Shown here: piece by piece, positions 1 to 64,000 of the stretch
Numbering within the stretch: the first letter of the stretch is position 1
How the letters are laid out: each line of letters opens with the position of its first letter
NCBI GenBank assembly: GCA_021201735.1
Contig: JAJQEJ010000034.1
Span: forward strand, 1-64,000
DNA from: Oscillospiraceae bacterium
Lineage (GTDB): Bacteria; Bacillota; Clostridia; Oscillospirales; Oscillospiraceae
Reading direction: 5' to 3'
Length of the DNA stretch: 64,000 bases
The notes under the pieces: model-generated
What the model saw: the letters and a program-made list of their open reading frames with translations, nothing else
What the model was told of the DNA's origin: nothing
Databases searched by the model: none
Position numbers and translations under genes: made by a program

Positions 1-72
1 ATCTCCCTACTCTTTGGCAATATTGCTCCTTAATCTTTTCGTGCGGTTGCCCTGAAACACCGGCGCAAACAC

Positions 73-102
73 TTGACATACCGGACGCGTTTACGATATG
101 AT
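73..102 (+). promoter_or_regulatory. SigA-type promoter for the topoisomerase operon
   Basis: TTGACA at 73-78 and TATGAT at 97-102, separated by 18 bases, lie 35 bases before the ATG at 137. The -10 box overlaps the longer upstream reading frame, which supports the ATG at 137 as the start. Bases 1-72 hold nothing else I can name. Confidence 0.65.
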
Positions 103-136
103 AAATTGTTATTGTAAAGCAAAAAGGGGAATCAAC

Positions 137-2125
137 ATGGCAAGAAGTAAACCATCTGAATCCTACGGCAACGACTCCATATCCTCGCTCAAGGGCGCGG
201 ACCGGGTGCGGAAGCGCCCGGGCGTTATTTTCGGCTCTGACGGGCTGGAGGGCTGTGAGCACGCCGTATTTGAGATCCTCTCCAACGCCATTGACGAAGC
301 GCGGGAGGGCTATGGCGACGTGATCACGGTGACGCGCTACGCGGATCGCTCCATTTCCGTCGAGGATTTCGGGCGCGGCTGCCCCATGGACTGGAACGAG
401 AGCGAGCAGCGCTACAACTGGGAGCTGGTATTCTGCGAGCTCTACGCGGGCGGGAAATACAACAACATCGACGGCAACCATTACGAATATTCCCTCGGCT
501 TAAACGGCCTTGGATCGTGCGCGACGCAGTATGCCTCCGCATATTTCGACGCGGTAATACACAGGGACGGGCAGGAATACACCCTTCATTTCGAGCGCGG
601 CGAACCGGTCGGCGAACTCAAAAAAGAGCCGTGGAGCGGGAAAAAGACCGGCTCCTTCTTCCGCTGGAAGCCGGATATCGACGTGTTTACCGACATCGAT
701 ATTCCGGTGGAATACTATATAGATGTATTAAAGCGGCAGGCGGTTGTGAACGCAGGCATCACCTTTCGGTTTCGCAATGAGACAGGCGGCAAATTTGATA
801 CGACGGAATTCCGGTATGAAAACGGAATCGTTGACTATGTGCAGGAGCTTGCGGGCGAGAATACCCTCACCGCCCCTGTCTTCTGGCAGGCGGAGCGGCG
901 GGGCAAGGATCGGGAGGACAAGCCGGAATATAAGGTCAAGCTCTCCGTCTCCTTCTGCTTTTCCAATACCGTTACGGTGATTGAGCATTACCACAACTCT
1001 TCATGGCTGGAGCACGGCGGTTCGCCGGAAAAGGCGATGAAATCCGCCTTCGTCTCCTCCATTGACGCCTATATCCGCGGGCAGGGGAAATATCAGAAAA
1101 GCGAGAGTAAAATCACATTTACCGACATTCAGGACGCCCTTGTGCTCATCTCCAACAACTTCTCCACCCAGACCTCCTACGAAAACCAGACAAAAAAGGC
1201 CATCAACAACAAGTTCATTCAGGAAGCAATGACCAGCTTTCTCCGTAGTCAGCTCGAAGTGTACTTCATTGAAAATCCGTTTGACGCGGAAAAGATCGCG
1301 GAGCAGGTGCTCATCAACAAGCGCAGCCGGGAGAGCGCGGAAAAGGCCCGCCTGAACATCAAGAAAAAGCTCTCCGGCAATCTGGATATTGCAAATCGCG
1401 TCAATAAATTTGTCGACTGCCGCACCCGTGACGCGGAGCGCCGCGAGCTGTATATCGTGGAGGGCGATTCGGCTATGGGTGCCGTCAAGCTCAGCCGCGA
1501 CGCGGACTTTCAGGGGATCATGCCGGTACGCGGCAAGATCCTCAACTGCCTCAAGGCGGATTACGGAAAAATCTTCAAGAGTGAGATTATCACCGATCTG
1601 CTCAAGGTGCTCGGCTGCGGGTGTGAGGTTGCCGACAAGCGGGCGAAGGACATGTCCTCCTTTGACCTCATGAATCTGCGCTGGAACAAGATCATCATCT
1701 GCACCGACGCCGATGTGGACGGCTTTCAGATCCGCACGCTGATTCTGACCATGCTCTACCGGCTGGTGCCCACGCTGATTCAGCGGGGCTACGTCTATAT
1801 CGCCGAGTCGCCGCTCTATGAAATCACCTGCAAGGAGCAGACGTGGTTTGCGTACTCCAACGTAGAGAAGGACAAGATTGTAAGCGAAATCGGCGATAAG
1901 AAGCACACCATCCAGCGCTCCAAGGGTCTGGGCGAAAACGAGCCGGATATGATGTGGCTGACCACCATGAATCCGGAGACGCGGCGGCTCATCAAGGTCA
2001 TGCCGGAGGATGCGCAGCGCACCTCCGACACCTTCGACCTGCTGCTCGGCGACAATTTGCAGGGGCGCAAGACCTACATTGCGGAGCATGGATACAAATA
2101 TTTGGAGCTCGCGGATATTTCCTAG
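137..2125 (+). CDS. parE: DNA topoisomerase IV subunit B (GyrB/ParE family)
   Basis: ATPase subunit of a type II topoisomerase, which decatenates and relaxes DNA together with the A subunit encoded 33 bases downstream. The N-terminal GHKL ATPase shows the FEILSNAIDEA nucleotide-binding segment. The TOPRIM domain shows YIVEGDSAMG and the metal-binding DADVDG. The C-terminus has the conserved KGLGE motif. The start is the ATG at 137, behind AAAGGGGA and downstream of the promoter. At about 662 residues it fits ParE and GyrB equally well. The short partner and the YitT neighbour favour topoisomerase IV over the main gyrase, but the assignment is not certain. Confidence 0.88.
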   Translation: MARSKPSESYGNDSISSLKGADRVRKRPGVIFGSDGLEGCEHAVFEILSNAIDEAREGYGDVITVTRYADRSISVEDFGRGCPMDWNESEQRYNWELVFCELYAGGKYNNIDGNHYEYSLGLNGLGSCATQYASAYFDAVIHRDGQEYTLHFERGEPVGELKKEPWSGKKTGSFFRWKPDIDVFTDIDIPVEYYIDVLKRQAVVNAGITFRFRNETGGKFDTTEFRYENGIVDYVQELAGENTLTAPVFWQAERRGKDREDKPEYKVKLSVSFCFSNTVTVIEHYHNSSWLEHGGSPEKAMKSAFVSSIDAYIRGQGKYQKSESKITFTDIQDALVLISNNFSTQTSYENQTKKAINNKFIQEAMTSFLRSQLEVYFIENPFDAEKIAEQVLINKRSRESAEKARLNIKKKLSGNLDIANRVNKFVDCRTRDAERRELYIVEGDSAMGAVKLSRDADFQGIMPVRGKILNCLKADYGKIFKSEIITDLLKVLGCGCEVADKRAKDMSSFDLMNLRWNKIIICTDADVDGFQIRTLILTMLYRLVPTLIQRGYVYIAESPLYEITCKEQTWFAYSNVEKDKIVSEIGDKKHTIQRSKGLGENEPDMMWLTTMNPETRRLIKVMPEDAQRTSDTFDLLLGDNLQGRKTYIAEHGYKYLELADIS

Positions 2126-2158
2126 GAAATAATTGATACAGAACGAGGTAACACCAAC

Positions 2159-4411
2159 ATGGCAAGAAAAAAACAACCGGACGAGCAGAAGAAGCGGCCT
2201 GTGAACGAAAACGTGCGGGGGCTGCACTCCGAGGTGCTGGAGCAGAATATCACCGAAACCCTCGCAGTGAACTATATGCCATACGCAATGAGCGTCATCG
2301 TTTCCCGCGCCATTCCGGAGATCGACGGCTTTAAGCCCTCCCACCGCAAGCTGCTCTACACCATGTATCAGATGCATCTGCTCGGCGGGGCGCGTACAAA
2401 GTCCGCCAACGTCGTCGGCCAGACCATGAAGCTAAATCCCCACGGCGACGCGGCGATCTACGACACGATGGTGCGCCTCTCACGGGGCTACGGCGCGCTC
2501 CTGCACCCCCTCGTGGACTCCAAGGGCAACTTTGGCAAGGTGTATTCACGCGATATGGCGTGGGCTGCATCCCGCTATACCGAGGTGCGTCTGGACGGCA
2601 TCTGTGCCGAAATTTTTTCCGGTATCGACCAGGATACCGTCGACTTTGTGCCCAACTACGACAGCACCATCATGGAGCCGTCGCTCCTCCCCACCAGCTT
2701 CCCGAATGTGCTGGTATCTGCAAATCAGGGCATCGCCGTGGGTATGGCGTCCAACCTCTGCGGGTTTAATTTGGGCGAGGTGTGCGACGCCGCCGCCGCG
2801 TACCTCAAGGACCCTCACTGCGACCTGCTCTCCGTACTAAAGGCCCCCGACTTCCCCACCGGGGGCGAACTGCTCTACGATGAGGCACTGCTGCGGGAAA
2901 TCTACCGTACCGGGCGCGGTTCCTTTCAGGTGCGCGCAAAGTGGCGCTACGACAAGCAGGATAATCTGATCGAAATCTACGAAATTCCCTATTCTACGAC
3001 AGTCGAGGCCATCATGGACAAGGTGGCGGAGCTCGTCAAGCAGGGAAAAATCAAAGAAATTTCGGATATGCGCGATGAGACCGACTTAAACGGGCTAAAA
3101 CTTGCCATTGACCTCAAGCGCGGCGCGGACCCGGACAAGCTGATGGCCCGCCTCTACCAGTCCACCCCTCTGCGCGACTCCTTTCCCTGCAACTTCAACA
3201 TTCTCATTGAGGGTACGCCGCGCGTCATGGGCGTGGAGGAGTTGCTGGAGGAATGGACGGCCTGGCGGATTGGCTGTGTACGCCGCCGCACCTATTTCGT
3301 TATGAAAAAGAAGGAAGAAAAGCTCCACCTGCTCAAGGGGCTGAAGAAAATCCTACTCGACATTGACCGCGCCATTCAGATCATCCGGCAGACCGAAGAG
3401 GACGCGGAGGTTGTCCCGAACCTGATGATCGGCTTCGGAATTGACGAGATTCAGGCGGAATATGTGGCCGATATTAAGCTGCGCAACATCAATAAAGAGT
3501 ATATTTTGCGCCGGATTGAGGAAACCTCTCACCTAGAGGAAGAGATCGCGGACCTAAAAGATATCGTGGAGCACCCCGCGCGCATCAAAAAGATCATCGC
3601 GGACGAGCTCGCGGCGGTAAAGAAGAAATACGCCATGCCGCGCCGCACCGATATCGTGTACGAATACGACACGGCCGCCCCTGCCGAGTTGGAGGCGGAA
3701 GTGGACGACTACCCGGTACATGTTTTCATCTCCAGAGATGGTTACTTTAAGAAAATCACGCCGCAGTCCCTGCGCATGAATAGCGAGCAGAAATATAAGG
3801 AGGGCGACCGGGCATACCTCCAGTGGGAGACAAGCAACCGCACCGAGCTGCTCGTCTTCTCCAGCCGCCAGCAGTGCTATAAAGCCCGCCTGAGCGATTT
3901 TGAGGACGCAAAAGCCAGCGTGCTGGGCGATTATCTGCCGTCCAAGCTCGGCATGGAGCCGGACGAGACATTCGTCTGGGCCTGTATCACCGCAGACTAC
4001 AGCGGGCACCTGCTCTTCTTTTTTGAAAACGGGAAAGCGGCACGCGTGGAGCTCAGCGCCTATCAGACACAGACGCGGCGCAAAAAGCTCACCGGAGCGT
4101 ACAGCGACAAGTCCCCCCTTGTTGGGGCCTTTCATCTGACCGCCGATATGGAAATGGCGCTCATCTCCACTGAGGGGCGCGCCCTGATCTTTCACACCAC
4201 AAGCCTGACGCCAAAGAGTACCCGTAGCTCTCAGGGCGTCAATGTAATGACCCTGAAGAAAAAATATGTCCTGCAACAGGCCATTCCCCTCTCCGAAAGC
4301 GCCATTACCAGCCCCGACCGCTACAGGGCCCGCAGCATCCCGGTTGTGGGCGCGCTGCTGAAGGAGGAGGATCAGGAGGAACGCCAAATCTCTCTTTTGG
4401 ATGAATCATGA
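2159..4411 (+). CDS. parC: DNA topoisomerase IV subunit A (GyrA/ParC family)
   Basis: Breakage-reunion subunit. The winged-helix domain carries the catalytic tyrosine in AASRYTEVRL (Tyr140). The quinolone-determining segment reads NPHGDAAIYD, so the residue aligned with E. coli GyrA Ser83 is alanine (Ala98), while the Asp87 equivalent is kept (Asp102). A coiled-coil arm lies at about 370-500 and a beta-pinwheel-like C-terminus follows. No canonical GyrA box (QRRGGKG) is visible, only a degenerate TRRKKLTGA. With the length of 750 residues this favours ParC over GyrA. The gene is co-transcribed with the preceding ATPase subunit. Confidence 0.87.
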   Translation: MARKKQPDEQKKRPVNENVRGLHSEVLEQNITETLAVNYMPYAMSVIVSRAIPEIDGFKPSHRKLLYTMYQMHLLGGARTKSANVVGQTMKLNPHGDAAIYDTMVRLSRGYGALLHPLVDSKGNFGKVYSRDMAWAASRYTEVRLDGICAEIFSGIDQDTVDFVPNYDSTIMEPSLLPTSFPNVLVSANQGIAVGMASNLCGFNLGEVCDAAAAYLKDPHCDLLSVLKAPDFPTGGELLYDEALLREIYRTGRGSFQVRAKWRYDKQDNLIEIYEIPYSTTVEAIMDKVAELVKQGKIKEISDMRDETDLNGLKLAIDLKRGADPDKLMARLYQSTPLRDSFPCNFNILIEGTPRVMGVEELLEEWTAWRIGCVRRRTYFVMKKKEEKLHLLKGLKKILLDIDRAIQIIRQTEEDAEVVPNLMIGFGIDEIQAEYVADIKLRNINKEYILRRIEETSHLEEEIADLKDIVEHPARIKKIIADELAAVKKKYAMPRRTDIVYEYDTAAPAELEAEVDDYPVHVFISRDGYFKKITPQSLRMNSEQKYKEGDRAYLQWETSNRTELLVFSSRQQCYKARLSDFEDAKASVLGDYLPSKLGMEPDETFVWACITADYSGHLLFFFENGKAARVELSAYQTQTRRKKLTGAYSDKSPLVGAFHLTADMEMALISTEGRALIFHTTSLTPKSTRSSQGVNVMTLKKKYVLQQAIPLSESAITSPDRYRARSIPVVGALLKEEDQEERQISLLDES

Positions 4412-4420
4412 GGTGATTGC

Positions 4421-5293
4421 ATGCGCCATAAATCGATTGGGAAACAGCTCATTTCCTACCCCATTATCTTTGCCGCCTGCTTTATCTATGCCCTTGGCTT
4501 TGACTGGTGTTATGCGCCGAACGCCATCGGCTTTGGCGGCCTGACGGGTATTTCTCAAATTGTGAACCACTTTGTTCCGCAGGTTTCCATCGGTATTATG
4601 GTTCTGATTTTAAATATCCCCCTGTTCATTCTGGGTTTTAAAATCCTCGGCAAGCGCGTACTCGTGAAATCCCTGTTTGCCATGCTGATCAGTTCCCTGA
4701 TGGTTGATTTTCTCACTGCCGTCTACGACTTTCCACAGATGGATCCGATCCTCGCCGCTATTTTTGGCGGACTTCTGATCGGTACCGGACTGGGCATTAT
4801 CTTTTCACAGGGGGCAAGCACAGGCGGGAGTGACCTCTCGGCGCGTCTGCTCAACAAATGGCTGGCGTGGATTTCTCTCGGGCGACTCCTGATGGCCATT
4901 GACCTGATCGTGATCGTGGCGGTAGCCATCGCGTTTCGCAGTCTTTCAAGCGCCCTTTACGGCATCGTCGCGCTCTATATCTCCTCTCTCGTATCGGATA
5001 CCATCCTTTACGGACCGGCAAGTGCCAAGATGGCGTATATCATCAGCGACCACTCCGACGAGATCACCCAGGGCATTGTGCTGCACATGGAGCGCGGGGT
5101 TACCCTGCTGCACGGGAAAGGCGCGTACTCCGGCGCGGACAAACATGTAATTTTCTGCGCCTTCAAAAAGCACCAGATTGTCGCGCTCAAGCAGCTGGTG
5201 CGCGAAATCGACCCCACCGCGTTTGTTATTGTCTGTGAGGCGCGTGAGATCCTCGGCGACGGCTTTGCCGATTTCGACAATGCAAATACCTAG
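4421..5293 (+). CDS. YitT family membrane protein (DUF161/DUF2179)
   Basis: Integral membrane protein of 290 residues. Five or so hydrophobic segments lie within residues 10-205, including the family's glycine-rich FGGLTGISQIVN region and GLGIIFSQGASTGGSD. A soluble C-terminal DUF2179-type domain follows (about 215-285). The transported substrate or role of YitT proteins is not established. It starts nine bases after parC with AGGTG as ribosome-binding site, so it belongs to the same operon. Confidence 0.85.
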   Translation: MRHKSIGKQLISYPIIFAACFIYALGFDWCYAPNAIGFGGLTGISQIVNHFVPQVSIGIMVLILNIPLFILGFKILGKRVLVKSLFAMLISSLMVDFLTAVYDFPQMDPILAAIFGGLLIGTGLGIIFSQGASTGGSDLSARLLNKWLAWISLGRLLMAIDLIVIVAVAIAFRSLSSALYGIVALYISSLVSDTILYGPASAKMAYIISDHSDEITQGIVLHMERGVTLLHGKGAYSGADKHVIFCAFKKHQIVALKQLVREIDPTAFVIVCEAREILGDGFADFDNANT

Positions 5294-5309
5294 AGAGGTG
5301 ATTTGAGAC

Positions 5310-6377
5310 GTGTTTAGACGGCGGATACTCGTTTTTTCTATGACCGGCATCCTGGTTCTGTCCGGCTGCTCCTCCATGCTGGAACGGGATTATTCGGTTG
5401 TCTCCCCCCATCCGGAGCATCCGATTACAGAACAGGACTCCTCCACCATCCGTGCGGAGACCTATCAGGATCTGGTCAGCGCAGTGCTCTATTTGGTCTC
5501 CCAACACACCGAAACAGGCAGTATACGGCTTGTCAACTACACCGATGATGTGGAGGCTGATTTGGCGCGCGCCTGCCTTGAGGTCGCGACGGAGGATCCA
5601 CTCGGCTGCTACGCGGTGGACTATATCAAGCACGATTATTCCCGTGTCGTCACCACATACGAGGCAAATATTTACATCACCTACAGCAAAACCAAAGAAC
5701 AGGTGCAGAGCATCGCAAGTGTAACCGGCAGCAACGCCATCCGCGAGGAGCTGCAAACGGCGCTCACCGCCTTTGCCCCCGAGGTGGTATTGCGCGTTGG
5801 CTACTTTGCCGAGGACGAGGCATATATCGCCCAGCTGATCCGGCAGGCATATTACGACACACCGGAGGCGGCGCTGGGCATGCCGACTTCTGAAATTACG
5901 CTCTATCCGGACAGCGGACGCCAGCGCATCGTCGAAATCACACTCTCCTATGACGGGACCGTCGCGGGACTGAACGAAAAGCAGCAGGCACTACAGGCGG
6001 CAGCGCAGGAGATTACTACGCCGCTGCTGGACGAATCCGCCGGACTTGCGCGCCTCACCGCCCTACAGGGTGTGTTTTTCTCCTCCGTTAACACCCGCAC
6101 GGAGGGCGGCGTGACCGCCTGGGATGCGCTCTGCGGCGACGGCGCAAACAGCGAAGGCACCGCGCTTGCCCTGGCGCTGCTCTGCGGCAATTTAGCGTGT
6201 ACCTGTGCCGTGACAGAAGGGACGCATGACGGCGCACCGGTCTTCTTCTGCGTCGTCTCCCCCAGCGCCGACACCGTCCTCTACGCCGATTTTTCCCGCG
6301 ATGAAGCGCCGCAGCTTTATACGGAAGCGGAATTTTCCGCGCTCGGATATGCGTGGAACACCTCCGAAACAGGGTGA
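5310..6377 (+). CDS. Putative lipoprotein, possible degenerate transglutaminase-like C-terminus
   Basis: The start is GTG at 5310, behind GAGAGGTG. Residues 1-20 form a lipoprotein signal peptide with lipobox LSGC (Cys20), so the protein should be anchored to the outer face of the membrane. The following 330 residues are soluble. A C-terminal stretch (about 265-325; SEGTALALALLCGNLAC, then a beta-rich FFCVVSPS segment) is reminiscent of transglutaminase-like folds. Where those carry the nucleophilic cysteine this protein has serine, so I would not expect activity. The fold suggestion is inference only. It is last in the parE-parC-yitT operon. Confidence 0.72.
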   Translation: MFRRRILVFSMTGILVLSGCSSMLERDYSVVSPHPEHPITEQDSSTIRAETYQDLVSAVLYLVSQHTETGSIRLVNYTDDVEADLARACLEVATEDPLGCYAVDYIKHDYSRVVTTYEANIYITYSKTKEQVQSIASVTGSNAIREELQTALTAFAPEVVLRVGYFAEDEAYIAQLIRQAYYDTPEAALGMPTSEITLYPDSGRQRIVEITLSYDGTVAGLNEKQQALQAAAQEITTPLLDESAGLARLTALQGVFFSSVNTRTEGGVTAWDALCGDGANSEGTALALALLCGNLACTCAVTEGTHDGAPVFFCVVSPSADTVLYADFSRDEAPQLYTEAEFSALGYAWNTSETG

Positions 6378-6435
6378 CGCACAGTGCTCATAAATAGGCA
6401 TGCCCTCTGTAATTCTCTGCTGTCAACGAAGGAAA

Positions 6436-6481
6436 CGGAACGCCCCCATATCGCAGCATACTGCGATATGGGGGCGTTCCG
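6436..6481. terminator. Perfect 21-bp hairpin between convergent genes
   Basis: Bases 6436-6456 are the exact reverse complement of 6461-6481, with a four-base loop. It separates the end of the plus-strand lipoprotein gene from the end of xerD. There is no T-tract on either side, so it may be a two-way transcription barrier or RNA-stabilising stem and not a textbook terminator. Confidence 0.6.
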
Positions 6482-6493
6482 TATGCATATGCA

Positions 6494-7378
6494 TCAGGCG
6501 CGCGGGTGCGCCTTGTTGTACACATCCTTGATCTTGGGATTAACCACTTGGGTATAAATCTGTGTAGAGGAGATATCCGCGTGGCCCAGCATCTCCTGAA
6601 TAGAGCGCAGGTCGGCACCGTTTTCAAGCAGATGCGCGGCGAAGGAGTGGCGCAGCGTGTGCGGTGTGACAACCTTTTTAATGCCCGCTTTCTCCTGATA
6701 ATGCTTGATGATTTTCCAAAAGCCCTGCCGGCTCATCCGTTCACCGTTCATGTTGACAAACAGAGCCCTCTGCTCAACCGAATGCACCATGCGCGCACGC
6801 ACCAGCTCCAGATACTGCGCGAGCGCCCGGATAGCCGCCGGATAGAGTGGGATATTCCGCTCCTTTTCCCGATTGCTCCCGCCGCAGCGGATAAACGCCG
6901 CCGAGAGGTTCACATGCTCCAGATTCAGGCCAATCAGCTCTGAGACGCGGATGCCGGTTGCATAGAGCACCTCCAGCATCGCCTTATCCCGGCAACCCTT
7001 GGCATCTGCCGTGTCGGGCTGCTCCAAAAAGAGCTCAACCTCTTTGCTGGTCAGAATCTGCGGCAGCTTGCGCTCCACTTTGGCAGGCTTTACCCCCGCC
7101 GTCGGATTTTCCTGCGCAATGCCCTCATCACATAAATATGTATAAAAAGACTTGAGCGACGCGACGCAGCGGGTTACCGTCGCCGCAGACTTCCCCTGCC
7201 CGGTGAGATATCTCATATAGCACTCTACCGTCACAGACGTCGCCGTCTCCGGCTCGCTCTGCTCAACAGAGAGCCAGCGGCAATATTGGTTGATATCCCG
7301 CAGATAGGAGCTCAGGGTGTTATCAGACGCATGCTTCACTTGTGTCAAATACTGTTTATATGTTTGTAAATAATCCAT
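6494..7378 (-). CDS. xerD: Site-specific tyrosine recombinase XerD
   Basis: Tyrosine recombinase expected to resolve chromosome dimers at dif. The length (294 residues) is normal. A SAM-like N-terminal DNA-binding domain covers about 1-95 and the catalytic domain about 105-285. Active-site residues seen are Arg144, His240 and Arg243 (HTLRH), His266 (LGHADI) and Tyr275 (STQIYT). The beta-hairpin that usually carries the catalytic lysine as GKGxKER reads GGSNREKER here, so Lys172 or a neighbour would have to serve. It follows spoIIM, a neighbour relation also known in Bacillus (spoIIM near ripX/xerD). Confidence 0.92.
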   Translation of the reverse strand: MDYLQTYKQYLTQVKHASDNTLSSYLRDINQYCRWLSVEQSEPETATSVTVECYMRYLTGQGKSAATVTRCVASLKSFYTYLCDEGIAQENPTAGVKPAKVERKLPQILTSKEVELFLEQPDTADAKGCRDKAMLEVLYATGIRVSELIGLNLEHVNLSAAFIRCGGSNREKERNIPLYPAAIRALAQYLELVRARMVHSVEQRALFVNMNGERMSRQGFWKIIKHYQEKAGIKKVVTPHTLRHSFAAHLLENGADLRSIQEMLGHADISSTQIYTQVVNPKIKDVYNKAHPRA

Positions 7379-7421
7379 ACGTCGTCCAACACCTTTTCTA
7401 CTATTTATTCTCGATTTCCCA

Positions 7422-8051
7422 TTATGTCAGGGTTCCGGCTGCCCCCGCGATCATCGCTGGCACCGCCAAATACTCCAAGAGTAAACACACACACAGCGCA
7501 AGCACACAAAAGATGCAGCGCATCCAATACGCTTTATCATAACGAACCGCCCCGCGCTCACTACGCACCATACGTCCGGCAAGGCCCATGGACGCGCAAA
7601 GGGACTGCGTCCCGAGGACAAAAAGAACCGGCACGGAAATTAACCCCGTAATTCCGAACATCAGAAAAGCAATCAAATCGCCCGTCTGACCAAATACGCG
7701 CACAAAGCACGCAATGGAAAAAGCGAGGTAAAACCCACGCGCGGCAAACAGCACCGGAATCCCGACCAAGCCGATGGCGGTAAATCCAAGCAGGCATCCC
7801 AAAAGCGGCCAGCGAAACACCTCCCAGAGCGAGGAGAGGAGCGGGGGACTTTTCATCTCCCCATCCCCGGCGGCCTGCATGAATCCCGTCAGGTATGCGG
7901 ACAGACTCGCCCCACCATCGCCGCCCGCCCTTGCTGCGACGATGACGCCAATAAGTCCGCCCGCTAAGAAACAAAACGACAGCACAGCCAGCCCCGGCAT
8001 GACACTGTCAACCGCTGTAGTAGACACCCGCTCCGCTCGCACTCTCTGCAT
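7422..8051 (-). CDS. spoIIM: Stage II sporulation protein M-like membrane protein
   Basis: Hydrophobic protein of 209 residues with about five membrane segments, matching SpoIIM in size and layout. SpoIIM is part of the SpoIID-SpoIIM-SpoIIP complex that remodels septal peptidoglycan during engulfment. The start is the ATG at 8051 (MQRVRAERV), because CAGGTGGTG lies directly before it; a longer frame from 8069 has no such site. The identification rests on the hydrophobic pattern (for example FLAGGLIGVIVAARAG) and on the conserved position just upstream of xerD, since primary sequence is weakly conserved in this family. Confidence 0.72.
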   Translation of the reverse strand: MQRVRAERVSTTAVDSVMPGLAVLSFCFLAGGLIGVIVAARAGGDGGASLSAYLTGFMQAAGDGEMKSPPLLSSLWEVFRWPLLGCLLGFTAIGLVGIPVLFAARGFYLAFSIACFVRVFGQTGDLIAFLMFGITGLISVPVLFVLGTQSLCASMGLAGRMVRSERGAVRYDKAYWMRCIFCVLALCVCLLLEYLAVPAMIAGAAGTLT

Positions 8052-8128
8052 GAAAACACCACCTGTCAAAAGTGTATGTCCCTGCGGTAAAAATTAGAAT
8101 GGGATGCAGCGGAAAAAGCTCTTCTATA

Positions 8129-8157
8129 AATATAATCCAATTCAAACCAATGTGCAA
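8129..8157 (-). promoter_or_regulatory. SigA-type promoter for spoIIM-xerD
   Basis: On the minus strand TTGCAC (8157-8152) and TATATT (8134-8129) are 17 bases apart, about 80 bases upstream of the spoIIM start. Confidence 0.5.
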
Positions 8158-8202
8158 GAAAACAATTGCAAATAAATCATTTTTGTTTATTATGACCATT
8201 CA

Positions 8203-8228
8203 TTATGTAAACTTGCGTTATGTAAACC
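8203..8228. repeat. Direct repeat of TTATGTAAAC, resembling a dif half-site
   Basis: TTATGTAAACT (8203-8213) and TTATGTAAACC (8218-8228) are two same-orientation copies 15 bases apart, upstream of the spoIIM-xerD promoter. TTATGTAAACT equals the XerD-side arm of the Bacillus dif site. No matching XerC arm lies six bases away, so this is not a complete dif. Confidence 0.45.
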
Positions 8229-8317
8229 ACCGCAACTAGCATTTGTTTCCGCCGAAAAAGTTTGGCATTTTGCCACAATATGTTGCGATCATCTATAATA
8301 CGATCACTAATTGTACG

Positions 8318-8351
8318 AAAAAGCAGGTGATTACTTTTAGTAATCACCTGC
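8318..8351 (-). terminator. Terminator of the SCIFF locus
   Basis: GCAGGTGATTACT (8323-8335) pairs perfectly with 8339-8351 across a three-base loop. On the minus strand the stem is followed by five T's (8322-8318). It lies just past the stop of the SCIFF maturase gene. Confidence 0.85.
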
Positions 8352-8379
8352 CGGTAATACAGTTTGTAATATCAGCGAT

Positions 8380-9738
8380 TTACAGCCCTGCAGCGATGGC
8401 TTTTAGTGCAATTGCACATTCCAACCTCTTTTTTTCGAGCACACAACCGAGCTCATATGGCGTTTCAATGTCCCCATTGACCGAAAGATTCGACGCGCTG
8501 CAGCCCCCGCTGCAATAAAAACGCGCCCAGCAGGTTCTGCACGCCACGCGCGTATCGATGTTGAGGGATGCAAATCTGGAGGAGAGTGCCCGGTCAAATG
8601 TCTGCTCATAGAGACTGCCGAGCTTGTATGCCTCGTTACCCACGAATTGATGGCAGGGGTAGATATCCCCCTCCGGCGTAATGGCGACATACTCGCACCC
8701 CGCCCCGCAGCCACGCAGACGCTTGATCACACACGGCCCCTGAGAAAGGTCTACGTTAAAGTGAAAGAAATTCACATCGGGGTGATCCCGCAGCACAAGC
8801 GCCAGCTTTTCATACTCCGCCATAATCGCCTCTGCGTCCTCCTGACGTAGCGCATAGGGATCGTCCTCCTTCCCCACCACCGGCTCGACAGAGACATTCT
8901 GGAAGCCGAGCGACGCGATGTGCATCACGTCGGCGGCAAAATCGGGGTGTAGGCGGGTGAAGGTGCCGCGCAGATAATAGTCCTTATCCCCACGTCCCGC
9001 CACCAGCTTTTGAAATTTGGGAACGATGGTGTCGTAAGAGCCCGTCCCGCTGATTGTGCGGCGCAGGTCGTCGTTTACCTCCGGCCGGCCGTCGAGTGAC
9101 AGGACGGCATTTGACATCTCACGGTTAATGTATTCGATGTTTTCATCATGAAGCAATAGCCCGTTTGTGGTGATGGTGAATCGAAACTGCTTTCCGCACT
9201 CCGCTTCCCTGCCGCGGGCATACGCCACCGTTTTCTTGACGGTATCCATCGCCATGAGCGGCTCGCCGCCGAAAAAGTCGATCTCGATATTCCGCCGGTT
9301 CCCAGAGCGCGCAATCACGAAATCAATCGCCTTCTTTGCCGTTTCAAAATCCATCGTCATCCGCTTACCCGTGCCAAAGTCACCCGTGGACGCAAAACAG
9401 TATTGACAGCGCAGATTGCAGTCGTGCGAAACATGCAGGCACAGCGCTTTAATGAGCGCCGACTGCTGCATGGACGCCGCCATATCGCGGTCGATATAGT
9501 CGTCGGTCTCAAACAGCAGCCCCTCCTGCGCGAGTACGCGCAGCTCCTGCCAGCACTCCTCCAGCGCCTCCGGCGGATACTGCGCGAGCGCTGCCAGCAC
9601 CGCCGGGGGAACATGCTCGTCCATCGGCGGCACCACCCGCTGCATGAGCGCAAAGCTCATTTCATCCAGCACGTGTACCGCGCCGCTGTTGGAATCCACA
9701 GCAATATATTCACCAAGCGCCTCAAAGGTATGTACCAT
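8380..9738 (-). CDS. scfB: Radical SAM SCIFF (ranthipeptide) maturase
   Basis: Radical SAM/SPASM enzyme that installs cysteine sulfur-to-carbon thioether cross-links in the SCIFF peptide encoded just upstream. An N-terminal peptide-recognition (RRE-like) domain covers about 1-95. The [4Fe-4S] motif CNLRC-QYC supplies Cys107, Cys111 and Cys114 (CxxxCxxC). Downstream are the GGEP motif and a C-terminal cysteine-rich SPASM region (CGAGCEY, YPCHQF, CRTCWARFYCSGGC) for auxiliary clusters. The length of 452 residues fits the family. The start has GAGGTG eight bases ahead. Direct adjacency to a six-cysteine precursor secures the assignment. Confidence 0.95.
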   Translation of the reverse strand: MVHTFEALGEYIAVDSNSGAVHVLDEMSFALMQRVVPPMDEHVPPAVLAALAQYPPEALEECWQELRVLAQEGLLFETDDYIDRDMAASMQQSALIKALCLHVSHDCNLRCQYCFASTGDFGTGKRMTMDFETAKKAIDFVIARSGNRRNIEIDFFGGEPLMAMDTVKKTVAYARGREAECGKQFRFTITTNGLLLHDENIEYINREMSNAVLSLDGRPEVNDDLRRTISGTGSYDTIVPKFQKLVAGRGDKDYYLRGTFTRLHPDFAADVMHIASLGFQNVSVEPVVGKEDDPYALRQEDAEAIMAEYEKLALVLRDHPDVNFFHFNVDLSQGPCVIKRLRGCGAGCEYVAITPEGDIYPCHQFVGNEAYKLGSLYEQTFDRALSSRFASLNIDTRVACRTCWARFYCSGGCSASNLSVNGDIETPYELGCVLEKKRLECAIALKAIAAGL

Positions 9739-9764
9739 AGAATGATCACCTCAAATAATTACAT

Positions 9765-9796
9765 AGGAAAGGGTGGGATTTACCCCACCCTTTCCT
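9765..9796 (-). promoter_or_regulatory. Intercistronic hairpin between scfA and scfB
   Basis: AGGAAAGGGTGGG (9765-9777) pairs perfectly with 9784-9796 around a six-base loop. In the transcribed (minus) direction no T-run follows, so it is more likely a partial terminator or 3'-end stabiliser. Either would let the short precursor be made in excess over its maturase. On the plus strand seven T's follow, but no plus-strand gene ends here. Confidence 0.7.
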
Positions 9797-9805
9797 GAAA
9801 TTTTT

Positions 9806-9949
9806 TTACTTTTTATTCTCGCACTTCTGGTTCGCAACCGTGCAGGAAGTCTTGCAGGCAGATTGACAGGAGGTCTGGCACTCCCCACATCCGCCGTGCG
9901 CGGCGCTTTTCTTCAGCGTTGCGCCATTGAGCGTCTTTATATGCTTCAC
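9806..9949 (-). CDS. scfA: SCIFF ranthipeptide precursor (six cysteines in forty-five residues)
   Basis: A 47-codon gene with a GTG start (9949-9947) behind GGAGGG, seven bases away. The peptide begins (M)KHIKTLNGATLKK. Its C-terminal half holds six cysteines in the pattern CGEC, TSC, SAC, TSC, QKC, the hallmark of SCIFF peptides found across Clostridia. The acceptor threonine/serine residues alternate with the cysteines. The product should be modified by the adjacent radical SAM enzyme. It has its own strong promoter directly upstream. Confidence 0.95.
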   Translation of the reverse strand: MKHIKTLNGATLKKSAAHGGCGECQTSCQSACKTSCTVANQKCENKK

Positions 9950-9980
9950 TTCTCGTCCCTCCGATCTCTATAGTGCTACT

Positions 9981-10009
9981 ATTTTAGCACATCTAACACG
10001 TTAGTTCAA
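9981..10009 (-). promoter_or_regulatory. SigA-type promoter for scfA
   Basis: Minus-strand TTGAAC (10009-10004) and TAAAAT (9986-9981) with a 17-base spacer, about 35 bases before the scfA start. It directly abuts the stop codon of the upstream membrane-protein gene. Confidence 0.8.
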
Positions 10010-10453
10010 TTATTTTCTTCTTTTTTTCCGCGGTTTTGATTGCTTTGTTCCCAAAAGGCCCGCAATTGCGCCGCCGCAGAGACAGGCGCAGCAGGTGCCG
10101 ATTGTACTGCCGCTGCCGCCGGCATTGGCATTGCTGTTTGCCGCGAGCATACCGCCCAGCGTGCCGATGGTGAGCAGAATCAGGAAAAACACCACCCCTG
10201 CGCCTAGCCCAACCAGTAGCGTGCGTGTCGCGCAGCGCTTAACCGCCATATGCCCGCCGAAAATTCCGCCGAGTACGCAGGCAATCAGCGCCGTCTGGTG
10301 CATAGCTCCCTCTCCCACGACACCCCTGGAGATCAAAATTGATCCGACTAAGAGCACCAAAATGCACACAATCATCGCCGCCACGCCACCGAGCACAATC
10401 CACGCCGCGTAGTAGACCAGATTTTGCCCCTGTTCCGCCTCTGTTTTTTGCAT
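10010..10453 (-). CDS. TIGR04086-type membrane protein of the SCIFF neighbourhood
   Basis: Protein of 147 residues with four hydrophobic segments at about 13-42, 52-72, 78-103 and 115-135, ending in a basic tail (KPRKKRRK). Size, topology and position between yajC and a SCIFF gene match the TIGR04086 family, whose function is unknown. Its small-residue-rich second half (GCCACLCGG-like) contains several cysteines. The ribosome-binding site GGGAGGGTG lies inside a strong hairpin (10458-10506), which suggests translation is restrained. Confidence 0.75.
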   Translation of the reverse strand: MQKTEAEQGQNLVYYAAWIVLGGVAAMIVCILVLLVGSILISRGVVGEGAMHQTALIACVLGGIFGGHMAVKRCATRTLLVGLGAGVVFFLILLTIGTLGGMLAANSNANAGGSGSTIGTCCACLCGGAIAGLLGTKQSKPRKKRRK

Positions 10454-10457
10454 AAAT

Positions 10458-10506
10458 ACACCCTCCCTGCATGGTTTCTTACTCCATACCTATGCAGGAA
10501 GGGTGT
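10458..10506 (-). promoter_or_regulatory. Hairpin masking the ribosome-binding site of the TIGR04086-type gene
   Basis: Bases 10492-10506 and 10458-10472 form a 15-base stem in the minus-strand RNA (14 Watson-Crick pairs and one G-U) with a 19-base loop. The 3' arm contains the Shine-Dalgarno sequence GGGAGGGTG, four bases before the ATG at 10453. No T-run follows, so terminator function is unlikely. Occlusion of the start region is the simplest reading. Confidence 0.65.
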
Positions 10507-10528
10507 CAAGCATGTCTACGAAACGAAA

Positions 10529-10873
10529 TTATCGGGCTTTGTTGACGTCAGTCTCAGTTCCCTTGGTGGACACAGCCCAGCGGGTAAATTCAACGCGAAC
10601 CCGGTCAGCTCCGGTCTCGAGCACGATTGTGTCGTCTGTCACATGGCACACGGTGCCTACGATACCGCCGATTGTGGTAATCTGATCGCCGATGGCGAGT
10701 TCAGAGCGCATTTTCGCGGCTGCTTTCTTACGCTTATTCTCCGGTCGAATCAGGACAAAGTAAAAAAGCGCAATGAGAACGACAAAGATAATCACAATGG
10801 AAAAACTGCTGCCGCCGCTTGATTCCGCATCCCCCGTGCTGGATAATACTGTGGTTGCTAGCTGTGTCAACAA
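10529..10873 (-). CDS. yajC: Preprotein translocase accessory subunit YajC
   Basis: Small single-span membrane protein associated with SecDF-YidC. Residues about 25-45 form the membrane helix (IVIIFVVLIALFYFVLIRP), followed by the family's RPENKRKK motif and a KOW-like beta domain (IGDQITTIGGIVGTV). The start is taken as TTG at 10873, because GGAGG lies eight bases before it. That gives 114 residues, the normal size; the longer frame adds about 57 atypical residues. The tgt-yajC order is common in bacteria and supports the call. Confidence 0.9.
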   Translation of the reverse strand: MLTQLATTVLSSTGDAESSGGSSFSIVIIFVVLIALFYFVLIRPENKRKKAAAKMRSELAIGDQITTIGGIVGTVCHVTDDTIVLETGADRVRVEFTRWAVSTKGTETDVNKAR

Positions 10874-10973
10874 TACAATCGCCTCCGACAAAATTCTAAA
10901 ATAAGATTGCGTGTCAATATTATAACGGCTGGGACGATGTTTGACAAGCCTTTTCCTGCGATTTCGGAAAACT

Positions 10974-12104
10974 TTACAACCGCTGCACCAGTTTTCCTGT
11001 ATATTCTTCCCGAAAGGCGGAAAACGCCCCCGTGTCAAGCGCAAGCCGCATCCGCGCCATCAGGCTGTTATAAAAATGCAGATTATGCAGCACCGCAAGG
11101 CGCATGGCGAGCATCTCCCCCGCCGCAAACAGGTGGCGCAGGTAGGCGCGGGAATAAGAGCGGCAGAGCGGACAGGCGCACGTCTCGTCCACCGGGCGGG
11201 TGTCCGCCTTATACTTCTCATTCTTGATGTTCATGGTTCCGTTCCATGTAAAGAGCTTCGCGTGGCGCGCGTTGCGGGCGGGCATGACGCAGTCAAAAAA
11301 ATCAATGCCGCGCGCGACCGCCTCAATCAGATTGGACGGCGTACCCACCCCCATCAGATAGCGCGGCTTCTCCTGCGGCATATGCGGCTCCACCACGTCG
11401 ATGATGTCGTACATCACCTGTGTCGGCTCCCCCACCGCAAGCCCGCCGATGGCGTAGCCGTCGCATGGGATTTTCGCCGTCTCCTGCATGTGCCACGCGC
11501 GCAGGTCTGGAAAGGTCGCGCCCTGATTGATCCCAAAGAGCATCTGCTGCGGATTGACTGCGTTTACCGCGACCTTTTGCCGCTCCTGTTCCGCTCTGCA
11601 GCGCTGGAGCCAGCGCAGGGTGCGCTCACAGGACTGTTTTGCGTATTCGTAGGTCGTCGGATTCTCCACGCACTCATCAAACGCCATGGCGATGTCGCTG
11701 CCGAGATGCGCCTGAATGCGCATTGACTCCTCCGGGCCCATAAAAATACGCCGCCCGTCAATATGAGAGGCAAAGGTTACGCCCTCCTCGCTGATTTTCC
11801 GCAACCCCGAGAGGGAGAACACCTGAAACCCACCACTGTCGGTCAGAATCGGGCCGTCCCAGTTCATGAAGGCGTGCAGGCCGTTCATCTGCGCAATCAG
11901 CTCGTCGCCGGGGCGCAGATGGAGATGATAGGTATTCGAAAGCGCCACCTGACAGCCGATCTGCCGCAGGTCATGCGCGGAGACAGCCCCCTTGATCGCC
12001 CCCTGTGTCGCCACATTCATGAATACCGGCGTCTGCACCGCTCCATGCGCGCAGGTAAAGCGCCCGCGCCGGGCGCGCCCCTCCGTTTTCAGCAGCTCAA
12101 ACAA
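10974..12104 (-). CDS. tgt: tRNA-guanine transglycosylase
   Basis: Exchanges guanine-34 for the queuine precursor preQ1 in tRNAs for Asp, Asn, His and Tyr. The length of 376 residues is typical. Visible motifs are DSGGFQVFSL (substrate-binding), the active-site region MAFDECVENPTTYEY, GYAIGGLAVGEP, and the C-terminal zinc site CACPLCRSYSRAYLRHL. The start codon appears to be TTG at 12104, with GGAG a few bases upstream. It lies 21 bases after queA, giving a queuosine pathway pair. Confidence 0.96.
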   Translation of the reverse strand: MFELLKTEGRARRGRFTCAHGAVQTPVFMNVATQGAIKGAVSAHDLRQIGCQVALSNTYHLHLRPGDELIAQMNGLHAFMNWDGPILTDSGGFQVFSLSGLRKISEEGVTFASHIDGRRIFMGPEESMRIQAHLGSDIAMAFDECVENPTTYEYAKQSCERTLRWLQRCRAEQERQKVAVNAVNPQQMLFGINQGATFPDLRAWHMQETAKIPCDGYAIGGLAVGEPTQVMYDIIDVVEPHMPQEKPRYLMGVGTPSNLIEAVARGIDFFDCVMPARNARHAKLFTWNGTMNIKNEKYKADTRPVDETCACPLCRSYSRAYLRHLFAAGEMLAMRLAVLHNLHFYNSLMARMRLALDTGAFSAFREEYTGKLVQRL

Positions 12105-12125
12105 TACGCTCCAAACCCTTTCATC

Positions 12126-13151
12126 TCAATAAATCATCATCGCGTCGCCAAAGGAGAAAAATCGGTACCGCTCCTCAATGGCTTTTTGGTAGGCATCTAA
12201 AATATGTTCCCGCCCCGCCAGCGCGGAGACCAACATCACCAGCGTCGATTGGGGCAGGTGGAAGTTGGTGATGAGCGCATCGAGCACCTTGAAGCGGTAT
12301 CCGGGGTAGATAAAGATATTTGTCCAGCCGCTCGTCGGCGCGAGGGTTCCGTCCGCAGACGCGAAGCTCTCGATGGTGCGGCAGGAGGTGGTACCCACGC
12401 AGATGACCCTCCCCCCCGCCGCCTTCGTGCGGTTCACGATTTCCGCCGTTTTGGGCGGGATCATGGCAAATTCGCTGTGCATCTCATGCGCTGTGATCTC
12501 CTCCGCCTTGACCGGGCGGAAGGTGCCCAGTCCGACGTGGAGCGTCACATAGCACACCGCGACGCCCATCTCCTCAATCTGCGCAAGGAGCGCTTTGGTG
12601 AAATGAAGCCCCGCCGTCGGTGCCGCCGCCGAGCCGCTCTCTTTGGCGTAGACCGTCTGGTAGCGCTCCGGGTCCTGTAGCTCCTCTTTGATATAGGGAG
12701 GCAGGGGCATTTTACCCAGCCGCTCCAGCAGCTCCAGAAAAATCCCCTCATAGTCAAACCGGATCAGACGGTTGCCGCCCTCCGTGACGGAAAGGACCTC
12801 CGCCGTCAGCAGACCCTCGCCAAATGAGAGCCTTGTCCCGACGCGCACCTTCTTGCCCGGGCGCACGAGGCACTCCCACACCTTTTCCCCCCGGTCGATC
12901 AGCAGCACGATTTCCGCCGCGCCGCCGCCAGGCTCGCGCCGCCCGACGAGCCGCGCGGGCAGGACGCGCGAGTCGTTGAGTACAAGGCAGTCCCCTGCGC
13001 GCAGGAGCTGGGGCAGATCATAAAAGTGCCTGTGCGCAATCTCCCCGCTCTCTTTATTCAGCGTCAGAAGCCGGGAGGTATCCCGCTGTTCCAGCGGGGT
13101 CTGCGCGATGAGCTCCTCCGGTAGCATAAAATTAAAGTCAGCGGTTTTCAT
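12126..13151 (-). CDS. queA: S-adenosylmethionine:tRNA ribosyltransferase-isomerase
   Basis: Transfers the ribosyl part of SAM to preQ1 in tRNA, making epoxyqueuosine, the step after tgt. All 341 residues align in style with QueA: N-terminal [40 protein letters not shown] and the C-terminal [18 protein letters not shown]. The start is ATG. It is preceded by the SpoIID-domain gene and followed by tgt. Confidence 0.96.
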
Positions 13152-13180
13152 CTACTGCGTCTTACATTCCTTTCCGTGCT

Positions 13181-14878
13181 TTACTGGATCTCAATGCCGG
13201 TATAGTAGAATTTCAAAATCTGGTCATAGGTATAGCCCTGCGTCGCCATGGCGTATGTTCCCCATTGGCTCAGCCCGACTGCATGGCCCCAGCCCTTGCC
13301 GGTAAAGGTAATGCTGCCGCTCGTGCTGCCGGTGCCGGAGCTGCTGGTTGAACCCGACGGCGCAAGGGTCTCCACGCCGCTTGCGGTAATGGCATATGGC
13401 GTGCTCCCCACCGCGCCGATGCTGCCGCTGCCGTCAATGGCGTAGGCCCCGGAGACACTGCCGAGCACCGTCCCTCCATCCGTATAGTAGCTGCCGGTGG
13501 AGGACGTGGTTGCAACATCGCCGCCGGAGACGGTGTATTTCTGAGACCGCAGGCCGAACATGGTGCGCGCCTTCTCCTTATAAAAGGTGTAGTCCTTCCC
13601 CGCCGCGTCGGTGACCGTCACGGCGTAAACCGCCCCCATCGCCGTATTCTGCGTCACATTCACGCTGACCACCCCTGCATTGGTATAGCCCTTTTCGGTC
13701 AGTAGCGTTGTCAGTTCTGCTTTTGTGTAGGTCTGCGTCCAGTTGTAATCGCTGATTTTATCCGCCACCAGCGCCTCATAGGGATCCGCCTTCCCTTTCA
13801 GGTAGGGGAGTGTTGTGGTGTCGTTCCAGACGTTGCTCACGTCCTCGGACGCTCCGCCGTTTGAGGAGTAATAGTAGGTTTCCGCAAGCGTTCCGTTGTA
13901 TACCGCGTATTTCCCATAGGTCGCCTTGACCGCGGCGTTTGACTCATCCGTCTCCACGCCCTGCCCGTAATAGACCTGATCGGTCGTAGTATTGGTCACA
14001 TCGTACCCCTGCGCGGCGTTGGTTGCGGAATTGATCTTCCGCATCGCGTAAGTACGGGCGCAGACCGCCATCGTCTTGATCGCCTCGGCGGGCCAGGACG
14101 CGCCGATCTCTGAGGGCACCACGCCACAGGTGTAATCCTCCAGTGGCAGGACGTTCACAACGGTAATATTACCGCCGCTCAGACGCTGATACTTAAAATT
14201 GCCGCGGTAACGGTAGCCGTAAAACCATGTCACAATATCCGACGAATCCGCCTGACCGGGCGAAATGCCGAGGGCAAGCGCGGCGTCGGTCGTGTCAAAC
14301 TGGAAGAGCACCGTGCTCGTACCGGTGATAACCACCGTCATGCCGTAGGTGCTGCCGCTCACGACGGTGCCGCCCATGGCGCTCGCAGCGGACTGCGCAG
14401 CTTCCGCTGTTGTGTATGTACCCGCCCGCACAGCGAAACTGCCGGAGACCCATGCGGGGAACCCGCCGGTCACGGAGGCGCTGGCCGTCTTCGCCTCGTC
14501 AAAGCTCGTATAAGTACCCGGCATCTGCACATGGTAGCAGCCCACCGCGACAGAGGACGTGATGGAGTCGAAATAACCCTCTCTGCTATCCACCGTGCCA
14601 TAGTAGACATTCTGCATTTTCACCATGGAGATCGACGTCTCCGCCGTACTGCCGAGCTGGTGGAATATACTGTTCGCGTCATAATATCCAAAGCGGTAGC
14701 CGCTTCCGGTCTTATTCATCAGGTTTGCGCCTGCAAGGGTGTCCGACCCGTACTTGAGTCCCACCCGAATGGTCGGGTTGACGGGATACGTCGCTCCAAA
14801 CGTCGGAACCATGCCAAGGCACAGTACTGCAACCAACATCATCGCTGAAAATCGAATCCATTTCTTTTGCATGATCAT
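13181..14878 (-). CDS. Secreted SpoIID/LytB-domain protein
   Basis: Exported protein of about 565 residues with a signal peptide at residues 1-27 (hydrophobic core AMMLVAVLCLGMVP). A repeat-rich region follows at about 30-200, with SPOR-like stretches (GTYTTAEAAQSAASAMGG and a similar one earlier). The SpoIID/LytB catalytic domain follows, with LPLEDYTCGVVPSEIGASW at its start and GKGWGHAVGLSQWGTYAMA near the end. SpoIID enzymes are lytic transglycosylases acting on denuded glycan during engulfment. The long serine/glycine-rich insertion and SPOR-like part make it larger than classical SpoIID (about 340 residues). The start is ATG at 14878 or 14872; both follow GGAAGG. Confidence 0.85.
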   Translation of the reverse strand: MIMQKKWIRFSAMMLVAVLCLGMVPTFGATYPVNPTIRVGLKYGSDTLAGANLMNKTGSGYRFGYYDANSIFHQLGSTAETSISMVKMQNVYYGTVDSREGYFDSITSSVAVGCYHVQMPGTYTSFDEAKTASASVTGGFPAWVSGSFAVRAGTYTTAEAAQSAASAMGGTVVSGSTYGMTVVITGTSTVLFQFDTTDAALALGISPGQADSSDIVTWFYGYRYRGNFKYQRLSGGNITVVNVLPLEDYTCGVVPSEIGASWPAEAIKTMAVCARTYAMRKINSATNAAQGYDVTNTTTDQVYYGQGVETDESNAAVKATYGKYAVYNGTLAETYYYSSNGGASEDVSNVWNDTTTLPYLKGKADPYEALVADKISDYNWTQTYTKAELTTLLTEKGYTNAGVVSVNVTQNTAMGAVYAVTVTDAAGKDYTFYKEKARTMFGLRSQKYTVSGGDVATTSSTGSYYTDGGTVLGSVSGAYAIDGSGSIGAVGSTPYAITASGVETLAPSGSTSSSGTGSTSGSITFTGKGWGHAVGLSQWGTYAMATQGYTYDQILKFYYTGIEIQ

Positions 14879-14912
14879 GTTTCCTTCCAATCAAAATACA
14901 TACACGCCCCGC

Positions 14913-14941
14913 TTGACAGGGTTACACCGGTGTGGTACACT
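14913..14941 (+). promoter_or_regulatory. SigA-type promoter for the lysine-riboswitch operon
   Basis: TTGACA (14913-14918) and TACACT (14936-14941) with a 17-base spacer. The aptamer begins ten bases after the -10 box. Confidence 0.85.
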
Positions 14942-14950
14942 GAAAAAAAT

Positions 14951-15122
14951 GCAAGATAGAGGTTGCGGTTTTCATCAGTAGCGCCGGGAGGGGTTCGGTA
15001 CCCCGAGGAACAGCTGTGAAAGGGAATGCCGCCGAAGGGAGCTTTCAGCCGAAAGTCTGTCTCCCTGGGCAAGTGGTTAACAGCCGCTTGACTGTCGCCG
15101 GTTTTGGTGGAGTGCTGTCTGC
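14951..15122 (+). promoter_or_regulatory. Lysine riboswitch (L box)
   Basis: The aptamer carries the conserved L-box pieces in order: GATAGAGGTTGCG, TCAGTAG, GGAATGCCGCCGAAGG, CTGGGCAAGTGG and CTTGACTGTCGCC. The P1 helix pairs 14951-14959 with 15115-15122, with one bulged A. A terminator hairpin follows at 15182-15220, ahead of asd. Lysine binding should favour the terminator and shut off asd-dapA-dapB. The identification follows from the known L-box consensus; no folding program was run. Confidence 0.95.
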
Positions 15123-15181
15123 TTTTGTTATATGGTGTGCAGCGGCAAGCTTGTCTTTGCCGTCTCTGACATTATAGTACA

Positions 15182-15220
15182 AAATCAGCCGGTATGTAAA
15201 CCGCTGATTTTTTCTTTTTT
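15182..15220 (+). terminator. Riboswitch-controlled terminator
   Basis: AAATCAGC (15182-15189) pairs with GCTGATTT (15203-15210), extended by GGT/ACC across one bulged C, with loop ATGTAA. A T-rich tract runs to 15220. It lies between the aptamer and the asd start at 15275. Confidence 0.85.
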
Positions 15221-15274
15221 CCAGGTTTGCATTTTTTGCGTGCGGAATAGAATAAAATATCGGAGGGATAAACG

Positions 15275-16357
15275 ATGAAAAAGTATCAGGTTGGCGTCAT
15301 TGGCGGAACGGGCATGGTGGGGCAGCGCTTTGTCAAGCTGCTGGAAAACCATCCTTGGTTCGATCTTACGGTGATCGCGGCAAGCGCCCGCTCCGCGGGA
15401 AAGACGTATGAAGAGGCGGTCGGCAAGCGCTGGGCCATGCCCACGCCCATGCCGGAAAACGCGAAAAAGATGGTCGTCATGAGCGCGGAGGGGGACGTTG
15501 CGCAAATCGCGTCCATGGTTGATTTCGTCTTTTCCGCCGTCGACATGAAAAAGGAAGAGATTCAGGCGCTGGAAGAGGAATACGCCAAGCATGAGTGCCC
15601 AGTTGTCTCCAACAACTCGGCCCACCGCATGACGCCCGACGTGCCGATGGTCATTCCGGAGATTAATCCGGAGCATCTGGCGGTCATCGCCGACCAGAAG
15701 AAGCGGCTCGGCTCCAAACGCGGGTTCATCGCGGTCAAATCCAACTGCTCGCTGCAGAGCTATGTACCGGCGCTCCACCCGCTGCGCGCGTATGGTGTGC
15801 GCGATGTGCTGGTGTGTACCTATCAGGCGATCTCCGGCTCAGGCAAGACCTTTGAAACATGGCCGGAGATGGTGGATAACGTCATCCCCTACATCGGCGG
15901 CGAGGAGGAGAAGAGCGAGCAGGAGCCGCTTAAAATCTGGGGCAAGGTGGAAAACGGCATCATCGTGAATGCCGATCATCCCTCTATCACGGCGCAGTGC
16001 ATCCGTGTCGCGGTGGCGGACGGACACATGGCGGCGGTTTTTGTCCGGTTTGACAAAAAGCCGGAGCTGGATGAGATGAAGCGGATCTGGGCCTCCTTCC
16101 AAGGCCGCGCACAGGAGCTTCAGCTCCCCTCCGCCCCCAAGCAGTTCCTGCATTACTTTGAAGCAAGTGATCGTCCGCAGACGCGGCTTGACCGCGATTT
16201 AGAGGGCGGCATGGCCGTCTCCATCGGTCGGCTGCGCCCGGATACACAGTATGACTACAAATTTGTCTGCCTCTCACACAATACCCTGCGCGGCGCGGCG
16301 GGCGGCGCGGTACTTCTGGCAGAGCTCCTCTGCGCGGAAGGCTATATGGACCGCTAA
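15275..16357 (+). CDS. asd: Aspartate-semialdehyde dehydrogenase, archaeal/fungal type
   Basis: Reduces aspartyl phosphate to aspartate semialdehyde with NADPH, the branch point to lysine, diaminopimelate, methionine and threonine. The Rossmann motif GVIGGTGMVGQRF begins at residue 8. The catalytic cysteine lies in VKSNCSLQSYVPAL, and QAISGSGKTFETWPEM follows the active site. Length (360) and these motifs match the archaeal/fungal ASADH branch, not the E. coli type. GGAGGG lies seven bases before the ATG. It is the first gene of the lysine-riboswitch operon. Confidence 0.95.
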   Translation: MKKYQVGVIGGTGMVGQRFVKLLENHPWFDLTVIAASARSAGKTYEEAVGKRWAMPTPMPENAKKMVVMSAEGDVAQIASMVDFVFSAVDMKKEEIQALEEEYAKHECPVVSNNSAHRMTPDVPMVIPEINPEHLAVIADQKKRLGSKRGFIAVKSNCSLQSYVPALHPLRAYGVRDVLVCTYQAISGSGKTFETWPEMVDNVIPYIGGEEEKSEQEPLKIWGKVENGIIVNADHPSITAQCIRVAVADGHMAAVFVRFDKKPELDEMKRIWASFQGRAQELQLPSAPKQFLHYFEASDRPQTRLDRDLEGGMAVSIGRLRPDTQYDYKFVCLSHNTLRGAAGGAVLLAELLCAEGYMDR

Positions 16358-16394
16358 TGCAGATTCCAACATCATGAGGAAAGGAATGTTTTCT

Positions 16395-17285
16395 ATGAGA
16401 GAACCAGTCTTTACCGGCGCGTGCCCCGCGATTGTAACCCCGTTTGACGAGAGCGGTGCCATCAATTACGACGTCTTCGGTCAACTCATTGAGCAGCAGA
16501 TCGCGGGCGGCGTGGACGCGATCTGTGTCTGCGGCACCACAGGCGAATCCGCCACGATGAGCATTCGAGAGCACATCGCCGCGGTGGAGTTTTGCGTGAA
16601 TACCGTAAACCACCGCATCAAGGTCATTGCGGGTGCCGGCAGCAACGACACCTCCGCCGCCGTCTACCTCTCCCAGCACGCGGAGACCTCCGGCGCGGAC
16701 GCGCTATTACATGTGACGCCCTATTACAACAAGACCAGCCAGCTTGGGCTGATGAAGCACTATGAATATATCGCGGCACGGACAAAGCTTCCCATCATTT
16801 TATACAATGTCCCGTCCCGCACCGGCGTCTCCTTTACGGCGGAGACCTACCGCGCCCTCGCGCAAAACCCGCAGTTTAACGGCGTAAAGGAGGCGAGCGG
16901 CAACTTCTCCCTGCTCGCGCACACCCGCCATCTCTGCGGGGACGATTTTTACATCTGGTCGGGCAACGACGATCAGGTGGTGCCGATGATGTCCCTCGGC
17001 GCGAAGGGTGTAATCTCAGTCGCCTCGAACATCATTCCGGAGGTCATGGTCGAGATGACCCACAAGTGCCTCGCTGGCGACTTCACAGAAGCCGCCAAGC
17101 TGCAGATTGCATACATGGATTTCCTCGACGCGCTCTTTGTGGAGGTCAATCCCATGCCGATCAAGGCCGCCATGAATCTCGCAGGCATGAACGTCGGCCC
17201 GCTCCGCCTGCCGCTCTGCGATATATCCGAGAGCAGCCTCGCGCTGCTCAAGACCGCCATGCAGCGCATCGGACTGCTTACGTAG
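16395..17285 (+). CDS. dapA: 4-hydroxy-tetrahydrodipicolinate synthase
   Basis: Condenses pyruvate with aspartate semialdehyde. The TIM-barrel protein has 296 residues. Features seen are GTTGESATM, the tyrosine segment HVTPYYNKTSQ, YNVPSRTG, and the Schiff-base lysine in FNGVKEASGN. The ATG at 16395 (MREPVF) is preferred over the ATG at 16386, because it lies nine bases after AAGGA and gives the usual N-terminus. It sits 37 bases after asd in the same operon. Confidence 0.96.
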   Translation: MREPVFTGACPAIVTPFDESGAINYDVFGQLIEQQIAGGVDAICVCGTTGESATMSIREHIAAVEFCVNTVNHRIKVIAGAGSNDTSAAVYLSQHAETSGADALLHVTPYYNKTSQLGLMKHYEYIAARTKLPIILYNVPSRTGVSFTAETYRALAQNPQFNGVKEASGNFSLLAHTRHLCGDDFYIWSGNDDQVVPMMSLGAKGVISVASNIIPEVMVEMTHKCLAGDFTEAAKLQIAYMDFLDALFVEVNPMPIKAAMNLAGMNVGPLRLPLCDISESSLALLKTAMQRIGLLT

Positions 17286-17326
17286 CATACGTGCGGAAGG
17301 AAGTAGAATAGAAAGGACGGATCACG

Positions 17327-18088
17327 ATGCTTCGTATCTTAATCTCCGGCTGCAACGGCCACATGGGCCGCACGGTTGAGAGCATCTGCACAGGACAGTC
17401 GAACTTGGAGATTGTGGGCGGGTTTGACCTTCTGGGGCAAAAGGGCAGGGAGTTTCCTGTCTACACCGCGCCGCAGGAGTTTACCGGCGCGGCGGACGTC
17501 GTCATTGACTTTTCGAGCCCTGCCGCCCTGCAAACCCTGCTGGATTTTGGCGTGGCGCGGCAGATTCCACTGGTGCTGTGCACCACGGGCTATACGCCGG
17601 AGCAGTCTGCTGCGATTGACGCGGCGGCGGAGAAAATCCCCATTTTCCGCTCCGCCAACATGTCACTCGGCGTCAATCTGCTCATTGACCTGATCCAGCG
17701 CGCCGCCCACGTGCTGGGGGAATCCTACGATGTAGAGATTGTGGAGCGGCACCACAACCGCAAAGTAGACGCGCCGAGCGGCACGGCACTGATGCTCGCC
17801 GACGCGGTGTCGGAGGCCCTGCCCTACACCCCGCAGTACGTCTACGACCGCCAGTCGGTACGTAGAAAACGCGACAAGCACGAGATCGGCATCTCTGCCG
17901 TGCGCGGCGGGGGCATCGTCGGCGACCATGAGGTGATCTTCGCCGGGCGGGACGAGGTGATTGAGATCAAACACGCGGCGATGAGCCGTGAGGTCTTCGC
18001 CTCCGGCGCGGTGCGCGCAGCCTGCTTTCTCGCCACAGTGACAAAGCCGGGACTCTACTCCATGACTGATCTGGTCGCGCAGACGTAG
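17327..18088 (+). CDS. dapB: 4-hydroxy-tetrahydrodipicolinate reductase
   Basis: NAD(P)H-dependent reductase in the diaminopimelate/lysine pathway. It has an N-terminal Rossmann GCNGHMGRTVE, the catalytic EIVERHHNRKVDAPSGTA (His-His pair and Lys) and C-terminal HAAMSREVFASGAVRAA. Length 253 is typical. GAAAGGA precedes the ATG. It is the last gene of the asd-dapA-dapB operon; a strong terminator follows 18 bases after the stop. Confidence 0.96.
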   Translation: MLRILISGCNGHMGRTVESICTGQSNLEIVGGFDLLGQKGREFPVYTAPQEFTGAADVVIDFSSPAALQTLLDFGVARQIPLVLCTTGYTPEQSAAIDAAAEKIPIFRSANMSLGVNLLIDLIQRAAHVLGESYDVEIVERHHNRKVDAPSGTALMLADAVSEALPYTPQYVYDRQSVRRKRDKHEIGISAVRGGGIVGDHEVIFAGRDEVIEIKHAAMSREVFASGAVRAACFLATVTKPGLYSMTDLVAQT

Positions 18089-18106
18089 TAGATATGTATC
18101 CAAAAA

Positions 18107-18150
18107 GCTGCTGCAAGTGATGAATCAAACACTTGCAGCAGCCTTTCTGT
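18107..18150 (+). terminator. Terminator of the asd-dapA-dapB operon
   Basis: GCTGCTGCAAGTG (18107-18119) pairs perfectly with 18130-18142 over a ten-base loop and is followed by CTTTCTGTTTTT. Confidence 0.9.
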
Positions 18151-18205
18151 TTTTCGCATTTTTCGTTGTTGCGCTTGCCTTATTATTTCAGCAAAATACA
18201 AAGAG

Positions 18206-18235
18206 TTATCCACATTGTCCACAGAGTTTTCCACA
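18206..18235 (+). other. Cluster of three DnaA-box-like 9-mers
   Basis: TTATCCACA (18206-18214, an exact consensus DnaA box), TTGTCCACA (18215-18223) and TTTTCCACA (18227-18235) lie in one orientation, the first two abutting. They sit in the 300-base gap between the convergent ends of dapB and tsaD, where a promoter role is unlikely. The rest of the gap (18236-18404) shows only a weak hairpin near 18381-18404. Confidence 0.6.
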
Positions 18236-18404
18236 CATTGATCTCCTTGCGGCACAATTATTTGCGCGAAATGTTCCGGTTTTTTCCGCCCTCTGTATCC
18301 CTATTTTTTTAACAGAATAAAGTGTCGTTTTGCTTTACATAATGCAGAACAAACCATACAGAAAGGATACAGTACACAGGTGCAGGATATGTTTCATCCT
18401 TGCA

Positions 18405-19415
18405 TCATCCGACGCCGAGATCCCTTGTGGCATAGGCGTTTAAGTCCGCGTCGGCGTGGTTTCCGCTCTGCCATTCATAGTAACCCTGACAGCCGATCAT
18501 CGCGCCGTTGTCCCCGCAGAGGGACAGCGCAGGCAGGTATAGTTTTGCGCCCGCGCGCGCGCACGCAAGCTGCAAATCTGCGCGGATGCGGGAATTTGCG
18601 GCGACACCGCCCGCCACCGCGACCTTGCCGTAGCCCATCTGCGCCGACGCCGCCATCACACGCGGCACCAGCGTGTCGCTCACCGCCGCCGAAAATGACG
18701 CGGCGAGATCAGGCACATCCAGCGCCTCCCCCTTCTGCCGGGCGTTATGGATCAGGTTGAGCGCGGCGGTTTTGAGGCCGGAAAAGGACATGTCCAGCGG
18801 CGCGCCATGGATCTGGGCGCGGGGTAGCGGATACCTTCCGCTGTCCCCCGACTGCGCCAAGCGGTCAAGCGGCGCGCCGCCGGGATACCCAATTCCCAAC
18901 ACCCGCGCCACCTTGTCAAAGCACTCCCCCGCCGCGTCGTCGCGCGTGCCGCCCAAAACTGCCATATCCGTATAGCCTCTCACATCGACAATGAGGGTGT
19001 TCCCGCCCGAAATGCAAAGGCAGACACAGGGCGGCTCTAAATCCGGATAGGTGATATAATTGGCGGCAATATGCCCGCGCACATGGTGCACCGGAATCAG
19101 CGGTACGCCGAGCGCATAGGCGGCAGACTTTGCAAAGCTGACCCCCACTAACAGCGCGCCGATAAGCCCGGGCGCGTACGTCACCGCCACCGCGTCCATG
19201 TCGCGGCGGCACAGCGCAGCACGGGATAACGCCTCGTCACAGAGCGCGGCAATTACCTCCACATGCTTGCGGGAGGCGATCTCAGGCACCACGCCGCCGT
19301 AGTCGGCGTGCATTTCCGCCTGCGAGGCGATCACATCGGAGAGCACCGTGCGCCCGTCGCGCACCACCGCAACTGCGGTTTCGTCGCAGGACGATTCTAT
19401 GGCGAGTAAATTCAT
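18405..19415 (-). CDS. tsaD: tRNA N6-threonylcarbamoyladenosine transferase TsaD
   Basis: Transfers the threonylcarbamoyl group to A37 of ANN-decoding tRNAs. The ASKHA-fold protein has 336 residues. It opens with LAIESSCDETAVAVV, has the metal-binding HVRGH motif (HxxxH), then ISGGNTLIV and, near the C-terminus, VAGGVAANSRIR. GGAGG precedes the ATG. It overlaps rimI by four bases, the tsaD-rimI pairing seen in many bacteria, and ends the cysE-cysS-polA gene run. Confidence 0.96.
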   Translation of the reverse strand: MNLLAIESSCDETAVAVVRDGRTVLSDVIASQAEMHADYGGVVPEIASRKHVEVIAALCDEALSRAALCRRDMDAVAVTYAPGLIGALLVGVSFAKSAAYALGVPLIPVHHVRGHIAANYITYPDLEPPCVCLCISGGNTLIVDVRGYTDMAVLGGTRDDAAGECFDKVARVLGIGYPGGAPLDRLAQSGDSGRYPLPRAQIHGAPLDMSFSGLKTAALNLIHNARQKGEALDVPDLAASFSAAVSDTLVPRVMAASAQMGYGKVAVAGGVAANSRIRADLQLACARAGAKLYLPALSLCGDNGAMIGCQGYYEWQSGNHADADLNAYATRDLGVG

Positions 19416-19870
19416 GCAAAGTCCTCCCTTTGAAAGGTGACCGTCATCAGCACCGCGTCCTCCGGCGGCGCTGTGTAATAACCCTTGCGCCGACCCACCA
19501 CCTGAAAGCCCAGCTTCTCATAAAGCGCAATCGCCGCGTCATTCCCGGCGCGCACCTCCAGCGTGAGAAAGGCCAGGTGGGCGCGTCCAAAGCGCAGGAA
19601 AGCGGACAGGAGCTCTCGTGCCACGCCCTGCCTGCGAAACGCGGGCGCGACCGCGATTTTTTCCAGCGTACCCTCATCAAGCACCGCCCGGACAAGGCCG
19701 TAGCCCAACAGCGTGCCGTCCTCCCCTTCCGCTACGATCAGGGAGGCGTTGGGGTTATATAGCTCGTCCGCGAGCATCTCTGTGCTCCACGGAGGAGAAA
19801 AGCAGGTGCGCTCCAGCGCCGCAAGGGCGGGCAGATGGCTCCTATCCGCCGGATTCAGCCGATACTTCAT
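19412..19870 (-). CDS. rimI: Ribosomal protein alanine N-acetyltransferase RimI
   Basis: GNAT-fold acetyltransferase of 152 residues. It shows the acetyl-CoA-binding motif RRQGVARELLSAF (R/QxxGxG/A type), the FSPPWSTEMLADEL N-terminal segment common in RimI, and ALYEKLGFQVVGRRKGYY near the end. RimI acetylates the N-terminus of ribosomal protein S18. Its position between polA and tsaD, with four-base overlaps on both sides, supports the name. A general GNAT role cannot be excluded. Confidence 0.9.
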   Translation of the reverse strand: MKYRLNPADRSHLPALAALERTCFSPPWSTEMLADELYNPNASLIVAEGEDGTLLGYGLVRAVLDEGTLEKIAVAPAFRRQGVARELLSAFLRFGRAHLAFLTLEVRAGNDAAIALYEKLGFQVVGRRKGYYTAPPEDAVLMTVTFQREDFA

Positions 19871-22512
19871 GCCTTCGCCTCCGCCCAGCTCTTGCCACAG
19901 TGCGCCTCGGCGGTCAGCGGGACAGAGAGCTTGGCAACCGCCTCCATCTCCTCGGTCAGGAGCGTTTGGACCATCTCCGCCTCTCCCTTGGGGCTGAGTA
20001 CAATGAGCTCATCGTGTACCTGCAGCAGCAGCCGTGACTGGAGCTTTTCCGCCCGCAGCCGCCGCCAGACGCAGATCATGGCTCGCTTGATGATATCCGC
20101 CGCCGTACCCTGAATGGGCATGTTGAGGGCCACCCGCTCACCGAAGGAGCGCAGGTTGTAGTTGGAGGATTTCAGCTCCGGGATCCAGCGGCGGCGGCCA
20201 AAGAGCGTGCTGACATAGCCGTCGCGCTTGCTCTGCGCTACAATCTTGTCCATGTAGCGGCGCACGCCGGTGTAGTGGGCAAAGTAGCGCTCCATATACG
20301 CCTTCGCCTCCCCACGCGTCACGTGGAGGTCCTGCGAGAGGGAGAAGTCGGAAATCCCGTACACAATGCCGAAATTCACCGCCTTGGCGCGGCGGCGCAT
20401 CTCCGCGGTCACCAGCTCGCGCGGCACGCCGAACACCTGCGCCGCGGTGGTAGTGTGGATATCCGCCCCGTTTTGAAAGTCGGCGATCATCGCCGCGTCG
20501 TCTGCGATATGGGCAAGCAGCCGTAGCTCGATCTGGGAATAGTCCGCGTCCACCAGCACATACCCCTCCGGCGCGATGAACATATGGCGCATCTGTGCCC
20601 CTAATTCCGTGCGCACGGGAATGTTTTGTAAATTCGGCTCGGTGGAGGATAGCCTACCCGTCGCGGTGACGGTGTTTTGAAAACTGGTGTGCAGCTTATT
20701 GTCCGCGCCGATGAGCTTGCGGAATCCCTCGACGTAGGTTGAATTGAGCTTGGTCAGCTGGCGGAATTCCTGAATGCGCTCGATGATCGGGTGCAGCCCG
20801 CGCAGCTTCTCAAGCACATCCGCCCCTGTGGAATAGCCCGTCTTGGTCTTTTTCGTCGGCGGCAGGCCCATCTGTTCAAATAATATCTGTCCGAGCTGCT
20901 GGGTGGAATTGATGTTAAAGGTACAGCCCGCGTCGTCGTAAATCTCCTGCTGGAGGGTGTCACTGCGTGCCTTGAGCGTCACGCCAAAGGCTTCGAGCGC
21001 TTTGCGGTCGATGAGAAATCCGTCGCGCTCCATCTCCGCTAAAACGGGACAGAGCGGCAGCTCCATCTCCTCCAACAGCTTCAACATACCCATCTCAGTC
21101 AAGCTCTTACGCTGCACCGGATAGAGCGCGGCCACCGCGGCAGCGTGGGCGGCCAGCACCTGAGCCGCCCCGGTGCAGTCGCCCAGCGGCTCAAATGCCG
21201 CGGGGTCGGTAAAGGCCTTTGCCGCGGGAATTTCATCGTTAAAATAGGACAGATAGAGCTTTTCGAGCGCGTAACTTCCATCCGTCGGCGCGAGGAGATA
21301 GGCGGCGATTTCCGTGTCAAACTGTATGCCCCCCGCGACAATCCCCTCATCGAGCAGGGCGCGCAGCAGCGCTTTTGCCCCGTGGGTCACAACCGGGATG
21401 GTTCCGTCAAAAAGGCGCGCCAAAAAGGGCGTGAACGCTTCGCCCAGCCGGTCGGCGAGGATCACGACGGCTTCGCCGCCATGAAACACCGCCACCGCCC
21501 TCCAGTCCGGCGCAGTCAGAACGGAGACAAATTCCGCCTTCTCCCAGATTGGATAGCACGCCGCTAATGCTCCGGCATCCGTCACCAGCGCGCAGTCGGA
21601 CACCGTCGCCGCCGCGTGCGCGCCCTGCGGCACACCCTGCGCGTCGTGCAGATCAAACTTCTCAATCAGCTTGGAAAACTCCAGACGGCGGAATACCGCG
21701 AGGAGCTTTTCCCGGTCCGGCTCCCGCTTCTGCGCGTCCGCGGGGGTAAACCCAAGCGGCGCGTCACAGTGGATGGTCGCCAGGTCAAAGGAGAGGTCTG
21801 CCAGCGCCCTCCCCTCCTCCAGCTTTTTGCGCACACCCGCCTTCATCTCCGGCGCATCCAGATTCGCATAGACGCCGGGGAGATCGCCATAGTTGTGGAG
21901 CAGCTCCATCGCGGTCTTCTCGCCCACGCCGGGTACGCCCGGAATATTATCGGAGCTGTCCCCCATCAGCGCCTTGAGGTCGATCATCCGCAGCGGCTCC
22001 ATACCGTATTCCGCGCGAAAGGTTTCCGGCGTCATCTCCTTGGTGGTGGTCTGCCCCATGCGGGTCGAGACCAGCTTGACGCGTACATGGTCGTCGATGA
22101 GCTGCAGGCTATCCTTGTCCCCCGTTACAATCACGGTCTCCCAGCCGCCCGCAGTCGCAGCAGCCGCGACCGTGCCGATGAGGTCGTCCGCCTCCCAGCC
22201 CTCCAGCTCATAGCAGGCGACACACATGGCAGATAGCACCTCTTTCAAAATAGGCATCTGCACGGCGAGCTCGTCCGGCATCCCCTTGCGCTTTGCCTTG
22301 TAGCCGTCATACGCCTGATGGCGGAAGGTGGGCGCGCGCATGTCGAAGCAGACGCAGAGCGCGTCCGGGTTCTCCTCCTCCAGCAGCTTGAGCAGAATGG
22401 TGAGAAACCCGTATACCGCGTTGGTCGGCGTTCCGTCCTGCGTGGTCAGGGGGCGGACGCCGTAAAAGGCGCGGTTAATGATGGAGTTGCCGTCAATTGC
22501 CATGAGTTTCAT
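19867..22512 (-). CDS. polA: DNA polymerase I
   Basis: Full-length PolA of 881 residues. The N-terminal 5' nuclease covers about 1-290 (DGNSIINRAFYG, YELEGWEADDLIGT, GVPGVGEKTA). The central region corresponds to the 3'-5' exonuclease, but the position of the DxE metal motif reads SVLTAPDWRA, so proofreading is probably lost, as in Bacillus-type PolA. The polymerase domain shows motif A DYSQIELRLLAH, motif B RRRAKAVNFGIVYG and motif C QVHDELIV. It acts in Okazaki fragment processing and repair. It overlaps its neighbours by four bases on each side. Confidence 0.96.
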   Translation of the reverse strand: MKLMAIDGNSIINRAFYGVRPLTTQDGTPTNAVYGFLTILLKLLEEENPDALCVCFDMRAPTFRHQAYDGYKAKRKGMPDELAVQMPILKEVLSAMCVACYELEGWEADDLIGTVAAAATAGGWETVIVTGDKDSLQLIDDHVRVKLVSTRMGQTTTKEMTPETFRAEYGMEPLRMIDLKALMGDSSDNIPGVPGVGEKTAMELLHNYGDLPGVYANLDAPEMKAGVRKKLEEGRALADLSFDLATIHCDAPLGFTPADAQKREPDREKLLAVFRRLEFSKLIEKFDLHDAQGVPQGAHAAATVSDCALVTDAGALAACYPIWEKAEFVSVLTAPDWRAVAVFHGGEAVVILADRLGEAFTPFLARLFDGTIPVVTHGAKALLRALLDEGIVAGGIQFDTEIAAYLLAPTDGSYALEKLYLSYFNDEIPAAKAFTDPAAFEPLGDCTGAAQVLAAHAAAVAALYPVQRKSLTEMGMLKLLEEMELPLCPVLAEMERDGFLIDRKALEAFGVTLKARSDTLQQEIYDDAGCTFNINSTQQLGQILFEQMGLPPTKKTKTGYSTGADVLEKLRGLHPIIERIQEFRQLTKLNSTYVEGFRKLIGADNKLHTSFQNTVTATGRLSSTEPNLQNIPVRTELGAQMRHMFIAPEGYVLVDADYSQIELRLLAHIADDAAMIADFQNGADIHTTTAAQVFGVPRELVTAEMRRRAKAVNFGIVYGISDFSLSQDLHVTRGEAKAYMERYFAHYTGVRRYMDKIVAQSKRDGYVSTLFGRRRWIPELKSSNYNLRSFGERVALNMPIQGTAADIIKRAMICVWRRLRAEKLQSRLLLQVHDELIVLSPKGEAEMVQTLLTEEMEAVAKLSVPLTAEAHCGKSWAEAKA

Positions 22513-24305
22513 GTGTGTTCTCCTTCCGTCTGCGACTCGATCCGCTCCGCCAGTTCGCTGAGATAGAGCCAGCGCGCCATCTTTTCCTCCATCTGCCGCT
22601 CCAGCTCAGCCTGCTTTTCCATCAGCTTCTGCAGCGCCACATAGTCCGCCGCCTTGCGCGCCTGCTCGGCGCACACCTCTGCATGCGTATGCTCCAGCGC
22701 CTCCAGCTCGCCCTCGATGCGCTCGTATTCGCGCTGTTCGTTGTAACTGAATTTCAGCCGCTGGTTGCCCGCCGGTCTCTCTTTTTTTGCCCGCGGCGCG
22801 GCGCTTTTTTCCGCGTCCGCCTGTATCCGCAGCGCGTCCCAGTAGTCGGTAAAGCCGCCGGGGTAGGCGGTAACACGTCCGTCCCCCTCCACCGCCAGAA
22901 TCCGCCTCGCCATCTTATCCAAAAAATATCGGTCATGCGAAACCGCCACCACCGCGCCGGGGAAGGATTCCAGATAGTCCTCCAGCACGGTGAGTGTCAC
23001 GACATCCAAATCATTCGTCGGCTCATCCAACAATAGAATATTCGGCGCACACGCCAGCACCGACATGAGAAAGAGCCTGCGCCGCTCTCCGCCGGAGAGC
23101 TTTTTCACCGGACTCCACTGGGTTTCCGGTGGAAATAAAAACTGATCTAAAAGCTGCGCGGCAGTGAGCGTCCCTTCCGTCGTCGCAATCTCGTTGCCGA
23201 TTTCTCGGATGTAGTCGCTGACCCGCACGTCGCCGTCCACCGGCGGCGTCTCTTGCGAGAAGTAGCCGACGCGGACGGTCTCACCGCGCACCACTGCGCC
23301 ACTGTCCGGCGCAAGTGTGCCCGCGAGCAGATGTAAAAGCGTAGATTTCCCGCTCCCGTTGCGCCCCACAATCCCGATCCGGTCATCCCGAAGGATGCGC
23401 AAATCTACATTTTGCAGCACCGGCTTCCCAGCGAATGTTTTCCCGGCATTGTGCAGTTCAATGGTTTTTCTCCCCAGGCGGGAAGCCTTGATATTGAGTT
23501 CCAGCGCCCCGCGATCCTGCGGCCCCGTCTGCGCTTGCAGGGCTGCAAAACGCTCCAGCCGCTCGCGGCTTTTGGTACCGCGCGCGGTCGGCCCCTGCAA
23601 CACCCACTGCTGCTCCCGCCGCAGCAGCGCCTGCCGCTTGCGCTCCGTGGCGCGCGTTCGCTCTTCCCTGTCCGCTTTGCCAGCCAGATAGCGCGCGTAT
23701 CCGCCGTCGTAAAAATAGAGCTTACCGCCCTCCACCTCTGCCGTGCGGTTGGTCACCCGCTCCAGAAAGTAGCGGTCGTGGGTCACCATGACAAGCGCAC
23801 CGGAAAAGCGCGTAAGATGCCCCTCCAGCCACAGGATCATCTCACTGTCGAGGTGGTTGGTCGGCTCGTCCAAAATCAGCAGATCACAGGGGCGGGCCAG
23901 CACCGCAGCGAGCGCCACCCGCCGCCGCTCCCCGCCGGAGAGGGTTCCCATCCTGCGGTCAAACTCTGTCAGGCCAAGGCGGGTGAGGATGGCGCGCGCC
24001 TCGTGCTCTGCCAGGGTGCGCAGTTCCGGGTTGCAATTGGCAAAGACCTGCTCCAGGACGGTGTAGTCCTCGCCATAAGCCGGATTCTGCGGCAGGTATT
24101 CCAGCGATACGTTCGGGTCACGCCGCACGGTGCCCCCGTCCGGCTCCTCCGCGCCCGCCAGAATCCGCAGCAGGGTGGATTTCCCCGCACCGTTAAAGCC
24201 GACGACGCCCAGCCGGTCGCCCTGCGACAGCGTGAGCGACACCCCGTCGAGCGGCGTTTTTTCTCCGTATGCTTTTGTGATACGGTCGGCGGAAAGCAGC
24301 ATCAT
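22509..24305 (-). CDS. ABC-F family ATPase (Uup-like)
   Basis: Soluble tandem ABC protein of 598 residues with no membrane part. The first cassette has Walker A GFNGAGKST, signature LSGGERRRVA and Walker B LLILDEPTNHLD. An arginine-rich linker follows (about 215-260). The second cassette has GRNGSGKST, LSGGERRRLF and ILLLDEPTNDLD. The C-terminus (about 510-598) is a coiled coil. ABC-F proteins act on ribosomes. The long C-terminal coiled coil resembles Uup, which also binds DNA, so the place next to polA is suggestive but unproven. Confidence 0.88.
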   Translation of the reverse strand: MMLLSADRITKAYGEKTPLDGVSLTLSQGDRLGVVGFNGAGKSTLLRILAGAEEPDGGTVRRDPNVSLEYLPQNPAYGEDYTVLEQVFANCNPELRTLAEHEARAILTRLGLTEFDRRMGTLSGGERRRVALAAVLARPCDLLILDEPTNHLDSEMILWLEGHLTRFSGALVMVTHDRYFLERVTNRTAEVEGGKLYFYDGGYARYLAGKADREERTRATERKRQALLRREQQWVLQGPTARGTKSRERLERFAALQAQTGPQDRGALELNIKASRLGRKTIELHNAGKTFAGKPVLQNVDLRILRDDRIGIVGRNGSGKSTLLHLLAGTLAPDSGAVVRGETVRVGYFSQETPPVDGDVRVSDYIREIGNEIATTEGTLTAAQLLDQFLFPPETQWSPVKKLSGGERRRLFLMSVLACAPNILLLDEPTNDLDVVTLTVLEDYLESFPGAVVAVSHDRYFLDKMARRILAVEGDGRVTAYPGGFTDYWDALRIQADAEKSAAPRAKKERPAGNQRLKFSYNEQREYERIEGELEALEHTHAEVCAEQARKAADYVALQKLMEKQAELERQMEEKMARWLYLSELAERIESQTEGEHT

Positions 24306-24324
24306 GCTCCCCCTCTCACGCGGT

Positions 24325-25734
24325 TTATACCCGCCGCCATTTGACGCCCTCCGGTGTGTCGGTCAGTTCGATACCCATCCCCTTGAGCTTGTCGCGGATG
24401 GCATCCGCCTCCGCAAAGTTCTTTTCCTTTTTCGCCGCGGTACGCGCGGTGATCAGTGCCTCAATCTCCGCGGAGCCTTCTCCGCCGCTTGTTTCCGCCT
24501 GTTGTACCTGCGCGGCCGCCTGCAAAAGGCCGAGCGCAAGCACCCGGTCACAGTCCTCGAGCAGATACCGCTTACTCGCGTCACTGAGATCCGATTTGAG
24601 GATATCATAGAGCACCGTCACCGCCTGCGCGCTGTTAAGGTCGTTCCCCATCGCCGCGCAAAACTGTTCGCGCAGCGGCGCGCACGCCGCCACATCCGGG
24701 TCCCCGTCGGGCGTCAGGGCAGCAATACGGGACGCAAGCTTCTGATACGCGGCGGCGGCGTTATCGAGGCTTTCCCACGAAAAGGCCAGCGACTTGCGAT
24801 AGTGCGATTGCAGACAGAAAAACCGGTAGACAAGCGGGTCATAGCCCTTTTCCTCCAGCAGAGAGACCGTTAAAAATTCCCCCTTGGACTTGGACATTTT
24901 CCCGCCCGCCGTATTCAGATGGTGAATGTGCATCCAGTAGTTGCACCATTTGTGTCCCAGATATGCCTCACTCTGTGCAATTTCGTTGGTGTGGTGCGGA
25001 AACGCGTTGTCAATGCCGCCGCAGTGGATATCCAGATAATCACCGAGGTATTTGATGCTGATCGCGGAGCACTCGATGTGCCAGCCCGGATAGCCCATGC
25101 CCCACGGGCTATCCCACTTTAGCTCCTGATCCTGAAATTTGGACTTGGTGAACCAGAGGACAAAGTCCGTCTTGCCGCGCTTGTTGGTGTCCTGCTCCAC
25201 CCCGTCACGCACGCCGACGGCCAAATCCTCCTCATCGTACGCATGAAAGACGTGGTAGCGCGGCAGCTTTGCGGTGTCGAAATAGACATTCCCGCCCGCC
25301 TGATAGGCATACCCCTTATCGAGCAGCGTCTGAATCATGTCAATATAGTCCGAAATGCACGCCGTTGCGGGGATGACAATGTCAGGGCGTCTGATGTTGA
25401 GCTTTTCGCAGTCGGCAAAAAAGGCGTCTGTATAATATTGCGCCAGCTCCATCACGCTCTTTTTTTCCCGCCGCGCACCCGCGAGCATCTTGTCCTCGCC
25501 GGTGTCCGCGTCGGAGGCGAGATGCCCCACATCGGTGATGTTCATCACGCGCGTGACCGCATACCCCTCGTAGCGGAGAAAGCGGTCGAGCAAATCCTCC
25601 ATGATATAGCTGCGCAGATTGCCGATGTGGGCAAAGTGGTAGACGGTCGGGCCGCAGGTGTAGAGCTTCACGACGCCCGGCTCCTGCGGGACAAAGGTCT
25701 CCTTCTCCCGCGTCGCGGAATTATATAGCTTCAT
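24325..25734 (-). CDS. cysS: Cysteinyl-tRNA synthetase
   Basis: Class I aminoacyl-tRNA synthetase of 469 residues. The HIGH-type motif is AHIGN in [13 protein letters not shown], and KMSKSKGEF supplies KMSKS. Zinc-binding residues include the Cys in YTCGPTVY and the [12 protein letters not shown] segment. The DALR and anticodon-binding helices form the C-terminus. It is second after cysE behind a T-box leader, so transcription should rise when tRNA-Cys is uncharged. Confidence 0.96.
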
Positions 25735-25770
25735 GTTTTGCCTCCTGCTGTATTGCTTTTGTCCGTTATT

Positions 25771-26421
25771 TTATAATATGTCCTGATTCTCCCGCTCATC
25801 CAGCATTTTTTCCAGAAATTCCAGCCGGGAGGAGAGGCTCTGCAGCTCCTTTTGCAGCGGGTCGGTCACGTGGATCTGGTCCACCTGTCCGGCAAAGTCC
25901 ACCTTTTCTCCCGCGATGCGCACCACCCGCGCCGGAACCCCGACCGCGGTGGAGTCGGGCGGCACCTCATTGAGTACCACCGCATTGGCGGCAATGCGCG
26001 CATTCTCGCCCACGGTGAATGGGCCCAAAACCTTCGCCCCTGAGCCGATCAGCACGTTATTGCCGATGGTCGGGTGGCGCTTCCCCTGGTCTTTTCCTGT
26101 GCCGCCAAGGGTCACCCCCTGATAGATCAGCACATCGTCGCCCACCTCGGCGGTCTCGCCGATCACGATACCCATGCCGTGGTCGATCACCAGCCTGCGC
26201 CCGAGCTTTGCGCCGGGGTGAATCTCAATCCCCGTCCAGAAGCGGCTCCACTGGCTGACCATGCGCGCCAGATAGCGCAGGTTATGCCGGAACAGAAAGT
26301 TTGCAACGGAATGGTAGATGGTGGCGTGTACGCCGGGATAGAGCAAAAAGATCTCCACCCGGCTGCGCGCCGCCGGGTCGCGCGCCTGATAGGCCCGCAG
26401 GGTTTCACCCAAACGTGTCAA
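25771..26421 (-). CDS. cysE: Serine O-acetyltransferase
   Basis: Makes O-acetylserine from serine and acetyl-CoA, the carbon skeleton for cysteine. An N-terminal helical part is followed by a left-handed beta-helix with hexapeptide repeats (EIHPGAKLGRRLVIDHGMG, VIGETAEVGDDVLIYQG, GTGKDQGKRHPTIGNNV) carrying the catalytic histidine in IDHGMG. The start is probably TTG at 26421, seven bases after GGGGG. An in-frame GTG at 26439 lies within that purine tract. It is the first gene after the T-box leader and is paired with cysS. Confidence 0.93.
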   Translation of the reverse strand: MTRLGETLRAYQARDPAARSRVEIFLLYPGVHATIYHSVANFLFRHNLRYLARMVSQWSRFWTGIEIHPGAKLGRRLVIDHGMGIVIGETAEVGDDVLIYQGVTLGGTGKDQGKRHPTIGNNVLIGSGAKVLGPFTVGENARIAANAVVLNEVPPDSTAVGVPARVVRIAGEKVDFAGQVDQIHVTDPLQKELQSLSSRLEFLEKMLDERENQDIL

Positions 26422-26456
26422 CTGAATTCCCCCTTGCACATGATAAAACGCCGACC

Positions 26457-26732
26457 AAAAACGCCCCCCGCACCCTGTTGCAGGCGCGAGAGGCGATCAT
26501 TACCGCGGTTCCACTCTCATTTATTACTCCGAATCCGGTAACGGCGGCAAACCGGAGGGCATCTCCTATCCCCCTCGCTCCCGGGTGCAATTGACGCAGT
26601 GTGTCCGCAAAGCCGCTTTCAGCCTCGCGGCGGCTTCTCTCTGTGCGGTTGCCGGTACTGCGCTATATGGTGCGCTCGGGATCGTTCCAATCGCCGCCCG
26701 CACAACAAAACCGTTCATCACGATATTCAGTT
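26457..26732 (-). promoter_or_regulatory. T-box leader (cysteine-responsive) of cysE-cysS
   Basis: The T-box core TGGAACCGCGG reads on the minus strand at 26513-26503. Its antiterminator helix pairs GAGAG (26518-26514) with CTCTC (26492-26488). The competing terminator pairs 26495-26481 with 26476-26462 and is followed by five T's (26461-26457). Upstream lie AGTA and AGAGAGAAG elements of Stem I. A UGC triplet at 26589-26587 followed by A, next to the closing helix of Stem I, is the likely specifier (a cysteine codon). The class is firm and the specifier is inferred. Confidence 0.9.
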
Positions 26733-26738
26733 ATTTTT

Positions 26739-26767
26739 ATCTTAACATGCTTGCAATCTCTTGTCAA
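26739..26767 (-). promoter_or_regulatory. SigA-type promoter for the T-box transcript
   Basis: Minus-strand TTGACA (26767-26762) and TAAGAT (26744-26739) with a 17-base spacer, just past the end of pgsA and ahead of Stem I. Confidence 0.85.
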
Positions 26768-26776
26768 GCAGCGGCG

Positions 26777-27307
26777 TCAAAGGTTTTTCCAATCTATGAC
26801 ATCGGCGTTTTTTACGAAGTATTCTATGCCGGAATAGACCGTTGTGACCAGTATCACGAGCACACATACCCAGTCGAGCAGTATACTCCCAAACGGCACA
26901 AGCATCACACAGAGACAGACCATCGTCGCAGCCGTTTTCACCTTGCCCGACCAGCCCGCCGCGATCACGCGGTTCCCCTCCACCGCGACCAGGCGCAGCG
27001 CGGTCACGGCAAACTCACGCACAAGGACAATCAGAAACGCCCACGCCGCCATTCTCCCGCAGGAGACGAACCAGATCATCGCGGCCATCACAAGCACCTT
27101 GTCCGCCAAGGGGTCCATAAACTTTCCGAAATCGGTCACCTGATTGTAGTGCCGCGCCACATACCCGTCGATAAAATCGGTCACACTGGCAAAAATGAAA
27201 ACAAGCAGCGCGACGAGCATATGGTACGGAAAGTCAATATAGAGTAAAATCATAAAAACCGGAATCATAAAAATGCGCAGCATGGTCAGTTTATTGGCTG
27301 TGTTCAC
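26777..27307 (-). CDS. pgsA: CDP-diacylglycerol-glycerol-3-phosphate 3-phosphatidyltransferase
   Basis: Membrane enzyme of phosphatidylglycerol synthesis, 176 residues with about five hydrophobic segments. The CDP-alcohol phosphatidyltransferase signature is present: DFIDGYVARHYNQVTDFGKF followed by MDPLADKV (DGxxAR...GxxxDxxxD). The start codon is GTG at 27307. It follows rimO by 17 bases, a common pairing in Firmicutes, and closes the yqhQ-to-pgsA gene run. Confidence 0.94.
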   Translation of the reverse strand: MNTANKLTMLRIFMIPVFMILLYIDFPYHMLVALLVFIFASVTDFIDGYVARHYNQVTDFGKFMDPLADKVLVMAAMIWFVSCGRMAAWAFLIVLVREFAVTALRLVAVEGNRVIAAGWSGKVKTAATMVCLCVMLVPFGSILLDWVCVLVILVTTVYSGIEYFVKNADVIDWKNL

Positions 27308-27324
27308 GATAGATCCGCCTTCCC

Positions 27325-28644
27325 TTATTCTTCTCTCTCGCCGGTGAGATCGCCGTCGCGCACGCCAGTGATGCGCACCATGACAAAGGTGCCAGCCTCT
27401 ATTTTTCCACCGTCGGTAAAATAGACCCTGCCGTCAATGTCGGGCGAGTCGGCGTAGGTGCGCCCAACGTAGCAGCCTTCATCCTCGTCAAAGCCCTCAC
27501 AGAGTACCTCCATCGTCTCGCCAAGGCGCATCTCGTTGTACGCGTCCATCACGCGGGACTGCCGGTCTACGAGCAGCTCCACCCGGTGCGCCGCAACCTC
27601 CGGCGGCACCTGAGCGTCCATCGCGGCGGCGGGGGTGCCCTCCTCCGGTGAAAATTGAAATATCCCGGCGCGCTCAATCTGCGCCTCAGTCAAAAAGGCC
27701 GCCAGCTCCTCAAATTCCGCCTCCCCTTCTCCGGGCAGACCGCAGATAATGGAGGTGCGCAGTACCAGCCCCGGCAGACGCGCGCGCAGTTTTTGCAGCA
27801 GGGCGGTGATCTCCGCCTTCGTACTGCGGCGGTTCATGGCTTTGAGTATGGCGTCGTTCACATGCTGAAGCGGAATGTCGATATAGCGCAGAATGTTCGG
27901 CTGCGCGGCGAGCACGTCTATGAGCGCGTCGTCCACCTCGTCCGGATAGAGGTAGTGCAGACGAATCCAGTGAAACGGCAGTGCGCAGAGCGCACACAGC
28001 AAATCACCCAGCCTGCGGCGTCCGTAGAGGTCTAGCCCGTAGCGCGTGATATCCTGCGCCACGACGATCAGCTCTTTTACGCCGCGCGCCGACAGCTCCT
28101 GCGCCTCCGCGAGGAGCGATTCCATGCTCCGGCTGCGGTATTTCCCGCGCAGGGACGGAATGACGCAGTAGGCACAGCGGTTGTCGCACCCCTCGGCGAT
28201 CTTCAGATACGCCACGTAGGGCGGCGTTGTGAGTACCCGCGCGCCGTCCTCGTCAGTACTGTCAATGTCGCCAAAGCAGCGCGGCGTCTCCCCCGCCATC
28301 ACGGACAGGAGCGCCGGGACGATCTCGCTATAACTGCCCGTGCCGAGGATACCGTCCACCTCCGGCAGCTCGGCGCAGATTTCTTCCCCGTACCGCTGGG
28401 ATAGACAGCCCGCAACAAGCAGCTTTTTGAGCCTGCCGCCGTCCTTTAACGCGGCAAGCTCCAGAATGTGGTCAATCGCCTCACTCTTGGCCGACTCAAT
28501 AAACCCACAGGTGTTGAGCACGGCGACATCCGCTCCGTCCGGGTCGGCGCAGAGGGTATGTCCCGCCGCACGCACCAGCGCCATCATCTGCTCCGTATTG
28601 ACCAGATTTTTCGCACAGCCGAGGGAAATAAACGCAACCTTCAA
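27325..28644 (-). CDS. rimO: Ribosomal protein S12 methylthiotransferase RimO
   Basis: Radical SAM methylthiotransferase acting on S12 Asp88. The N-terminal MTTase domain starts SLGCAKNLVNTEQM. The radical SAM cluster motif is CDNRCAYCVIP (CxxxCxxC), and a C-terminal TRAM domain covers about 375-435. GCAKN and the IPSLRGKYRSR segment favour RimO over MiaB. The start is TTG at 28644, about ten bases after AGGGG. Length 439 is normal. Confidence 0.94.
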   Translation of the reverse strand: MKVAFISLGCAKNLVNTEQMMALVRAAGHTLCADPDGADVAVLNTCGFIESAKSEAIDHILELAALKDGGRLKKLLVAGCLSQRYGEEICAELPEVDGILGTGSYSEIVPALLSVMAGETPRCFGDIDSTDEDGARVLTTPPYVAYLKIAEGCDNRCAYCVIPSLRGKYRSRSMESLLAEAQELSARGVKELIVVAQDITRYGLDLYGRRRLGDLLCALCALPFHWIRLHYLYPDEVDDALIDVLAAQPNILRYIDIPLQHVNDAILKAMNRRSTKAEITALLQKLRARLPGLVLRTSIICGLPGEGEAEFEELAAFLTEAQIERAGIFQFSPEEGTPAAAMDAQVPPEVAAHRVELLVDRQSRVMDAYNEMRLGETMEVLCEGFDEDEGCYVGRTYADSPDIDGRVYFTDGGKIEAGTFVMVRITGVRDGDLTGEREE

Positions 28645-28674
28645 AATGGATAAGCCCCTCTTTTAAAAAATATT

Positions 28675-29298
28675 CTACGCATCCGCCGGGTCGGCACCAT
28701 ACCGCCGCAGTCCGGCATTAATATCATCCCAGCGGTATCCTCTGCGCGCAAGGGCGTCGGCGGCGCGCTTCCACTCCCGCCGGTCGCATGGACGTCCGGC
28801 GAGCTTTTTGCGCAGGAACGCGTCAATCGCGTCCTCTGTGCCGCCCGCCTGCTGCAATGCGTCATCCCAGTACATGCGGTCAACGCCGCGCCGGTAGAGC
28901 TCATCACGCAGCTTGCGCTCGCCGTACCCCTTGCCCGCGTAGTGCCTCACCACCGTCACGGCGTAGGCGGCGTCGTCCAGATAGCCGAGCTCCTCCAGCC
29001 GGTCTGCGGCGCGCTCGGCGTGCACAGGCTCACACCGCTCTGAGAGCTTGCGTATCAGCTCCTTGCGGCCATATGGACGGACGGAGAGGAGCTTCAGCGC
29101 ACGCTGCAGCGCCTCCCATTCGGCGACCGCGCGGCGCAGTGCCGTCAGTGTCTCCACGTCCAACTCCATACCGGTATAGAGAGAAAAGGAGACGATCTCC
29201 CGCTCCCCGATCTGCATGACCGTATTGTCTTCCAGCCGCAGCTGCCAGCGCCCGTTGGGCTGATCCGGCGGCGGCGGGGTGAGACTACATATTTTCAT
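28675..29298 (-). CDS. recX: RecA regulatory protein RecX
   Basis: Small helical modulator of RecA filaments, 207 residues, built of three-helix repeats. The second-repeat segment [12 protein letters not shown], the [11 protein letters not shown] segment and [18 protein letters not shown] are characteristic. The ATG at 29298 is used (AGAGG nine bases upstream), so the gene begins inside the last codons of recA. Overlapping recA-recX genes imply translational coupling. Confidence 0.9.
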
Positions 29299-30412
29299 CC
29301 GCAAAATCCTCTGCGGACACGTCGACCGCCTGCGCGGCCGGTTTCGCCGCGGCGTCCTTCTTCTCCTCCGGCTTATAGTTGCTCATCAGCTTATACGCGT
29401 TCTCCCGGATGTCCTTTTCTATCTGGGCGGCCACGTCCGGATTATCCTGCAAATACTGCTTAACCGCGTCTCTGCCCTGTCCGATGCGGGTTTCGCCCAT
29501 GGAGAACCACGAGCCGGACTTTTGCACCAGGCCAAGCTGCACCGCCATGTCGGTCATTTCGCCCCATTTGGAAATGCCCTTGCCGTAGAGAATGTCGAAC
29601 TCAGCCTCACGAAACGGCGGGGCCACCTTGTTTTTCACGACCTTTGCGCGCGTGCGGTTGCCGATCATCTCGGTGCCGTTTTTGAGCGTCTCAATCCGGC
29701 GCACGTCAATGCGCACAGAGGCGTAGAATTTAAGCGCCCGCCCGCCGGTGGTCACCTCAGGGTTCCCGTACATCACCCCCACCTTCTCACGCAGCTGGTT
29801 GATGAAGATGACGACGCAATTTGTCTTGGCGACGCAGCCCGCGAGCTTGCGCAGCGCCTGACTCATCAGCCGCGCCAGCAGCCCCACATGGGCGTCGCCC
29901 ATGTCGCCCTCAATCTCGGCGCGCGGCGTCAACGCCGCCACCGAGTCCACCACGACGATATCAATGGCACCGGAGCGCACCAGCGCCTCACAGATTTCAA
30001 GTCCCTGCTCGCCGGTGTCCGGCTGGGAGATGAGCATAGAGTCGATATCCACACCCAGCGCTCTGGCGTAGGTCGGGTCCATCGCATGCTCCGCGTCAAT
30101 ATAGGCGACCTCGCCGCCGCGCTTCTGCGCCTCCGCCACAATGTGCAGGGCAAGGGTGGTCTTGCCGGAGGATTCCGGGCCATAGATCTCTACAATGCGG
30201 CCACGCGGTACGCCGCCGATACCCAGCGCCACATCCAGCGCAAGAGAGCCGGTTGGAATGGCCTCCACCAGAATTTCACTCTTCTCACCCATGCGCATCA
30301 CCGCGCCTTTTCCGTGCACACGCTCGATGTTTTGCAGTGCCGTCTTGAGGGCCTGCTGCTTGTCTGACGCAGGCTCCGGGTGTGCCACCGATAGTTTTTT
30401 CTTCTCTGCCAT
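29285..30412 (-). CDS. recA: Recombinase RecA
   Basis: DNA strand-exchange protein, 375 residues. Walker A is GPESSGKTT, the Walker B region is [14 protein letters not shown], and loop L2 follows [21 protein letters not shown]. The ATG at 30412 (MAEKKK) is preferred because GGAAAGGA lies nine bases before it; the upstream ATG at 30421 abuts that site. No clear LexA (GAACnnnnGTTC) operator is visible in the 42-base gap after prmC. recA therefore seems to be read from the yqhQ promoter, or from an unrecognised one. Confidence 0.97.
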
Positions 30413-30454
30413 GCATGCCATTCCTTTCCATATACATCCTCTTTATGTAATACG

Positions 30455-31318
30455 TTAATCGTTCGCCGTACCTTCCACCACACGCCAGACACCGTGCGTG
30501 TCCGGATGGGTGAGTATATTTCCAAAGCCGTGCGCTGCAAGAATCATCTCCACGCTTGGTGCCTGCCCCATGCCGACCTCAAACAGCATGACCCCGCCCA
30601 CACGCAGCGCCCGCTTCCACTTCGCAGCAATCGTGCGGTAGAAATCAAGGCCGTCCGGGCCGCCGTCAAGCGCCATATGCGGCTCGAAATCCCGCACGGT
30701 CTGCTCAAGCTGCGCAATCTCACCGCTTTTTATGTAAGGGGGGTTCGACGCAATCACGTCGAACTCCCACAGCGCGGAGGACGGCGCTTCTTTGGCATCC
30801 GCGTGCACGCTTGTCACGCGGCCCAAAAGATCGTTGCGGCGGGTGTTGCGCTTGCATATCTGCACCGCGCGCTCCGACGCGTCGGCAAGCACCACGCGGC
30901 ACGCCGGTACATGCGCGGCGACCGCCAGCCCGATACAGCCGCTCCCGGCGCAGAGGTCGAGCATCCGCGCACTGTCGCCCGCGGCGCGGGTAAGCGCAAT
31001 GGCGCGCGCGGCAAGCACCTCCGAATCCGTCCGCGGCACAAGTACATCGGGCGAAATATCAAGGCCCAGCCCGTAAAACTCCCACTCGCCGATGATGTAC
31101 GCCACCGGCTCTCCTGAGAGCCGCCGCGCAATGAGCTCCCCCGTCCGCTGCTCCACCTGCTCAGAGACGTAGAGCGTATAGTCACGTAAAAATTCGTCGC
31201 GCGTTTTATTCGAGGCGTAGCATATCAGCTCACGCGCCTCCATCTGCGCCCCCTCAATTCCGGCGGCGCGCAGACGGCTTCTGGCGTCCAGATATAGATT
31301 GTTATACGTCGTTGCCAC
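30455..31318 (-). CDS. prmC: Peptide chain release factor N5-glutamine methyltransferase
   Basis: Methylates the GGQ glutamine of release factors RF1/RF2. An N-terminal helical domain is followed by a SAM-binding Rossmann domain with DLCAGSGCIGLAVA and the signature NPPY in VIASNPPYIKSGE. The start is GTG at 31318 (VATTYNN), because AAGGACGTGG precedes it and the resulting 287 residues match the family. The longer frame would run back into yqhQ. Confidence 0.92.
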   Translation of the reverse strand: MATTYNNLYLDARSRLRAAGIEGAQMEARELICYASNKTRDEFLRDYTLYVSEQVEQRTGELIARRLSGEPVAYIIGEWEFYGLGLDISPDVLVPRTDSEVLAARAIALTRAAGDSARMLDLCAGSGCIGLAVAAHVPACRVVLADASERAVQICKRNTRRNDLLGRVTSVHADAKEAPSSALWEFDVIASNPPYIKSGEIAQLEQTVRDFEPHMALDGGPDGLDFYRTIAAKWKRALRVGGVMLFEVGMGQAPSVEMILAAHGFGNILTHPDTHGVWRVVEGTAND

Positions 31319-31368
31319 TGTTCCACGTCCTTCATGGCAGTTTTCGTCCGCGCAGTCTGTGTCTATCG

Positions 31369-32349
31369 TCACCACGTGTCGGTTCCCTTCTCGTCCGGCA
31401 GTACCTCCTGGAGCGCCGCGATACCGACCTCAATCATGCTGTCGTCCGGCTCAAAGGTCGTCCAGCGCTGGATCGCCATCCCGGGCTTGCTCACAATGCG
31501 GCAAAAGAGGTTGTCATGACCGCCCACATAGCGGTTTAGCTCCCCCGTCACCGCAACGATCACCGGCAACAGTAGCAGATGCAGCCCCATCCGCAACCAT
31601 GTGTTGTTGATCTGCAGGGGGGTAAACACAAGCACCGTCACCATGATCGATACGAAAATGACGATAAACAAAAAGCTCGTCCCGCAGCGCGGATGGTGCT
31701 TTGGCTGCTTGCGCACGTTCTCCACCGTCAGCGGTAGTCCCGCCTCGTAGCAAAAGATGGTTTTATGCTCCGCTCCGTGGTAGGAATAGACCCTTCGCAT
31801 ATCCTTGAGCTTAGAAGATGCAATGAGGTATCCAAGGAATATGACAATACGCAGCACACCCTCAATGACACTGCGCACCCAAGATGGCATGGCGGGGATC
31901 AGCCATGCGACGCCGCCGGAAATGAGCGTCGGGAGCAGAATAAACAGCACAACGGAAACCCCAACGCCAATCACCATTGCCAGCGTCATAAAGACCGACA
32001 TCAGTTTTTCATCGCCGAATTTGTTATTGAGCCACTGCTCAAATTTGGAGGGTTCCGTCTCTTCCACATCGTCCTCCGGATAGAATTCCGCCGAATACAT
32101 CAGCGCCTTCACTCCGGTCACCATAGAGACGCAGAAATTCACGACACCGCGAATCAGCGGCCAGCCCAGAATCGGGTACTTGTCCTTGATCAGAGTTCTC
32201 TCTTCGGTTTTTATCTCGAGTTCACCGTCCTGCTTGCGCACGACGACGGATTTCTTTTTCGGGCCCATCATCATGATGCCCTCAATGAGCGCTTGCCCGC
32301 CGATCATCGTGCGGAACTTCGGCTCGGTCTTCTGCTGTTCTTCCGGCAT
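31369..32349 (-). CDS. yqhQ: YqhQ-like DUF1385 membrane protein
   Basis: Protein of 326 residues of the DUF1385 family, with the N-terminal GGQALIEGIMMMGPKKKSVVV segment, several membrane helices (about 115-150, 165-185, 215-265) and the YHGAEHKTIFCYE motif. The function is not established. It is the first gene behind a good promoter and is followed by prmC, as in other Clostridia. AAGGAG precedes the ATG. Confidence 0.9.
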   Translation of the reverse strand: MPEEQQKTEPKFRTMIGGQALIEGIMMMGPKKKSVVVRKQDGELEIKTEERTLIKDKYPILGWPLIRGVVNFCVSMVTGVKALMYSAEFYPEDDVEETEPSKFEQWLNNKFGDEKLMSVFMTLAMVIGVGVSVVLFILLPTLISGGVAWLIPAMPSWVRSVIEGVLRIVIFLGYLIASSKLKDMRRVYSYHGAEHKTIFCYEAGLPLTVENVRKQPKHHPRCGTSFLFIVIFVSIMVTVLVFTPLQINNTWLRMGLHLLLLPVIVAVTGELNRYVGGHDNLFCRIVSKPGMAIQRWTTFEPDDSMIEVGIAALQEVLPDEKGTDTW

Positions 32350-32390
32350 GGTTGTTTCTCCTTAAAATGCGCCAATCAATAATTTTGATG

Positions 32391-32419
32391 ATTATATCAG
32401 ACCGGCGGTAAAATTGCAA
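32391..32419 (-). promoter_or_regulatory. SigA-type promoter for yqhQ-prmC-recA-recX-rimO-pgsA
   Basis: Minus-strand TTGCAA (32419-32414) and TATAAT (32396-32391) are separated by 17 bases, 42 bases before the yqhQ start. Confidence 0.85.
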
Positions 32420-32425
32420 GTGCAT

Positions 32426-33856
32426 TTAGAACTTTTGTTCCGCTTTGAGTCGAATCGTCACAATACACCCGCCCTCCTCGTCCTCGGCGTTCTCAATCTC
32501 AAGCACACCGCCGTGGCGGGTGATAATCTCGTCGCACACCGCAAGTCCGATGCCGGAACCGCGCGCCTTGGCGCTTCCCTTGTAAAACTTCACTTTCACA
32601 TTCGGCAGCTCATCCTCCGGAATGCCCGGCCCATAGTCGCGGATGGTGATGACCGCCTCATCCTTTTCGCAGTGAATCGCCGTATCAATCCGCCCGCCCG
32701 CACCGCCGTGCTTTGCCGCGTTGTCGAGCAGGTTGCAAAAGACCTGCCGCAGCCGCTCCGGGTCGCCGTTCATGGGGGCAAATTCCTCCTCGCAGTCGGT
32801 ATGCTGCAGGGTGATGCCCTCGTGCCGGAAGAACTCCCGATAGGTGTAGACCGCGTCCTCTAGCTCCGCTTTAATATCCATCGGCGCAACGGAGAGGTTA
32901 AAGCGTCCGTCTTCGATCCGGGAAAACTCCAGAAGCTCCTCCACCATGTTCGTGAGGCGTCGCGCCTCCGAGACAATGATACCCATCCCCTTGCGCACGT
33001 CGTCCGCATCGCGCACCTCGCCGTTCATGATGGTCTCCGCCCAGCCGTTGATTGCGGTGAGGGGCGTGCGCAGCTCATGGGATACGGACGCGATAAACTC
33101 GTTTTGCACCTTTTCCGACGAGTCGATTTTCTGTGACATATCGTTAATGGCGTCCGTCAGATCGCCGATTTCATCGTCATATTTCTTTTCAATCTGCACG
33201 CCGTAGCTCCCGGCTGCAATGCTCTTTGTGATTTCGGTAATGCCGGTCACCGGCTCAATGACAATCTTGTCCACAAAATAGCGGTTGGAGAAGTAGATCA
33301 GCGCCAACAGGCCCACGCCCACTGCCGTTGCAATCAGGACAATAATCATGAGCTGGCGATCCACACGCTCCAGTGAGGTGACACAGCGCACCACCGTCAG
33401 CGCCTTGCCGTCCACAATGTAGGGGCAGGAGACCGCCATAATGCGCTCCCCTGTCTCCGCGTCATTGCCCGTCCAAAAGGTGATCTGCGGATACTTCTCA
33501 TCCAGCGCACCCGCAATATCGGGCGTGCCCGGCTTGGTGTTTGCCATCAGTCCAAAGCTGGAAAAGCGGACTGCCCCGGTGGTGTCGATGAACTGTAGCT
33601 CAAATTTATTGTCGTCGCTCCCGCTCCCCGATGCGTACAGCGCCGCCATATCCTGATAATACGCCGTTTCCGTGCGGTAGATGCTGATAAACCCGACCAC
33701 GCTCTCCGCTTTTGACTTGAGCCCTACCCGCATGCCGGAATAATAGTAGGCCGCCATCGCAACCGAAAAGGCCAGTACCGCAAGCAGAACGATGACAAGC
33801 ACAGTTCCCACAGAGCTAACGACCCAGCGCCTGCGCAGTCCTCTGAATTTTCTCAA
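32426..33856 (-). CDS. Two-component sensor histidine kinase
   Basis: Membrane sensor kinase of 476 residues. The first membrane helix is at about 13-40, an extracytoplasmic sensor region at about 41-165, and the second helix at about 168-190. A HAMP domain follows (about 192-245). The dimerisation domain carries the phosphoacceptor His in SHELRTPLTAINGW. The ATPase domain shows the N box NLLDNAAKHG and the G boxes GPGIPED and GSGIGLAV. The start is probably TTG at 33856. It lies 19 bases after its response regulator. The signal sensed is unknown. Confidence 0.93.
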   Translation of the reverse strand: MRKFRGLRRRWVVSSVGTVLVIVLLAVLAFSVAMAAYYYSGMRVGLKSKAESVVGFISIYRTETAYYQDMAALYASGSGSDDNKFELQFIDTTGAVRFSSFGLMANTKPGTPDIAGALDEKYPQITFWTGNDAETGERIMAVSCPYIVDGKALTVVRCVTSLERVDRQLMIIVLIATAVGVGLLALIYFSNRYFVDKIVIEPVTGITEITKSIAAGSYGVQIEKKYDDEIGDLTDAINDMSQKIDSSEKVQNEFIASVSHELRTPLTAINGWAETIMNGEVRDADDVRKGMGIIVSEARRLTNMVEELLEFSRIEDGRFNLSVAPMDIKAELEDAVYTYREFFRHEGITLQHTDCEEEFAPMNGDPERLRQVFCNLLDNAAKHGGAGGRIDTAIHCEKDEAVITIRDYGPGIPEDELPNVKVKFYKGSAKARGSGIGLAVCDEIITRHGGVLEIENAEDEEGGCIVTIRLKAEQKF

Positions 33857-33875
33857 TGTACTTCACCCGTTTTTC

Positions 33876-34562
33876 CTAGAGTCCCCACTTGTAGCCATAG
33901 CCCCACACAGTCGTGATATAAGCCGGATTGGTTGGATCATCCTCAATTTTAATGCGTAGCCTGCGGACATTCACATCCACAATCTTCAACTCGCCAAAAT
34001 AATCTCTGCCCCATACCGCGTCCAATATCTCCTCGCGGGAGAGGGCTTTGCCGGGGTTATCCATAAAGAGCTTGACAATGGAATACTCTATCTGTGTGAG
34101 TTTCACCCGCTGCCCGTTCTTTTCGAGCGTGCGGTTGCGGGTATTGAGCAGAAAGGGCGGCTGGCTGACCTGCGCGGCATCCGGCTCCTGCTCGCCGCCG
34201 GTGCGGCGGTAGAGCGCGTCAATCCGCGCCGTGAGCTCCGCCGGCGAAAACGGCTTTGTCACATAGTCGTCCGCGCCGGTCATCAGGCCGGTCACCTTGT
34301 CCATCTCCTGTGTGCGTGCGGTTAACATAATAATACCAATCTTGTTGTCTCCCGCGCGGATGCGGCGGCAGACCTCAAAGCCGTCCATATCGGGCAGCAT
34401 GATGTCGAGCAGCGCAACCTTAATATCGGGGTTGCGCGCAATCTGCTCAAGCGCCTCCTCACCGGTTGCCGCCTCAATCGCCTCGTACCCGGCACGTTTC
34501 AAGTTAATAACCACGAAGCTGCGGATGTTTGCCTCATCTTCCAGTACCAATACTTTTTTCAT
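33876..34562 (-). CDS. OmpR/PhoB-family response regulator
   Basis: Receiver domain (1-120) with acidic pocket EDE at 8-10, phosphoacceptor Asp53 in LLDIMLPDMDG, and the conserved lysine in VTKPFSPAEL. The C-terminal winged helix (about 135-228) has the VWGRDYFGELKIVDVNVRRLR recognition region. It regulates transcription when phosphorylated by the kinase downstream. It follows the lipoprotein gene by 32 bases, so the lipoprotein is a likely partner or target. Confidence 0.95.
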   Translation of the reverse strand: MKKVLVLEDEANIRSFVVINLKRAGYEAIEAATGEEALEQIARNPDIKVALLDIMLPDMDGFEVCRRIRAGDNKIGIIMLTARTQEMDKVTGLMTGADDYVTKPFSPAELTARIDALYRRTGGEQEPDAAQVSQPPFLLNTRNRTLEKNGQRVKLTQIEYSIVKLFMDNPGKALSREEILDAVWGRDYFGELKIVDVNVRRLRIKIEDDPTNPAYITTVWGYGYKWGL

Positions 34563-34594
34563 TTTTATGAAACATCCCCTTAATCCGACAGAAA

Positions 34595-35956
34595 TTACGA
34601 CGTCCAGCCGCTTTTGATCAGTGAAAATGCCGCAATCGCGTCGCTTTCATCCATACCGCAATCCCAGCTGCACGCGTTAAATTCCGCGGCATACAGATAC
34701 GTTTCCTCCGTGGACGCGTCCGGGCGGAGGGAGAAACGCCCCTCCTGCGCCGCCCGCCTCTGTCTGTTTGAGCCGGAAAGGGTATAGAGGGTTAAAAACG
34801 GCTCCGGCTCAGTGTTCTCGTCCGGCCTGTAGGAGAAAATAACGGCGCGCTCGCCCACCTCCGGCTGGTCTTTCCGCTCAAGCGTAATCTTCCCTTCCCA
34901 TGCATCGGGCAGAATAAAAAACCATCCGTCGCTTTCATTGTAGTAGGTCGTATAAAGTGGATAGACATTTCCGGCAGAGTCATATTGCTGCCATAAAATT
35001 GCCCAGAAATTCACGACCGTGGTCAGGTTGCCTGTACTCGCCGGAATGGCTGATGGTATTGGCACTTCCATAATCCCATCGCCATTGATATCGGTGCTGC
35101 TTACCCCGTTATAATAGCGGATGGTACTCACGCTCGCGCCCTGCTCGGGGTCAAGCGTGATATTTTCCAGCTTCTCATTGCGCCAGGCAAAAATATCAAT
35201 CATAAAGCCGGTCTCACCATAATTGGACGGCACAAAAAGCGCCGGTGTGTTGTCACGCAGATAGCCGGTCAGCACACCGCCCTCTACCGCGCCGCTAATC
35301 CCCTTGGAGAGCGGCGCGACAGAGTCCAATAACATCGTGCCGTCGCGCCAATTGTACAGCTCCGCCCGATCCGCCTCCTCCGCAGCAGCGGTCTTGACGA
35401 TCAGAATTTCCTTTTGTCCGTCGCTGTCAATGTCGTAGATTTTGTGCGCCGTATAGTCTGAGCGCATCAGCTCCGCAATCTCTCCGTTTTCGATGGAGTA
35501 GGCGGAAAGCGCGTGCAGCTTGTCCTCCATCTGCCAGCTGACAACCAGCTCCTTGGCGGCGCTGTCGTTTAAGTCCTCAAAGCTGATGGAGTCAATGGCC
35601 GTTCCACTCCCATCAATCTGGCCAAGCAGCTCATATTCGTCATCCTTTTGCGCAAAGATGAAAATTTTCAGCGGCGTTTCTCCACTGCTAAAACGGAAAA
35701 AGGCAATGGCCTCCTGCACGCCGTCCCCGGTGAGGTCCTGCAGCAGTACAGACTGGATATACTTCCCGCTCTGCGGTGCAGTATATTCGCCGCCCTGATC
35801 GGAAATCTCCTTAATTTTCGTCTGCAGGGCGTAATACTCCTCTGGTGGCTGTGGCATGGCATACAGCTCGTCAACAGAAAGCAACGAACACCCGCTCAAC
35901 AGTAAAACAAGCGCCAAAAACGGAAGTACGCACCGCTTCACCTGCTTTTTTTTCAT
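34595..35956 (-). CDS. Lipoprotein with FG-GAP/VCBS-like segments
   Basis: Signal peptide with lipobox LSGC (Cys23). The 430-residue exported part contains repeated acidic, calcium-site-like elements, namely DLTGDGVQEAIAFF, DIDSDGQKEILIVK and DINGDGIMEVPIPS. These resemble FG-GAP/VCBS beta-propeller blades. Such domains bind ligands or partner proteins at the cell surface. It is first in a three-gene unit with the response regulator and sensor kinase, so it may be a signal-binding accessory. A candidate promoter (TTGAAC at 36019-36014, TATAAT at 35994-35989) has an overlong 19-base spacer. Confidence 0.8.
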   Translation of the reverse strand: MKKKQVKRCVLPFLALVLLLSGCSLLSVDELYAMPQPPEEYYALQTKIKEISDQGGEYTAPQSGKYIQSVLLQDLTGDGVQEAIAFFRFSSGETPLKIFIFAQKDDEYELLGQIDGSGTAIDSISFEDLNDSAAKELVVSWQMEDKLHALSAYSIENGEIAELMRSDYTAHKIYDIDSDGQKEILIVKTAAAEEADRAELYNWRDGTMLLDSVAPLSKGISGAVEGGVLTGYLRDNTPALFVPSNYGETGFMIDIFAWRNEKLENITLDPEQGASVSTIRYYNGVSSTDINGDGIMEVPIPSAIPASTGNLTTVVNFWAILWQQYDSAGNVYPLYTTYYNESDGWFFILPDAWEGKITLERKDQPEVGERAVIFSYRPDENTEPEPFLTLYTLSGSNRQRRAAQEGRFSLRPDASTEETYLYAAEFNACSWDCGMDESDAIAAFSLIKSGWTS

Positions 35957-36053
35957 ATGAAAGCAGTTCCTTTCTCAGATATTTCTACATTATAGTATCA
36001 TAGCACATTACCCGTTCAAATGGTACCGTTAATTTCTGTTTTCTGAATGGGCC

Positions 36054-36082
36054 TTGCCTCCACGCATGGAAGGTGCTAAAAT
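36054..36082 (+). promoter_or_regulatory. SigA-type promoter for the 36.1-39.6 kb operon
   Basis: TTGCCT (36054-36059) and TAAAAT (36077-36082) with a 17-base spacer. Transcription would begin near 36089, which rules out the upstream in-frame start codon at 36084 for the first gene. Confidence 0.75.
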
Positions 36083-36125
36083 AATGTATATCGCTATGAA
36101 ATGTACGGAAAGGAATGACACAATT

Positions 36126-36317
36126 ATGACATGGGGTACCTATTACTTTTTTTATGACTGCCCGGAGTGCGGGAAGAAATACCGCTGCTCATTTGAAGAT
36201 ATGAGCGAGGACACCTTTGGCGAATGCCCGGACTGCAAGGTGCAGGGTACATTTGTGGGAGAGAGCAAGGATGTCGTCGCGGGCGACACACGCTTTGCAG
36301 ATTATGAATATGTGTAA
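36126..36317 (+). CDS. Small zinc-ribbon protein
   Basis: A 63-residue protein with two CxxC pairs (YDCPECGKKYRC and GECPDCKVQG), typical of a rubredoxin-like or zinc-ribbon knuckle binding one metal ion. The C-terminus is acidic and aromatic. The ATG at 36126 follows GGAAAGGA (11 bases). It is first in a plus-strand operon and overlaps the next gene by 14 bases. A nucleic-acid, protein or electron-transfer role cannot be told apart from sequence. Confidence 0.75.
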   Translation: MTWGTYYFFYDCPECGKKYRCSFEDMSEDTFGECPDCKVQGTFVGESKDVVAGDTRFADYEYV

Positions 36318-37662
36318 GACGAAGAGATTTGGGAGCCTGTTCCTGTCCATTGCATTGTTTTTCACGCTGTTTTCCGTCCCGGCCTCTGCCGCGGACGTGG
36401 AAATTGCCGCGATACCGACCGCATCCACCGTGCTGGTTGACGGGACACACATCGAATTTGAAGCGTATACCATCGGCGGGAATAATTACTTTAAACTGCG
36501 CGATATCGCCTATGTCCTGCGCGATACGTCCAAGGCATTTGAGGTGCAATGGGATCAAGCCCTCAACAGCATTGATTTGCGCTCAAATACAGCATATACG
36601 CCGGTTGGCGGGGAACTTTCTACAGGAGCACAGGGCGCGATCACGCCGACCAAAACGGCTTCAACGATCTACTTAGACGGTGCAAAAATTGACCTGACCG
36701 GATATCAAATCCGCGGCAACAACTACTTTAAGCTTAGAGACCTCGGTACGCTCTTTGACTTTTCCGTAGCGTGGGATGAGGCTGCCACAACAATTCAGAT
36801 CATCAGCCGCGCCGCGCAAAAGGAAGTGACGGTCTCCACTGTCTCGGAATTTGTACAGGCAGTCGCATCGAACACCGTCATCCATCTCGCGGCGGGCACC
36901 TACGATTTTACGGCATATAACGAGACGTATCCAAACGGTTACACGATTGATGGCGTAAGTAACCTCACGATTCTCGGCGCAGAGAACGGTGAGACGGAAT
37001 TTATAAATACAGACCGCTTCAAAGATATCATCGCCTTTCACAATTGCTCCACGATACGTGTACAGTCGATCAAGGCGGGCCACACCCCGCAGGAATATGA
37101 GTGCGACGCCGGAGTGTTTGACTTCGTACGCTGTTCCAATGCTGTTGTGGACAACTGCTATCTGTACGGCTGCGGCAGTGTGGGCATCTCGATTGGGGAA
37201 AGCACGAACTTTGTCGTGGAAAATACGACCATTACGGATTGCTCTCTGCGTGGGGCTGATATTTATAATTCCAATGAAGTCATTTTTTCCAAGTGTACTC
37301 TGACGGAAAACCGCTGCTATGCCGCCCTGATTTCTGTCAGCTCACAGTCGTCTGTCGGCACCTCAATCGTCACGTTTACTGACTGCACGATTTCCGATAA
37401 TCGAAATCTGGAGTGGGAACTGATTGAAGCTGACGGAGCTTGCTCACTTGTTTTTAACGATTGCACCATTTCCAATAACGTGCGGGCCGAGGGGCATCTC
37501 CCCTATCTATTTAATTTGATGTTCGTGGATATCTCAGGCGCATCGGCTGTGCTGAACCGGTGCACCATCACGGGCAACGACATGGGCTATGAATATTACA
37601 TGGTTCCGCCGGTATACGAGGATTGTGTCGTGAAAGACAATCGCTTTTCTGGAACTGTATGA
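36304..37662 (+). CDS. Secreted protein: two stalk domains plus right-handed beta-helix
   Basis: The signal peptide is at about residues 1-29 (FLSIALFFTLFSVPASAA). Two copies of a copper-amine-oxidase-N-like stalk unit follow (VDGTHIEFEAYTIGGNNYFK and LDGAKIDLTGYQIRGNNYFK). From about residue 180 there is a right-handed parallel beta-helix with repeated NCYLYGCG-, ENTTITDC- and FTDCTISDN-like turns, the fold of pectate lyases and other polysaccharide-binding or cleaving proteins. I see no assured catalytic residues. The start is ATG at 36304 or 36310, inside the end of the previous gene with no strong ribosome-binding site, so coupled translation is likely. Confidence 0.8.
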   Translation: MNMCKTKRFGSLFLSIALFFTLFSVPASAADVEIAAIPTASTVLVDGTHIEFEAYTIGGNNYFKLRDIAYVLRDTSKAFEVQWDQALNSIDLRSNTAYTPVGGELSTGAQGAITPTKTASTIYLDGAKIDLTGYQIRGNNYFKLRDLGTLFDFSVAWDEAATTIQIISRAAQKEVTVSTVSEFVQAVASNTVIHLAAGTYDFTAYNETYPNGYTIDGVSNLTILGAENGETEFINTDRFKDIIAFHNCSTIRVQSIKAGHTPQEYECDAGVFDFVRCSNAVVDNCYLYGCGSVGISIGESTNFVVENTTITDCSLRGADIYNSNEVIFSKCTLTENRCYAALISVSSQSSVGTSIVTFTDCTISDNRNLEWELIEADGACSLVFNDCTISNNVRAEGHLPYLFNLMFVDISGASAVLNRCTITGNDMGYEYYMVPPVYEDCVVKDNRFSGTV

Positions 37663-37671
37663 GGGATATTG

Positions 37672-38769
37672 ATGGAGCAAATAGAATATGATATCGCAAT
37701 TATCGGCTTAGGCCCTGCCGGGGCGGTTTTGGCAAAGCATCTGGATCAAAATCTGAAGGTCGTCGCGCTGGATAAAAAGTCCAGCGGGAACGGTGGCTTC
37801 ACCAAGCCCTGCGGGGGTATGCTCGCCCCGGACGCGCAGGAATCCTTCTCCCGCTTTAATATGACGCTGCCAAAGGACATTCTGGTGGATCCACAGATTT
37901 TCAGTGTAAAGACCATTGATCTGGAAAACAACCTGACCCGGCACTATCAGCGACACTACATCAATATGGATCGCGACAAATTCGACCGCTGGCTGATCAG
38001 CATGATCCCGCCAAACATCGCAGTGATGCAGGATGTTTCCTGCACCAGTGTCACGCGGCAGGAGCACGGATTTGCAATCACCTATCTGAAGAACGGCAAA
38101 AAAACCGTCATGACCTCCAAATACGTCGTAGGCGCCGACGGAGCAAATTCCATTGTCCGCCGCAGCCTGTATCCGGATTTCAAGATCAATACCTTTCTGG
38201 CAATACAGCAATGGTTTCAGGATGAACATCCATCTCCTTTTTATTCCTGTATCTTTTCCCCGGAAATTACCAATTCCTATGGGTGGGGGCTGACAAAGGA
38301 TAACCACTTCATCTTTGGTGGTGCCTTTGACGTCAAAACAGGCAAGCAGGATTTTGAGTCCCTGAAGCAAAAGCTCAAGCCCTACGGTTTCCGACTCGAG
38401 CATCCGGTCAAAACGGAAGCGTGCCTGGTTCTATGCCCCTTTGGCCCGAGAAACCATTGTTACGGCACCCATGGCGCGTTTTTGATCGGTGAGGCAGCAG
38501 GCTTCATTAGCCCCAGCTCATTAGAGGGCATCAGCTACGCCATTGACAGCGCATATATGCTCTCCCAATGCCTCAATCATGCCCAAGAAGATCCCAATAT
38601 GGCATACCGATATAAAACACGCAAAATACGCATGAAGCTTTTTTTAAAGTACGCGAAGCACCCATTTATGTATCAACCATTTTTACGCAAGTTGGTGATG
38701 AAAAGCGGTGTCGCCAGTATTAACATGGTCGCTACAGAAGGAAATAACGCATCAAATGGTAATCATTAA
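37672..38769 (+). CDS. FAD-dependent oxidoreductase, geranylgeranyl-reductase family
   Basis: Flavoprotein of 365 residues. The N-terminal FAD-binding motif is IAIIGLGPAGAVLAKHL and KKSSGNGGFTKPCGGML follows. The second FAD contact is VVGADGANSIVRRSLYP, and the C-terminal IGEAAGFISPSSLEGI holds the GD-like motif. This layout fits the group containing geranylgeranyl reductases and FixC-like or halogenase-like enzymes. The substrate is not evident; an isoprenoid or lipid double bond is one possibility. GAGGG overlaps the stop of the preceding gene and precedes the ATG at 37672. Confidence 0.85.
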   Translation: MEQIEYDIAIIGLGPAGAVLAKHLDQNLKVVALDKKSSGNGGFTKPCGGMLAPDAQESFSRFNMTLPKDILVDPQIFSVKTIDLENNLTRHYQRHYINMDRDKFDRWLISMIPPNIAVMQDVSCTSVTRQEHGFAITYLKNGKKTVMTSKYVVGADGANSIVRRSLYPDFKINTFLAIQQWFQDEHPSPFYSCIFSPEITNSYGWGLTKDNHFIFGGAFDVKTGKQDFESLKQKLKPYGFRLEHPVKTEACLVLCPFGPRNHCYGTHGAFLIGEAAGFISPSSLEGISYAIDSAYMLSQCLNHAQEDPNMAYRYKTRKIRMKLFLKYAKHPFMYQPFLRKLVMKSGVASINMVATEGNNASNGNH

Positions 38770-38826
38770 ATTGCAAAATAAGCGGCATACTATGCGTATC
38801 ATAACGCAAATCCAGGAGGTGCTATT

Positions 38827-39594
38827 TTGCGAATTGCAATTATTACAGGCGCATCGTCTGGCATCGGGCGCGCCTTTGCCAGGTTTGTTGCCGAATACGA
38901 TGCAATTGACGCGCTCTGGCTCGTTGCAAGGCGGCGGGACCGCCTTGAGGCGCTCAGCAAGGAGCTGCCGAAGCCGGTGCGCATTTTGGAATATGATCTG
39001 ACGGAGCAGGAGAGCATTCACGCCATCCGCGCGCTGCTCGAAAAGGAGTCGCCGGAGGTCGGCTATCTCATCAATGCCGCCGGTTTCGGAAAGTTCTCCA
39101 CCTACGCCGACCTCACCCTGCAGGAGACCAACGACATGATCGACCTCAACTGCAAGGCGTGCGTCGACCTGACTGTCGCCTCCATCCCCTATATGCGCCG
39201 TGGCTCCCGCATTTTGGAGATTGTCTCCACGTCTGCGTTTCAGCCGCTGCCGGGCTTAAATGTCTACGCGTCCACCAAGGCCTTCATGCTCCACTACACC
39301 CGCGCGCTGCGCTGGGAGCTTTGGGGGAAAGGTATCTGGGCGACCGCCGTGTGCCCCTACTGGGTGAAAACGGAGTTTATGGAGGTGGCGAAGGACACGC
39401 AAAACGGCAACACCGTCCGCTTCTTCCCATTTGCCTCCACACCGCAGGCCATCGCCCGGCGCGCGCTACGCTTAAACCGTATGGGCGTCGCGGTCGCAAC
39501 CTGCTCTGTTCCAGGCATGATCCAGCGCTTCTTCACCAAGCTCATCCCAAACTGTTTGATTATGGGCATTTGGACCTTGACCAGAAAATTATAA
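38827..39594 (+). CDS. Short-chain dehydrogenase/reductase
   Basis: Classical SDR of 255 residues. It shows the NAD(P)-binding TGASSGIGRAFA, the NAAGFG segment, a catalytic serine region (EIVSTSAFQPLPG) and YASTKAF, the YxxxK pair. Basic residues after the first strand (VARRRDRLEAL) suggest NADP(H). The start is TTG at 38827 behind AGGAGGTG. It is the last gene of the plus-strand operon, 57 bases after the flavoprotein. Together they could perform two redox steps on one substrate, but that is inference. Confidence 0.88.
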   Translation: MRIAIITGASSGIGRAFARFVAEYDAIDALWLVARRRDRLEALSKELPKPVRILEYDLTEQESIHAIRALLEKESPEVGYLINAAGFGKFSTYADLTLQETNDMIDLNCKACVDLTVASIPYMRRGSRILEIVSTSAFQPLPGLNVYASTKAFMLHYTRALRWELWGKGIWATAVCPYWVKTEFMEVAKDTQNGNTVRFFPFASTPQAIARRALRLNRMGVAVATCSVPGMIQRFFTKLIPNCLIMGIWTLTRKL

Positions 39595-39599
39595 TACTA

Positions 39600-39793
39600 C
39601 TCTCCAATTGAATGAGTCAATTGGAGAGTCGGTGCCTGTGGCACCGCGCCGCTATGCGGCACGTCTCATAAACTCCGTACGCGCTCCGCGCTATCAATCG
39701 CTATGCAGCGATTGATACGGAGACTAGTATAAGCAAAACAGGGCCGACACGTCGGAATCCGCAGGATTCCATATGCGTCGGCCCTGTTGCTAT
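39600..39793. repeat. Row of consecutive hairpins between convergent operons
   Basis: Five stem-loops follow each other. The first pairs 39600-39611 with 39617-39628 (12 perfect pairs). The second is GGTGCC-TGT-GGCACC (39631-39645). The third is GCCGC-TAT-GCGGC just after it. The fourth is a branched element closed by CTCCGT/ACGGAG, containing the ten-pair stem ATCAATCGCT/AGCGATTGAT. The fifth is a long stem with AACAGGGCCGAC/GTCGGCCCTGTT and inner GGAATCC/GGATTCC, ending near 39793. On the minus strand the last stem is followed by TTTT and can terminate the decarboxylase operon. The density exceeds what two terminators need. Confidence 0.8.
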
Positions 39794-39807
39794 GCCATTC
39801 GTATACC

Positions 39808-40176
39808 TTATTCCGGCACAAGCTGCTTACATATCTTTTCCAGAAGCTCCTCCACCAAGGAGAGAATGAGGGCAATATTGTCTCCGGATAGATTGTCGTA
39901 ATGCACGCCGCAGACAACGACCACCTTTTTCCCAAAGCGTGCGGACAGGGCCTCGGCAATCTGGTTGCCGACAAAGTGATCCTTATGACTGGGAAAACAA
40001 AAGGTGGAGACTGTGGCACTCGTGTCGGCCGCGTCGGCCAGACTGGGGCGCGGGGTTGCCATGCTGACGCTCCCAATATGGGCCGCTCCGCCGGTTACCA
40101 GCACAAGGAGATCAGAACCCATCCAAGTCGCTTCAGCGCGGATAGTAAAACCCTCCCGTTCCGCCTGACAGTCCAT
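39808..40176 (-). CDS. LpdD-like protein of the UbiD decarboxylase locus
   Basis: Soluble protein of 122 residues resembling the LpdD family (small subunit of gallate decarboxylase loci, described as a prenyl-flavin chaperone). It has VLVTGGAAHIGSVSMATPR near residue 30 and KVVVVCGVHYDNLSGDNI, followed by a C-terminal helix. The name rests on these motifs and on its place directly after the UbiD-type gene. The start is ATG at 40176, eight bases after GAGG. It is last in the transporter-ubiX-idi-ubiD operon. Confidence 0.78.
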   Translation of the reverse strand: MDCQAEREGFTIRAEATWMGSDLLVLVTGGAAHIGSVSMATPRPSLADAADTSATVSTFCFPSHKDHFVGNQIAEALSARFGKKVVVVCGVHYDNLSGDNIALILSLVEELLEKICKQLVPE

Positions 40177-40214
40177 AAGCAACACCTCATTTTCTTTGGA
40201 GTATTGGAATGTAG

Positions 40215-40256
40215 GGGGCCGCCCGCGTGCTGTGTCCGTGCAACGCGGGCGGCCCC
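40215..40256 (-). promoter_or_regulatory. Intercistronic hairpin between the ubiD-type and lpdD-like genes
   Basis: A 14-pair perfect GC stem (40215-40228 with 40243-40256) and a 14-base loop. No T-run follows in the transcribed direction, so a processing or stability element, or a leaky terminator, is more likely than a full stop. Confidence 0.6.
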
Positions 40257-40269
40257 TTCTAATTTTGAA

Positions 40270-41730
40270 TTAAAGATCGGGTACGTATTTCTTGTAATCA
40301 AGATCCAAGAACTTAGAGCGCTCAAACTTGCTCTTCATACCAAACGGCACCGTACAGTCGAAGATCGTCTTACAGGAGATGCCACGGTCGGCGATCAGCG
40401 GGCTATACTCCGGTGTTTCCGACGGATCAAGCGGGTGGCAGCGTACGCCGGGGATGAAAACCGTGTCAATATTCCCCTGGAATCTCGTGTTCATGGCCCA
40501 GATAACGTCGTTCATGTCAAACGGATCGACATCCTCGTCGACAAGGAAGACATGCTTGAGCTCCGGGAAGGCGCTGAACGCGAGCAACGCGGCCTGGCGC
40601 TGACGGCCCTCGTCGCTGGGAATGGATTTCTTAAACTGAAGAACCGCCATATACTTGCCGCCACCGGGTGAGGCCGCATAGACATTCAGCAGGCGGCCGG
40701 GCATCGCCTTTTCCACCATATTGAGGATGCTCGCCTCAGTTGGGATACCGGCCATGCTGACATGCTCCTCGCTGGGGCCGATGCACGTCTGGAGGATCGG
40801 ATTCTTGCGGTGTGTGACCGACTTAATCTTAATCATGGGGACGGACGCCGCGCCGCCGGTATAGCCTGGGAACTCAGGCATAGCCTTGCCGGTGTTGCTG
40901 TTCTTATCCTCCGCCGCGCGGAAGTTTGGAATCATCTCGCCCTCAATGACATACTCCGCGTTTGCGATACACTTGGAGTTGATGGTGAGGCAGTTTGTCA
41001 GCTCAACCGCCTTGCCGCGGATTGCGCCTGCAATGCTGAGCTCATTAAAGCCGAAGGGGGTCGTTGGCGGCTCAAAGCCTGCGGCAATATCAATGGCGGG
41101 GTCAACACCGATGCTCACGGAGATGGGCCAGGGCTTGTCGGCCTTTTCGGCCTTCTCAAACATCGCGCCCAGATGACGCGCGCCGGGGGTGATCCACATG
41201 GACATCTCATCCTCACTCTGCAGGCAGAGGCGGTGAATGGTGACGTCGGACTCGCCGGTCTCAGGATCCTCGCCATAGCAGACGCCCATGGTCACATAGG
41301 GGCCCGCATCCTCCGGGGTGTTGGTCGGAGCGGGAACAATTTTACGTACATCAAATCCGGGGTCGGTCGCCTTGTAGACCACTTCCTGACAAAGCGCCTT
41401 ATCGTTCGGGATTACCACCGGATCAATGGCCTTTGTTACACTGTCCTTCAGGAGGTAGCCCAGCTTTTCTGGCTCGGTCTCCAGCATCAGGGCGACGCGC
41501 TTACGGCTGGCCAGTGTGCCAATCAGAACCTTGGCATCGGGATGCCCGTTGACCTTGTTGAACATCAGCGCGGGGCCTTCCTTTGTCGGGCGCTTCACGG
41601 TGCCGCCGGCACCGACATAGCGATAGATACCGGAAATCTCAGCGTGACATTCCACAGGCTCATTACACTCGGCATATTGGCCGGGATTTGCTTTCATGAT
41701 TTCAATCGCGCGTCTCAGATCGTATTCCAT
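40270..41730 (-). CDS. UbiD-family prenyl-FMN-dependent decarboxylase (LpdC-like)
   Basis: Non-oxidative (de)carboxylase of 486 residues using prenylated FMN. The UbiD signature VDEDVDPFDMNDVIWAMNTR lies near residue 390. GPSEEHVSMAGIPTEA, the FGFNELSIAGAIRG region and the C-terminal DCTVPFGMKSKFERS are also typical. Length and partner genes match the LpdC (gallate) and hydroxybenzoate or protocatechuate decarboxylase branch, not the quinone-pathway UbiD. The true substrate is not deducible. The ATG at 41730 is used because AGGAGG lies seven bases before it. Co-encoded UbiX and LpdD-like proteins should supply and load the cofactor. Confidence 0.92.
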   Translation of the reverse strand: MEYDLRRAIEIMKANPGQYAECNEPVECHAEISGIYRYVGAGGTVKRPTKEGPALMFNKVNGHPDAKVLIGTLASRKRVALMLETEPEKLGYLLKDSVTKAIDPVVIPNDKALCQEVVYKATDPGFDVRKIVPAPTNTPEDAGPYVTMGVCYGEDPETGESDVTIHRLCLQSEDEMSMWITPGARHLGAMFEKAEKADKPWPISVSIGVDPAIDIAAGFEPPTTPFGFNELSIAGAIRGKAVELTNCLTINSKCIANAEYVIEGEMIPNFRAAEDKNSNTGKAMPEFPGYTGGAASVPMIKIKSVTHRKNPILQTCIGPSEEHVSMAGIPTEASILNMVEKAMPGRLLNVYAASPGGGKYMAVLQFKKSIPSDEGRQRQAALLAFSAFPELKHVFLVDEDVDPFDMNDVIWAMNTRFQGNIDTVFIPGVRCHPLDPSETPEYSPLIADRGISCKTIFDCTVPFGMKSKFERSKFLDLDYKKYVPDL

Positions 41731-41740
41731 AATAATCCTC

Positions 41741-42274
41741 CTAAATGATGCATTCATTTATTTTTGTAATTGTCTCTATGACTCGCGGGGCACATATCAG
41801 GAACCAGGGGGCGTATTGCTCCGGCTCGGTGCGCATATCATCCAGCAATATCGGAATGCTGACCCATTGCAGCACATCGACTTCCTCCGGGTTTGCCTTT
41901 ACGTCTCCATGGTACTCCCCCAGAAAAACATGGTCGTATTCATACTCGTACAGCCCGTGATCCAGCCGGGCAAAATAGGTAAACGTGTGGTGATGGGTAA
42001 GCGTCACAGGGGTGGCCCCCGTCTCCTCTCGAAGGCGGCGCGCAGCGCACTCTTCCAGCTTTTCGCCGGGGCGCGGATGCGAGCAGCAGGCGTTTGCCCA
42101 TAAGCCGCCGCAGTGATATTTATGTGCTGCCCGCCGCTGCACAAGCAGCCGATCTTCCTGATACAGAAAAACGGAGAATGCCCGATGCAGCTGCGGTGTG
42201 CTGTGTGCCTGCATCTTTGGCATGGTACCAAGCGGTCGATCCAGTAAATCCACCAGAATCACGTCCGGCTCCAT
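41741..42274 (-). CDS. idi: Isopentenyl-diphosphate delta-isomerase, type I
   Basis: Nudix-fold enzyme of 177 residues interconverting isopentenyl and dimethylallyl diphosphate. The catalytic cysteine lies in LWANACCSHPRPGE, the Nudix helix is GEKLEECAARRLREETG, and the catalytic glutamate lies in YEYEYDHVF. The ATG at 42274 directly follows the ubiX stop. Its position between ubiX and the decarboxylase suggests that it provides the dimethylallyl donor for UbiX, and not bulk isoprenoid supply. That role is inference from context. Confidence 0.93.
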   Translation of the reverse strand: MEPDVILVDLLDRPLGTMPKMQAHSTPQLHRAFSVFLYQEDRLLVQRRAAHKYHCGGLWANACCSHPRPGEKLEECAARRLREETGATPVTLTHHHTFTYFARLDHGLYEYEYDHVFLGEYHGDVKANPEEVDVLQWVSIPILLDDMRTEPEQYAPWFLICAPRVIETITKINECII

Positions 42275-42276
42275 TG

Positions 42277-42843
42277 CTATCCGTCGACCCCTTCCCACGG
42301 AGAAAATTCGCTGTATTGCATCCCCAGCTGCATCAGAATTTTCCCAATCACATGGTTGACCTGGTCGGTGGTTCGTTCAAGCTTATTGTAGAAGGTCAGC
42401 ACAGGCGGGATAATGGTGCAGCCCAGATCCGCCGCGTCCATCAGATTACGCAAATGGATTTTGCTAAACGGCATTTCCCGAGGCACAAGAATCACCCGTC
42501 TGTTTTCCTTCAGGCAGACATCCACCGCGCGCACCAGAAGATTTGCGCTGTATCCGGCGACAATGCCGGAGAGGGTTTTCATGCTGCACGGAATGACAAT
42601 CATCCCGTCCGTGTGAAAGGAACCGCTGGATATGCTTGCGGCCAAATTCGCATCACTATGGCAGACGTCGGCGAGCTCCACCAGTTTTTCAAAGGGAAGG
42701 TCTGTCTCCAAATCCCAGGTTTTCCGTGCACCGTCGGTAACCACCAAATGGATTTCACAGTCCTCACGCTGGCGCAGTGCCCGCATCAGCGCATATCCCA
42801 TCACAACGCCGCTTGCGCCGGAAATGCCTACAATGATTCGCAT
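42277..42843 (-). CDS. ubiX: Flavin prenyltransferase UbiX
   Basis: Transfers a dimethylallyl group to reduced FMN, making the prenyl-FMN cofactor of UbiD enzymes. The flavodoxin-like protein has 188 residues. It has an N-terminal VGISGASGVVMGYALM, the SSGSFHTDGMIVIPCSMKTL segment and RRVILVPREMPFS. It lies two bases before idi and 36 bases after the transporter in one operon. Confidence 0.95.
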   Translation of the reverse strand: MRIIVGISGASGVVMGYALMRALRQREDCEIHLVVTDGARKTWDLETDLPFEKLVELADVCHSDANLAASISSGSFHTDGMIVIPCSMKTLSGIVAGYSANLLVRAVDVCLKENRRVILVPREMPFSKIHLRNLMDAADLGCTIIPPVLTFYNKLERTTDQVNHVIGKILMQLGMQYSEFSPWEGVDG

Positions 42844-42879
42844 ACCTGACCTTCCCCCCCATTCACAATATCGTTTCTT

Positions 42880-44148
42880 TTAGTATAACCCAATGACTTT
42901 GAACCATCCCACTTCCACTAGACAGACGACAACAAAGACGGCTACAGTCAATGGAAGTCCCATTCTTAACGTCTCCTTGGTACTGTACCCACCATTGTCT
43001 TCTCCTGATCCGACCAAAATCGGCAGATTGTGGTGCGGGAAGAGATAGTGGGCGTAGATGGCTGTGTACGTCATAAAGGCCGGTATGAGCGGACTGATAT
43101 TCATCTCCGTCGCGTAGGAAACCATGAGTGGACAGACGAGGCCCATAACCGCGATACAACTGCCCAGAACCATATGGCAGACCACCGCAACCACAAAGAT
43201 AACGAGCGCAAGCACAAGTATACTCTGCGGCGTGGAGATCAACTGCTTAATCACATCATTGAACAGCCAATCTGTCATACCGCTTTCCGCGCCGACCTTA
43301 CTGATGGCAAGCGCGGCGGTCAGGAAGACCAGTGTGGGAACAGGCACTTCGCTCCAAGCCTTTGGGGTAATGACCTCGCCGACAATCGGGAGGCTCATAC
43401 AAACCGCGACAATCAGGGTAATCCAGCCGGGATCTATGCCATGCAGGCTATACGTCATCCACAGGACAATGGCGATAACCAGCCAGACAATGACACGGAT
43501 TTCCTTCTGCGACAGCTTGCCAAGGCTCTTGGATTTGAGCACAACCTCTTCCTTGTTGATGACAATTTTATTCTTCGGACGGAAGAGGAGGAAGATCAGC
43601 CCCATGGTCAGCAGGGTCATCACAACGGCGGGAACGCCCATGATTCCAAGCCAGCTAATCCAGCTGACCTGAACACCTGAAATGGATGAAACCAGCGGCG
43701 CGAAGGAGCCGTCACCTGTCAGAAAGATCATGGAGGTCGGGACGGCGGCGGCAAAGACGGTGAAGCCAATCTTGATCCGGTCGGATTTTTCCATCTTGGA
43801 CGCGTCCATGACGACCTTCATCACAGACATAATCAAAAATGCCTTGGGGAACGGGTGCGGAATAAAGAGGCTCATGATAACGTTGAGAATAAAGATAGAG
43901 AACACAATGCTCCGATAAGAATTCACGAACTTCCCGATAAATCCATACGCGATGCGTTCACCGAGGCCTGATGATGTTACTGCGTGTGCGATGATATACG
44001 CGCCCATGACCAGCCACATGGTGGAGTTGAGCCATGGAGAAAAGACGGTTGCCGGTTCCGCTACTTTGAAAATAATCAGCAGCATCAGGAACAATGCCGC
44101 TGTGAAGCCCGGCTGAACAATTTGCGTTGCCCAAAAGACGATGGTCAT
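42880..44148 (-). CDS. DASS/SLC13-type anion transporter, 5' end uncertain
   Basis: Membrane protein of at least 422 residues with about ten or more hydrophobic segments. It has the TGDGSFAPLVSSISG and LYAHYLFPHHNLPI-like regions seen in divalent-anion:sodium symporters. It probably imports the carboxylate substrate of the decarboxylase or exports product. The ATG at 44148 lacks a ribosome-binding site. Good family-like sequence continues in frame upstream (PGIAVFLFFYFIPIANLSH, then EGQTLLALLL) to a TGA at 44238-44236, with no ATG, GTG or TTG. An ATG at 44239 reads into this frame only after a one-base shift, so a frameshift or sequence error is possible. Confidence 0.8.
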   Translation of the reverse strand: MTIVFWATQIVQPGFTAALFLMLLIIFKVAEPATVFSPWLNSTMWLVMGAYIIAHAVTSSGLGERIAYGFIGKFVNSYRSIVFSIFILNVIMSLFIPHPFPKAFLIMSVMKVVMDASKMEKSDRIKIGFTVFAAAVPTSMIFLTGDGSFAPLVSSISGVQVSWISWLGIMGVPAVVMTLLTMGLIFLLFRPKNKIVINKEEVVLKSKSLGKLSQKEIRVIVWLVIAIVLWMTYSLHGIDPGWITLIVAVCMSLPIVGEVITPKAWSEVPVPTLVFLTAALAISKVGAESGMTDWLFNDVIKQLISTPQSILVLALVIFVVAVVCHMVLGSCIAVMGLVCPLMVSYATEMNISPLIPAFMTYTAIYAHYLFPHHNLPILVGSGEDNGGYSTKETLRMGLPLTVAVFVVVCLVEVGWFKVIGLY

Positions 44149-44239
44149 AAGTAGCAGCGCTAAAAGCGTTTGCCCCTCATGGGACAGGTTTGCAATCGGG
44201 ATAAAGTAGAAAAACAGAAAAACAGCGATACCAGGTCAT

Positions 44240-44561
44240 GGTTACTGACGGAACTCAATCTACCAAATAAAAATTACTAACACGGAACACAAACCTTTGA
44301 AATGTAGCTAGATCGCTGCTAATCTTACTGTATACCTAAGTATACGTGTACAATGTGCACAAATTAAATGATGAATCTTCGACATATTCTAAATTGACAC
44401 AAGACGTTACAAACAATAAAATATCATTCGAGAGTCAGCAGTTGCAACGAGATGACCCTACCGGAATTTACCTGTCCCACATGCCCCCAGCGGGTCGGGT
44501 GTACTGATCATGCATCTGACCACAGCATACATACATTACGCAACGAATGGGAGGACTTTTT
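44240..44561. other. AT-rich intergenic stretch with operator-like palindromes
   Basis: No complete gene is visible. The stretch is markedly richer in A+T than its surroundings. It contains GTATAC-CTAA-GTATAC, a 16-base inverted repeat near 44330-44345, with further dyads GTGTAC and GTGCAC just after it, in the place expected for the operator of the minus-strand decarboxylase operon. It also carries a plus-strand promoter (listed separately). Confidence 0.5.
44394..44422 (+). promoter_or_regulatory. Orphan SigA-type promoter
   Basis: TTGACA (44394-44399) and TAAAAT (44417-44422) with a 17-base spacer, reading away from the transporter operon towards a short open frame at 44562. Confidence 0.7.
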
Positions 44562-44807
44562 ATGGCATCACGAAAACGCTATATCGGGTTTATACCTGTC
44601 TTATCCAGTTTAAATTGTAACCAAAAACCGCTTGAATATTTTCCATTCAAGCGGTTTTGCATAAGCCTCGGCCACAAGGGACAAATCGTGTGCGCGAGCT
44701 TCGTCCTTATTTACCGTTTTTTCGGGATGAGCAGCAATCGCCGCTCCATTGCCTCATCCTCCGTCAGGTCGTTGGCGCTTTTGATGTCTGAAATGGTGGT
44801 GCGGTAG
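44562..44807 (+). pseudogene. Gene start without a gene (probable remnant)
   Basis: GGGAGG (44549-44554) precedes ATG at 44562 by seven bases. The frame begins MASRKRYIGFIPVLSSL, then runs through a transcription terminator (44624-44658) and antisense into the end of sipL. Only the first 20 or so codons look like protein. With its promoter and a leader of about 130 bases this looks like the 5' end of a lost gene. I do not recognise the peptide. A genuine short peptide is the alternative. Confidence 0.4.
44624..44658. terminator. Bidirectional terminator after sipL
   Basis: AAAACCGCTTGAA (44624-44636) pairs perfectly with 44646-44658 over a nine-base loop, with T-tracts in both directions. 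It can end sipL on the minus strand and the orphan plus-strand transcript. Confidence 0.85.
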
Positions 44808-46237
44808 CATTTGGCGATATCCCACAGGCGCTCACCGCGCTCCGCCATGCGCAGCACGATGGACGGCTTGGGCGCGCAGCCGCCCTCTTCTTCCTCCACT
44901 TTGACCCCGCATACCCCGGCCACCTGCTTGACGACGCGCGCCATATATTCAAACTCAATACCAAATCGCACCTCAATCCCGCCCGCAGTTGGCACGGCGA
45001 ACGTCTCACCGGCACAGCGTGGGGTAAAGCCGCAAAGGCAGCTATCCGGCAGCTCCAGCGCGCAGGAGACGGGGATTTGCCGCATCGCGGACTGCAACCC
45101 GTTCTCCTCGGTCATATACAGCAGCTTGACACTCGCCTGTGCAGTGAGCACCATTTGCTTGCCTTCCCGCTTTTGCTCTGTGGATGAGATGTAGACGCTG
45201 ACATTGCAAACCTCCTGTGCAAGGGTTGGCGTCTCAATTGTCTCGCGGACATTTTGCGTCTTCGTTCCATGGTCCACCATCCGCTGCACGCTGTAGTTCT
45301 GGCTGTCAGTGTTCACCATATGGTTGGTGCTGTAGAGGTCGGTGAGCATCTGAAAGCGCTTCTTTTCCCAGATGACCGCCTGCGCGAGCAGCTCGAGCTG
45401 CACCGAAACCACGCGCCCGTCTCCGCTCGGCAGAAGGGCGCAGTCCATATCGCTGAGCAGCACCTCCAGCGCACAGAGCATATCCTCCCCGCACTCCGTG
45501 ACCTCAATAATCTGGGAAAAGACCATCTCCTGCTCTGCGCTGCACATCAGATCAGCCGGTGTGCGGTAAAACAGGTGGACGGTCGCGGTACCCTTAATGA
45601 TCAGCTTGTTTCCAATCACCTTGGACTCTCCACACGCGATACTCACGTTGCTTTTGAGCAGTTCCGCGATTTCCGGCCTGCTGCTTGAGAGCGTTACTTC
45701 ATCGGTAAAGGTAAACGGCTTTTCCTGCACGCAGACTACCGTGAAATTCTCCTGCTCTTCCCTTCTCTGCTCCATGCCCGCGGATGCATCGGCAATCATG
45801 CCGCTGCACAAGCTGTCCGACACGGGACGATACACCCGTACGCCGACACCGATATTCACGCGCACAAGCACCTTGCGCGGGTTTAAGCTGCGCGTCTCCG
45901 CCGCCTGCACCTGCGGGCACGCCACCACACTGCATTCGGCATGAATGCCTCCGGCCTCCGCCATGCTGCGAAAGGGGATTTTTACATTCAGTGACCGAAG
46001 TCCTCCTTCGCCGTCAGGCAGATAGAGCACCACGGCATGGATATTTCCGCTGATTTCCACGCGCCCGTCCTGCGCATTCTTTTCCCGGATGCAGACGGTC
46101 GCCTCCGTATCCACGATACGCAAAATATCCGGACACGCATCCGGTACGATCATCTCCATCGTCTCTTCCTGAAAAACTGTTGTGTCCAGCGTGGTATTAA
46201 ACCCGCTTAACTGGGTCTGCTCCAATTCCAGTTCCAT
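44711..46237 (-). CDS. sipL: Spore coat morphogenesis protein SipL (SPOCS domains plus LysM)
   Basis: Protein of 508 residues with repeated SPOCS/DUF3794 domains. Repeats around TATVHLFYRTP and ASVKLLYMTEENGLQ mark them, and VFQEETMEMIVPDACPDILR opens the first. A C-terminal LysM motif covers about 462-508 (GERLWDIAKCYRTTISDI). In Clostridioides difficile, SipL binds SpoIVA through LysM and is needed for coat assembly. AAGGAG precedes the ATG. It lies next to spoVM, whose product also acts with SpoIVA. A SigE-like promoter is visible upstream. Confidence 0.92.
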   Translation of the reverse strand: MELELEQTQLSGFNTTLDTTVFQEETMEMIVPDACPDILRIVDTEATVCIREKNAQDGRVEISGNIHAVVLYLPDGEGGLRSLNVKIPFRSMAEAGGIHAECSVVACPQVQAAETRSLNPRKVLVRVNIGVGVRVYRPVSDSLCSGMIADASAGMEQRREEQENFTVVCVQEKPFTFTDEVTLSSSRPEIAELLKSNVSIACGESKVIGNKLIIKGTATVHLFYRTPADLMCSAEQEMVFSQIIEVTECGEDMLCALEVLLSDMDCALLPSGDGRVVSVQLELLAQAVIWEKKRFQMLTDLYSTNHMVNTDSQNYSVQRMVDHGTKTQNVRETIETPTLAQEVCNVSVYISSTEQKREGKQMVLTAQASVKLLYMTEENGLQSAMRQIPVSCALELPDSCLCGFTPRCAGETFAVPTAGGIEVRFGIEFEYMARVVKQVAGVCGVKVEEEEGGCAPKPSIVLRMAERGERLWDIAKCYRTTISDIKSANDLTEDEAMERRLLLIPKKR

Positions 46238-46287
46238 AATGCTCCACTCCTTGTACAGGTTAAGTAACCCATTTGCTTGCTATGAAA

Positions 46288-46317
46288 CTATATGTACAAG
46301 ACTACCGCACTATGACA
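46288..46317 (-). promoter_or_regulatory. Possible SigE-type (mother-cell) promoter for sipL
   Basis: On the minus strand GTCATAG (46317-46311), 15 bases, then CATATAGT (46295-46288), similar to the sporulation SigE pattern (ATA-type -35, CATAnnnT -10). It is 50 bases before the sipL start. Based on consensus only. Confidence 0.4.
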
Positions 46318-46358
46318 AACTTTTCTCGAGCTGATCCCTTTTGTCCTCAGTCCGAATG

Positions 46359-46430
46359 TTACCTGACCCCAAAAATCGCCTTCAAAATGCCAACCAGCGA
46401 CTTGGGCGCCTTTACCACGACTATTTTCAT
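46359..46430 (-). CDS. spoVM: Stage V sporulation protein M
   Basis: A 23-codon gene, ATG at 46430, behind AAGGAGG. The peptide is an amphipathic helix with the SpoVM layout: MKIVVVKAPKSLVGILKAIF then GVR. Pro9 falls exactly at the position of the helix-bending proline of Bacillus SpoVM, followed by the same K-x-L-x-G-I-x-[KR]-A pattern. SpoVM recognises the convex forespore membrane and anchors SpoIVA. In many Clostridia it lies close to the rsgA-thiN genes, as here. It is too short for most gene callers. Confidence 0.93.
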   Translation of the reverse strand: MKIVVVKAPKSLVGILKAIFGVR

Positions 46431-46466
46431 GCGGATTCCCTCCTTAAACTTGTAATAGATCTGCTT

Positions 46467-46519
46467 AAAAAAGATGCGCCTCGTTCCATTACCTGTTACA
46501 GTATACGAACGAGCGCATC
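46467..46519 (-). terminator. Terminator of the cdaA-to-thiN gene run
   Basis: GATGCGC-TCGTTC on the minus strand (46519 downward) pairs with GAACGA-G-GCGCATC ending at 46473. Six T's follow (46472-46467). The stem begins at the thiN stop codon. spoVM downstream must have its own promoter. Confidence 0.88.
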
Positions 46520-47174
46520 ATTTGGTGCCATTCTTCTCTTTTTGGCTTTGAATGATCAAAATTCTTCCGGTAGAAACGCAAATCCGTAATGTATCGCCCG
46601 TGGGCTCATTACTGACGGACAGGGTGTCTCCCCGCGTCAGGACCGCGTTTTTAAGCGGATACCGAACGCCCTCCAGCGTGACGCCCTCCACACACCGGTC
46701 GAGCGGGATGATGGAGAGGTAGTGGTAGGCACACGGGTCAATCGTCAACGAGCCGCCCGCCAAAAAACGCACCTCATGCTCTGTGTCGAGCATACGCGCG
46801 CTGCCGCCCTGCTCCCACGCCCACTCCAGCAGGAGGAGATTTGCGGCGGTGTGATCCAGCCGGCCGCCCGTGCAGCCGCAAAAGAGCATCTCGCGGCAGG
46901 CATTCGCAAGCGCCAGCGCGGCGGCGGCCTGCAAATCAGTCTCATTCTTCTCCGCCGGGAGCGTGCGAAATGGAATGCCGTCCACCGGTGCGCCGCCGGA
47001 ATCCCAGTCTCCAATCATAACGTCGGGCTGCAGTCCGGCGGCGCGCGCGTTATGAATCCCGCCGTCGGCGCAGATGATGTAGTCATCCGGCAGAAGGTGT
47101 GGCTTTAAAAAGCCCCAATCTGAGCAGGGTACCGCGCCGAAAATCACTGCACGTTTTTCTATCTGCGCTCCCAT
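46518..47174 (-). CDS. thiN: Thiamine diphosphokinase
   Basis: Pyrophosphorylates thiamine to thiamine diphosphate using ATP. The protein has 218 residues. It shows YIICADGGIHNARAAG, the GDWDS metal/ATP motif (GDFDS in the family), EKNETDLQAA and GGRLDHTAANL, and a C-terminal beta-sandwich. The ATG at 47174 is used because GGAGGTG lies five bases before it; the gene overlaps rsgA by 16 bases. The prkC-rsgA-thiN order is widespread in Firmicutes. Confidence 0.94.
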   Translation of the reverse strand: MGAQIEKRAVIFGAVPCSDWGFLKPHLLPDDYIICADGGIHNARAAGLQPDVMIGDWDSGGAPVDGIPFRTLPAEKNETDLQAAAALALANACREMLFCGCTGGRLDHTAANLLLLEWAWEQGGSARMLDTEHEVRFLAGGSLTIDPCAYHYLSIIPLDRCVEGVTLEGVRYPLKNAVLTRGDTLSVSNEPTGDTLRICVSTGRILIIQSQKEKNGTK

Positions 47175-48040
47175 TCCGGCACCTCCTTCGCCTGCTGATA
47201 GAGTCGGACGTAGCTGTCGTAGCGGCTTTGGGGAATGGTCTTCGCCAAAGCCGCGCGCACCGCGCAGCCCGCCTCTTTTACATGGGCGCAGCCCACAAAG
47301 CGGCACGCGCCCAGATAGGGCGCAAATTCGCGGAAGGTGTGCTGAATCTCATCCGGTGCACGCAACTGCGCGCCATCCGTGTCAAAGGAGGAAAAGCCGG
47401 GGGTATCGGCAACCAGCGCGCCGTCCGGGAAGGAATAGAGCTCCACATGCCGTGTGGTGTGCCGCCCACGCCCGAGCTTGTCGCTGACGTCACCGACCTG
47501 GATATGAAAATCCGGGTGGATCGCATTCAATATACTGGATTTCCCTACGCCGGAGTTGCCGGTAAAGGCGGACACTTTGCCGCGCATCACCGCCGCGAGC
47601 GCGTCGAGTCCCACCCTGCGCAGTGCGCTCACGCGCAGGGTGGTGAAACCCGCCTGCGCGTAACAATCATAGAGGCCGTCGGCGGTATCCATGTCACACT
47701 TATTGATGCAGATGACGCAGTCGCAGCCTCTCCCCTCCGCAATGGAGGTAATCCGGTCGATGAGAAACGGATCGGTCACCGGAACGGCCCCCGAGGCGAC
47801 GATCACAAGCTGGTCCACGTTTGCAATCGCCGGGCGGCAGAATTCGTTTTTGCGCGGTAAAATCTCGTCTATCATGCCCGTCTTGCCGTCTGGGGAGGTA
47901 TACTGCACCCGGTCACCCACGAGTGGCGAGACCTTCTGGTGCCGGAACTTACCCCGCGCGCGGCAGGCGACGACTTCACCTGATGCGGCTTGAATATAGT
48001 AGAACCCGCTCAGTGCCTTAAAGATCAGCCCTTCCTCCAT
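47159..48040 (-). CDS. rsgA: Ribosome small subunit-dependent GTPase RsgA
   Basis: Circularly permuted GTPase that assists late 30S maturation. An N-terminal OB-fold covers about 1-65. The GTPase order is permuted: NKCD-type G4 (CINKCDMD) comes before G1 (FTGNSGVGKSSI) and G3 (DTPGFSSF). The C-terminal zinc site has the pattern CRFVGCAHVKEAGCAV. The ATG at 48040 follows the prkC stop directly; an in-frame TTG at 48052 overlaps prkC. Length 293 is normal. Confidence 0.95.
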   Translation of the reverse strand: MEEGLIFKALSGFYYIQAASGEVVACRARGKFRHQKVSPLVGDRVQYTSPDGKTGMIDEILPRKNEFCRPAIANVDQLVIVASGAVPVTDPFLIDRITSIAEGRGCDCVICINKCDMDTADGLYDCYAQAGFTTLRVSALRRVGLDALAAVMRGKVSAFTGNSGVGKSSILNAIHPDFHIQVGDVSDKLGRGRHTTRHVELYSFPDGALVADTPGFSSFDTDGAQLRAPDEIQHTFREFAPYLGACRFVGCAHVKEAGCAVRAALAKTIPQSRYDSYVRLYQQAKEVPEWERR

Positions 48041-48041
48041 A

Positions 48042-50168
48042 TCAGCTGTCAAAATCTACTGTATAGGATTCCTGCGGCTGTCCATCAATATAGATATCGA
48101 TTAATTGCTGGCCGCTTCCCGTCACATCGACGCGCACAATCCTGAGGCTTGTGTCGTAGGTGCGCGGCGTGGAAAAGACCGCCACACCGCCGACATAAAT
48201 TTGCACACTCACCGTTTCCCTATCTTCGGGTAAATAGACATAGACGGTTTTCGTGCTCGTCGTTGCCGATGTCTGGCCGGAGTCTCCGTTACCGCTGCTG
48301 CCGCCTTGCTGTGCGGGGGAAGATGGTGCCACGGACGCGGATGGTGCCGCAGACGGCGACGCAGACGGTGACGGCGTGGGTTCCTCATCGGGTTCAGGCC
48401 CCAAACTCAGCGTAAAGCTGATCTTCGTCCCCTTCTCCACCTCGGTGGTAACCGCCGCGAGACTCTGCCCGCAGATGAGGCCCGCTTCATACTTGTCGCT
48501 GTATTCTTCTCCTTCAATCCCGCCCCATGTCAGGCCGGCTTCCGCTACGAGCGCTTTTGCCTCTTCCTCCGTCTTGCCCAGATAGGATTCTACGACAACG
48601 GTTTCCGTCGCGGGGCCAATGCTGACATAGAGCGTCACGTTATCCCCTTCATGGAGTACCGTTCCCATCACCGGGGTCTGCCGGATGACATATCCGCTTG
48701 TCACACTGTCGTCGTTTTCTTCGATCAGTTCAACATTCAGATTCAGGCCGAGATCTTCCAGCGTCATCTTTGCCATCCTGGAATCTTCATTGACAAAGTT
48801 CAGCATCGTCTTCTCCGCATCCGCGCCGCCGCTGATCGTCACGATAATGGTGCTGCCTTTGGTAATTTCCGTATTGTACTGCGGATCCTGCGCTGTGATG
48901 AGTCCCTCTTCGTACGTGCTGCTGTATGTCGTCTGGCCTGCTTTGATTGTCAGATTGTTATCCTGTACCTCTTTGCGTTCCATCGCCTGTTCGATCGTTA
49001 ACCCCGTCAGGTTCGGCGCATAGATCGTCTCTCCCGAGCCGGTGAGCGTCGGCCCGAGTGCAACCACCAGAAAAATGATAATTGCCACCACAAAAATAGC
49101 AATTCCAACGCCGACAACAATGGCGGGACGGCGGGATTCCCTTTCATATTTATAATCTTCATCCCGGCTTGCCGCATGGGTTCTGCTGCGGGGAATGTCG
49201 CCGGTAGTGCGGTAGTTCTCGTCCGACCTGCGCGCCTGCGCGCGGGCCAGCTGCGGGGTATTCGCACCCAAAATCTGCGTCGGCTCGTCTCCGTCATCCA
49301 AGAGCAGGTCCGCCGCTGAATAATCAAAGCTGATATTGGGATTTTTGCGGAATTCCTCCAGATCCTCCAGCATGGCGTCCGACGAGATATAGCGGCGGTT
49401 TACGTCGGCCGCCATCGCCTTCATGGTGATCGCCTCAAGGGCCTCCGGAATGTCCTCGTTGATCTCCCGTGGAGAGAGCGGTATGGCATTGATATGCTGA
49501 ATCGCGACCGCCACGGGGGAATCGCCCTCATAGGGTAAGCGGCCTGTAATCATTTCATAGAGTACCACGCCTGCGGAGTAGATATCACTGCGCGCGTCAA
49601 TATGGCTGCCCTTTGCCTGTTCCGGTGAGATATAGTGTACCGAGCCCAGCGCCTCCTGCGTGAAGGTTGTCTGCGACGCGGACGTGAGCCGGGCAATGCC
49701 GAAATCAGCCACCTTCGCACTGCCGTCCCGGAGCACCATGATGTTATGGGGCTTGATATCCCGGTGGATGATGCCGCGGCTGTGCGCGTGGGAAAGCCCC
49801 TTCATAATCTGGATGATAAAGTGTAGCGCTTCCTGCCACGAGAGCTTCCCACCCCGCTTCTGCATATACTGCTTGAGCGTAATACCGTCAATGAGCTCCA
49901 TGACGATATAGTCGATATCCGCCGAGCGGGATACATCATAAACCGAGACAATATTCGGGTGGGAGAGCATTGCAACGGCCTGAGATTCGTCGTGAAAGCG
50001 GCGCTTAAACTCCGCGTCCTGCGCGAGATCCTCCTTGAGAATCTTAATGGCTACCAGCCGGTTGAGTCGGTGGCAGCGCGCCTTATACACAACCGCCATC
50101 CCGCCGGAGCCGACCTTCTCCAATATTTCATACCGGTTATCGAGTAATTTCCCTATGTACTGATCCAT
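48042..50168 (-). CDS. prkC: PASTA-domain serine/threonine protein kinase (PrkC/Stk1)
   Basis: Membrane Hanks-type kinase of 708 residues. The kinase domain covers about 10-270, with GSGGMAVVYKA, the catalytic HRDIKPHNIM and DFGIARL. A disordered juxtamembrane part follows. One membrane helix lies at about 347-375 (VVGVGIAIFVVAIIIFLVVAL). Three PASTA repeats follow outside (about 380-580), then a Pro/Ser-rich linker and a small beta domain. PASTA kinases sense cell-wall fragments or lipid II and control growth, division and spore germination. The cognate phosphatase gene lies 14 bases upstream. Confidence 0.96.
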   Translation of the reverse strand: MDQYIGKLLDNRYEILEKVGSGGMAVVYKARCHRLNRLVAIKILKEDLAQDAEFKRRFHDESQAVAMLSHPNIVSVYDVSRSADIDYIVMELIDGITLKQYMQKRGGKLSWQEALHFIIQIMKGLSHAHSRGIIHRDIKPHNIMVLRDGSAKVADFGIARLTSASQTTFTQEALGSVHYISPEQAKGSHIDARSDIYSAGVVLYEMITGRLPYEGDSPVAVAIQHINAIPLSPREINEDIPEALEAITMKAMAADVNRRYISSDAMLEDLEEFRKNPNISFDYSAADLLLDDGDEPTQILGANTPQLARAQARRSDENYRTTGDIPRSRTHAASRDEDYKYERESRRPAIVVGVGIAIFVVAIIIFLVVALGPTLTGSGETIYAPNLTGLTIEQAMERKEVQDNNLTIKAGQTTYSSTYEEGLITAQDPQYNTEITKGSTIIVTISGGADAEKTMLNFVNEDSRMAKMTLEDLGLNLNVELIEENDDSVTSGYVIRQTPVMGTVLHEGDNVTLYVSIGPATETVVVESYLGKTEEEAKALVAEAGLTWGGIEGEEYSDKYEAGLICGQSLAAVTTEVEKGTKISFTLSLGPEPDEEPTPSPSASPSAAPSASVAPSSPAQQGGSSGNGDSGQTSATTSTKTVYVYLPEDRETVSVQIYVGGVAVFSTPRTYDTSLRIVRVDVTGSGQQLIDIYIDGQPQESYTVDFDS

Positions 50169-50182
50169 AGTCCATTACCCCC

Positions 50183-50920
50183 TTAAGAACGTTCTATGAG
50201 CACGGCGGTTACGTTATCCGGCGCGCCGCGCTCAAGTACCAGTTCAATCAGGCGCAAGCAGCAGCTCTCCGGCTCTCCACCGTGCAAAACTTCATAGAGA
50301 ATTTCCTGATCGGTCAGGACGTTCGACAGCCCGTCGGAGCAGAGGAGAATATAATCCCCCGCCGACAGCTTTTGCTCAAACGAATCCGACCGGACATTCG
50401 GCATGGAGCCGAGCGCCCTTGTGATCAGGTTTTTCTGCGGATGATACCGCGCCTCTTCTCTTGTAATATCACCCCGCGCGACCAGATCCTCCACATAGGA
50501 GTGGTCGCGAGTGATGCGTGAAATGCCTTCCTTGCCGATATAATACGCCCTGCTGTCGCCGATGTTGAGCAGATAGGCGCACTCGTCCGTGACAATGGCC
50601 GCGACCATGGTCGTCCCCATACCGGCATACGCGATATTCTCCGACGCCTGGGTATGTACCGCGCGGTTCGCACTGATCGCCACCTGCTTCAGAAGCGCCT
50701 CCGGCGCCTCCGGCGGGCACTGCTTGAGCCGCTCCATCTCGGATACAAAGGTCGCAACCGCAATTGCACTTGCGACATTGCCGGCGCGCGCGCCGCCCAT
50801 GCCGTCACAGACAACGGCAGCCGCCAGACTGTCGCCGTATTGCTCGGCAGAATATCCGTCCTGGTTCTGCTGTCGAACTGCGCCCTTATCCGTTGTCCCC
50901 CATAGTTTTATCATGCTCAT
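50183..50920 (-). CDS. prpC: PP2C-type protein phosphatase (PrpC/Stp1)
   Basis: Metal-dependent serine/threonine phosphatase of 245 residues that reverses PrkC action. It has VRQQNQDGYSA at the start, metal-binding VVCDGMGGARAGNVAS, LLNIGDSRAYYIG, LCSDGLSNVLTDQEI and the terminal DNVTAVLIE aspartate. It overlaps rlmN by four bases and precedes the kinase gene. Confidence 0.96.
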   Translation of the reverse strand: MSMIKLWGTTDKGAVRQQNQDGYSAEQYGDSLAAAVVCDGMGGARAGNVASAIAVATFVSEMERLKQCPPEAPEALLKQVAISANRAVHTQASENIAYAGMGTTMVAAIVTDECAYLLNIGDSRAYYIGKEGISRITRDHSYVEDLVARGDITREEARYHPQKNLITRALGSMPNVRSDSFEQKLSAGDYILLCSDGLSNVLTDQEILYEVLHGGEPESCCLRLIELVLERGAPDNVTAVLIERS

Positions 50921-51948
50921 TGCCTCTCAGACTGTTCAATTTCCCTGCGGCGCAGCTGCCCGCAGGACGCATCAATATCTCTGCCCAGCTTGCGGCGCAC
51001 GGTTACGGTAACCCCGTGCCCTTCCAAGCGCTTTTGAAACTGTGCCACGCGGCGGCTCGGCACAAGCGGACTCTCCTCTACCTCGTTGAGCGGGATCAAA
51101 TTGACGTGCCCGGGCGTACCCTTCAGCAAACGCGCGAGCAGATCCGCCTGCCAGTCGTGGTCGTTGACCTCGTCAATCATCGCGTACTCATAGGATATCC
51201 GTCTGCCGGTCACCGCGAAATAGTTGCGGCAGGATTCCATCAGCCGCGCCACGCCGACGCCGCGGTTTACCGGCATCAGCCTGCTCCTCGTCTCGTCGTC
51301 CGGCGCGTGAAGCGACACCGACAATGTTAATTGTAACTTATACTGTGCCAGTTTGTCAATTTGTTCTGTGAGCCCGCATGTGGAAAGGGAGATATGGCGC
51401 ATGCCGATGTGCATCCCCTCCGGCCTGTTGATCAGCTCCAGAAACCGCAGGACGTGCTCGAAATTGTCGAGCGGCTCTCCGATTCCCATGAGTACAATGT
51501 TCGACACCTCCGCCCCGGCGTCCAGCGCGGTATAGCGCACCTGGTCGACCATCTCCCCCGCTGTGAGATCCCGCACCTTTCCGCCGAGCGTGGAAGCACA
51601 GAGGGCACAGCCCATGCGGCAGCCAACCTGTGAGGAGATACATACAGTATTCCCATGCTGGTACTGCATCCAAACCGATTCAATGCAGTTGCCGTCCGCG
51701 AGCCGCCACAGATATTTCGCCGTTCCATCCAGCGCGGACACCTGCTTACGTGCAATCTCCGGTACATCGTATATGCAGTTCCGGCGCAGCGTCTCGCGCA
51801 GTGCCTTCGGAAGATTGCTCATCTCCTCAATGGAGGGAATGCCGCCCTGTACCCAGCGAAAGCACTGCTTTGCACGAAAGGACGGCTCGCCCAGCGTCTG
51901 AAAAAACGCCGCCATCTCCTCCGGATTCATGGATTTTAAATCGGTCAT
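50917..51948 (-). CDS. rlmN: Dual-specificity rRNA/tRNA methyltransferase RlmN
   Basis: Radical SAM enzyme that makes 2-methyladenosine at A2503 of 23S rRNA and A37 of some tRNAs. It has 343 residues. The cluster motif CRMGCALC (CxxxCxxC) follows SSQVG. GIGEPLDN and ISLSTCGL are further family marks, and the C-terminal catalytic cysteine is in DIDASCGQLR. RlmN, not Cfr, is indicated by the core-gene context next to rsmB. It overlaps both neighbours by four bases. Confidence 0.95.
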   Translation of the reverse strand: MTDLKSMNPEEMAAFFQTLGEPSFRAKQCFRWVQGGIPSIEEMSNLPKALRETLRRNCIYDVPEIARKQVSALDGTAKYLWRLADGNCIESVWMQYQHGNTVCISSQVGCRMGCALCASTLGGKVRDLTAGEMVDQVRYTALDAGAEVSNIVLMGIGEPLDNFEHVLRFLELINRPEGMHIGMRHISLSTCGLTEQIDKLAQYKLQLTLSVSLHAPDDETRSRLMPVNRGVGVARLMESCRNYFAVTGRRISYEYAMIDEVNDHDWQADLLARLLKGTPGHVNLIPLNEVEESPLVPSRRVAQFQKRLEGHGVTVTVRRKLGRDIDASCGQLRRREIEQSERQ

Positions 51949-53276
51949 CGGCTTCCCCTTCCGGTTTTGCGGCGCAATTTTGCAAAAAAGAACCCGTCCG
52001 TACCGTGGATATGCGGCCAGAGGGTCAGCATGCCCGACTCCTGCGCGCCGACCGGCGCGGGGAGCGTAAAACCCTCCGCGCTGAAATTTGGATTCTCCGC
52101 GAGAAATGCCTGCACCACGTCTTCATTCTCGCGCGGAAGCAGCGTACAGGTCGCATACAGCAGCACCCCGCCGGGTTTGACGTAGCGCGCGACGTTTTGC
52201 AGAATCGCGGACTGCACGGCCGGCAAATGTTCCAACGGCTCCGGCTGCTTATAGCGGATATCCGGCTTTTTCCGGATAATGCCGAGCCCCGAACAGGGCA
52301 CATCCACAATCACAAGATCAAACGCATCTTCCAGCGCGGGATAAAACTCTTTTGCACTGCGCAGTTCCGCGCGAATCGCCGAAAGCCCCAGCCGCTGGGT
52401 GCCCGCCGCAATCAGCGTCAGCTTATGCGGATGAATGTCGCAGGAGAGAATTTCTCCCTGATCCCGCATTGCGATTGCAGCGGCAAAGGACTTCCCTCCA
52501 GGTGCGGCGCAGGCGTCCAGCACACGTATGCCGGGTTCTGCACCCGCTGCGCATACCGCAAGGCGCGCCGCCGCGTCCTGCACATAAAAGTCCCCGGACT
52601 GGAACGCGGGCAAGCGCTCAATGTTCCCCGTGTCCGACAGGAGCAGACAGTCGCGCAGCCACGGATGGGCCGTTACGGTCACGCCGCCGGCACGCAGCTG
52701 TTCGGTCAGCTGTTCCGCGCCAATTTTGCAGGTGTTGACCTGCACCGTCATCGGCGGCGGCGTGTTATTTGCCGCCATCAGGCGCGCCGCTTCCTCCGTC
52801 CCCAAAAGCTGGGCAAAGGTATCCGCAAGCCACGTTGGATGGCTGTAGCGTATCGCGGGGTCAGACGGCACCGACGGCTCCGCCTCCGCCGATATTTTGC
52901 GCAGCACGGCGTTCACCAGCCCCGCCGCGCGCGGGTTTCTCGCGTACTTGCGCGCAAGCTTCACGGACTCATTGACCGCCGCGCTGCTCGGCACGCGGGT
53001 GAGAAAGTGCATCTGATAGATGCCGATGCGCAGGCTCTGCAGCACCCTGTCCTCCAGCTTGTCCGGCGGGACGGAGGATATGCGCGCGATATGCCAGTCC
53101 AGCAGCAGCTTATGCTGCAGCACGCCGTAGCAGAGCTGGGTGCAGAGCGCGGCGTCGCGCGGCTCCAATTCGGCATCCCGCAGAGCGTGCTTTAAAAAGC
53201 CGTCCGACCAGGCCCCCTGCTTTTCACACGCGGAGAGCGCCAAAAGCGCAAGCTCGCGCGCCGATTGTTCCGCCAT
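51945..53276 (-). CDS. rsmB: 16S rRNA cytosine-967 methyltransferase RsmB
   Basis: SAM-dependent m5C methyltransferase of 443 residues. An N-terminal NusB-like helical domain covers about 1-140. The catalytic domain has SAM motif DACAAPGGKS, VDVPCSGLGIIRKKPDIRY with the first catalytic Cys, and LLYATCTLLPRENE with the second. It lies 12 bases after fmt, giving the def-fmt-rsmB order common in bacteria. Confidence 0.96.
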   Translation of the reverse strand: MAEQSARELALLALSACEKQGAWSDGFLKHALRDAELEPRDAALCTQLCYGVLQHKLLLDWHIARISSVPPDKLEDRVLQSLRIGIYQMHFLTRVPSSAAVNESVKLARKYARNPRAAGLVNAVLRKISAEAEPSVPSDPAIRYSHPTWLADTFAQLLGTEEAARLMAANNTPPPMTVQVNTCKIGAEQLTEQLRAGGVTVTAHPWLRDCLLLSDTGNIERLPAFQSGDFYVQDAAARLAVCAAGAEPGIRVLDACAAPGGKSFAAAIAMRDQGEILSCDIHPHKLTLIAAGTQRLGLSAIRAELRSAKEFYPALEDAFDLVIVDVPCSGLGIIRKKPDIRYKQPEPLEHLPAVQSAILQNVARYVKPGGVLLYATCTLLPRENEDVVQAFLAENPNFSAEGFTLPAPVGAQESGMLTLWPHIHGTDGFFFAKLRRKTGRGSR

Positions 53277-53288
53277 ATCCTTCCCCTT

Positions 53289-54215
53289 CTATCCCGTCTG
53301 GATGGGATGCCCGCGTAAGTAGTCCGCCGCCGCCATCCGCTTGCCGCCGCCCGGCTGCAGCTCCGTGATACGCAGCACCGACCCGCCGCCGCAGGAAAGC
53401 GCAATGCCGCGCTTGTCGGCATGCAGAATGGTACCCGGCGACTTCCCACTCCGTTCCCCCTCCACGCGGGAGGCAAAGAGCTTCATCGGTGCGCCGGAAA
53501 TCACATCCGTCGTCGCGGCGGGCCAAGGAAGCAGGCCCCGTATCTGACAGTGAATTTCCTTTGCGCTTTTGTTCCAGTCCACAGGCGAAAGTTCTTTGGA
53601 AAGCATAGGCGCAAGGGTGCGTTCATCGTGCGCCTGCGCTTTGTGCACGGCGGTGCCCTCCGCAATCTGCGCCACCGCTTTTTTTAGCAGCGCTCCACCC
53701 ATGACAGCAAGCCGTGTGTACAGTTCACCCGCATTTTCCTCCGCACCGATGGGTGTCTCCTCCTGCAATATAATGTCCCCCGCGTCGAGCTCCTCCGCCA
53801 TGTCCATAATGGTCACCCCTGTGGTCTCGTCCCCGTTCAGAATCGCCCAGTTGATGGGGGCGGCCCCCCGGTATTTCGGCAGGAGGGACGAGTGGACGTT
53901 GATGCAGCCATAGTGTGGGTACTCCAGTATTTCCAGCGGCAAGATGCGCCCGTATGCTGCCACCACGATCAGCTCCGGCTCCAGCGTCTTGACAATGTTG
54001 AGCGCCGTGCCGTCGCGGAGTTTTTCCGGCTGGTAGACGGGGATGCCAAAGCGCTCGGCGCACACCTTCACGGGGGTGGGCAGGTACTTCATCCCCCGAT
54101 TTTTCGGCTTATCCGGCTGAGAAAAGACGCCGCAGACGGTATGCTCCGACGCCGTTGCAAGCGCCTCCAGACTGGGAACGGCAAAGTCCGGGGTGCCCAT
54201 GAATAAGATTCTCAC
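53289..54215 (-). CDS. fmt: Methionyl-tRNA formyltransferase
   Basis: Formylates initiator Met-tRNA with 10-formyl-tetrahydrofolate. The start is GTG at 54215 (VRILFMGTPDFAVPSLEAL), behind GGGGTGAGGG; the longer frame reads into def. The catalytic region has INVHSSLLPKYRGAAPINWA with SLLP, and DAGDIILQE. The C-terminal domain binds tRNA. It has 308 residues and lies four bases after def. Confidence 0.96.
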   Translation of the reverse strand: MRILFMGTPDFAVPSLEALATASEHTVCGVFSQPDKPKNRGMKYLPTPVKVCAERFGIPVYQPEKLRDGTALNIVKTLEPELIVVAAYGRILPLEILEYPHYGCINVHSSLLPKYRGAAPINWAILNGDETTGVTIMDMAEELDAGDIILQEETPIGAEENAGELYTRLAVMGGALLKKAVAQIAEGTAVHKAQAHDERTLAPMLSKELSPVDWNKSAKEIHCQIRGLLPWPAATTDVISGAPMKLFASRVEGERSGKSPGTILHADKRGIALSCGGGSVLRITELQPGGGKRMAAADYLRGHPIQTG

Positions 54216-54219
54216 ACCC

Positions 54220-54747
54220 TCACCCCTTCGTCTGTCGCACCTTTTCCGGTTTTTCCTTTTTCTTTTCTTCCTCGAGCTGTTTGTCCACTTCCTCGCTGGT
54301 GTAGAGCTTGTCTGTATGCGCGGTAAAGAGCACGCCGTCCAGATGCTCGATTTCATGGCAGAAGCAGCGGGCGGTCATCCCCTCGCGCTCCAGCTCAAAC
54401 GCGTTGCCGTGCCTGTCCTGCGCACGGATTTTCACGTGCATTGGGCGCTTTACGACGCCCCACAGGCCGGGGACGCTCAGGCAGCCTTCATACCCCGATT
54501 GCTCACCGTCCATCTCCAGCACAACCGGGTTAATCAGCTCAAGATACGTCTCATCGTCGTCCAGCACAAGGGCGACCCGGCGCAGGATTCCAATCTGGGG
54601 GGCCGCAAGCCCCGCGCCGTTTGCGTCGGTCAGCGTCTGCTTCAAATCGCCCAGCAGATCAAAGAGGCGGTCGTTAAAATTCGTGATGGGATGACATTTT
54701 TTGGACAGCTCCGGCGCGTCCTGGGTGAGGATGGTACGAATAGACAT
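54220..54747 (-). CDS. def: Peptide deformylase
   Basis: Removes the formyl group from new proteins. Motif I is GAGLAAPQIG, motif II is EGCLSVPG with the metal-binding Cys, and motif III is CHEIEHLDG, where the usual HExDH appears as HEIEH; both metal-ligand histidines and the catalytic Glu are kept. It has 175 residues, including a lysine/glutamate-rich tail not needed for catalysis. The ATG at 54747 is preceded by GGAAAGGA. Confidence 0.95.
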   Translation of the reverse strand: MSIRTILTQDAPELSKKCHPITNFNDRLFDLLGDLKQTLTDANGAGLAAPQIGILRRVALVLDDDETYLELINPVVLEMDGEQSGYEGCLSVPGLWGVVKRPMHVKIRAQDRHGNAFELEREGMTARCFCHEIEHLDGVLFTAHTDKLYTSEEVDKQLEEEKKKEKPEKVRQTKG

Positions 54748-54781
54748 AGTGGTATATTTTCCTTTCCTGTAGCGTCCGCTT

Positions 54782-57256
54782 TTATCCATCAAGCGGATTT
54801 TTGTCCGCAAACAGCGTAACCCCTTTATTCTCTTTATCCGCCTGCGCGCAGCGCAGAAGGTGGGCGAGCAGATTGCGTACCTGTTTTGTATTATTGCAGC
54901 GCAGCGTGAGGCGGTAGCGGTATCTATCGTTGATCTTGGCGATACCGGCGGGCGCGGGGCCCAGAATTTGCATGGTGATATCGCAGTATGCGTCCTCGGC
55001 GCACCACGTCTCAAGCGTGCGGCGCACACGGGCGCAGGCCCGCAGCGCTGCCGTCTCCTCGGCAGCCGACGCGGTGATGATGAAGAGATCCTGAAACGGC
55101 GGCACGCCGCGCAGGCGGCGCGCGGTAATTTCTTCCTCATAAAAAGCGTCGTATTCCTGTGCCGCGGCGCAGGTGATGACGTCGTTATCCGGCGTAAAGG
55201 TCTGAATCACCGCCCGCCCGCGCTTTGCGCCCCGCCCCGCCCTGCCGACCACCTGCGTGAGCAGGGAAAACGTGCGCTCCGCCGCGCGGTAATCGTCCAC
55301 ATAGAGTGACGCGTCGGCGGAGATCACCCCGACCAGCGTCACATTTTCAAAATCCAGCCCTTTGGCCACCATCTGTGTCCCGACCAGAATGGGTATCTTC
55401 TCCTTGCGAAACCGGGCGAACATCTTCTCGTGCGTCTGGGTCGCGGAGATGATGTCGGCGTCCATGCGCATGATTTCCGTATCCGGAAAGACCTCCGTAA
55501 GCTCTGTCACGAGGCGCTGCGTGCCGACGCCGATATAATCCAGAATGCCGCCGCACGTGGGACAGACGTGCGGTGCCGTCTCCGAATGGCCGCAGTAGTG
55601 GCACATCAGGCGGTGGTTGGCGGAATGATAGGTGAGATACACGGAACAGCGGGGACAGGAGGGCACCGTGCCGCACTCCCCGCATGTCACCATCCGGTTC
55701 GCGCCCCGCCGGTTGAGAAAGAGGATGCTCTGCTCCCCCACGTCCAGATTCTCCTGGAGCGCCCGCCGCAGCGGCACGCTCAGGCAGGTGCCGTTCCCCG
55801 CGCGCAGCTCCTGCCGCATATCCGCAAGCAGGACGGCGGGCAGTGCCTGTCGGTTGTACCGCGTCTTGAGCGTGAGCAGGCGGTAGTGTCCTTCCCGCGC
55901 CTCGTACATCGTCTCGACCGACGGCGTGGCGGATCCGAGCAGCAATAGCCCCCCACTCTGCGTACAGCGGTATTTCGCCACCTCCCGCGCGTGGTAGCGC
56001 GGGGTCTGCTCCGATTTATAGGCCGCCTCCTGCTCCTCGTCCAAAATAATAAGACCGACATTTTTGAGCGGCGCGAACACCGCCGAGCGGGTTCCGATGA
56101 CCACCCGTGCCTTGCCGTCGCGCGCGCGCTTCCACTCATCGTAGCGCTTCCCTCCCGCGAGGCTGCTGTGGAGCACCGCGACATCGCGCCCGAAATGGGC
56201 GACAAACAGCTGCAAAAGCTGCGGAGTGAGCGATATTTCCGGCACCATCACAATGGCTGTCTTATTCTGTGCAAGGACGTGGGAAATGAGCCGGATGTAG
56301 ACCTGCGTTTTCCCACTGCCTGTCACGCCATAGAGGAGCACTGCGTTTGGCTGTCCCTCTTCTGTCAGCGCTACGAGCGCGGAGAAGGCGGCCTCCTGCT
56401 CTTCATTGAGCTGTGGTAATGGCGCGGGCGACGGTGGCAGCTTGGTCACCGCACTGCGCAGGACCTCCTGCCGCGTCAGGGCCAGAATTCCTTTTTTCTC
56501 CATCGCGCGCAGGGTCGCCTGTGTCGCACCGGTGAAATAGCAGAGCTCCTTGGCTGATACCCCGCCGACCGCGCACAAGGTCTTTATCACACTATACTGT
56601 AGCGGCGCGGCGCGGCGTCTCCGCTCGGCGGTATGCATCGCCTCCTCCGGCGGAAGAAGCAGGGTGGCAAACTGCTCTGTCTTATCCTTAATCTCGCGGT
56701 GCATCTGCACCTCGCGCGTCAGGACGCCTTTCTCCACCAGACGCTTGAGCGAGGTCGCGACCTCTCTCCCGGCGAACGCGTTGTGGATGGTCTTCTCCTC
56801 CGCCTCACCGCCGCAAGCATAGAGCATGTCTAAGATTTTAACTTCTTTCCCCGCGCGTCCGGCGGCTGCATACGCCTGCTCCCTGTCTACCCCATCGGCC
56901 ACACGGTAGCGCTCCTGAATGGAAAAGTGCAGGCCGGTCGGGAGCATCGCGCGCGCCGCCTCATAGACGGTGCAAAAATACTGTTCCCGCATCCAGAGGG
57001 CAAGCTTTTGCGCCCCCTCATCCAAAACAGGGGCGTCATCCAGCACCGCGACCACCGACTTGAGCCGTACCGGTTTTTCCGGCCCCTGCTCCGTGACGGC
57101 AAGCACCAGCCCCTCCGTGCGCCGGTTGCCCGCACCAAAGGGGACGAGCACCCGCATACCCGCTTGTAATACCGGTATGAACGCGGCAGGGATCAGGTAG
57201 TCGTACGGCTTATCAATGGCAAAGGTCGCGGCGCCCAGCGCCACTTTCGCAATCAT
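54782..57256 (-). CDS. priA: Primosomal protein N' (replication restart helicase PriA)
   Basis: DEAH-type 3'-5' helicase that reloads the replisome at stalled forks. It has 824 residues. An N-terminal DNA-binding domain is followed by a winged helix. The helicase core has Walker A YGVTGSGKTQVY and Walker B LDEEQEAAYKSEQTPRYHAR. A zinc-binding insertion carries eight cysteines (CGECGTVPSCPRCSVYL, CHYCG, CPTCGG). Helicase motifs V-VI follow (GTQMVAKGLDFENV, QVVGRAGRG). It sits between rpoZ and def, the common order in Firmicutes. Confidence 0.96.
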   Translation of the reverse strand: MIAKVALGAATFAIDKPYDYLIPAAFIPVLQAGMRVLVPFGAGNRRTEGLVLAVTEQGPEKPVRLKSVVAVLDDAPVLDEGAQKLALWMREQYFCTVYEAARAMLPTGLHFSIQERYRVADGVDREQAYAAAGRAGKEVKILDMLYACGGEAEEKTIHNAFAGREVATSLKRLVEKGVLTREVQMHREIKDKTEQFATLLLPPEEAMHTAERRRRAAPLQYSVIKTLCAVGGVSAKELCYFTGATQATLRAMEKKGILALTRQEVLRSAVTKLPPSPAPLPQLNEEQEAAFSALVALTEEGQPNAVLLYGVTGSGKTQVYIRLISHVLAQNKTAIVMVPEISLTPQLLQLFVAHFGRDVAVLHSSLAGGKRYDEWKRARDGKARVVIGTRSAVFAPLKNVGLIILDEEQEAAYKSEQTPRYHAREVAKYRCTQSGGLLLLGSATPSVETMYEAREGHYRLLTLKTRYNRQALPAVLLADMRQELRAGNGTCLSVPLRRALQENLDVGEQSILFLNRRGANRMVTCGECGTVPSCPRCSVYLTYHSANHRLMCHYCGHSETAPHVCPTCGGILDYIGVGTQRLVTELTEVFPDTEIMRMDADIISATQTHEKMFARFRKEKIPILVGTQMVAKGLDFENVTLVGVISADASLYVDDYRAAERTFSLLTQVVGRAGRGAKRGRAVIQTFTPDNDVITCAAAQEYDAFYEEEITARRLRGVPPFQDLFIITASAAEETAALRACARVRRTLETWCAEDAYCDITMQILGPAPAGIAKINDRYRYRLTLRCNNTKQVRNLLAHLLRCAQADKENKGVTLFADKNPLDG

Positions 57257-57286
57257 GGGCTTTTCCTTCCTCCCGCACGCCTTGCA

Positions 57287-57332
57287 AAACCGCTGATTTC
57301 ATCCGCTTGCATACAGACAAAATCAGCGGTTT
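57287..57332 (-). terminator. Hairpin between rpoZ and priA
   Basis: A 13-pair perfect stem (57287-57299 with 57320-57332) and a 20-base loop. Only TTTT follows in the transcribed direction, so termination is probably partial, leaving priA and later genes at reduced level. Confidence 0.55.
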
Positions 57333-57342
57333 CCCATGCGTA

Positions 57343-57549
57343 CTACTCCTCTTCCTGCGGTATGCAAACGCCTTTCGCCACTTCCTCAATGGCGAGCGAG
57401 ACAGGTTTTACATCGGCGGGATACAATTCGTCCTTCATCTCATTTGCAATCTGTCTTGCGCGGTGCGCGACCACATTCACAAGCATATAACGGCTTGGAA
57501 TCCTCTCCAGTAAATCATCCATCGGCGGATAGAGCATCATAACAATCAA
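57343..57549 (-). CDS. rpoZ: RNA polymerase omega subunit
   Basis: Protein of 68 residues. The omega signature is visible in MLYPPMDDLLERIPSRYMLV and VAHRARQIANE, with an acidic tail. It aids folding of the beta' subunit. It overlaps gmk by four bases; the yicC-remA-gmk-rpoZ-priA order is conserved across Firmicutes. Confidence 0.95.
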   Translation of the reverse strand: MIVMMLYPPMDDLLERIPSRYMLVNVVAHRARQIANEMKDELYPADVKPVSLAIEEVAKGVCIPQEEE

Positions 57550-58151
57550 ACTCCTTCAATCAGATTCAGTCTGTTTTTTGTGCGGCATGCCTCCGCGGTG
57601 AGAATCGCCTCAAGCTCAAGCGCGGCGGCGGACACCTTATCGTTCACCACAAGGTAGTCGTAGTGTGGGATCTCTCTGTACTCCTCCCGCGCGGTCTGTA
57701 GGCGGGACGCAATGACGTCATCCTCATCTGAATTGCGGTTTTTCAGGCGGCGCGACAGTTCTTCAAAGGAAGGCGGGATAATAAAAATCAGTACGGCTTC
57801 CGGGCACTTTGTTTTGACTGCCGCCGCGCCTTTTACCTCGATGTCGAGCAGCACGTCAATGCCCTCGTCCAGCTTTTCGTTGATCACTTTGAGGGAGGTG
57901 CCGTAATAATTATTGACATATTCCGCGTACTCTAACAGCTCATTTCCTGCGATCATCCCCTCAAAGTGTTCCCGCGTCACAAAGCTGTAGTTCACGCCGT
58001 CCGCCTCGCCGGTGCGCGGCGTGCGCGTGGTAAATGACACGGAAAAATGGATGTCGTCGCGCAAGCTGAGCAGCTCCGCAATCACAGTGCTTTTCCCGAC
58101 ACCAGAGGGGCCGGAGAGGACAATCAGCTGTCCCCGCTGTTTCTTCTTCAC
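57546..58151 (-). CDS. gmk: Guanylate kinase
   Basis: Phosphorylates GMP to GDP. It has 201 residues. The P-loop is [13 protein letters not shown]. The GMP-binding segment is [22 protein letters not shown], and [15 protein letters not shown] contains the conserved lid-adjacent residues. It overlaps remA and rpoZ by four bases each. Confidence 0.97.
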
Positions 58152-58417
58152 GGCTCTTCCTCCTCCTCGGCACGCTCTCCTCCCTTGCCGCTCAGGCGGC
58201 TTGCCACCGTCTCCGGCTGGAGGGCGGAGAGAATGATGTGATTGCTGTCCATCATCAAAACAGCGCGGGTGCGCCGCCCGTAGGTCGCGTCAATGAGGCT
58301 CCCGCTGTCGCGCGCTTCCTGCACCATACGCTTGATGGGGGCGGATTCCGGGCTGACAATCGCAATCACGCGGCCTGCGGAGACAATATTGCCAAATCCA
58401 ATATTAATCAGCTTCAA
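58148..58417 (-). CDS. remA: RemA-type DUF370 DNA-binding regulator
   Basis: Protein of 89 residues of the extracellular matrix regulator family. It has [20 protein letters not shown], an [20 protein letters not shown] helix-turn segment and [19 protein letters not shown]. RemA assembles into DNA-wrapping rings and activates matrix genes in Bacillus. The start is TTG at 58417 behind AGGGGG. It lies between yicC and gmk as in Bacillus. Confidence 0.92.
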
Positions 58418-58428
58418 GAAATCGCCCC

Positions 58429-59307
58429 CTACTCTATGTTTTGAATCTGTTCTCGGATTTTTTCAATCTCCGCCTTCATATCGACCACCAGGCGGGTGGT
58501 CTCGATATCATTGCTCTTGGAACCGATGGTATTGACCTCGCGGTTAAACTCCTGAATCAGAAAGTCGAGCTTCCGCCCCACCGCGCCGTCCGTCTCCAGT
58601 AGCTCACACAGCTGTGCGAGGTGGCTGTGCAGGCGTACCGTCTCTTCATCCGTCGCCGCTTTGTCGGCAAAAATCGCGGCCTCGGTCACGATCCGGCTCT
58701 CGTCAATCTGCTCATGCTGGAGCAGCTCGCACAGCTTCGCCTCCAGCCGCGCACGATAATCCGCAACAACGCCGGGCGCGCGCGCCTCCACCAGCGCCAG
58801 CATTCCCGCAAGCGTCTCCGCGTGTTCCAGCACATCCTGCGCAAGCCGTGCCCCCTCCGCCGCGCGCATCGCGTTAAAATCTGTGAGTGCAGTACGCAGG
58901 GCAGTTAGAATATAGGGCTGCATCTGCTTTGCGTCGTCCTGCAGCGGTTCCGGCACAATCACATTTGGAAACCGCGTGAGGAGGGACAGGGTAATATCGT
59001 CCCGAAACTCGTACATCTCTCGCAGCTGGGACAAGGCCTGCACGTAGCTCTCCGCAAGCGGGCGGTTGACGGATACCGCTGCTGCTCCGTCCCCGCCGCC
59101 GCCCATGGTGACGATGACCTCCACCTTGCCGCGTGAGACGTTTTCTTGCACCTCGTTTTTAATGGCATCCTCCGCGTAGAGGTACAGCCGGGGCAGCTTG
59201 ACCGCGCAATCCAGATAGCGGTTGTTGACGGCGCGCACCTCCACAGTGACCGTGCGCCCCTCCGGTGTGGAATCTCCTCTGCCGTAGCCCGTCATGCTCT
59301 TGACCAA
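58429..59307 (-). CDS. YicC/YloC family endoribonuclease
   Basis: Protein of 292 residues. An N-terminal YicC domain begins [10 protein letters not shown] and contains [15 protein letters not shown]-terminal DUF1732 domain contains [20 protein letters not shown]. YicC proteins are endoribonucleases, in E. coli tied to small-RNA turnover. The start is taken as TTG at 59307, seven bases after GGGAGG, and not the ATG within that purine tract. A promoter lies 29 bases upstream. Confidence 0.93.
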
Positions 59308-59335
59308 GCAAATGCCTCCCATTTCGTAATGCTAT

Positions 59336-59364
59336 ATTGTATCATATTATGTATGCCGATGCAA
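59336..59364 (-). promoter_or_regulatory. SigA-type promoter for yicC-remA-gmk-rpoZ
   Basis: Minus-strand TTGCAT (59364-59359) and TACAAT (59341-59336) with a 17-base spacer. It overlaps the last codons of the upstream membrane-protein gene and gives the downstream block its own start point. Confidence 0.78.
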
Positions 59365-59877
59365 TACTCGATCCACCCGAACGGCATAAAAAGTCATCAG
59401 CCTGGAAAAGCCGATATCGTAGATGAGAAACGCCAGGTTTCCGACAATGAGTAAAATTGGCAGCGCATCCAGCCGCGCGGGAAGAAACGGCAGAAGGATC
59501 GTGCGCAGCGCGAACCACAACAGGAGCAGCATGGCGTTAAAAAACGCAAACTTCAGCGGCCAGGCCGCGACGCGAAGATGCCGCTCAAAGAGGCTTTTTA
59601 ATATGGGATATAGCCCGAAAAACAGGATAAAAAGCAGCACACAGCCCTTTTCCGGCACAAGCAGCAGCCCCAACAGGCTCACAACAACATAGCCGCAGAG
59701 CCCGGCCATAAGACCCACCGAAACCACAATGCACCCCACAATCACGCCCGCAACCGCCACAAGCCCCGCCTGTGCCACGGGGGTAATCGCCGAGAAATAC
59801 AGCACCAGCAGGGAGAGCGCCGCAATGATGCCGGACGCCGCCACCGGAAAGGCTTTTGAACCAGCTTTTCTGCGCAT
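59347..59877 (-). CDS. Membrane protein of unknown function
   Basis: About 176 residues with five or six hydrophobic segments (for example AASGIIAALSLLVLYFSAI and FFNAMLLLLWFALRTILLPF). A short basic N-terminus (MRRKAGSK) suggests an inside start. I do not recognise a characterised family. The ATG at 59877 overlaps the stop of the J-domain gene (TGATG) and follows GGAGGG by eight bases. It is translationally coupled to the J-domain and DUF5685 genes. Confidence 0.75.
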   Translation of the reverse strand: MRRKAGSKAFPVAASGIIAALSLLVLYFSAITPVAQAGLVAVAGVIVGCIVVSVGLMAGLCGYVVVSLLGLLLVPEKGCVLLFILFFGLYPILKSLFERHLRVAAWPLKFAFFNAMLLLLWFALRTILLPFLPARLDALPILLIVGNLAFLIYDIGFSRLMTFYAVRVDRVLHRHT

Positions 59878-60479
59878 CACCCACACCCTCCGCACAGGCA
59901 ATTGAGGCACAGGCAGGCAGAGCAGCATTCGCAGGCACCCGCGCCCGAACCGTTGTAGCCATAAGGCTGATAGGCAGAGCCGCCGGACTGCATCATGAGC
60001 AGCGCCTGCCGGTATTCCGCGTTTCCCGGGTCCATAGAGCAGGCGGTCTGGTATTGCTGCATTGCTTCATCCAGCCAACCCTTGCGGTACGCAATGGCAC
60101 CGGACAGAAAGTGCCATTCGGCATCCTGCGTCGACACGGTGCGTAAAAGCTGCTCCGCGCGGGTCAGATCGCCAAAATTGACCGCCTGCCGCACTTGGGC
60201 GTATATGGTGCCGCCCCCGCTATGCGTATATTGGTGCTGGCTTCTCTGCCCCCCTGCGCCGTAGGACGCGCCGTAGCCGCCCCCGCTGGACGATCGCTGG
60301 CGGTTGATGGCCTCATATGCCTCATTGACTTCCTTCATCTTCTCCTCGGCGAGATCAGAAAGGGGATTGTTCTGGTAATTGTCCGGGTGATATTTGCGTG
60401 CCAGTTCCCGGTACGCGCGTTTAATCTCATCGTCGCTCGCGCCCGGGTCAACGCCAAGTACAGAATATGGATCGCTCAT
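59877..60479 (-). CDS. J-domain protein with cysteine-rich tail
   Basis: Protein of 200 residues. Residues 1-65 form a J domain with the HPD motif in [15 protein letters not shown], which stimulates Hsp70/DnaK. A Gly/Ser/Tyr-rich linker follows, then a helical TPR-like stretch (about 95-160), and finally a cysteine-dense end ([20 protein letters not shown]). It lacks the DnaJ zinc fingers and substrate domain, so it is a specialised co-chaperone. The tail suggests metal binding or membrane/thiol attachment. Confidence 0.88.
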
Positions 60480-61354
60480 GTATGATATCTCCTAAATGTC
60501 TTTCTTGCTCGTCTGCGCTCCCCGGAGAAGACAGCTTCCTCCATAGACGGCAGGCCGAGGTAAAGGATATTTTCCACCAGTTCCTTCCAGCTACCCATAT
60601 CAAGCAGCTGAAAAGCGGAGCGCGCTAAATTGCAGGAATGGCGCAGGGTCAGGCGAATGTCTTCCCCACGTCCCGCGCCGTCGTCCCCATAGCGGGCCAA
60701 AATCGGGTTATATGCGCCGTTTTTTTTGTCCTCCTCCATATCATCCCACGCATCCAGCAGGTAGATCCAGCGTCCAACATGATATAAAAGCTCTCCCATT
60801 GCGCGATCCCGCGCCACATCGCCTGTGGTTGGCGCGGCGGCGCGCAGAATGGAGGCAAACGCGTCCGCTGTCCGGTCAAGCGAGGGGCAGCCCTCCTCCT
60901 CCAGTACACGCAGCGCGGCGAGGGATTCCTCCGTCAGCGCGTCGAACGCAGGCACTGCGCCCGCCGCGCGCCGATAGGCGGGGCGAAAGAGCAGTGTCAG
61001 CAGCCGTGCCCCCTGCCGCTTCCAAAATGGGGCGTCCGCGACGGTATCGCGCAGTTTCCAGTAGGCCAGAACGGTGCTCTCATCCGCCGCGCAGTCCATG
61101 CCCGCCGAAGGGGTGACGCAGTTGCGCCGGGTACAGTAAAGCCGCGCGGGGCAGCGCTTTTTCTCGAGCGTCGGACGTTCGGTCTGCGGCGTAAGCAGGA
61201 CACTCAGGAATACAAAATCATAGTTGAGCAGCATACGGCCCCAAAAGCCATGCCGCTTGCCGATGGTGTGGCAGAGGCCGCAGTAGACGCCCTGATAGGC
61301 GTCGTTCTCCCACATCTTCAGCTCCGCGCGGCATGGCCTGACATATCCAAACAT
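60476..61354 (-). CDS. DUF5685 family protein
   Basis: Protein of 292 residues matching the DUF5685 family: [18 protein letters not shown] and [19 protein letters not shown] at the start, then [12 protein letters not shown] with further cysteines, and a helical remainder ([20 protein letters not shown]). The paired cysteines suggest a metal site. The acidic DAWDDMEED helix resembles prenyl-synthase-like or dinuclear-metal helices, but I would not name an activity. It overlaps the J-domain gene by four bases. Confidence 0.82.
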
Positions 61355-61359
61355 CCGCG

Positions 61360-61788
61360 CTATGTGTCCCGTTCAATCTGCAGGATGCGAAACACGATAC
61401 CCCGCCGCTTTTTCACCCGCCGGTCGAATACAATTGCGCAGATTGCGCCGGCGGCAAACCCGATCACGCCGAATGCCGCGGATACCCCTCCGCCCGCCTC
61501 CAACGCGTACGCAATAAAGTAGCCCACGAAGAAGAGGACAAGCGGAAGGAGGTAGACAACCGCTGCCGCGCCGAGCACCGCCCGCGTTGTGGACTCCACC
61601 GAAACGCTGTCTCCGACGGCGGCGCGGACGGGATTTTCCGCCGTCACCGTTACAGTCGGCATAACCGTAAGCTCCGCGCAGCCGCCGCCGCATTTGGCAC
61701 AGTCATGCCCGCAGGCGGACTGCCGCTTGACGGAGATCTCCGCCCGCCCGTCGGCTAGCAGTCGTGTGACCCTAGCTGTCTGTAACAT
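61360..61788 (-). CDS. RseC/MucC family protein
   Basis: Membrane protein of 142 residues. The N-terminal cytoplasmic part carries a cysteine cluster, CGHDCAKCGGGC, as in RseC (SoxR-reducing system) and related electron-transfer proteins. Two membrane helices follow (about 72-93 and 97-118). RseC proteins link to Rnf-type electron transport or redox sensing. It lies between cdaR and DUF5685. Confidence 0.85.
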   Translation of the reverse strand: MLQTARVTRLLADGRAEISVKRQSACGHDCAKCGGGCAELTVMPTVTVTAENPVRAAVGDSVSVESTTRAVLGAAAVVYLLPLVLFFVGYFIAYALEAGGGVSAAFGVIGFAAGAICAIVFDRRVKKRRGIVFRILQIERDT

Positions 61789-61812
61789 AAGTGCTCCCCC
61801 CTGCTTTCTGTC

Positions 61813-63048
61813 CTACTTGCTAATTGTGACCACAATGGTATAATCGCCGACCGCGCCGACATCGCTCGTCCCGTCGAGGTATATCTTAACCGGAACTGTC
61901 TGATTGCCCGTCGTCCCCTCCATGCCGGTTAAGTCCGCGACAATCCGCAACTGGGACGGCACAATTTGTTCCACCGTCTCCGCCTTACCGCGGATGCTGA
62001 TGGAAAGGCTCTGTGTCACAGACGACGCAGAATATCCGGTTGGAATATTGATAAACGTAATATTATCCACATCCAGAATGCGCGTAGTGAGACCGTCAAT
62101 ACTCACCGTCACGGTCGCCTCACTCACACCGCTGACGTTGGTGAGCTCCGGCGAAAGCTCTATCTTTCTCGTCTGCGTGTCGGTGCCGATCACTTTGGCC
62201 AGATCAATGTCTCCGAGCGAAATGCTGGAAAGCGCCTCCACGTCGTCCTGGTCGCCGCTGACCACAATGGTCGCCGGCTCAATGGTCACCACCACATCTT
62301 CCTCGGTTGCGCCGCCGCCGCTGATCAGATTGACGGTAAGCGGCACCTCTTTGATAATCCCGACCTGCAATGTGGTATACACCGCGTCGGCATCCATCTC
62401 CACATAGGTCGTATCCACGCTGTCGCCGTTCTGGTCAACCAACGTAAACGGCGTCTGCGCGGCATAGGTCTCAGCCAGGTCCTCCTGTGACAAGGTCACA
62501 AGCGCGCAGTCAATCGAGTTGACCACGTCCTCCGGCCCGGAAACGGTGATGACCTTCGGGCTGAAGGTGAACTCCCCCTTCTGGTAGCCATCCGCCACAC
62601 TGCCGTTGAAGTTCCCGCGCACTTCAATCTCTCGGGTTGCCCGCTTGACTACCGTGTAGGTAATCGTCTCCGGGCTGCGACTGCGCACGGTAATTGGCTC
62701 GCTGGATACCGTGCGCGGAAAGGTCAGGGAGTAGGCGCTCACCGTTTTGACGCCCACCTCGGTGATATCCCCGACATTGACCGTGACGGAGACATTCTCA
62801 CTTGTCAGCTCAGTAAAAACCGTGCGCTTTGCCTGTAGACTGGCGCTGACCGTCTGATTGGCACCTTCCGTGATCATCAGCCCGCGGTCCTCAAGCGCAT
62901 CCAGTCCGTTATATACAACCGGGATATTACGCAGCGTATCAATTTTATCCGGATTCACCGTGTCCCCCACATATACCCAAAGCAGGATAGCAAAAAAGAG
63001 CGAGAGGAGGATATAGATTAATCTAGTGCTTTTTTTCACTGTCGGCAC
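61813..63048 (-). CDS. cdaR: YbbR-domain protein CdaR, regulator of diadenylate cyclase
   Basis: A membrane helix at the N-terminus (LIYILLSLFFAILLWVYVGD) is followed by an extracytoplasmic part with four YbbR repeats, marked by RNIPVVYNGL, EIEVRGNFNGSVADGY, VPLTVNLISGG and NVSGVSEATVTVSI. CdaR binds and modulates CdaA. The start is GTG at 63048 (MPTVKKST), nine bases after GGGGG, overlapping cdaA by 26 bases. It has 411 residues. Confidence 0.9.
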   Translation of the reverse strand: MPTVKKSTRLIYILLSLFFAILLWVYVGDTVNPDKIDTLRNIPVVYNGLDALEDRGLMITEGANQTVSASLQAKRTVFTELTSENVSVTVNVGDITEVGVKTVSAYSLTFPRTVSSEPITVRSRSPETITYTVVKRATREIEVRGNFNGSVADGYQKGEFTFSPKVITVSGPEDVVNSIDCALVTLSQEDLAETYAAQTPFTLVDQNGDSVDTTYVEMDADAVYTTLQVGIIKEVPLTVNLISGGGATEEDVVVTIEPATIVVSGDQDDVEALSSISLGDIDLAKVIGTDTQTRKIELSPELTNVSGVSEATVTVSIDGLTTRILDVDNITFINIPTGYSASSVTQSLSISIRGKAETVEQIVPSQLRIVADLTGMEGTTGNQTVPVKIYLDGTSDVGAVGDYTIVVTISK

Positions 63049-63916
63049 CGCGCTTTTCCCCCTTTCTCTGGCGAAACAAGTTGGAGAACTTGAACTTCTG
63101 CCCCTCTGCGTCCTCTTCCTGCGGCAAAAGCTCATTGCGCAGCAGCTGTTCCAAGGTCGCGGGCGCGAGGTGACGCTTTAAGCTCCCACCCACCGCGACC
63201 GAGATGGACCCGGTTTCCTCCGATACGATGGCGACCAGCGCGTCGGATTGCTCGCTCATGCCGATACCGGCACGGTGGCGCATCCCCAGATCACGTGACA
63301 GGTTCACATTCCCCGAAAGGGGCAGCATGCAGCCCGCGCCGACGATTCGCCCGTCCCGCACGATGACCGCGCCGTCGTGCATGGGTGCCTTATTCCAAAA
63401 GATATTCTTTAGCAGCTCACTATTAACGGCGCAGTCGAGTGCCGTCCCCGTCTTAATGGCATCGGTGAGCAGATTCTTCCGCTCAAAGACCATCAGCGCG
63501 CCGGTTTTCGACTTGGATAACGCGGTATATGCCTCCACCGTCTGCGTCACGGCGTTTTCCATTTCATCTATGCTGGCCTCACTGGTGATAAACAGCTTGC
63601 CCCAGCCGCCCCGTCCCACCCGCTCCAAAAAGCGGCGGATTTCCGGCTGAAATAAAATGACCAGCGCCAAAACACCCCATTCCACCACCTTCGTCAGTAG
63701 AAAATTGACGGTGCTGAGCCTGGCAAGTTGAGAAATACCCAGTGCGATGACAAAAATAATGATTCCTTTTGCAACCGATGCGGAGCTGGTTCTGCGGATG
63801 AGCATAATCACTTTATAGATAATAAAGGTGATAATCAAGATATCAATGATGTCAAACACATTGATAGATGGTATTTTCTCCATAAAATATTGAAAAAATT
63901 GCACGACTGTATCCAT
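63023..63916 (-). CDS. cdaA: Diadenylate cyclase CdaA
   Basis: Makes cyclic di-AMP from two ATP. Three membrane helices lie within the first 90 residues. The DAC domain follows, with the catalytic MHDGAVIVRDGRIVGAGCML (DGA) and RHRAGIGMSEQSDA, where the family's RHRAAIG has one Ala-to-Gly change. SEETGSISVA follows. The C-terminal tail is charged. The start is taken as ATG at 63916 (MDTVVQ), ten bases after GGAG; ATG at 63940 is possible. It is the first gene of the long minus-strand run, paired with cdaR. Confidence 0.94.
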   Translation of the reverse strand: MDTVVQFFQYFMEKIPSINVFDIIDILIITFIIYKVIMLIRRTSSASVAKGIIIFVIALGISQLARLSTVNFLLTKVVEWGVLALVILFQPEIRRFLERVGRGGWGKLFITSEASIDEMENAVTQTVEAYTALSKSKTGALMVFERKNLLTDAIKTGTALDCAVNSELLKNIFWNKAPMHDGAVIVRDGRIVGAGCMLPLSGNVNLSRDLGMRHRAGIGMSEQSDALVAIVSEETGSISVAVGGSLKRHLAPATLEQLLRNELLPQEEDAEGQKFKFSNLFRQRKGEKRGADSEKKH

Positions 63917-63957
63917 CAAGCCGCAACTCCATTCCCGCATCCAAAATGATTATTACA

Positions 63958-63986
63958 ATTATAAAGGAATCCGATTCGATTGGCAA
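63958..63986 (-). promoter_or_regulatory. SigA-type promoter for cdaA-cdaR and downstream genes
   Basis: Minus-strand TTGCCA (63986-63981) and TATAAT (63963-63958) with a 17-base spacer, 41 bases before the cdaA start. Confidence 0.85.
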
Positions 63987-63996
63987 GGGAGGGGAC

Positions 63997-64000
63997 ATGA
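63997..64000 (+). other. Possible start of a divergent gene cut by the window edge
   Basis: AAGGGAGGGG immediately precedes ATG at 63997 on the plus strand. Only four bases of frame remain, so nothing can be said of the product. Confidence 0.25.

Follow-up and report, generated by a model that had tools for sequence, protein, structure and literature searches.

The minus-strand interval from 9949 to 9806 of the window (the whole stretch of DNA analysed, 64,000 nt) is, on the evidence of its sequence, a SCIFF precursor gene, scfA, paired with the gene for its maturase, ScfB. We consider it probable that this gene is transcribed from its own promoter, that partial termination behind it leaves precursor in excess over enzyme, and that ScfB joins Cys32 of the peptide to a threonine, the likeliest being Thr34. 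SCIFF peptides are cysteine-rich clostridial peptides that are cross-linked in other species by a neighbouring radical enzyme, according to the relevant sections of two reviews (PMC8326336, PMC8172795), and scfA is an ordinary member, one more of this known family. The features concerned are as follows.

8380..9738, minus strand: scfB, SCIFF maturase, radical SAM/SPASM protein of 452 aa (TIGR03974; PDB 5wgg, CteB)
9765..9796, minus strand: terminator-like hairpin, 13-bp stem, weak T tail TTTCCTAT on the coding strand
9806..9949, minus strand: scfA, SCIFF precursor, 47 aa, GTG start, stop codon inside the coordinates (TIGR03973, PF13165)
9839..9856, minus strand: codons of the published donor Cys32 (9856-9854) and the two disputed acceptors, Thr34 (9850-9848) and Thr37 (9841-9839)
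9957..9962, minus strand: ribosome-binding site GGAGGG, read from the sequence, seven bases 5′ of the scfA GTG
9981..10009, minus strand: predicted SCIFF promoter, TTGAAC-17-TGcTAAAAT, 9/12 of consensus plus TG
10010..10453, minus strand: context gene, TIGR04086/DUF3792 membrane protein by profile matches, only a candidate for pathway membership
10529..11044, minus strand: context gene yajC (TIGR00739, 83.8 bits), domain at residues 80-160 of the listed ORF, start codon unsettled

Precursor gene and start codon

The preliminary description had proposed a minus-strand peptide of 47 residues with six cysteines and a GTG start, directly ahead of a radical SAM maturase, and the ORF is found exactly so, with the maturase gene (9738..8380) on the same strand 67 nt downstream. 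The TIGR03973 search that it had named as the test of SCIFF identity returned a hit at 83.8 bits, well over its threshold of 50 (E = 5.4e-24), and PF13165 is matched at 86.2 bits, likewise well over its threshold of 27 (E = 1.3e-24). The translation comprises a leader, VKHIKTLNGATLKKSAAHGG (residues 1-20), followed by cysteines at residues 21, 24, 28, 32, 36 and 43 of 47. Both hallmarks of a SCIFF locus, six cysteines within some 45 residues and a TIGR03974 maturase close by (here at a spacing of 67 nt), are present; family identity is in this way established at the level of sequence.

The position of the GTG is backed by the leader of CteA (PDB 5wgg_B), with which the scfA peptide aligns free of gaps from residue 1 to Cys21. 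In a mechanical count over 299 distinct SCIFF domains, a start codon lies exactly 20 codons 5′ of Cys21 in 216 (191 ATG, 13 GTG and 12 TTG), whilst 73 have one up to 4 codons away; in 8 no start codon falls within that range, and the last 2 could not be assigned. Because 25 of these 216 domains carry GTG or TTG at the usual codon, the scfA start is a minority but normal one for the family; the GTG to which the preliminary description drew attention is therefore confirmed, but it is not an oddity.

Maturase and gene neighbourhood

ScfB scores 620.1 bits against TIGR03974 in a profile search (cut-off 425), which bears out the earlier designation of the neighbouring enzyme as the SCIFF maturase. 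No other equivalog exceeded its own cut-off among the 25 of 75 matching NCBIfam families listed, and the score to the exception model for 'ScfB-related orphan' proteins, 548.7 bits, lies under that model's threshold of 855. Both PF04055 and PF13186 are matched, and the CX3CX2C motif reads CNLRCQYC. The closest solved protein is CteB (PDB 5wgg; residues 1-447, E = 1.2e-159), with which the C-terminal part of ScfB has nine cysteines in common by our own count on the alignment; these would bind auxiliary clusters.

CteA/CteB of Clostridium thermocellum (thermocellin) is the nearest known system. The leader of CteA matches that of scfA without gaps, the comparison covering CteA residues 1-21, and Cys32, Thr34 and Thr37 stand at the same positions in both peptides, as the reviews describe CteA in part (PMC8326336, PMC8172795). 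The scfA gene differs in its GTG start, and it is known from the gene alone, its product being predicted. Tte1186a, the partner of Tte1186 in Caldanaerobacter, can be likened to it by description as a SCIFF precursor with Cys32 and Thr37, in the parts of the same reviews that deal with it (PMC8326336, PMC8172795). Freyrasin (PapA/PapB, Paenibacillus) is a ranthipeptide, the class predicted for the scfA product and defined by a thioether between cysteine and a beta or gamma carbon, and the PapB model matches ScfB at 262.9 bits. This score is below the PapB cut-off of 340; freyrasin carries six Cys-Asp bonds according to the section of one review devoted to it (PMC8172795), whereas the scfA peptide has no aspartate and so no Cys-X3-Asp. 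A freyrasin-type assignment was accordingly rejected.

Upstream, yajC is located two genes before the SCIFF gene. SecD was looked for because of this position of yajC; none was found in the scfA-bearing genome, and 31 of 60 genomes, this one included, gave no match at E ≤ 0.001, a result from which no tie to SCIFF is drawn. Elsewhere in the window, a lysine riboswitch (89 bits, 14949-15125, plus strand) precedes an ORF at 15275-16357 that by eye resembles aspartate-semialdehyde dehydrogenase.

Cross-linked residues

The donor of the published cross-link is Cys32, and two acceptors are on record. The available portions of the reviews report a Cys32-Thr37 bond assigned in vitro for both Tte1186a and CteA, and a Cys32-Thr34 bond from heterologous co-expression of CteA with CteB; the two reviews, as far as these portions go, leave the disagreement standing (PMC8326336, PMC8172795). 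Residues were tallied over 312 domain hits in 308 loci, reduced to 299 once identical DNA was removed; these domains had been retrieved through their resemblance to SCIFF, and the tallies are sequence counts with many close relatives among them. Thr34 is present in all 299 domains and Cys32 in 298, with serine in the remaining one, whilst position 37 is threonine in 256, glycine in 42 and serine in 1. Cys36 is replaced by leucine or isoleucine in five domains (L248, L253, L264, L288 and L290). At the protein level the 299 domains amount to 254 distinct peptides, 42 of which carry Gly37.

The glycine and threonine forms separate cleanly by maturase. On a FastTree phylogeny of 274 maturases (233 Thr, 40 Gly and 1 Ser), on which long end branches were flagged, the two forms require one change (support 99), as they likewise do on an earlier tree of 182 rows built in the same manner. 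The Gly37 form occupies a single maturase clade, and four maturase columns divide it from the Thr37 form at ≥ 85 %. Since the replacement is one change on the tree, it counts as one event only.

The glycine clade has no threonine at position 37, and Thr34 is the sole threonine common to all 299 domains; conservation thus favours it, without proof, as the most likely acceptor. Its neighbours within residues 29-35 are (nearly) equally invariant, with Gln29, Ser30, Ala31, Lys33 and Ser35 conserved to the same degree over the 299 domains, so that the conservation of Thr34 may reflect recognition rather than chemistry. One could alternatively propose that the two clades differ, with Thr37 taking the bond in its own clade, to which the gene studied here belongs, and Thr34 doing so in the Gly37 clade alone. 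The Thr37 assignments made in vitro with Tte1186a and CteA, as described in the review sections (PMC8326336, PMC8172795), speak for such a division, as do the clean split on the maturase tree and the four separating columns, which would be expected if the enzymes differ in their targets. We regard it as unlikely, given that Thr34 is invariant (299/299 domains) and that, in the same partial accounts, co-expression of CteA with CteB yielded the Thr34 bond (PMC8326336, PMC8172795). Thr34 is accordingly retained as the likeliest acceptor.

An earlier survey of 206 loci, in which L061 and L062 were skipped, had left seven of 204 without a match to the pattern. One of these is L200 (genome G003), where both Cys32 and Thr37 are replaced by serine and the adjoining maturase match extends over residues 1-452 at 44.6 % identity; this SCIFF may be decaying or chemically different.

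Promoter

The preliminary description had placed a strong promoter ahead of the gene. A promoter-like site is indeed present at 9981..10009, although its strength, judged by consensus (9/12 plus TG), is moderate. Taking the best-scoring site within 110 nt upstream of the SCIFF profile match, with one shuffle per locus, a score of at least 10/13 is reached in 199 of 275 related loci, compared with 12 of 275 base-shuffled copies; the corresponding figures are 220 against 64 for a score of at least 9, and 129 against 4 for at least 11. Enrichment of such sites before SCIFF genes is therefore a property of the relatives at large.

A perfect six-base inverted repeat, GTGCTA/TAGCAC, covers the −10 box of scfA (window 9973-9990) and is kept in the sister locus L008. 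It is missing in L065, L009, L121 and L123, the last of which has a different repeat over its own −10. The GTGCTA/TAGCAC repeat was not adopted as an operator.

Hairpin between precursor and maturase

The 67-nt spacer between scfA and scfB folds at −25.9 kcal/mol (z = −3.92) and contains the hairpin at 9765..9796. Amongst relatives, a site was called terminator-like where it had at least six pairs, four G-C, a loop of 3-9 and at least five T in eight. The count covers 255 spacers of 25-400 nt, leaving out 23 of 278 outside this range and the 19 of 297 loci without a downstream maturase, and maturase starts were extrapolated from tblastn alignments. Such a site occurs in 183 of the 255 spacers, where dinucleotide shuffles predict 4.2, and in 5/252 equal upstream stretches, 2/254 stretches inside the maturase and 44/255 spacers read on the reverse strand. 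Both forms of the peptide have it (27 of 35 Gly37 spacers and 156 of 220 others), and it is found in 63 of 101 spacers when one locus is kept per 65 %-identity maturase cluster. An earlier, narrower set gave 140 of 171, with 1.9 expected. The hairpin is not obligatory: 72 of the 255 spacers lack a terminator-like site, and the distance from precursor to maturase is below 25 nt in 18 of 278 cases.

Covariation was assessed in hand-picked near relatives, 26 of 29 references being used. Four of eight consensus pairs show at least one kept pair with both sides changed; RNAalifold assigns a small covariation term of −0.54 kcal/mol, and each of the eight pairs is broken or gapped in 1-5 of the 26 rows. 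The 3′ arm ends in four or more consecutive T on the coding strand in 21 of the 26, the source genome being one of the five without this run.

It is conceivable, though we think it improbable, that the hairpin, rather than serving as an attenuator, takes part in stabilising or processing RNA, or terminates antisense transcription. In the window itself it is the plus strand that has the better T run, and a plain scan lists the hairpin on that strand only; among the relatives, 44 of 255 spacers also pass when read on the reverse strand. Across relatives, however, sites in the coding direction exceed those in reverse (183 against 44), and the coding-strand run of four T in 21 of 26 near relatives, from which the source genome stands apart, likewise argues for termination in the direction of the maturase gene. 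No description of a SCIFF terminator between precursor and maturase was found in the open-licence literature searched.

Partial termination at this hairpin is thus the reading we prefer, and in the source species it would leave more precursor than maturase; enrichment of the hairpin together with that of the promoter suggests such an excess of precursor over enzyme.

Distribution

Related records place the source genome in the Oscillospiraceae near Flavonifractor. Among the 80 of 107 loci kept, the best maturase relative belongs to an Oscillospiraceae MAG (94 % identity) and the best named isolate is Flavonifractor plautii (78 %). The scfA-bearing genome (97 % complete) yielded one SCIFF and one above-cut-off maturase. 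Counting this genome each time, SCIFF is present in 40 of 60 close genomes, 245 of 291 genomes of the class and 246 of 299 of the phylum at E ≤ 0.001 (245 over the cut-off), and none of the 14 control genomes gave a hit in the close, class and phylum surveys. The notion that scfA is a chance cysteine-rich frame beside a radical SAM gene, for which one might cite its shortness and GTG initiation, is refuted by its matches to two curated models, TIGR03973 and PF13165 (E = 5.4e-24 and 1.3e-24), and by the 132 of 135 loci in which SCIFF precedes a match to the same maturase.

Within the bases available, a maturase was not found downstream at 19 of 297 SCIFF loci. Sixteen of these 19 genomes have an above-cut-off maturase elsewhere; of the other three, G296 has a fragment scoring 410.6 bits where a contig ends, G286 (69 % complete) reaches 61.4 bits, and G152 reaches 25.9 bits. 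This last genome is 99 % complete, and its locus, L163, holds a SCIFF above the cut-off (81.7 bits) with no above-cut-off maturase. A further variation is seen in L210 (G063) and L211 (G219), which come from different families: each has two tandem leader-plus-core SCIFF units in one 95-codon stop-to-stop frame, with a maturase match downstream. The tandem ORFs, the conservation of hairpin and promoter, and the Thr37-to-Gly clade are modestly interesting, testable by-products of the comparison.

Proposed working and function

In the scheme we favour, the promoter of scfA would drive synthesis of a short RNA, with a large fraction of transcripts terminating at the hairpin that follows the stop codon and the remainder reading through into scfB, so that precursor would be made in excess over ScfB. 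The enzyme would bind the leader (residues 1-20) and, with S-adenosylmethionine and iron-sulfur clusters, form a bond from the Cys32 sulfur to a threonine at its gamma carbon, Thr34 being the likeliest; for the source species we infer this bond from the conservation set out above. A wider reading may be entertained tentatively, and we stop a little short of favouring it: that the Cys32-Thr34 bond is universal, that Thr37 and Cys36 are dispensable, with a whole maturase clade given over to Gly37, and that a widespread leaky terminator and an own promoter together set a large excess of peptide.

By analogy with other clostridia only, SCIFF probably serves as a regulatory peptide with ties to cell density or sporulation. 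A role in responses to population density comes from one study, in solventogenic clostridia (Chen et al. 2020, as related in parts of PMC8326336 and PMC8102284), and disruption of SCIFF in C. beijerinckii lowered the expression of sporulation genes and raised that of agr, as reported in the portion of PMC8102284 concerned. The wide occurrence of SCIFF is taken as an argument against an antimicrobial function in the pertinent section of one review (PMC8326336).

The value of scfA is comparative, as it adds one SCIFF to what is near-standard equipment of the class (245 of 291 genomes). The natural Gly37 peptides, with maturases of their own, are ready-made variants that can help to settle which threonine is the acceptor. 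Finally, the conserved unit of promoter, gene and terminator predicts an abundant short SCIFF transcript, and may thereby serve as a guide for isolating the native peptide.

Follow-up and report, generated by a model that had tools for sequence, protein, structure and literature searches.

A type I IPP isomerase gene beside ubiX in a predicted phenolic-acid decarboxylation operon of an Oscillospiraceae bacterium

The window, by which we mean the whole 64,000-nucleotide stretch of DNA analyzed here, carries on its minus strand a run of five genes from 44148 to 39808. Read 5' to 3', they encode a DASS-like transporter (42880..44148), the flavin prenyltransferase UbiX (42277..42843), the type I IPP isomerase Idi (41741..42274), an AroY-like UbiD decarboxylase (40270..41730), and a putative LpdD-like prFMNH2 chaperone (39808..40176). 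Open reading frames and family matches bear out the gene set, order, place, and strand given in an earlier note on this DNA; that note also described gaps of 2-95 bases, and the genes are indeed closely spaced, with gaps of 36, 2, 10, and 93 nt along the operon once the starts are corrected. The ubiD gene probably starts at 41730 rather than 41757 because AGGAGG, a ribosome-binding site, lies immediately upstream, and lpdD probably starts at 40176. RNA folding of the 93-nt gap between ubiD and lpdD gives a strong, GC-rich hairpin without a T-run (40215..40256, minus strand; -42.8 kcal/mol), and sequence and fold point to a terminator-like hairpin followed by TTTT 3' of lpdD (39739..39786, minus strand). 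An intergenic repeat located after this terminator (39700-39732) recurs at several sites in the genome with 93-97% identity.

The locus adjoins a SipL gene and genes that look housekeeping-like. Downstream of the operon, next to an SDR gene, a plus-strand gene (37669-38769) encodes a geranylgeranyl-reductase-family FAD protein that scores well above the NF008519 cut-off, and it is kept at L036, a locus from the same genus as the window. We rejected a tie between this gene and the operon, as it is absent at the other listed linked loci except the same-genus one. Elsewhere in the window lies a lysine riboswitch aptamer (14949-15125, plus strand; RF00168, 89 bits).

The transporter is called DASS-like because it matches the broad family PF00939 (Na_sulph_symp; E 1e-38) and falls below the cut-off of the DASS symporter model TIGR00785 (125.7 versus 198.6 bits); the transporters of its relatives are 48-55% identical to it. 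The open reading frame from 44148 is short at the N-terminus: in-frame homology to the relatives reaches ~44235, no ATG, GTG, or TTG occurs in this frame between 44148 and a TGA at 44238, and the ATG at 44239 lies in a different frame. The contig of the same-genus genome ends at the transporter start. This may reflect a frameshift or a mistake in the assembly, or the start may be an unusual one. The missing start codon, together with the decay documented in the relative G013 (described below), would fit a window copy that is itself decaying, in an operon that is no longer a functional module here. We consider this very unlikely, since faulty assembly could account for the missing start and since dN/dS against L036 is 0.04-0.07 for ubiX, idi, and ubiD and 0.20 for lpdD.

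The isomerase passes the equivalog cut-offs of TIGR02150 (114.5 versus 105.8 bits) and NF002995 (156.2 versus 127 bits), and His24, His30, Cys64, His66, Glu84, Tyr100, Glu110, Glu112, and Trp157 align with the E. coli IDI chain. We take these positions to include the catalytic Cys and Glu and the metal ligands. Judged by its sequence, the protein is firmly assigned as a type I IPP isomerase. UbiX likewise scores above its family cut-offs (TIGR00421, 204 versus 108.9 bits; PRK06029, 219.8 versus 188 bits), and its closest solved chain, at ~49% identity, is E. coli O157 UbiX (1SBZ), an enzyme that accepts both DMAPP and DMAP (PMC6541611). Common to both proteins is His164, a residue considered to make room for the beta-phosphate of DMAPP (PMC6541611); at this site, where we looked for His or Gln as opposed to Phe, the window UbiX has His. 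The residue is at most necessary for DMAPP use and is no proof of the donor, and it does not serve as a marker of idi-linked UbiX, as it is also present in unlinked ones. Because UbiX carries this DMAPP-compatible His, the product of Idi could be used directly, without a phosphatase. Some UbiX enzymes need DMAP (PMC6541611) and the window Idi matches the NUDIX fold family, which together raise the possibility of a hydrolase that makes DMAP from DMAPP for a DMAP-using UbiX and performs no isomerization. This seems highly improbable to us, given that the isomerase models are passed while the general Nudix-hydrolase models are below their cut-offs, that the protein matches E. coli IDI at the metal-binding and catalytic Cys/Glu positions, and that His164 of UbiX fits DMAPP.

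The decarboxylase, in which three UbiD domains are matched, had been labeled ubiD/lpdC-type. The UbiD family stands, and the label can be refined to AroY-like: AroY (5NY5) is the closest solved structure, with 54.6% identity over the whole length, and the window protein keeps all five catechol-binding and acid residues (R188, E289, H327, K363, and H436) that AroY reportedly requires for activity (PMC5656893). The same study names Arg181 of AroY; index 181 is Ser in both the AroY structure and the window UbiD. A VdcC identity was rejected (NF041204, 450 bits versus a cut-off of 650). Because the enzyme is closest to AroY and keeps these residues, its substrate is probably a catechol-type acid, 3,4-dihydroxy- or trihydroxybenzoate (protocatechuate- or gallate-like). 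The last protein of the operon belongs to the LpdD-like family (PF21758, E 9e-35, 119 versus 27 bits). LpdD is a prFMNH2-binding protein that assists in activating UbiD enzymes, and in E. coli the basal prFMN level limits LpdC, a limit that LpdD relieves (PMC10865409).

Linkage of idi to ubiX occurs at 11 loci, which are spread over Oscillospiraceae, Lachnospiraceae, and Synergistaceae and represent fewer independent cases than loci (G479 and G961 share a genus, as do L036 and the window). The linkage for which the earlier note proposed a check is thus conserved in other genera and in another phylum. An idi-driven scan of species genomes found ubiX nearby in 5 of the 80 loci listed (at least 80 exist), and these five, among the matches listed, come from a same-genus MAG, a Lachnospiraceae MAG, two Lacrimispora, and a Synergistaceae MAG. 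Searches that start from UbiX carry no bias toward idi, and these turned up G013 and G479 in the class and G779, G856, and G961 in Lachnospiraceae. When a close-lineage UbiX (at least 55% identity to the window UbiX) is accompanied by DASS, idi lies within a few genes at 10/10 resolved loci, the window included; a Synergistota locus with DASS (L209), whose contig ends before the idi region, is outside this count. Without DASS, the close lineage has a linked idi at one of nine loci, namely G013. The DASS-UbiX subtype located by UbiX alone in Lachnospiraceae has idi in 4/4 genomes.

Across 397 Lachnospiraceae genomes, 16 hold type I idi, 14 a close UbiX, and 6 both, with the two genes no more than ~6 kb apart in 4 of the 6. 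Type I idi is present in 6/14 genomes with a close UbiX versus 10/383 others (Fisher p 4e-6, kinship ignored). A general co-occurrence of idi and UbiX was rejected: true UbiX is present in 5/31 genomes with an unlinked idi, and any type I idi in only 4/43 genomes with other UbiX types. The majority of UbiX lack a linked idi; the proposed idi-ubiX/ubiD module holds for close-lineage UbiX with DASS but not for ubiX/ubiD operons generally (0/43 linked). Our search, which covered the open-access literature, found no description of the idi-ubiX link.

Outside the window, the usual set comprises LysR, a PAD-type UbiD that matches 7AE4, DASS, UbiX, LpdD, and Idi. Two loci (L045 and L195) hold both a PAD-type and an AroY-type UbiD, and the window has the AroY-type alone, with idi directly after ubiX. 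The UbiX proteins of the linked loci form one supported lineage that also holds members lacking DASS and members lacking idi; a single clade of DASS-bearing UbiX was rejected (p-AU 0.0037). For the linked idi genes, a single clade is rejected (p-AU 5e-42), which points either to more than one recruitment of idi or to its replacement within the module; gene loss and transfer from the module to elsewhere may have shaped the idi phylogeny as well. The patchy spread fits the earlier description of the module as transferable, but no mobile element was seen. A search for plasmid copies found the close UbiX lineage absent from plasmids (best match 49.5%), and UbiD relatives occur there with up to 71% identity. 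A second module of G479 (L147:7645-10878) has no idi and encodes a UbiD (71% to that of the window), a DUF554-like membrane protein, UbiX, and LpdD. A further LysR-UbiD-UbiX cluster lies in the same-genus genome G618 (L177:777-4054; UbiD 54%, UbiX 49%), and no counterpart of its UbiX was found in G000.

Eight linked genomes each have a single real type I idi, the one in the operon, and none of them has a type II idi above cut-off; type I idi is also single in G779, G856, and G961. All eight encode IspH and thus the MEP pathway, as had been guessed from the window. IspH yields mostly IPP and some DMAPP, in a ratio of ~5:1 (PMC13001223); idi is therefore dispensable for growth on the MEP pathway, which makes a sole copy sitting in the operon informative.

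Idi might instead be a general balancer of IPP and DMAPP, in the operon by chance or carried along, so that cell isoprenoids benefit and UbiX gains nothing special. In G013 (L032:7811-10949), a deletion joins the UbiX N-terminus to the LpdD C-terminus and the UbiD N-terminus is fused to a DUF554-like remnant, while idi is intact. At L109:8250-9510, where synteny holds on either side, the ubiX-ubiD segment has been lost and idi is again intact, and thus idi and ubiX have not been lost together in either case. The two idi genes show a dN/dS of 0.066, a value in which divergence after the loss of UbiX and UbiD is not set apart, and MAG assembly error may lie behind this picture of decay. Most type I idi genes in Bacillota are also unlinked, among the matches listed. 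Against a general balancer, different idi lineages are repeatedly linked to one DASS-UbiX subtype, and type I idi is enriched with close UbiX among the 397 Lachnospiraceae genomes. We regard this alternative as rather unlikely, but the earlier claim of an isomerase dedicated to UbiX is too strong, given that G013 and L109 keep an intact idi in spite of having lost or fused ubiX, lpdD, and ubiD.

We therefore favor, with some reservation, a phenolic-acid decarboxylation operon in which Idi raises DMAPP for the UbiX of the same module. The DASS-type transporter would import a catechol-type hydroxybenzoate, and Idi would turn IPP, made in excess by IspH, into DMAPP, with which UbiX may prenylate FMNH2 directly. 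The LpdD-like protein would then hold prFMNH2 and help load the AroY-like UbiD, which would remove CO2 from the acid. An idi gene within the operon would lift DMAPP when much decarboxylase needs charging. The recurrence of idi with DASS-UbiX, its status as sole isomerase in MEP genomes, His164, the AroY residues, and the single UbiX lineage set against several idi lineages all argue for this reading. Weighing against it are the eight of nine close-lineage UbiX loci without DASS that have no linked idi, the intact idi that outlives UbiX and UbiD, the presence of His164 in unlinked UbiX, and a transporter possibly defective at its N-terminus. The demand for prFMN is also small relative to the isoprenoid demand of the cell. 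The core of the original proposal thus survives, in that idi most likely boosts DMAPP for prFMN in one module subtype, but strict dedication does not: Idi helps the module and need not serve UbiX alone.

The recurrent neighboring idi suggests that prenyl-donor supply can limit prFMN enzymes. We advance more tentatively, at somewhat less than even odds, the broader idea that fast-working phenolic-acid decarboxylase modules of anaerobes are held back in prFMN loading by the supply of DMAPP and not by UbiX alone, with an IPP isomerase repeatedly recruited as relief. If so, the cassette would span substrate import to cofactor precursor. The cellular source of the prenyl donor for prFMN, and the extent to which it limits UbiD enzymes, has been little studied, and the idi-bearing operon makes it possible to test genetically whether the precursor is limiting. 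Holo-UbiD enzymes are difficult to produce, and a natural operon with idi suggests idi co-expression as a simple addition for prFMN biocatalysis. The DASS-UbiX-LpdD-Idi set is also a marker of likely phenolic-acid decarboxylation in anaerobes.

The operon is a known UbiX/UbiD/LpdD system to which idi has been added, a variant and not a separate kind. The studies of AroY (5NY5, 5O3M, and 5O3N; PMC5656893) describe the enzyme and not an operon with idi, and the window UbiD is predicted to be of this type. In contrast, the UbiD of the Lacrimispora DASS-UbiX-LpdD-Idi set belongs to the phenolic acid decarboxylase group of 7AE4 (E 1e-253). The gallate decarboxylase system LpdB-LpdC-LpdD of Lactobacillus plantarum (PMC10865409) combines a UbiX, a hydroxybenzoate UbiD, and an LpdD-type chaperone, as does the window, and its LpdD (8P4W) is weakly similar to the window protein (E 6e-7). 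Compared with these three components, idi and the DASS-type transporter are the additions of the window operon.
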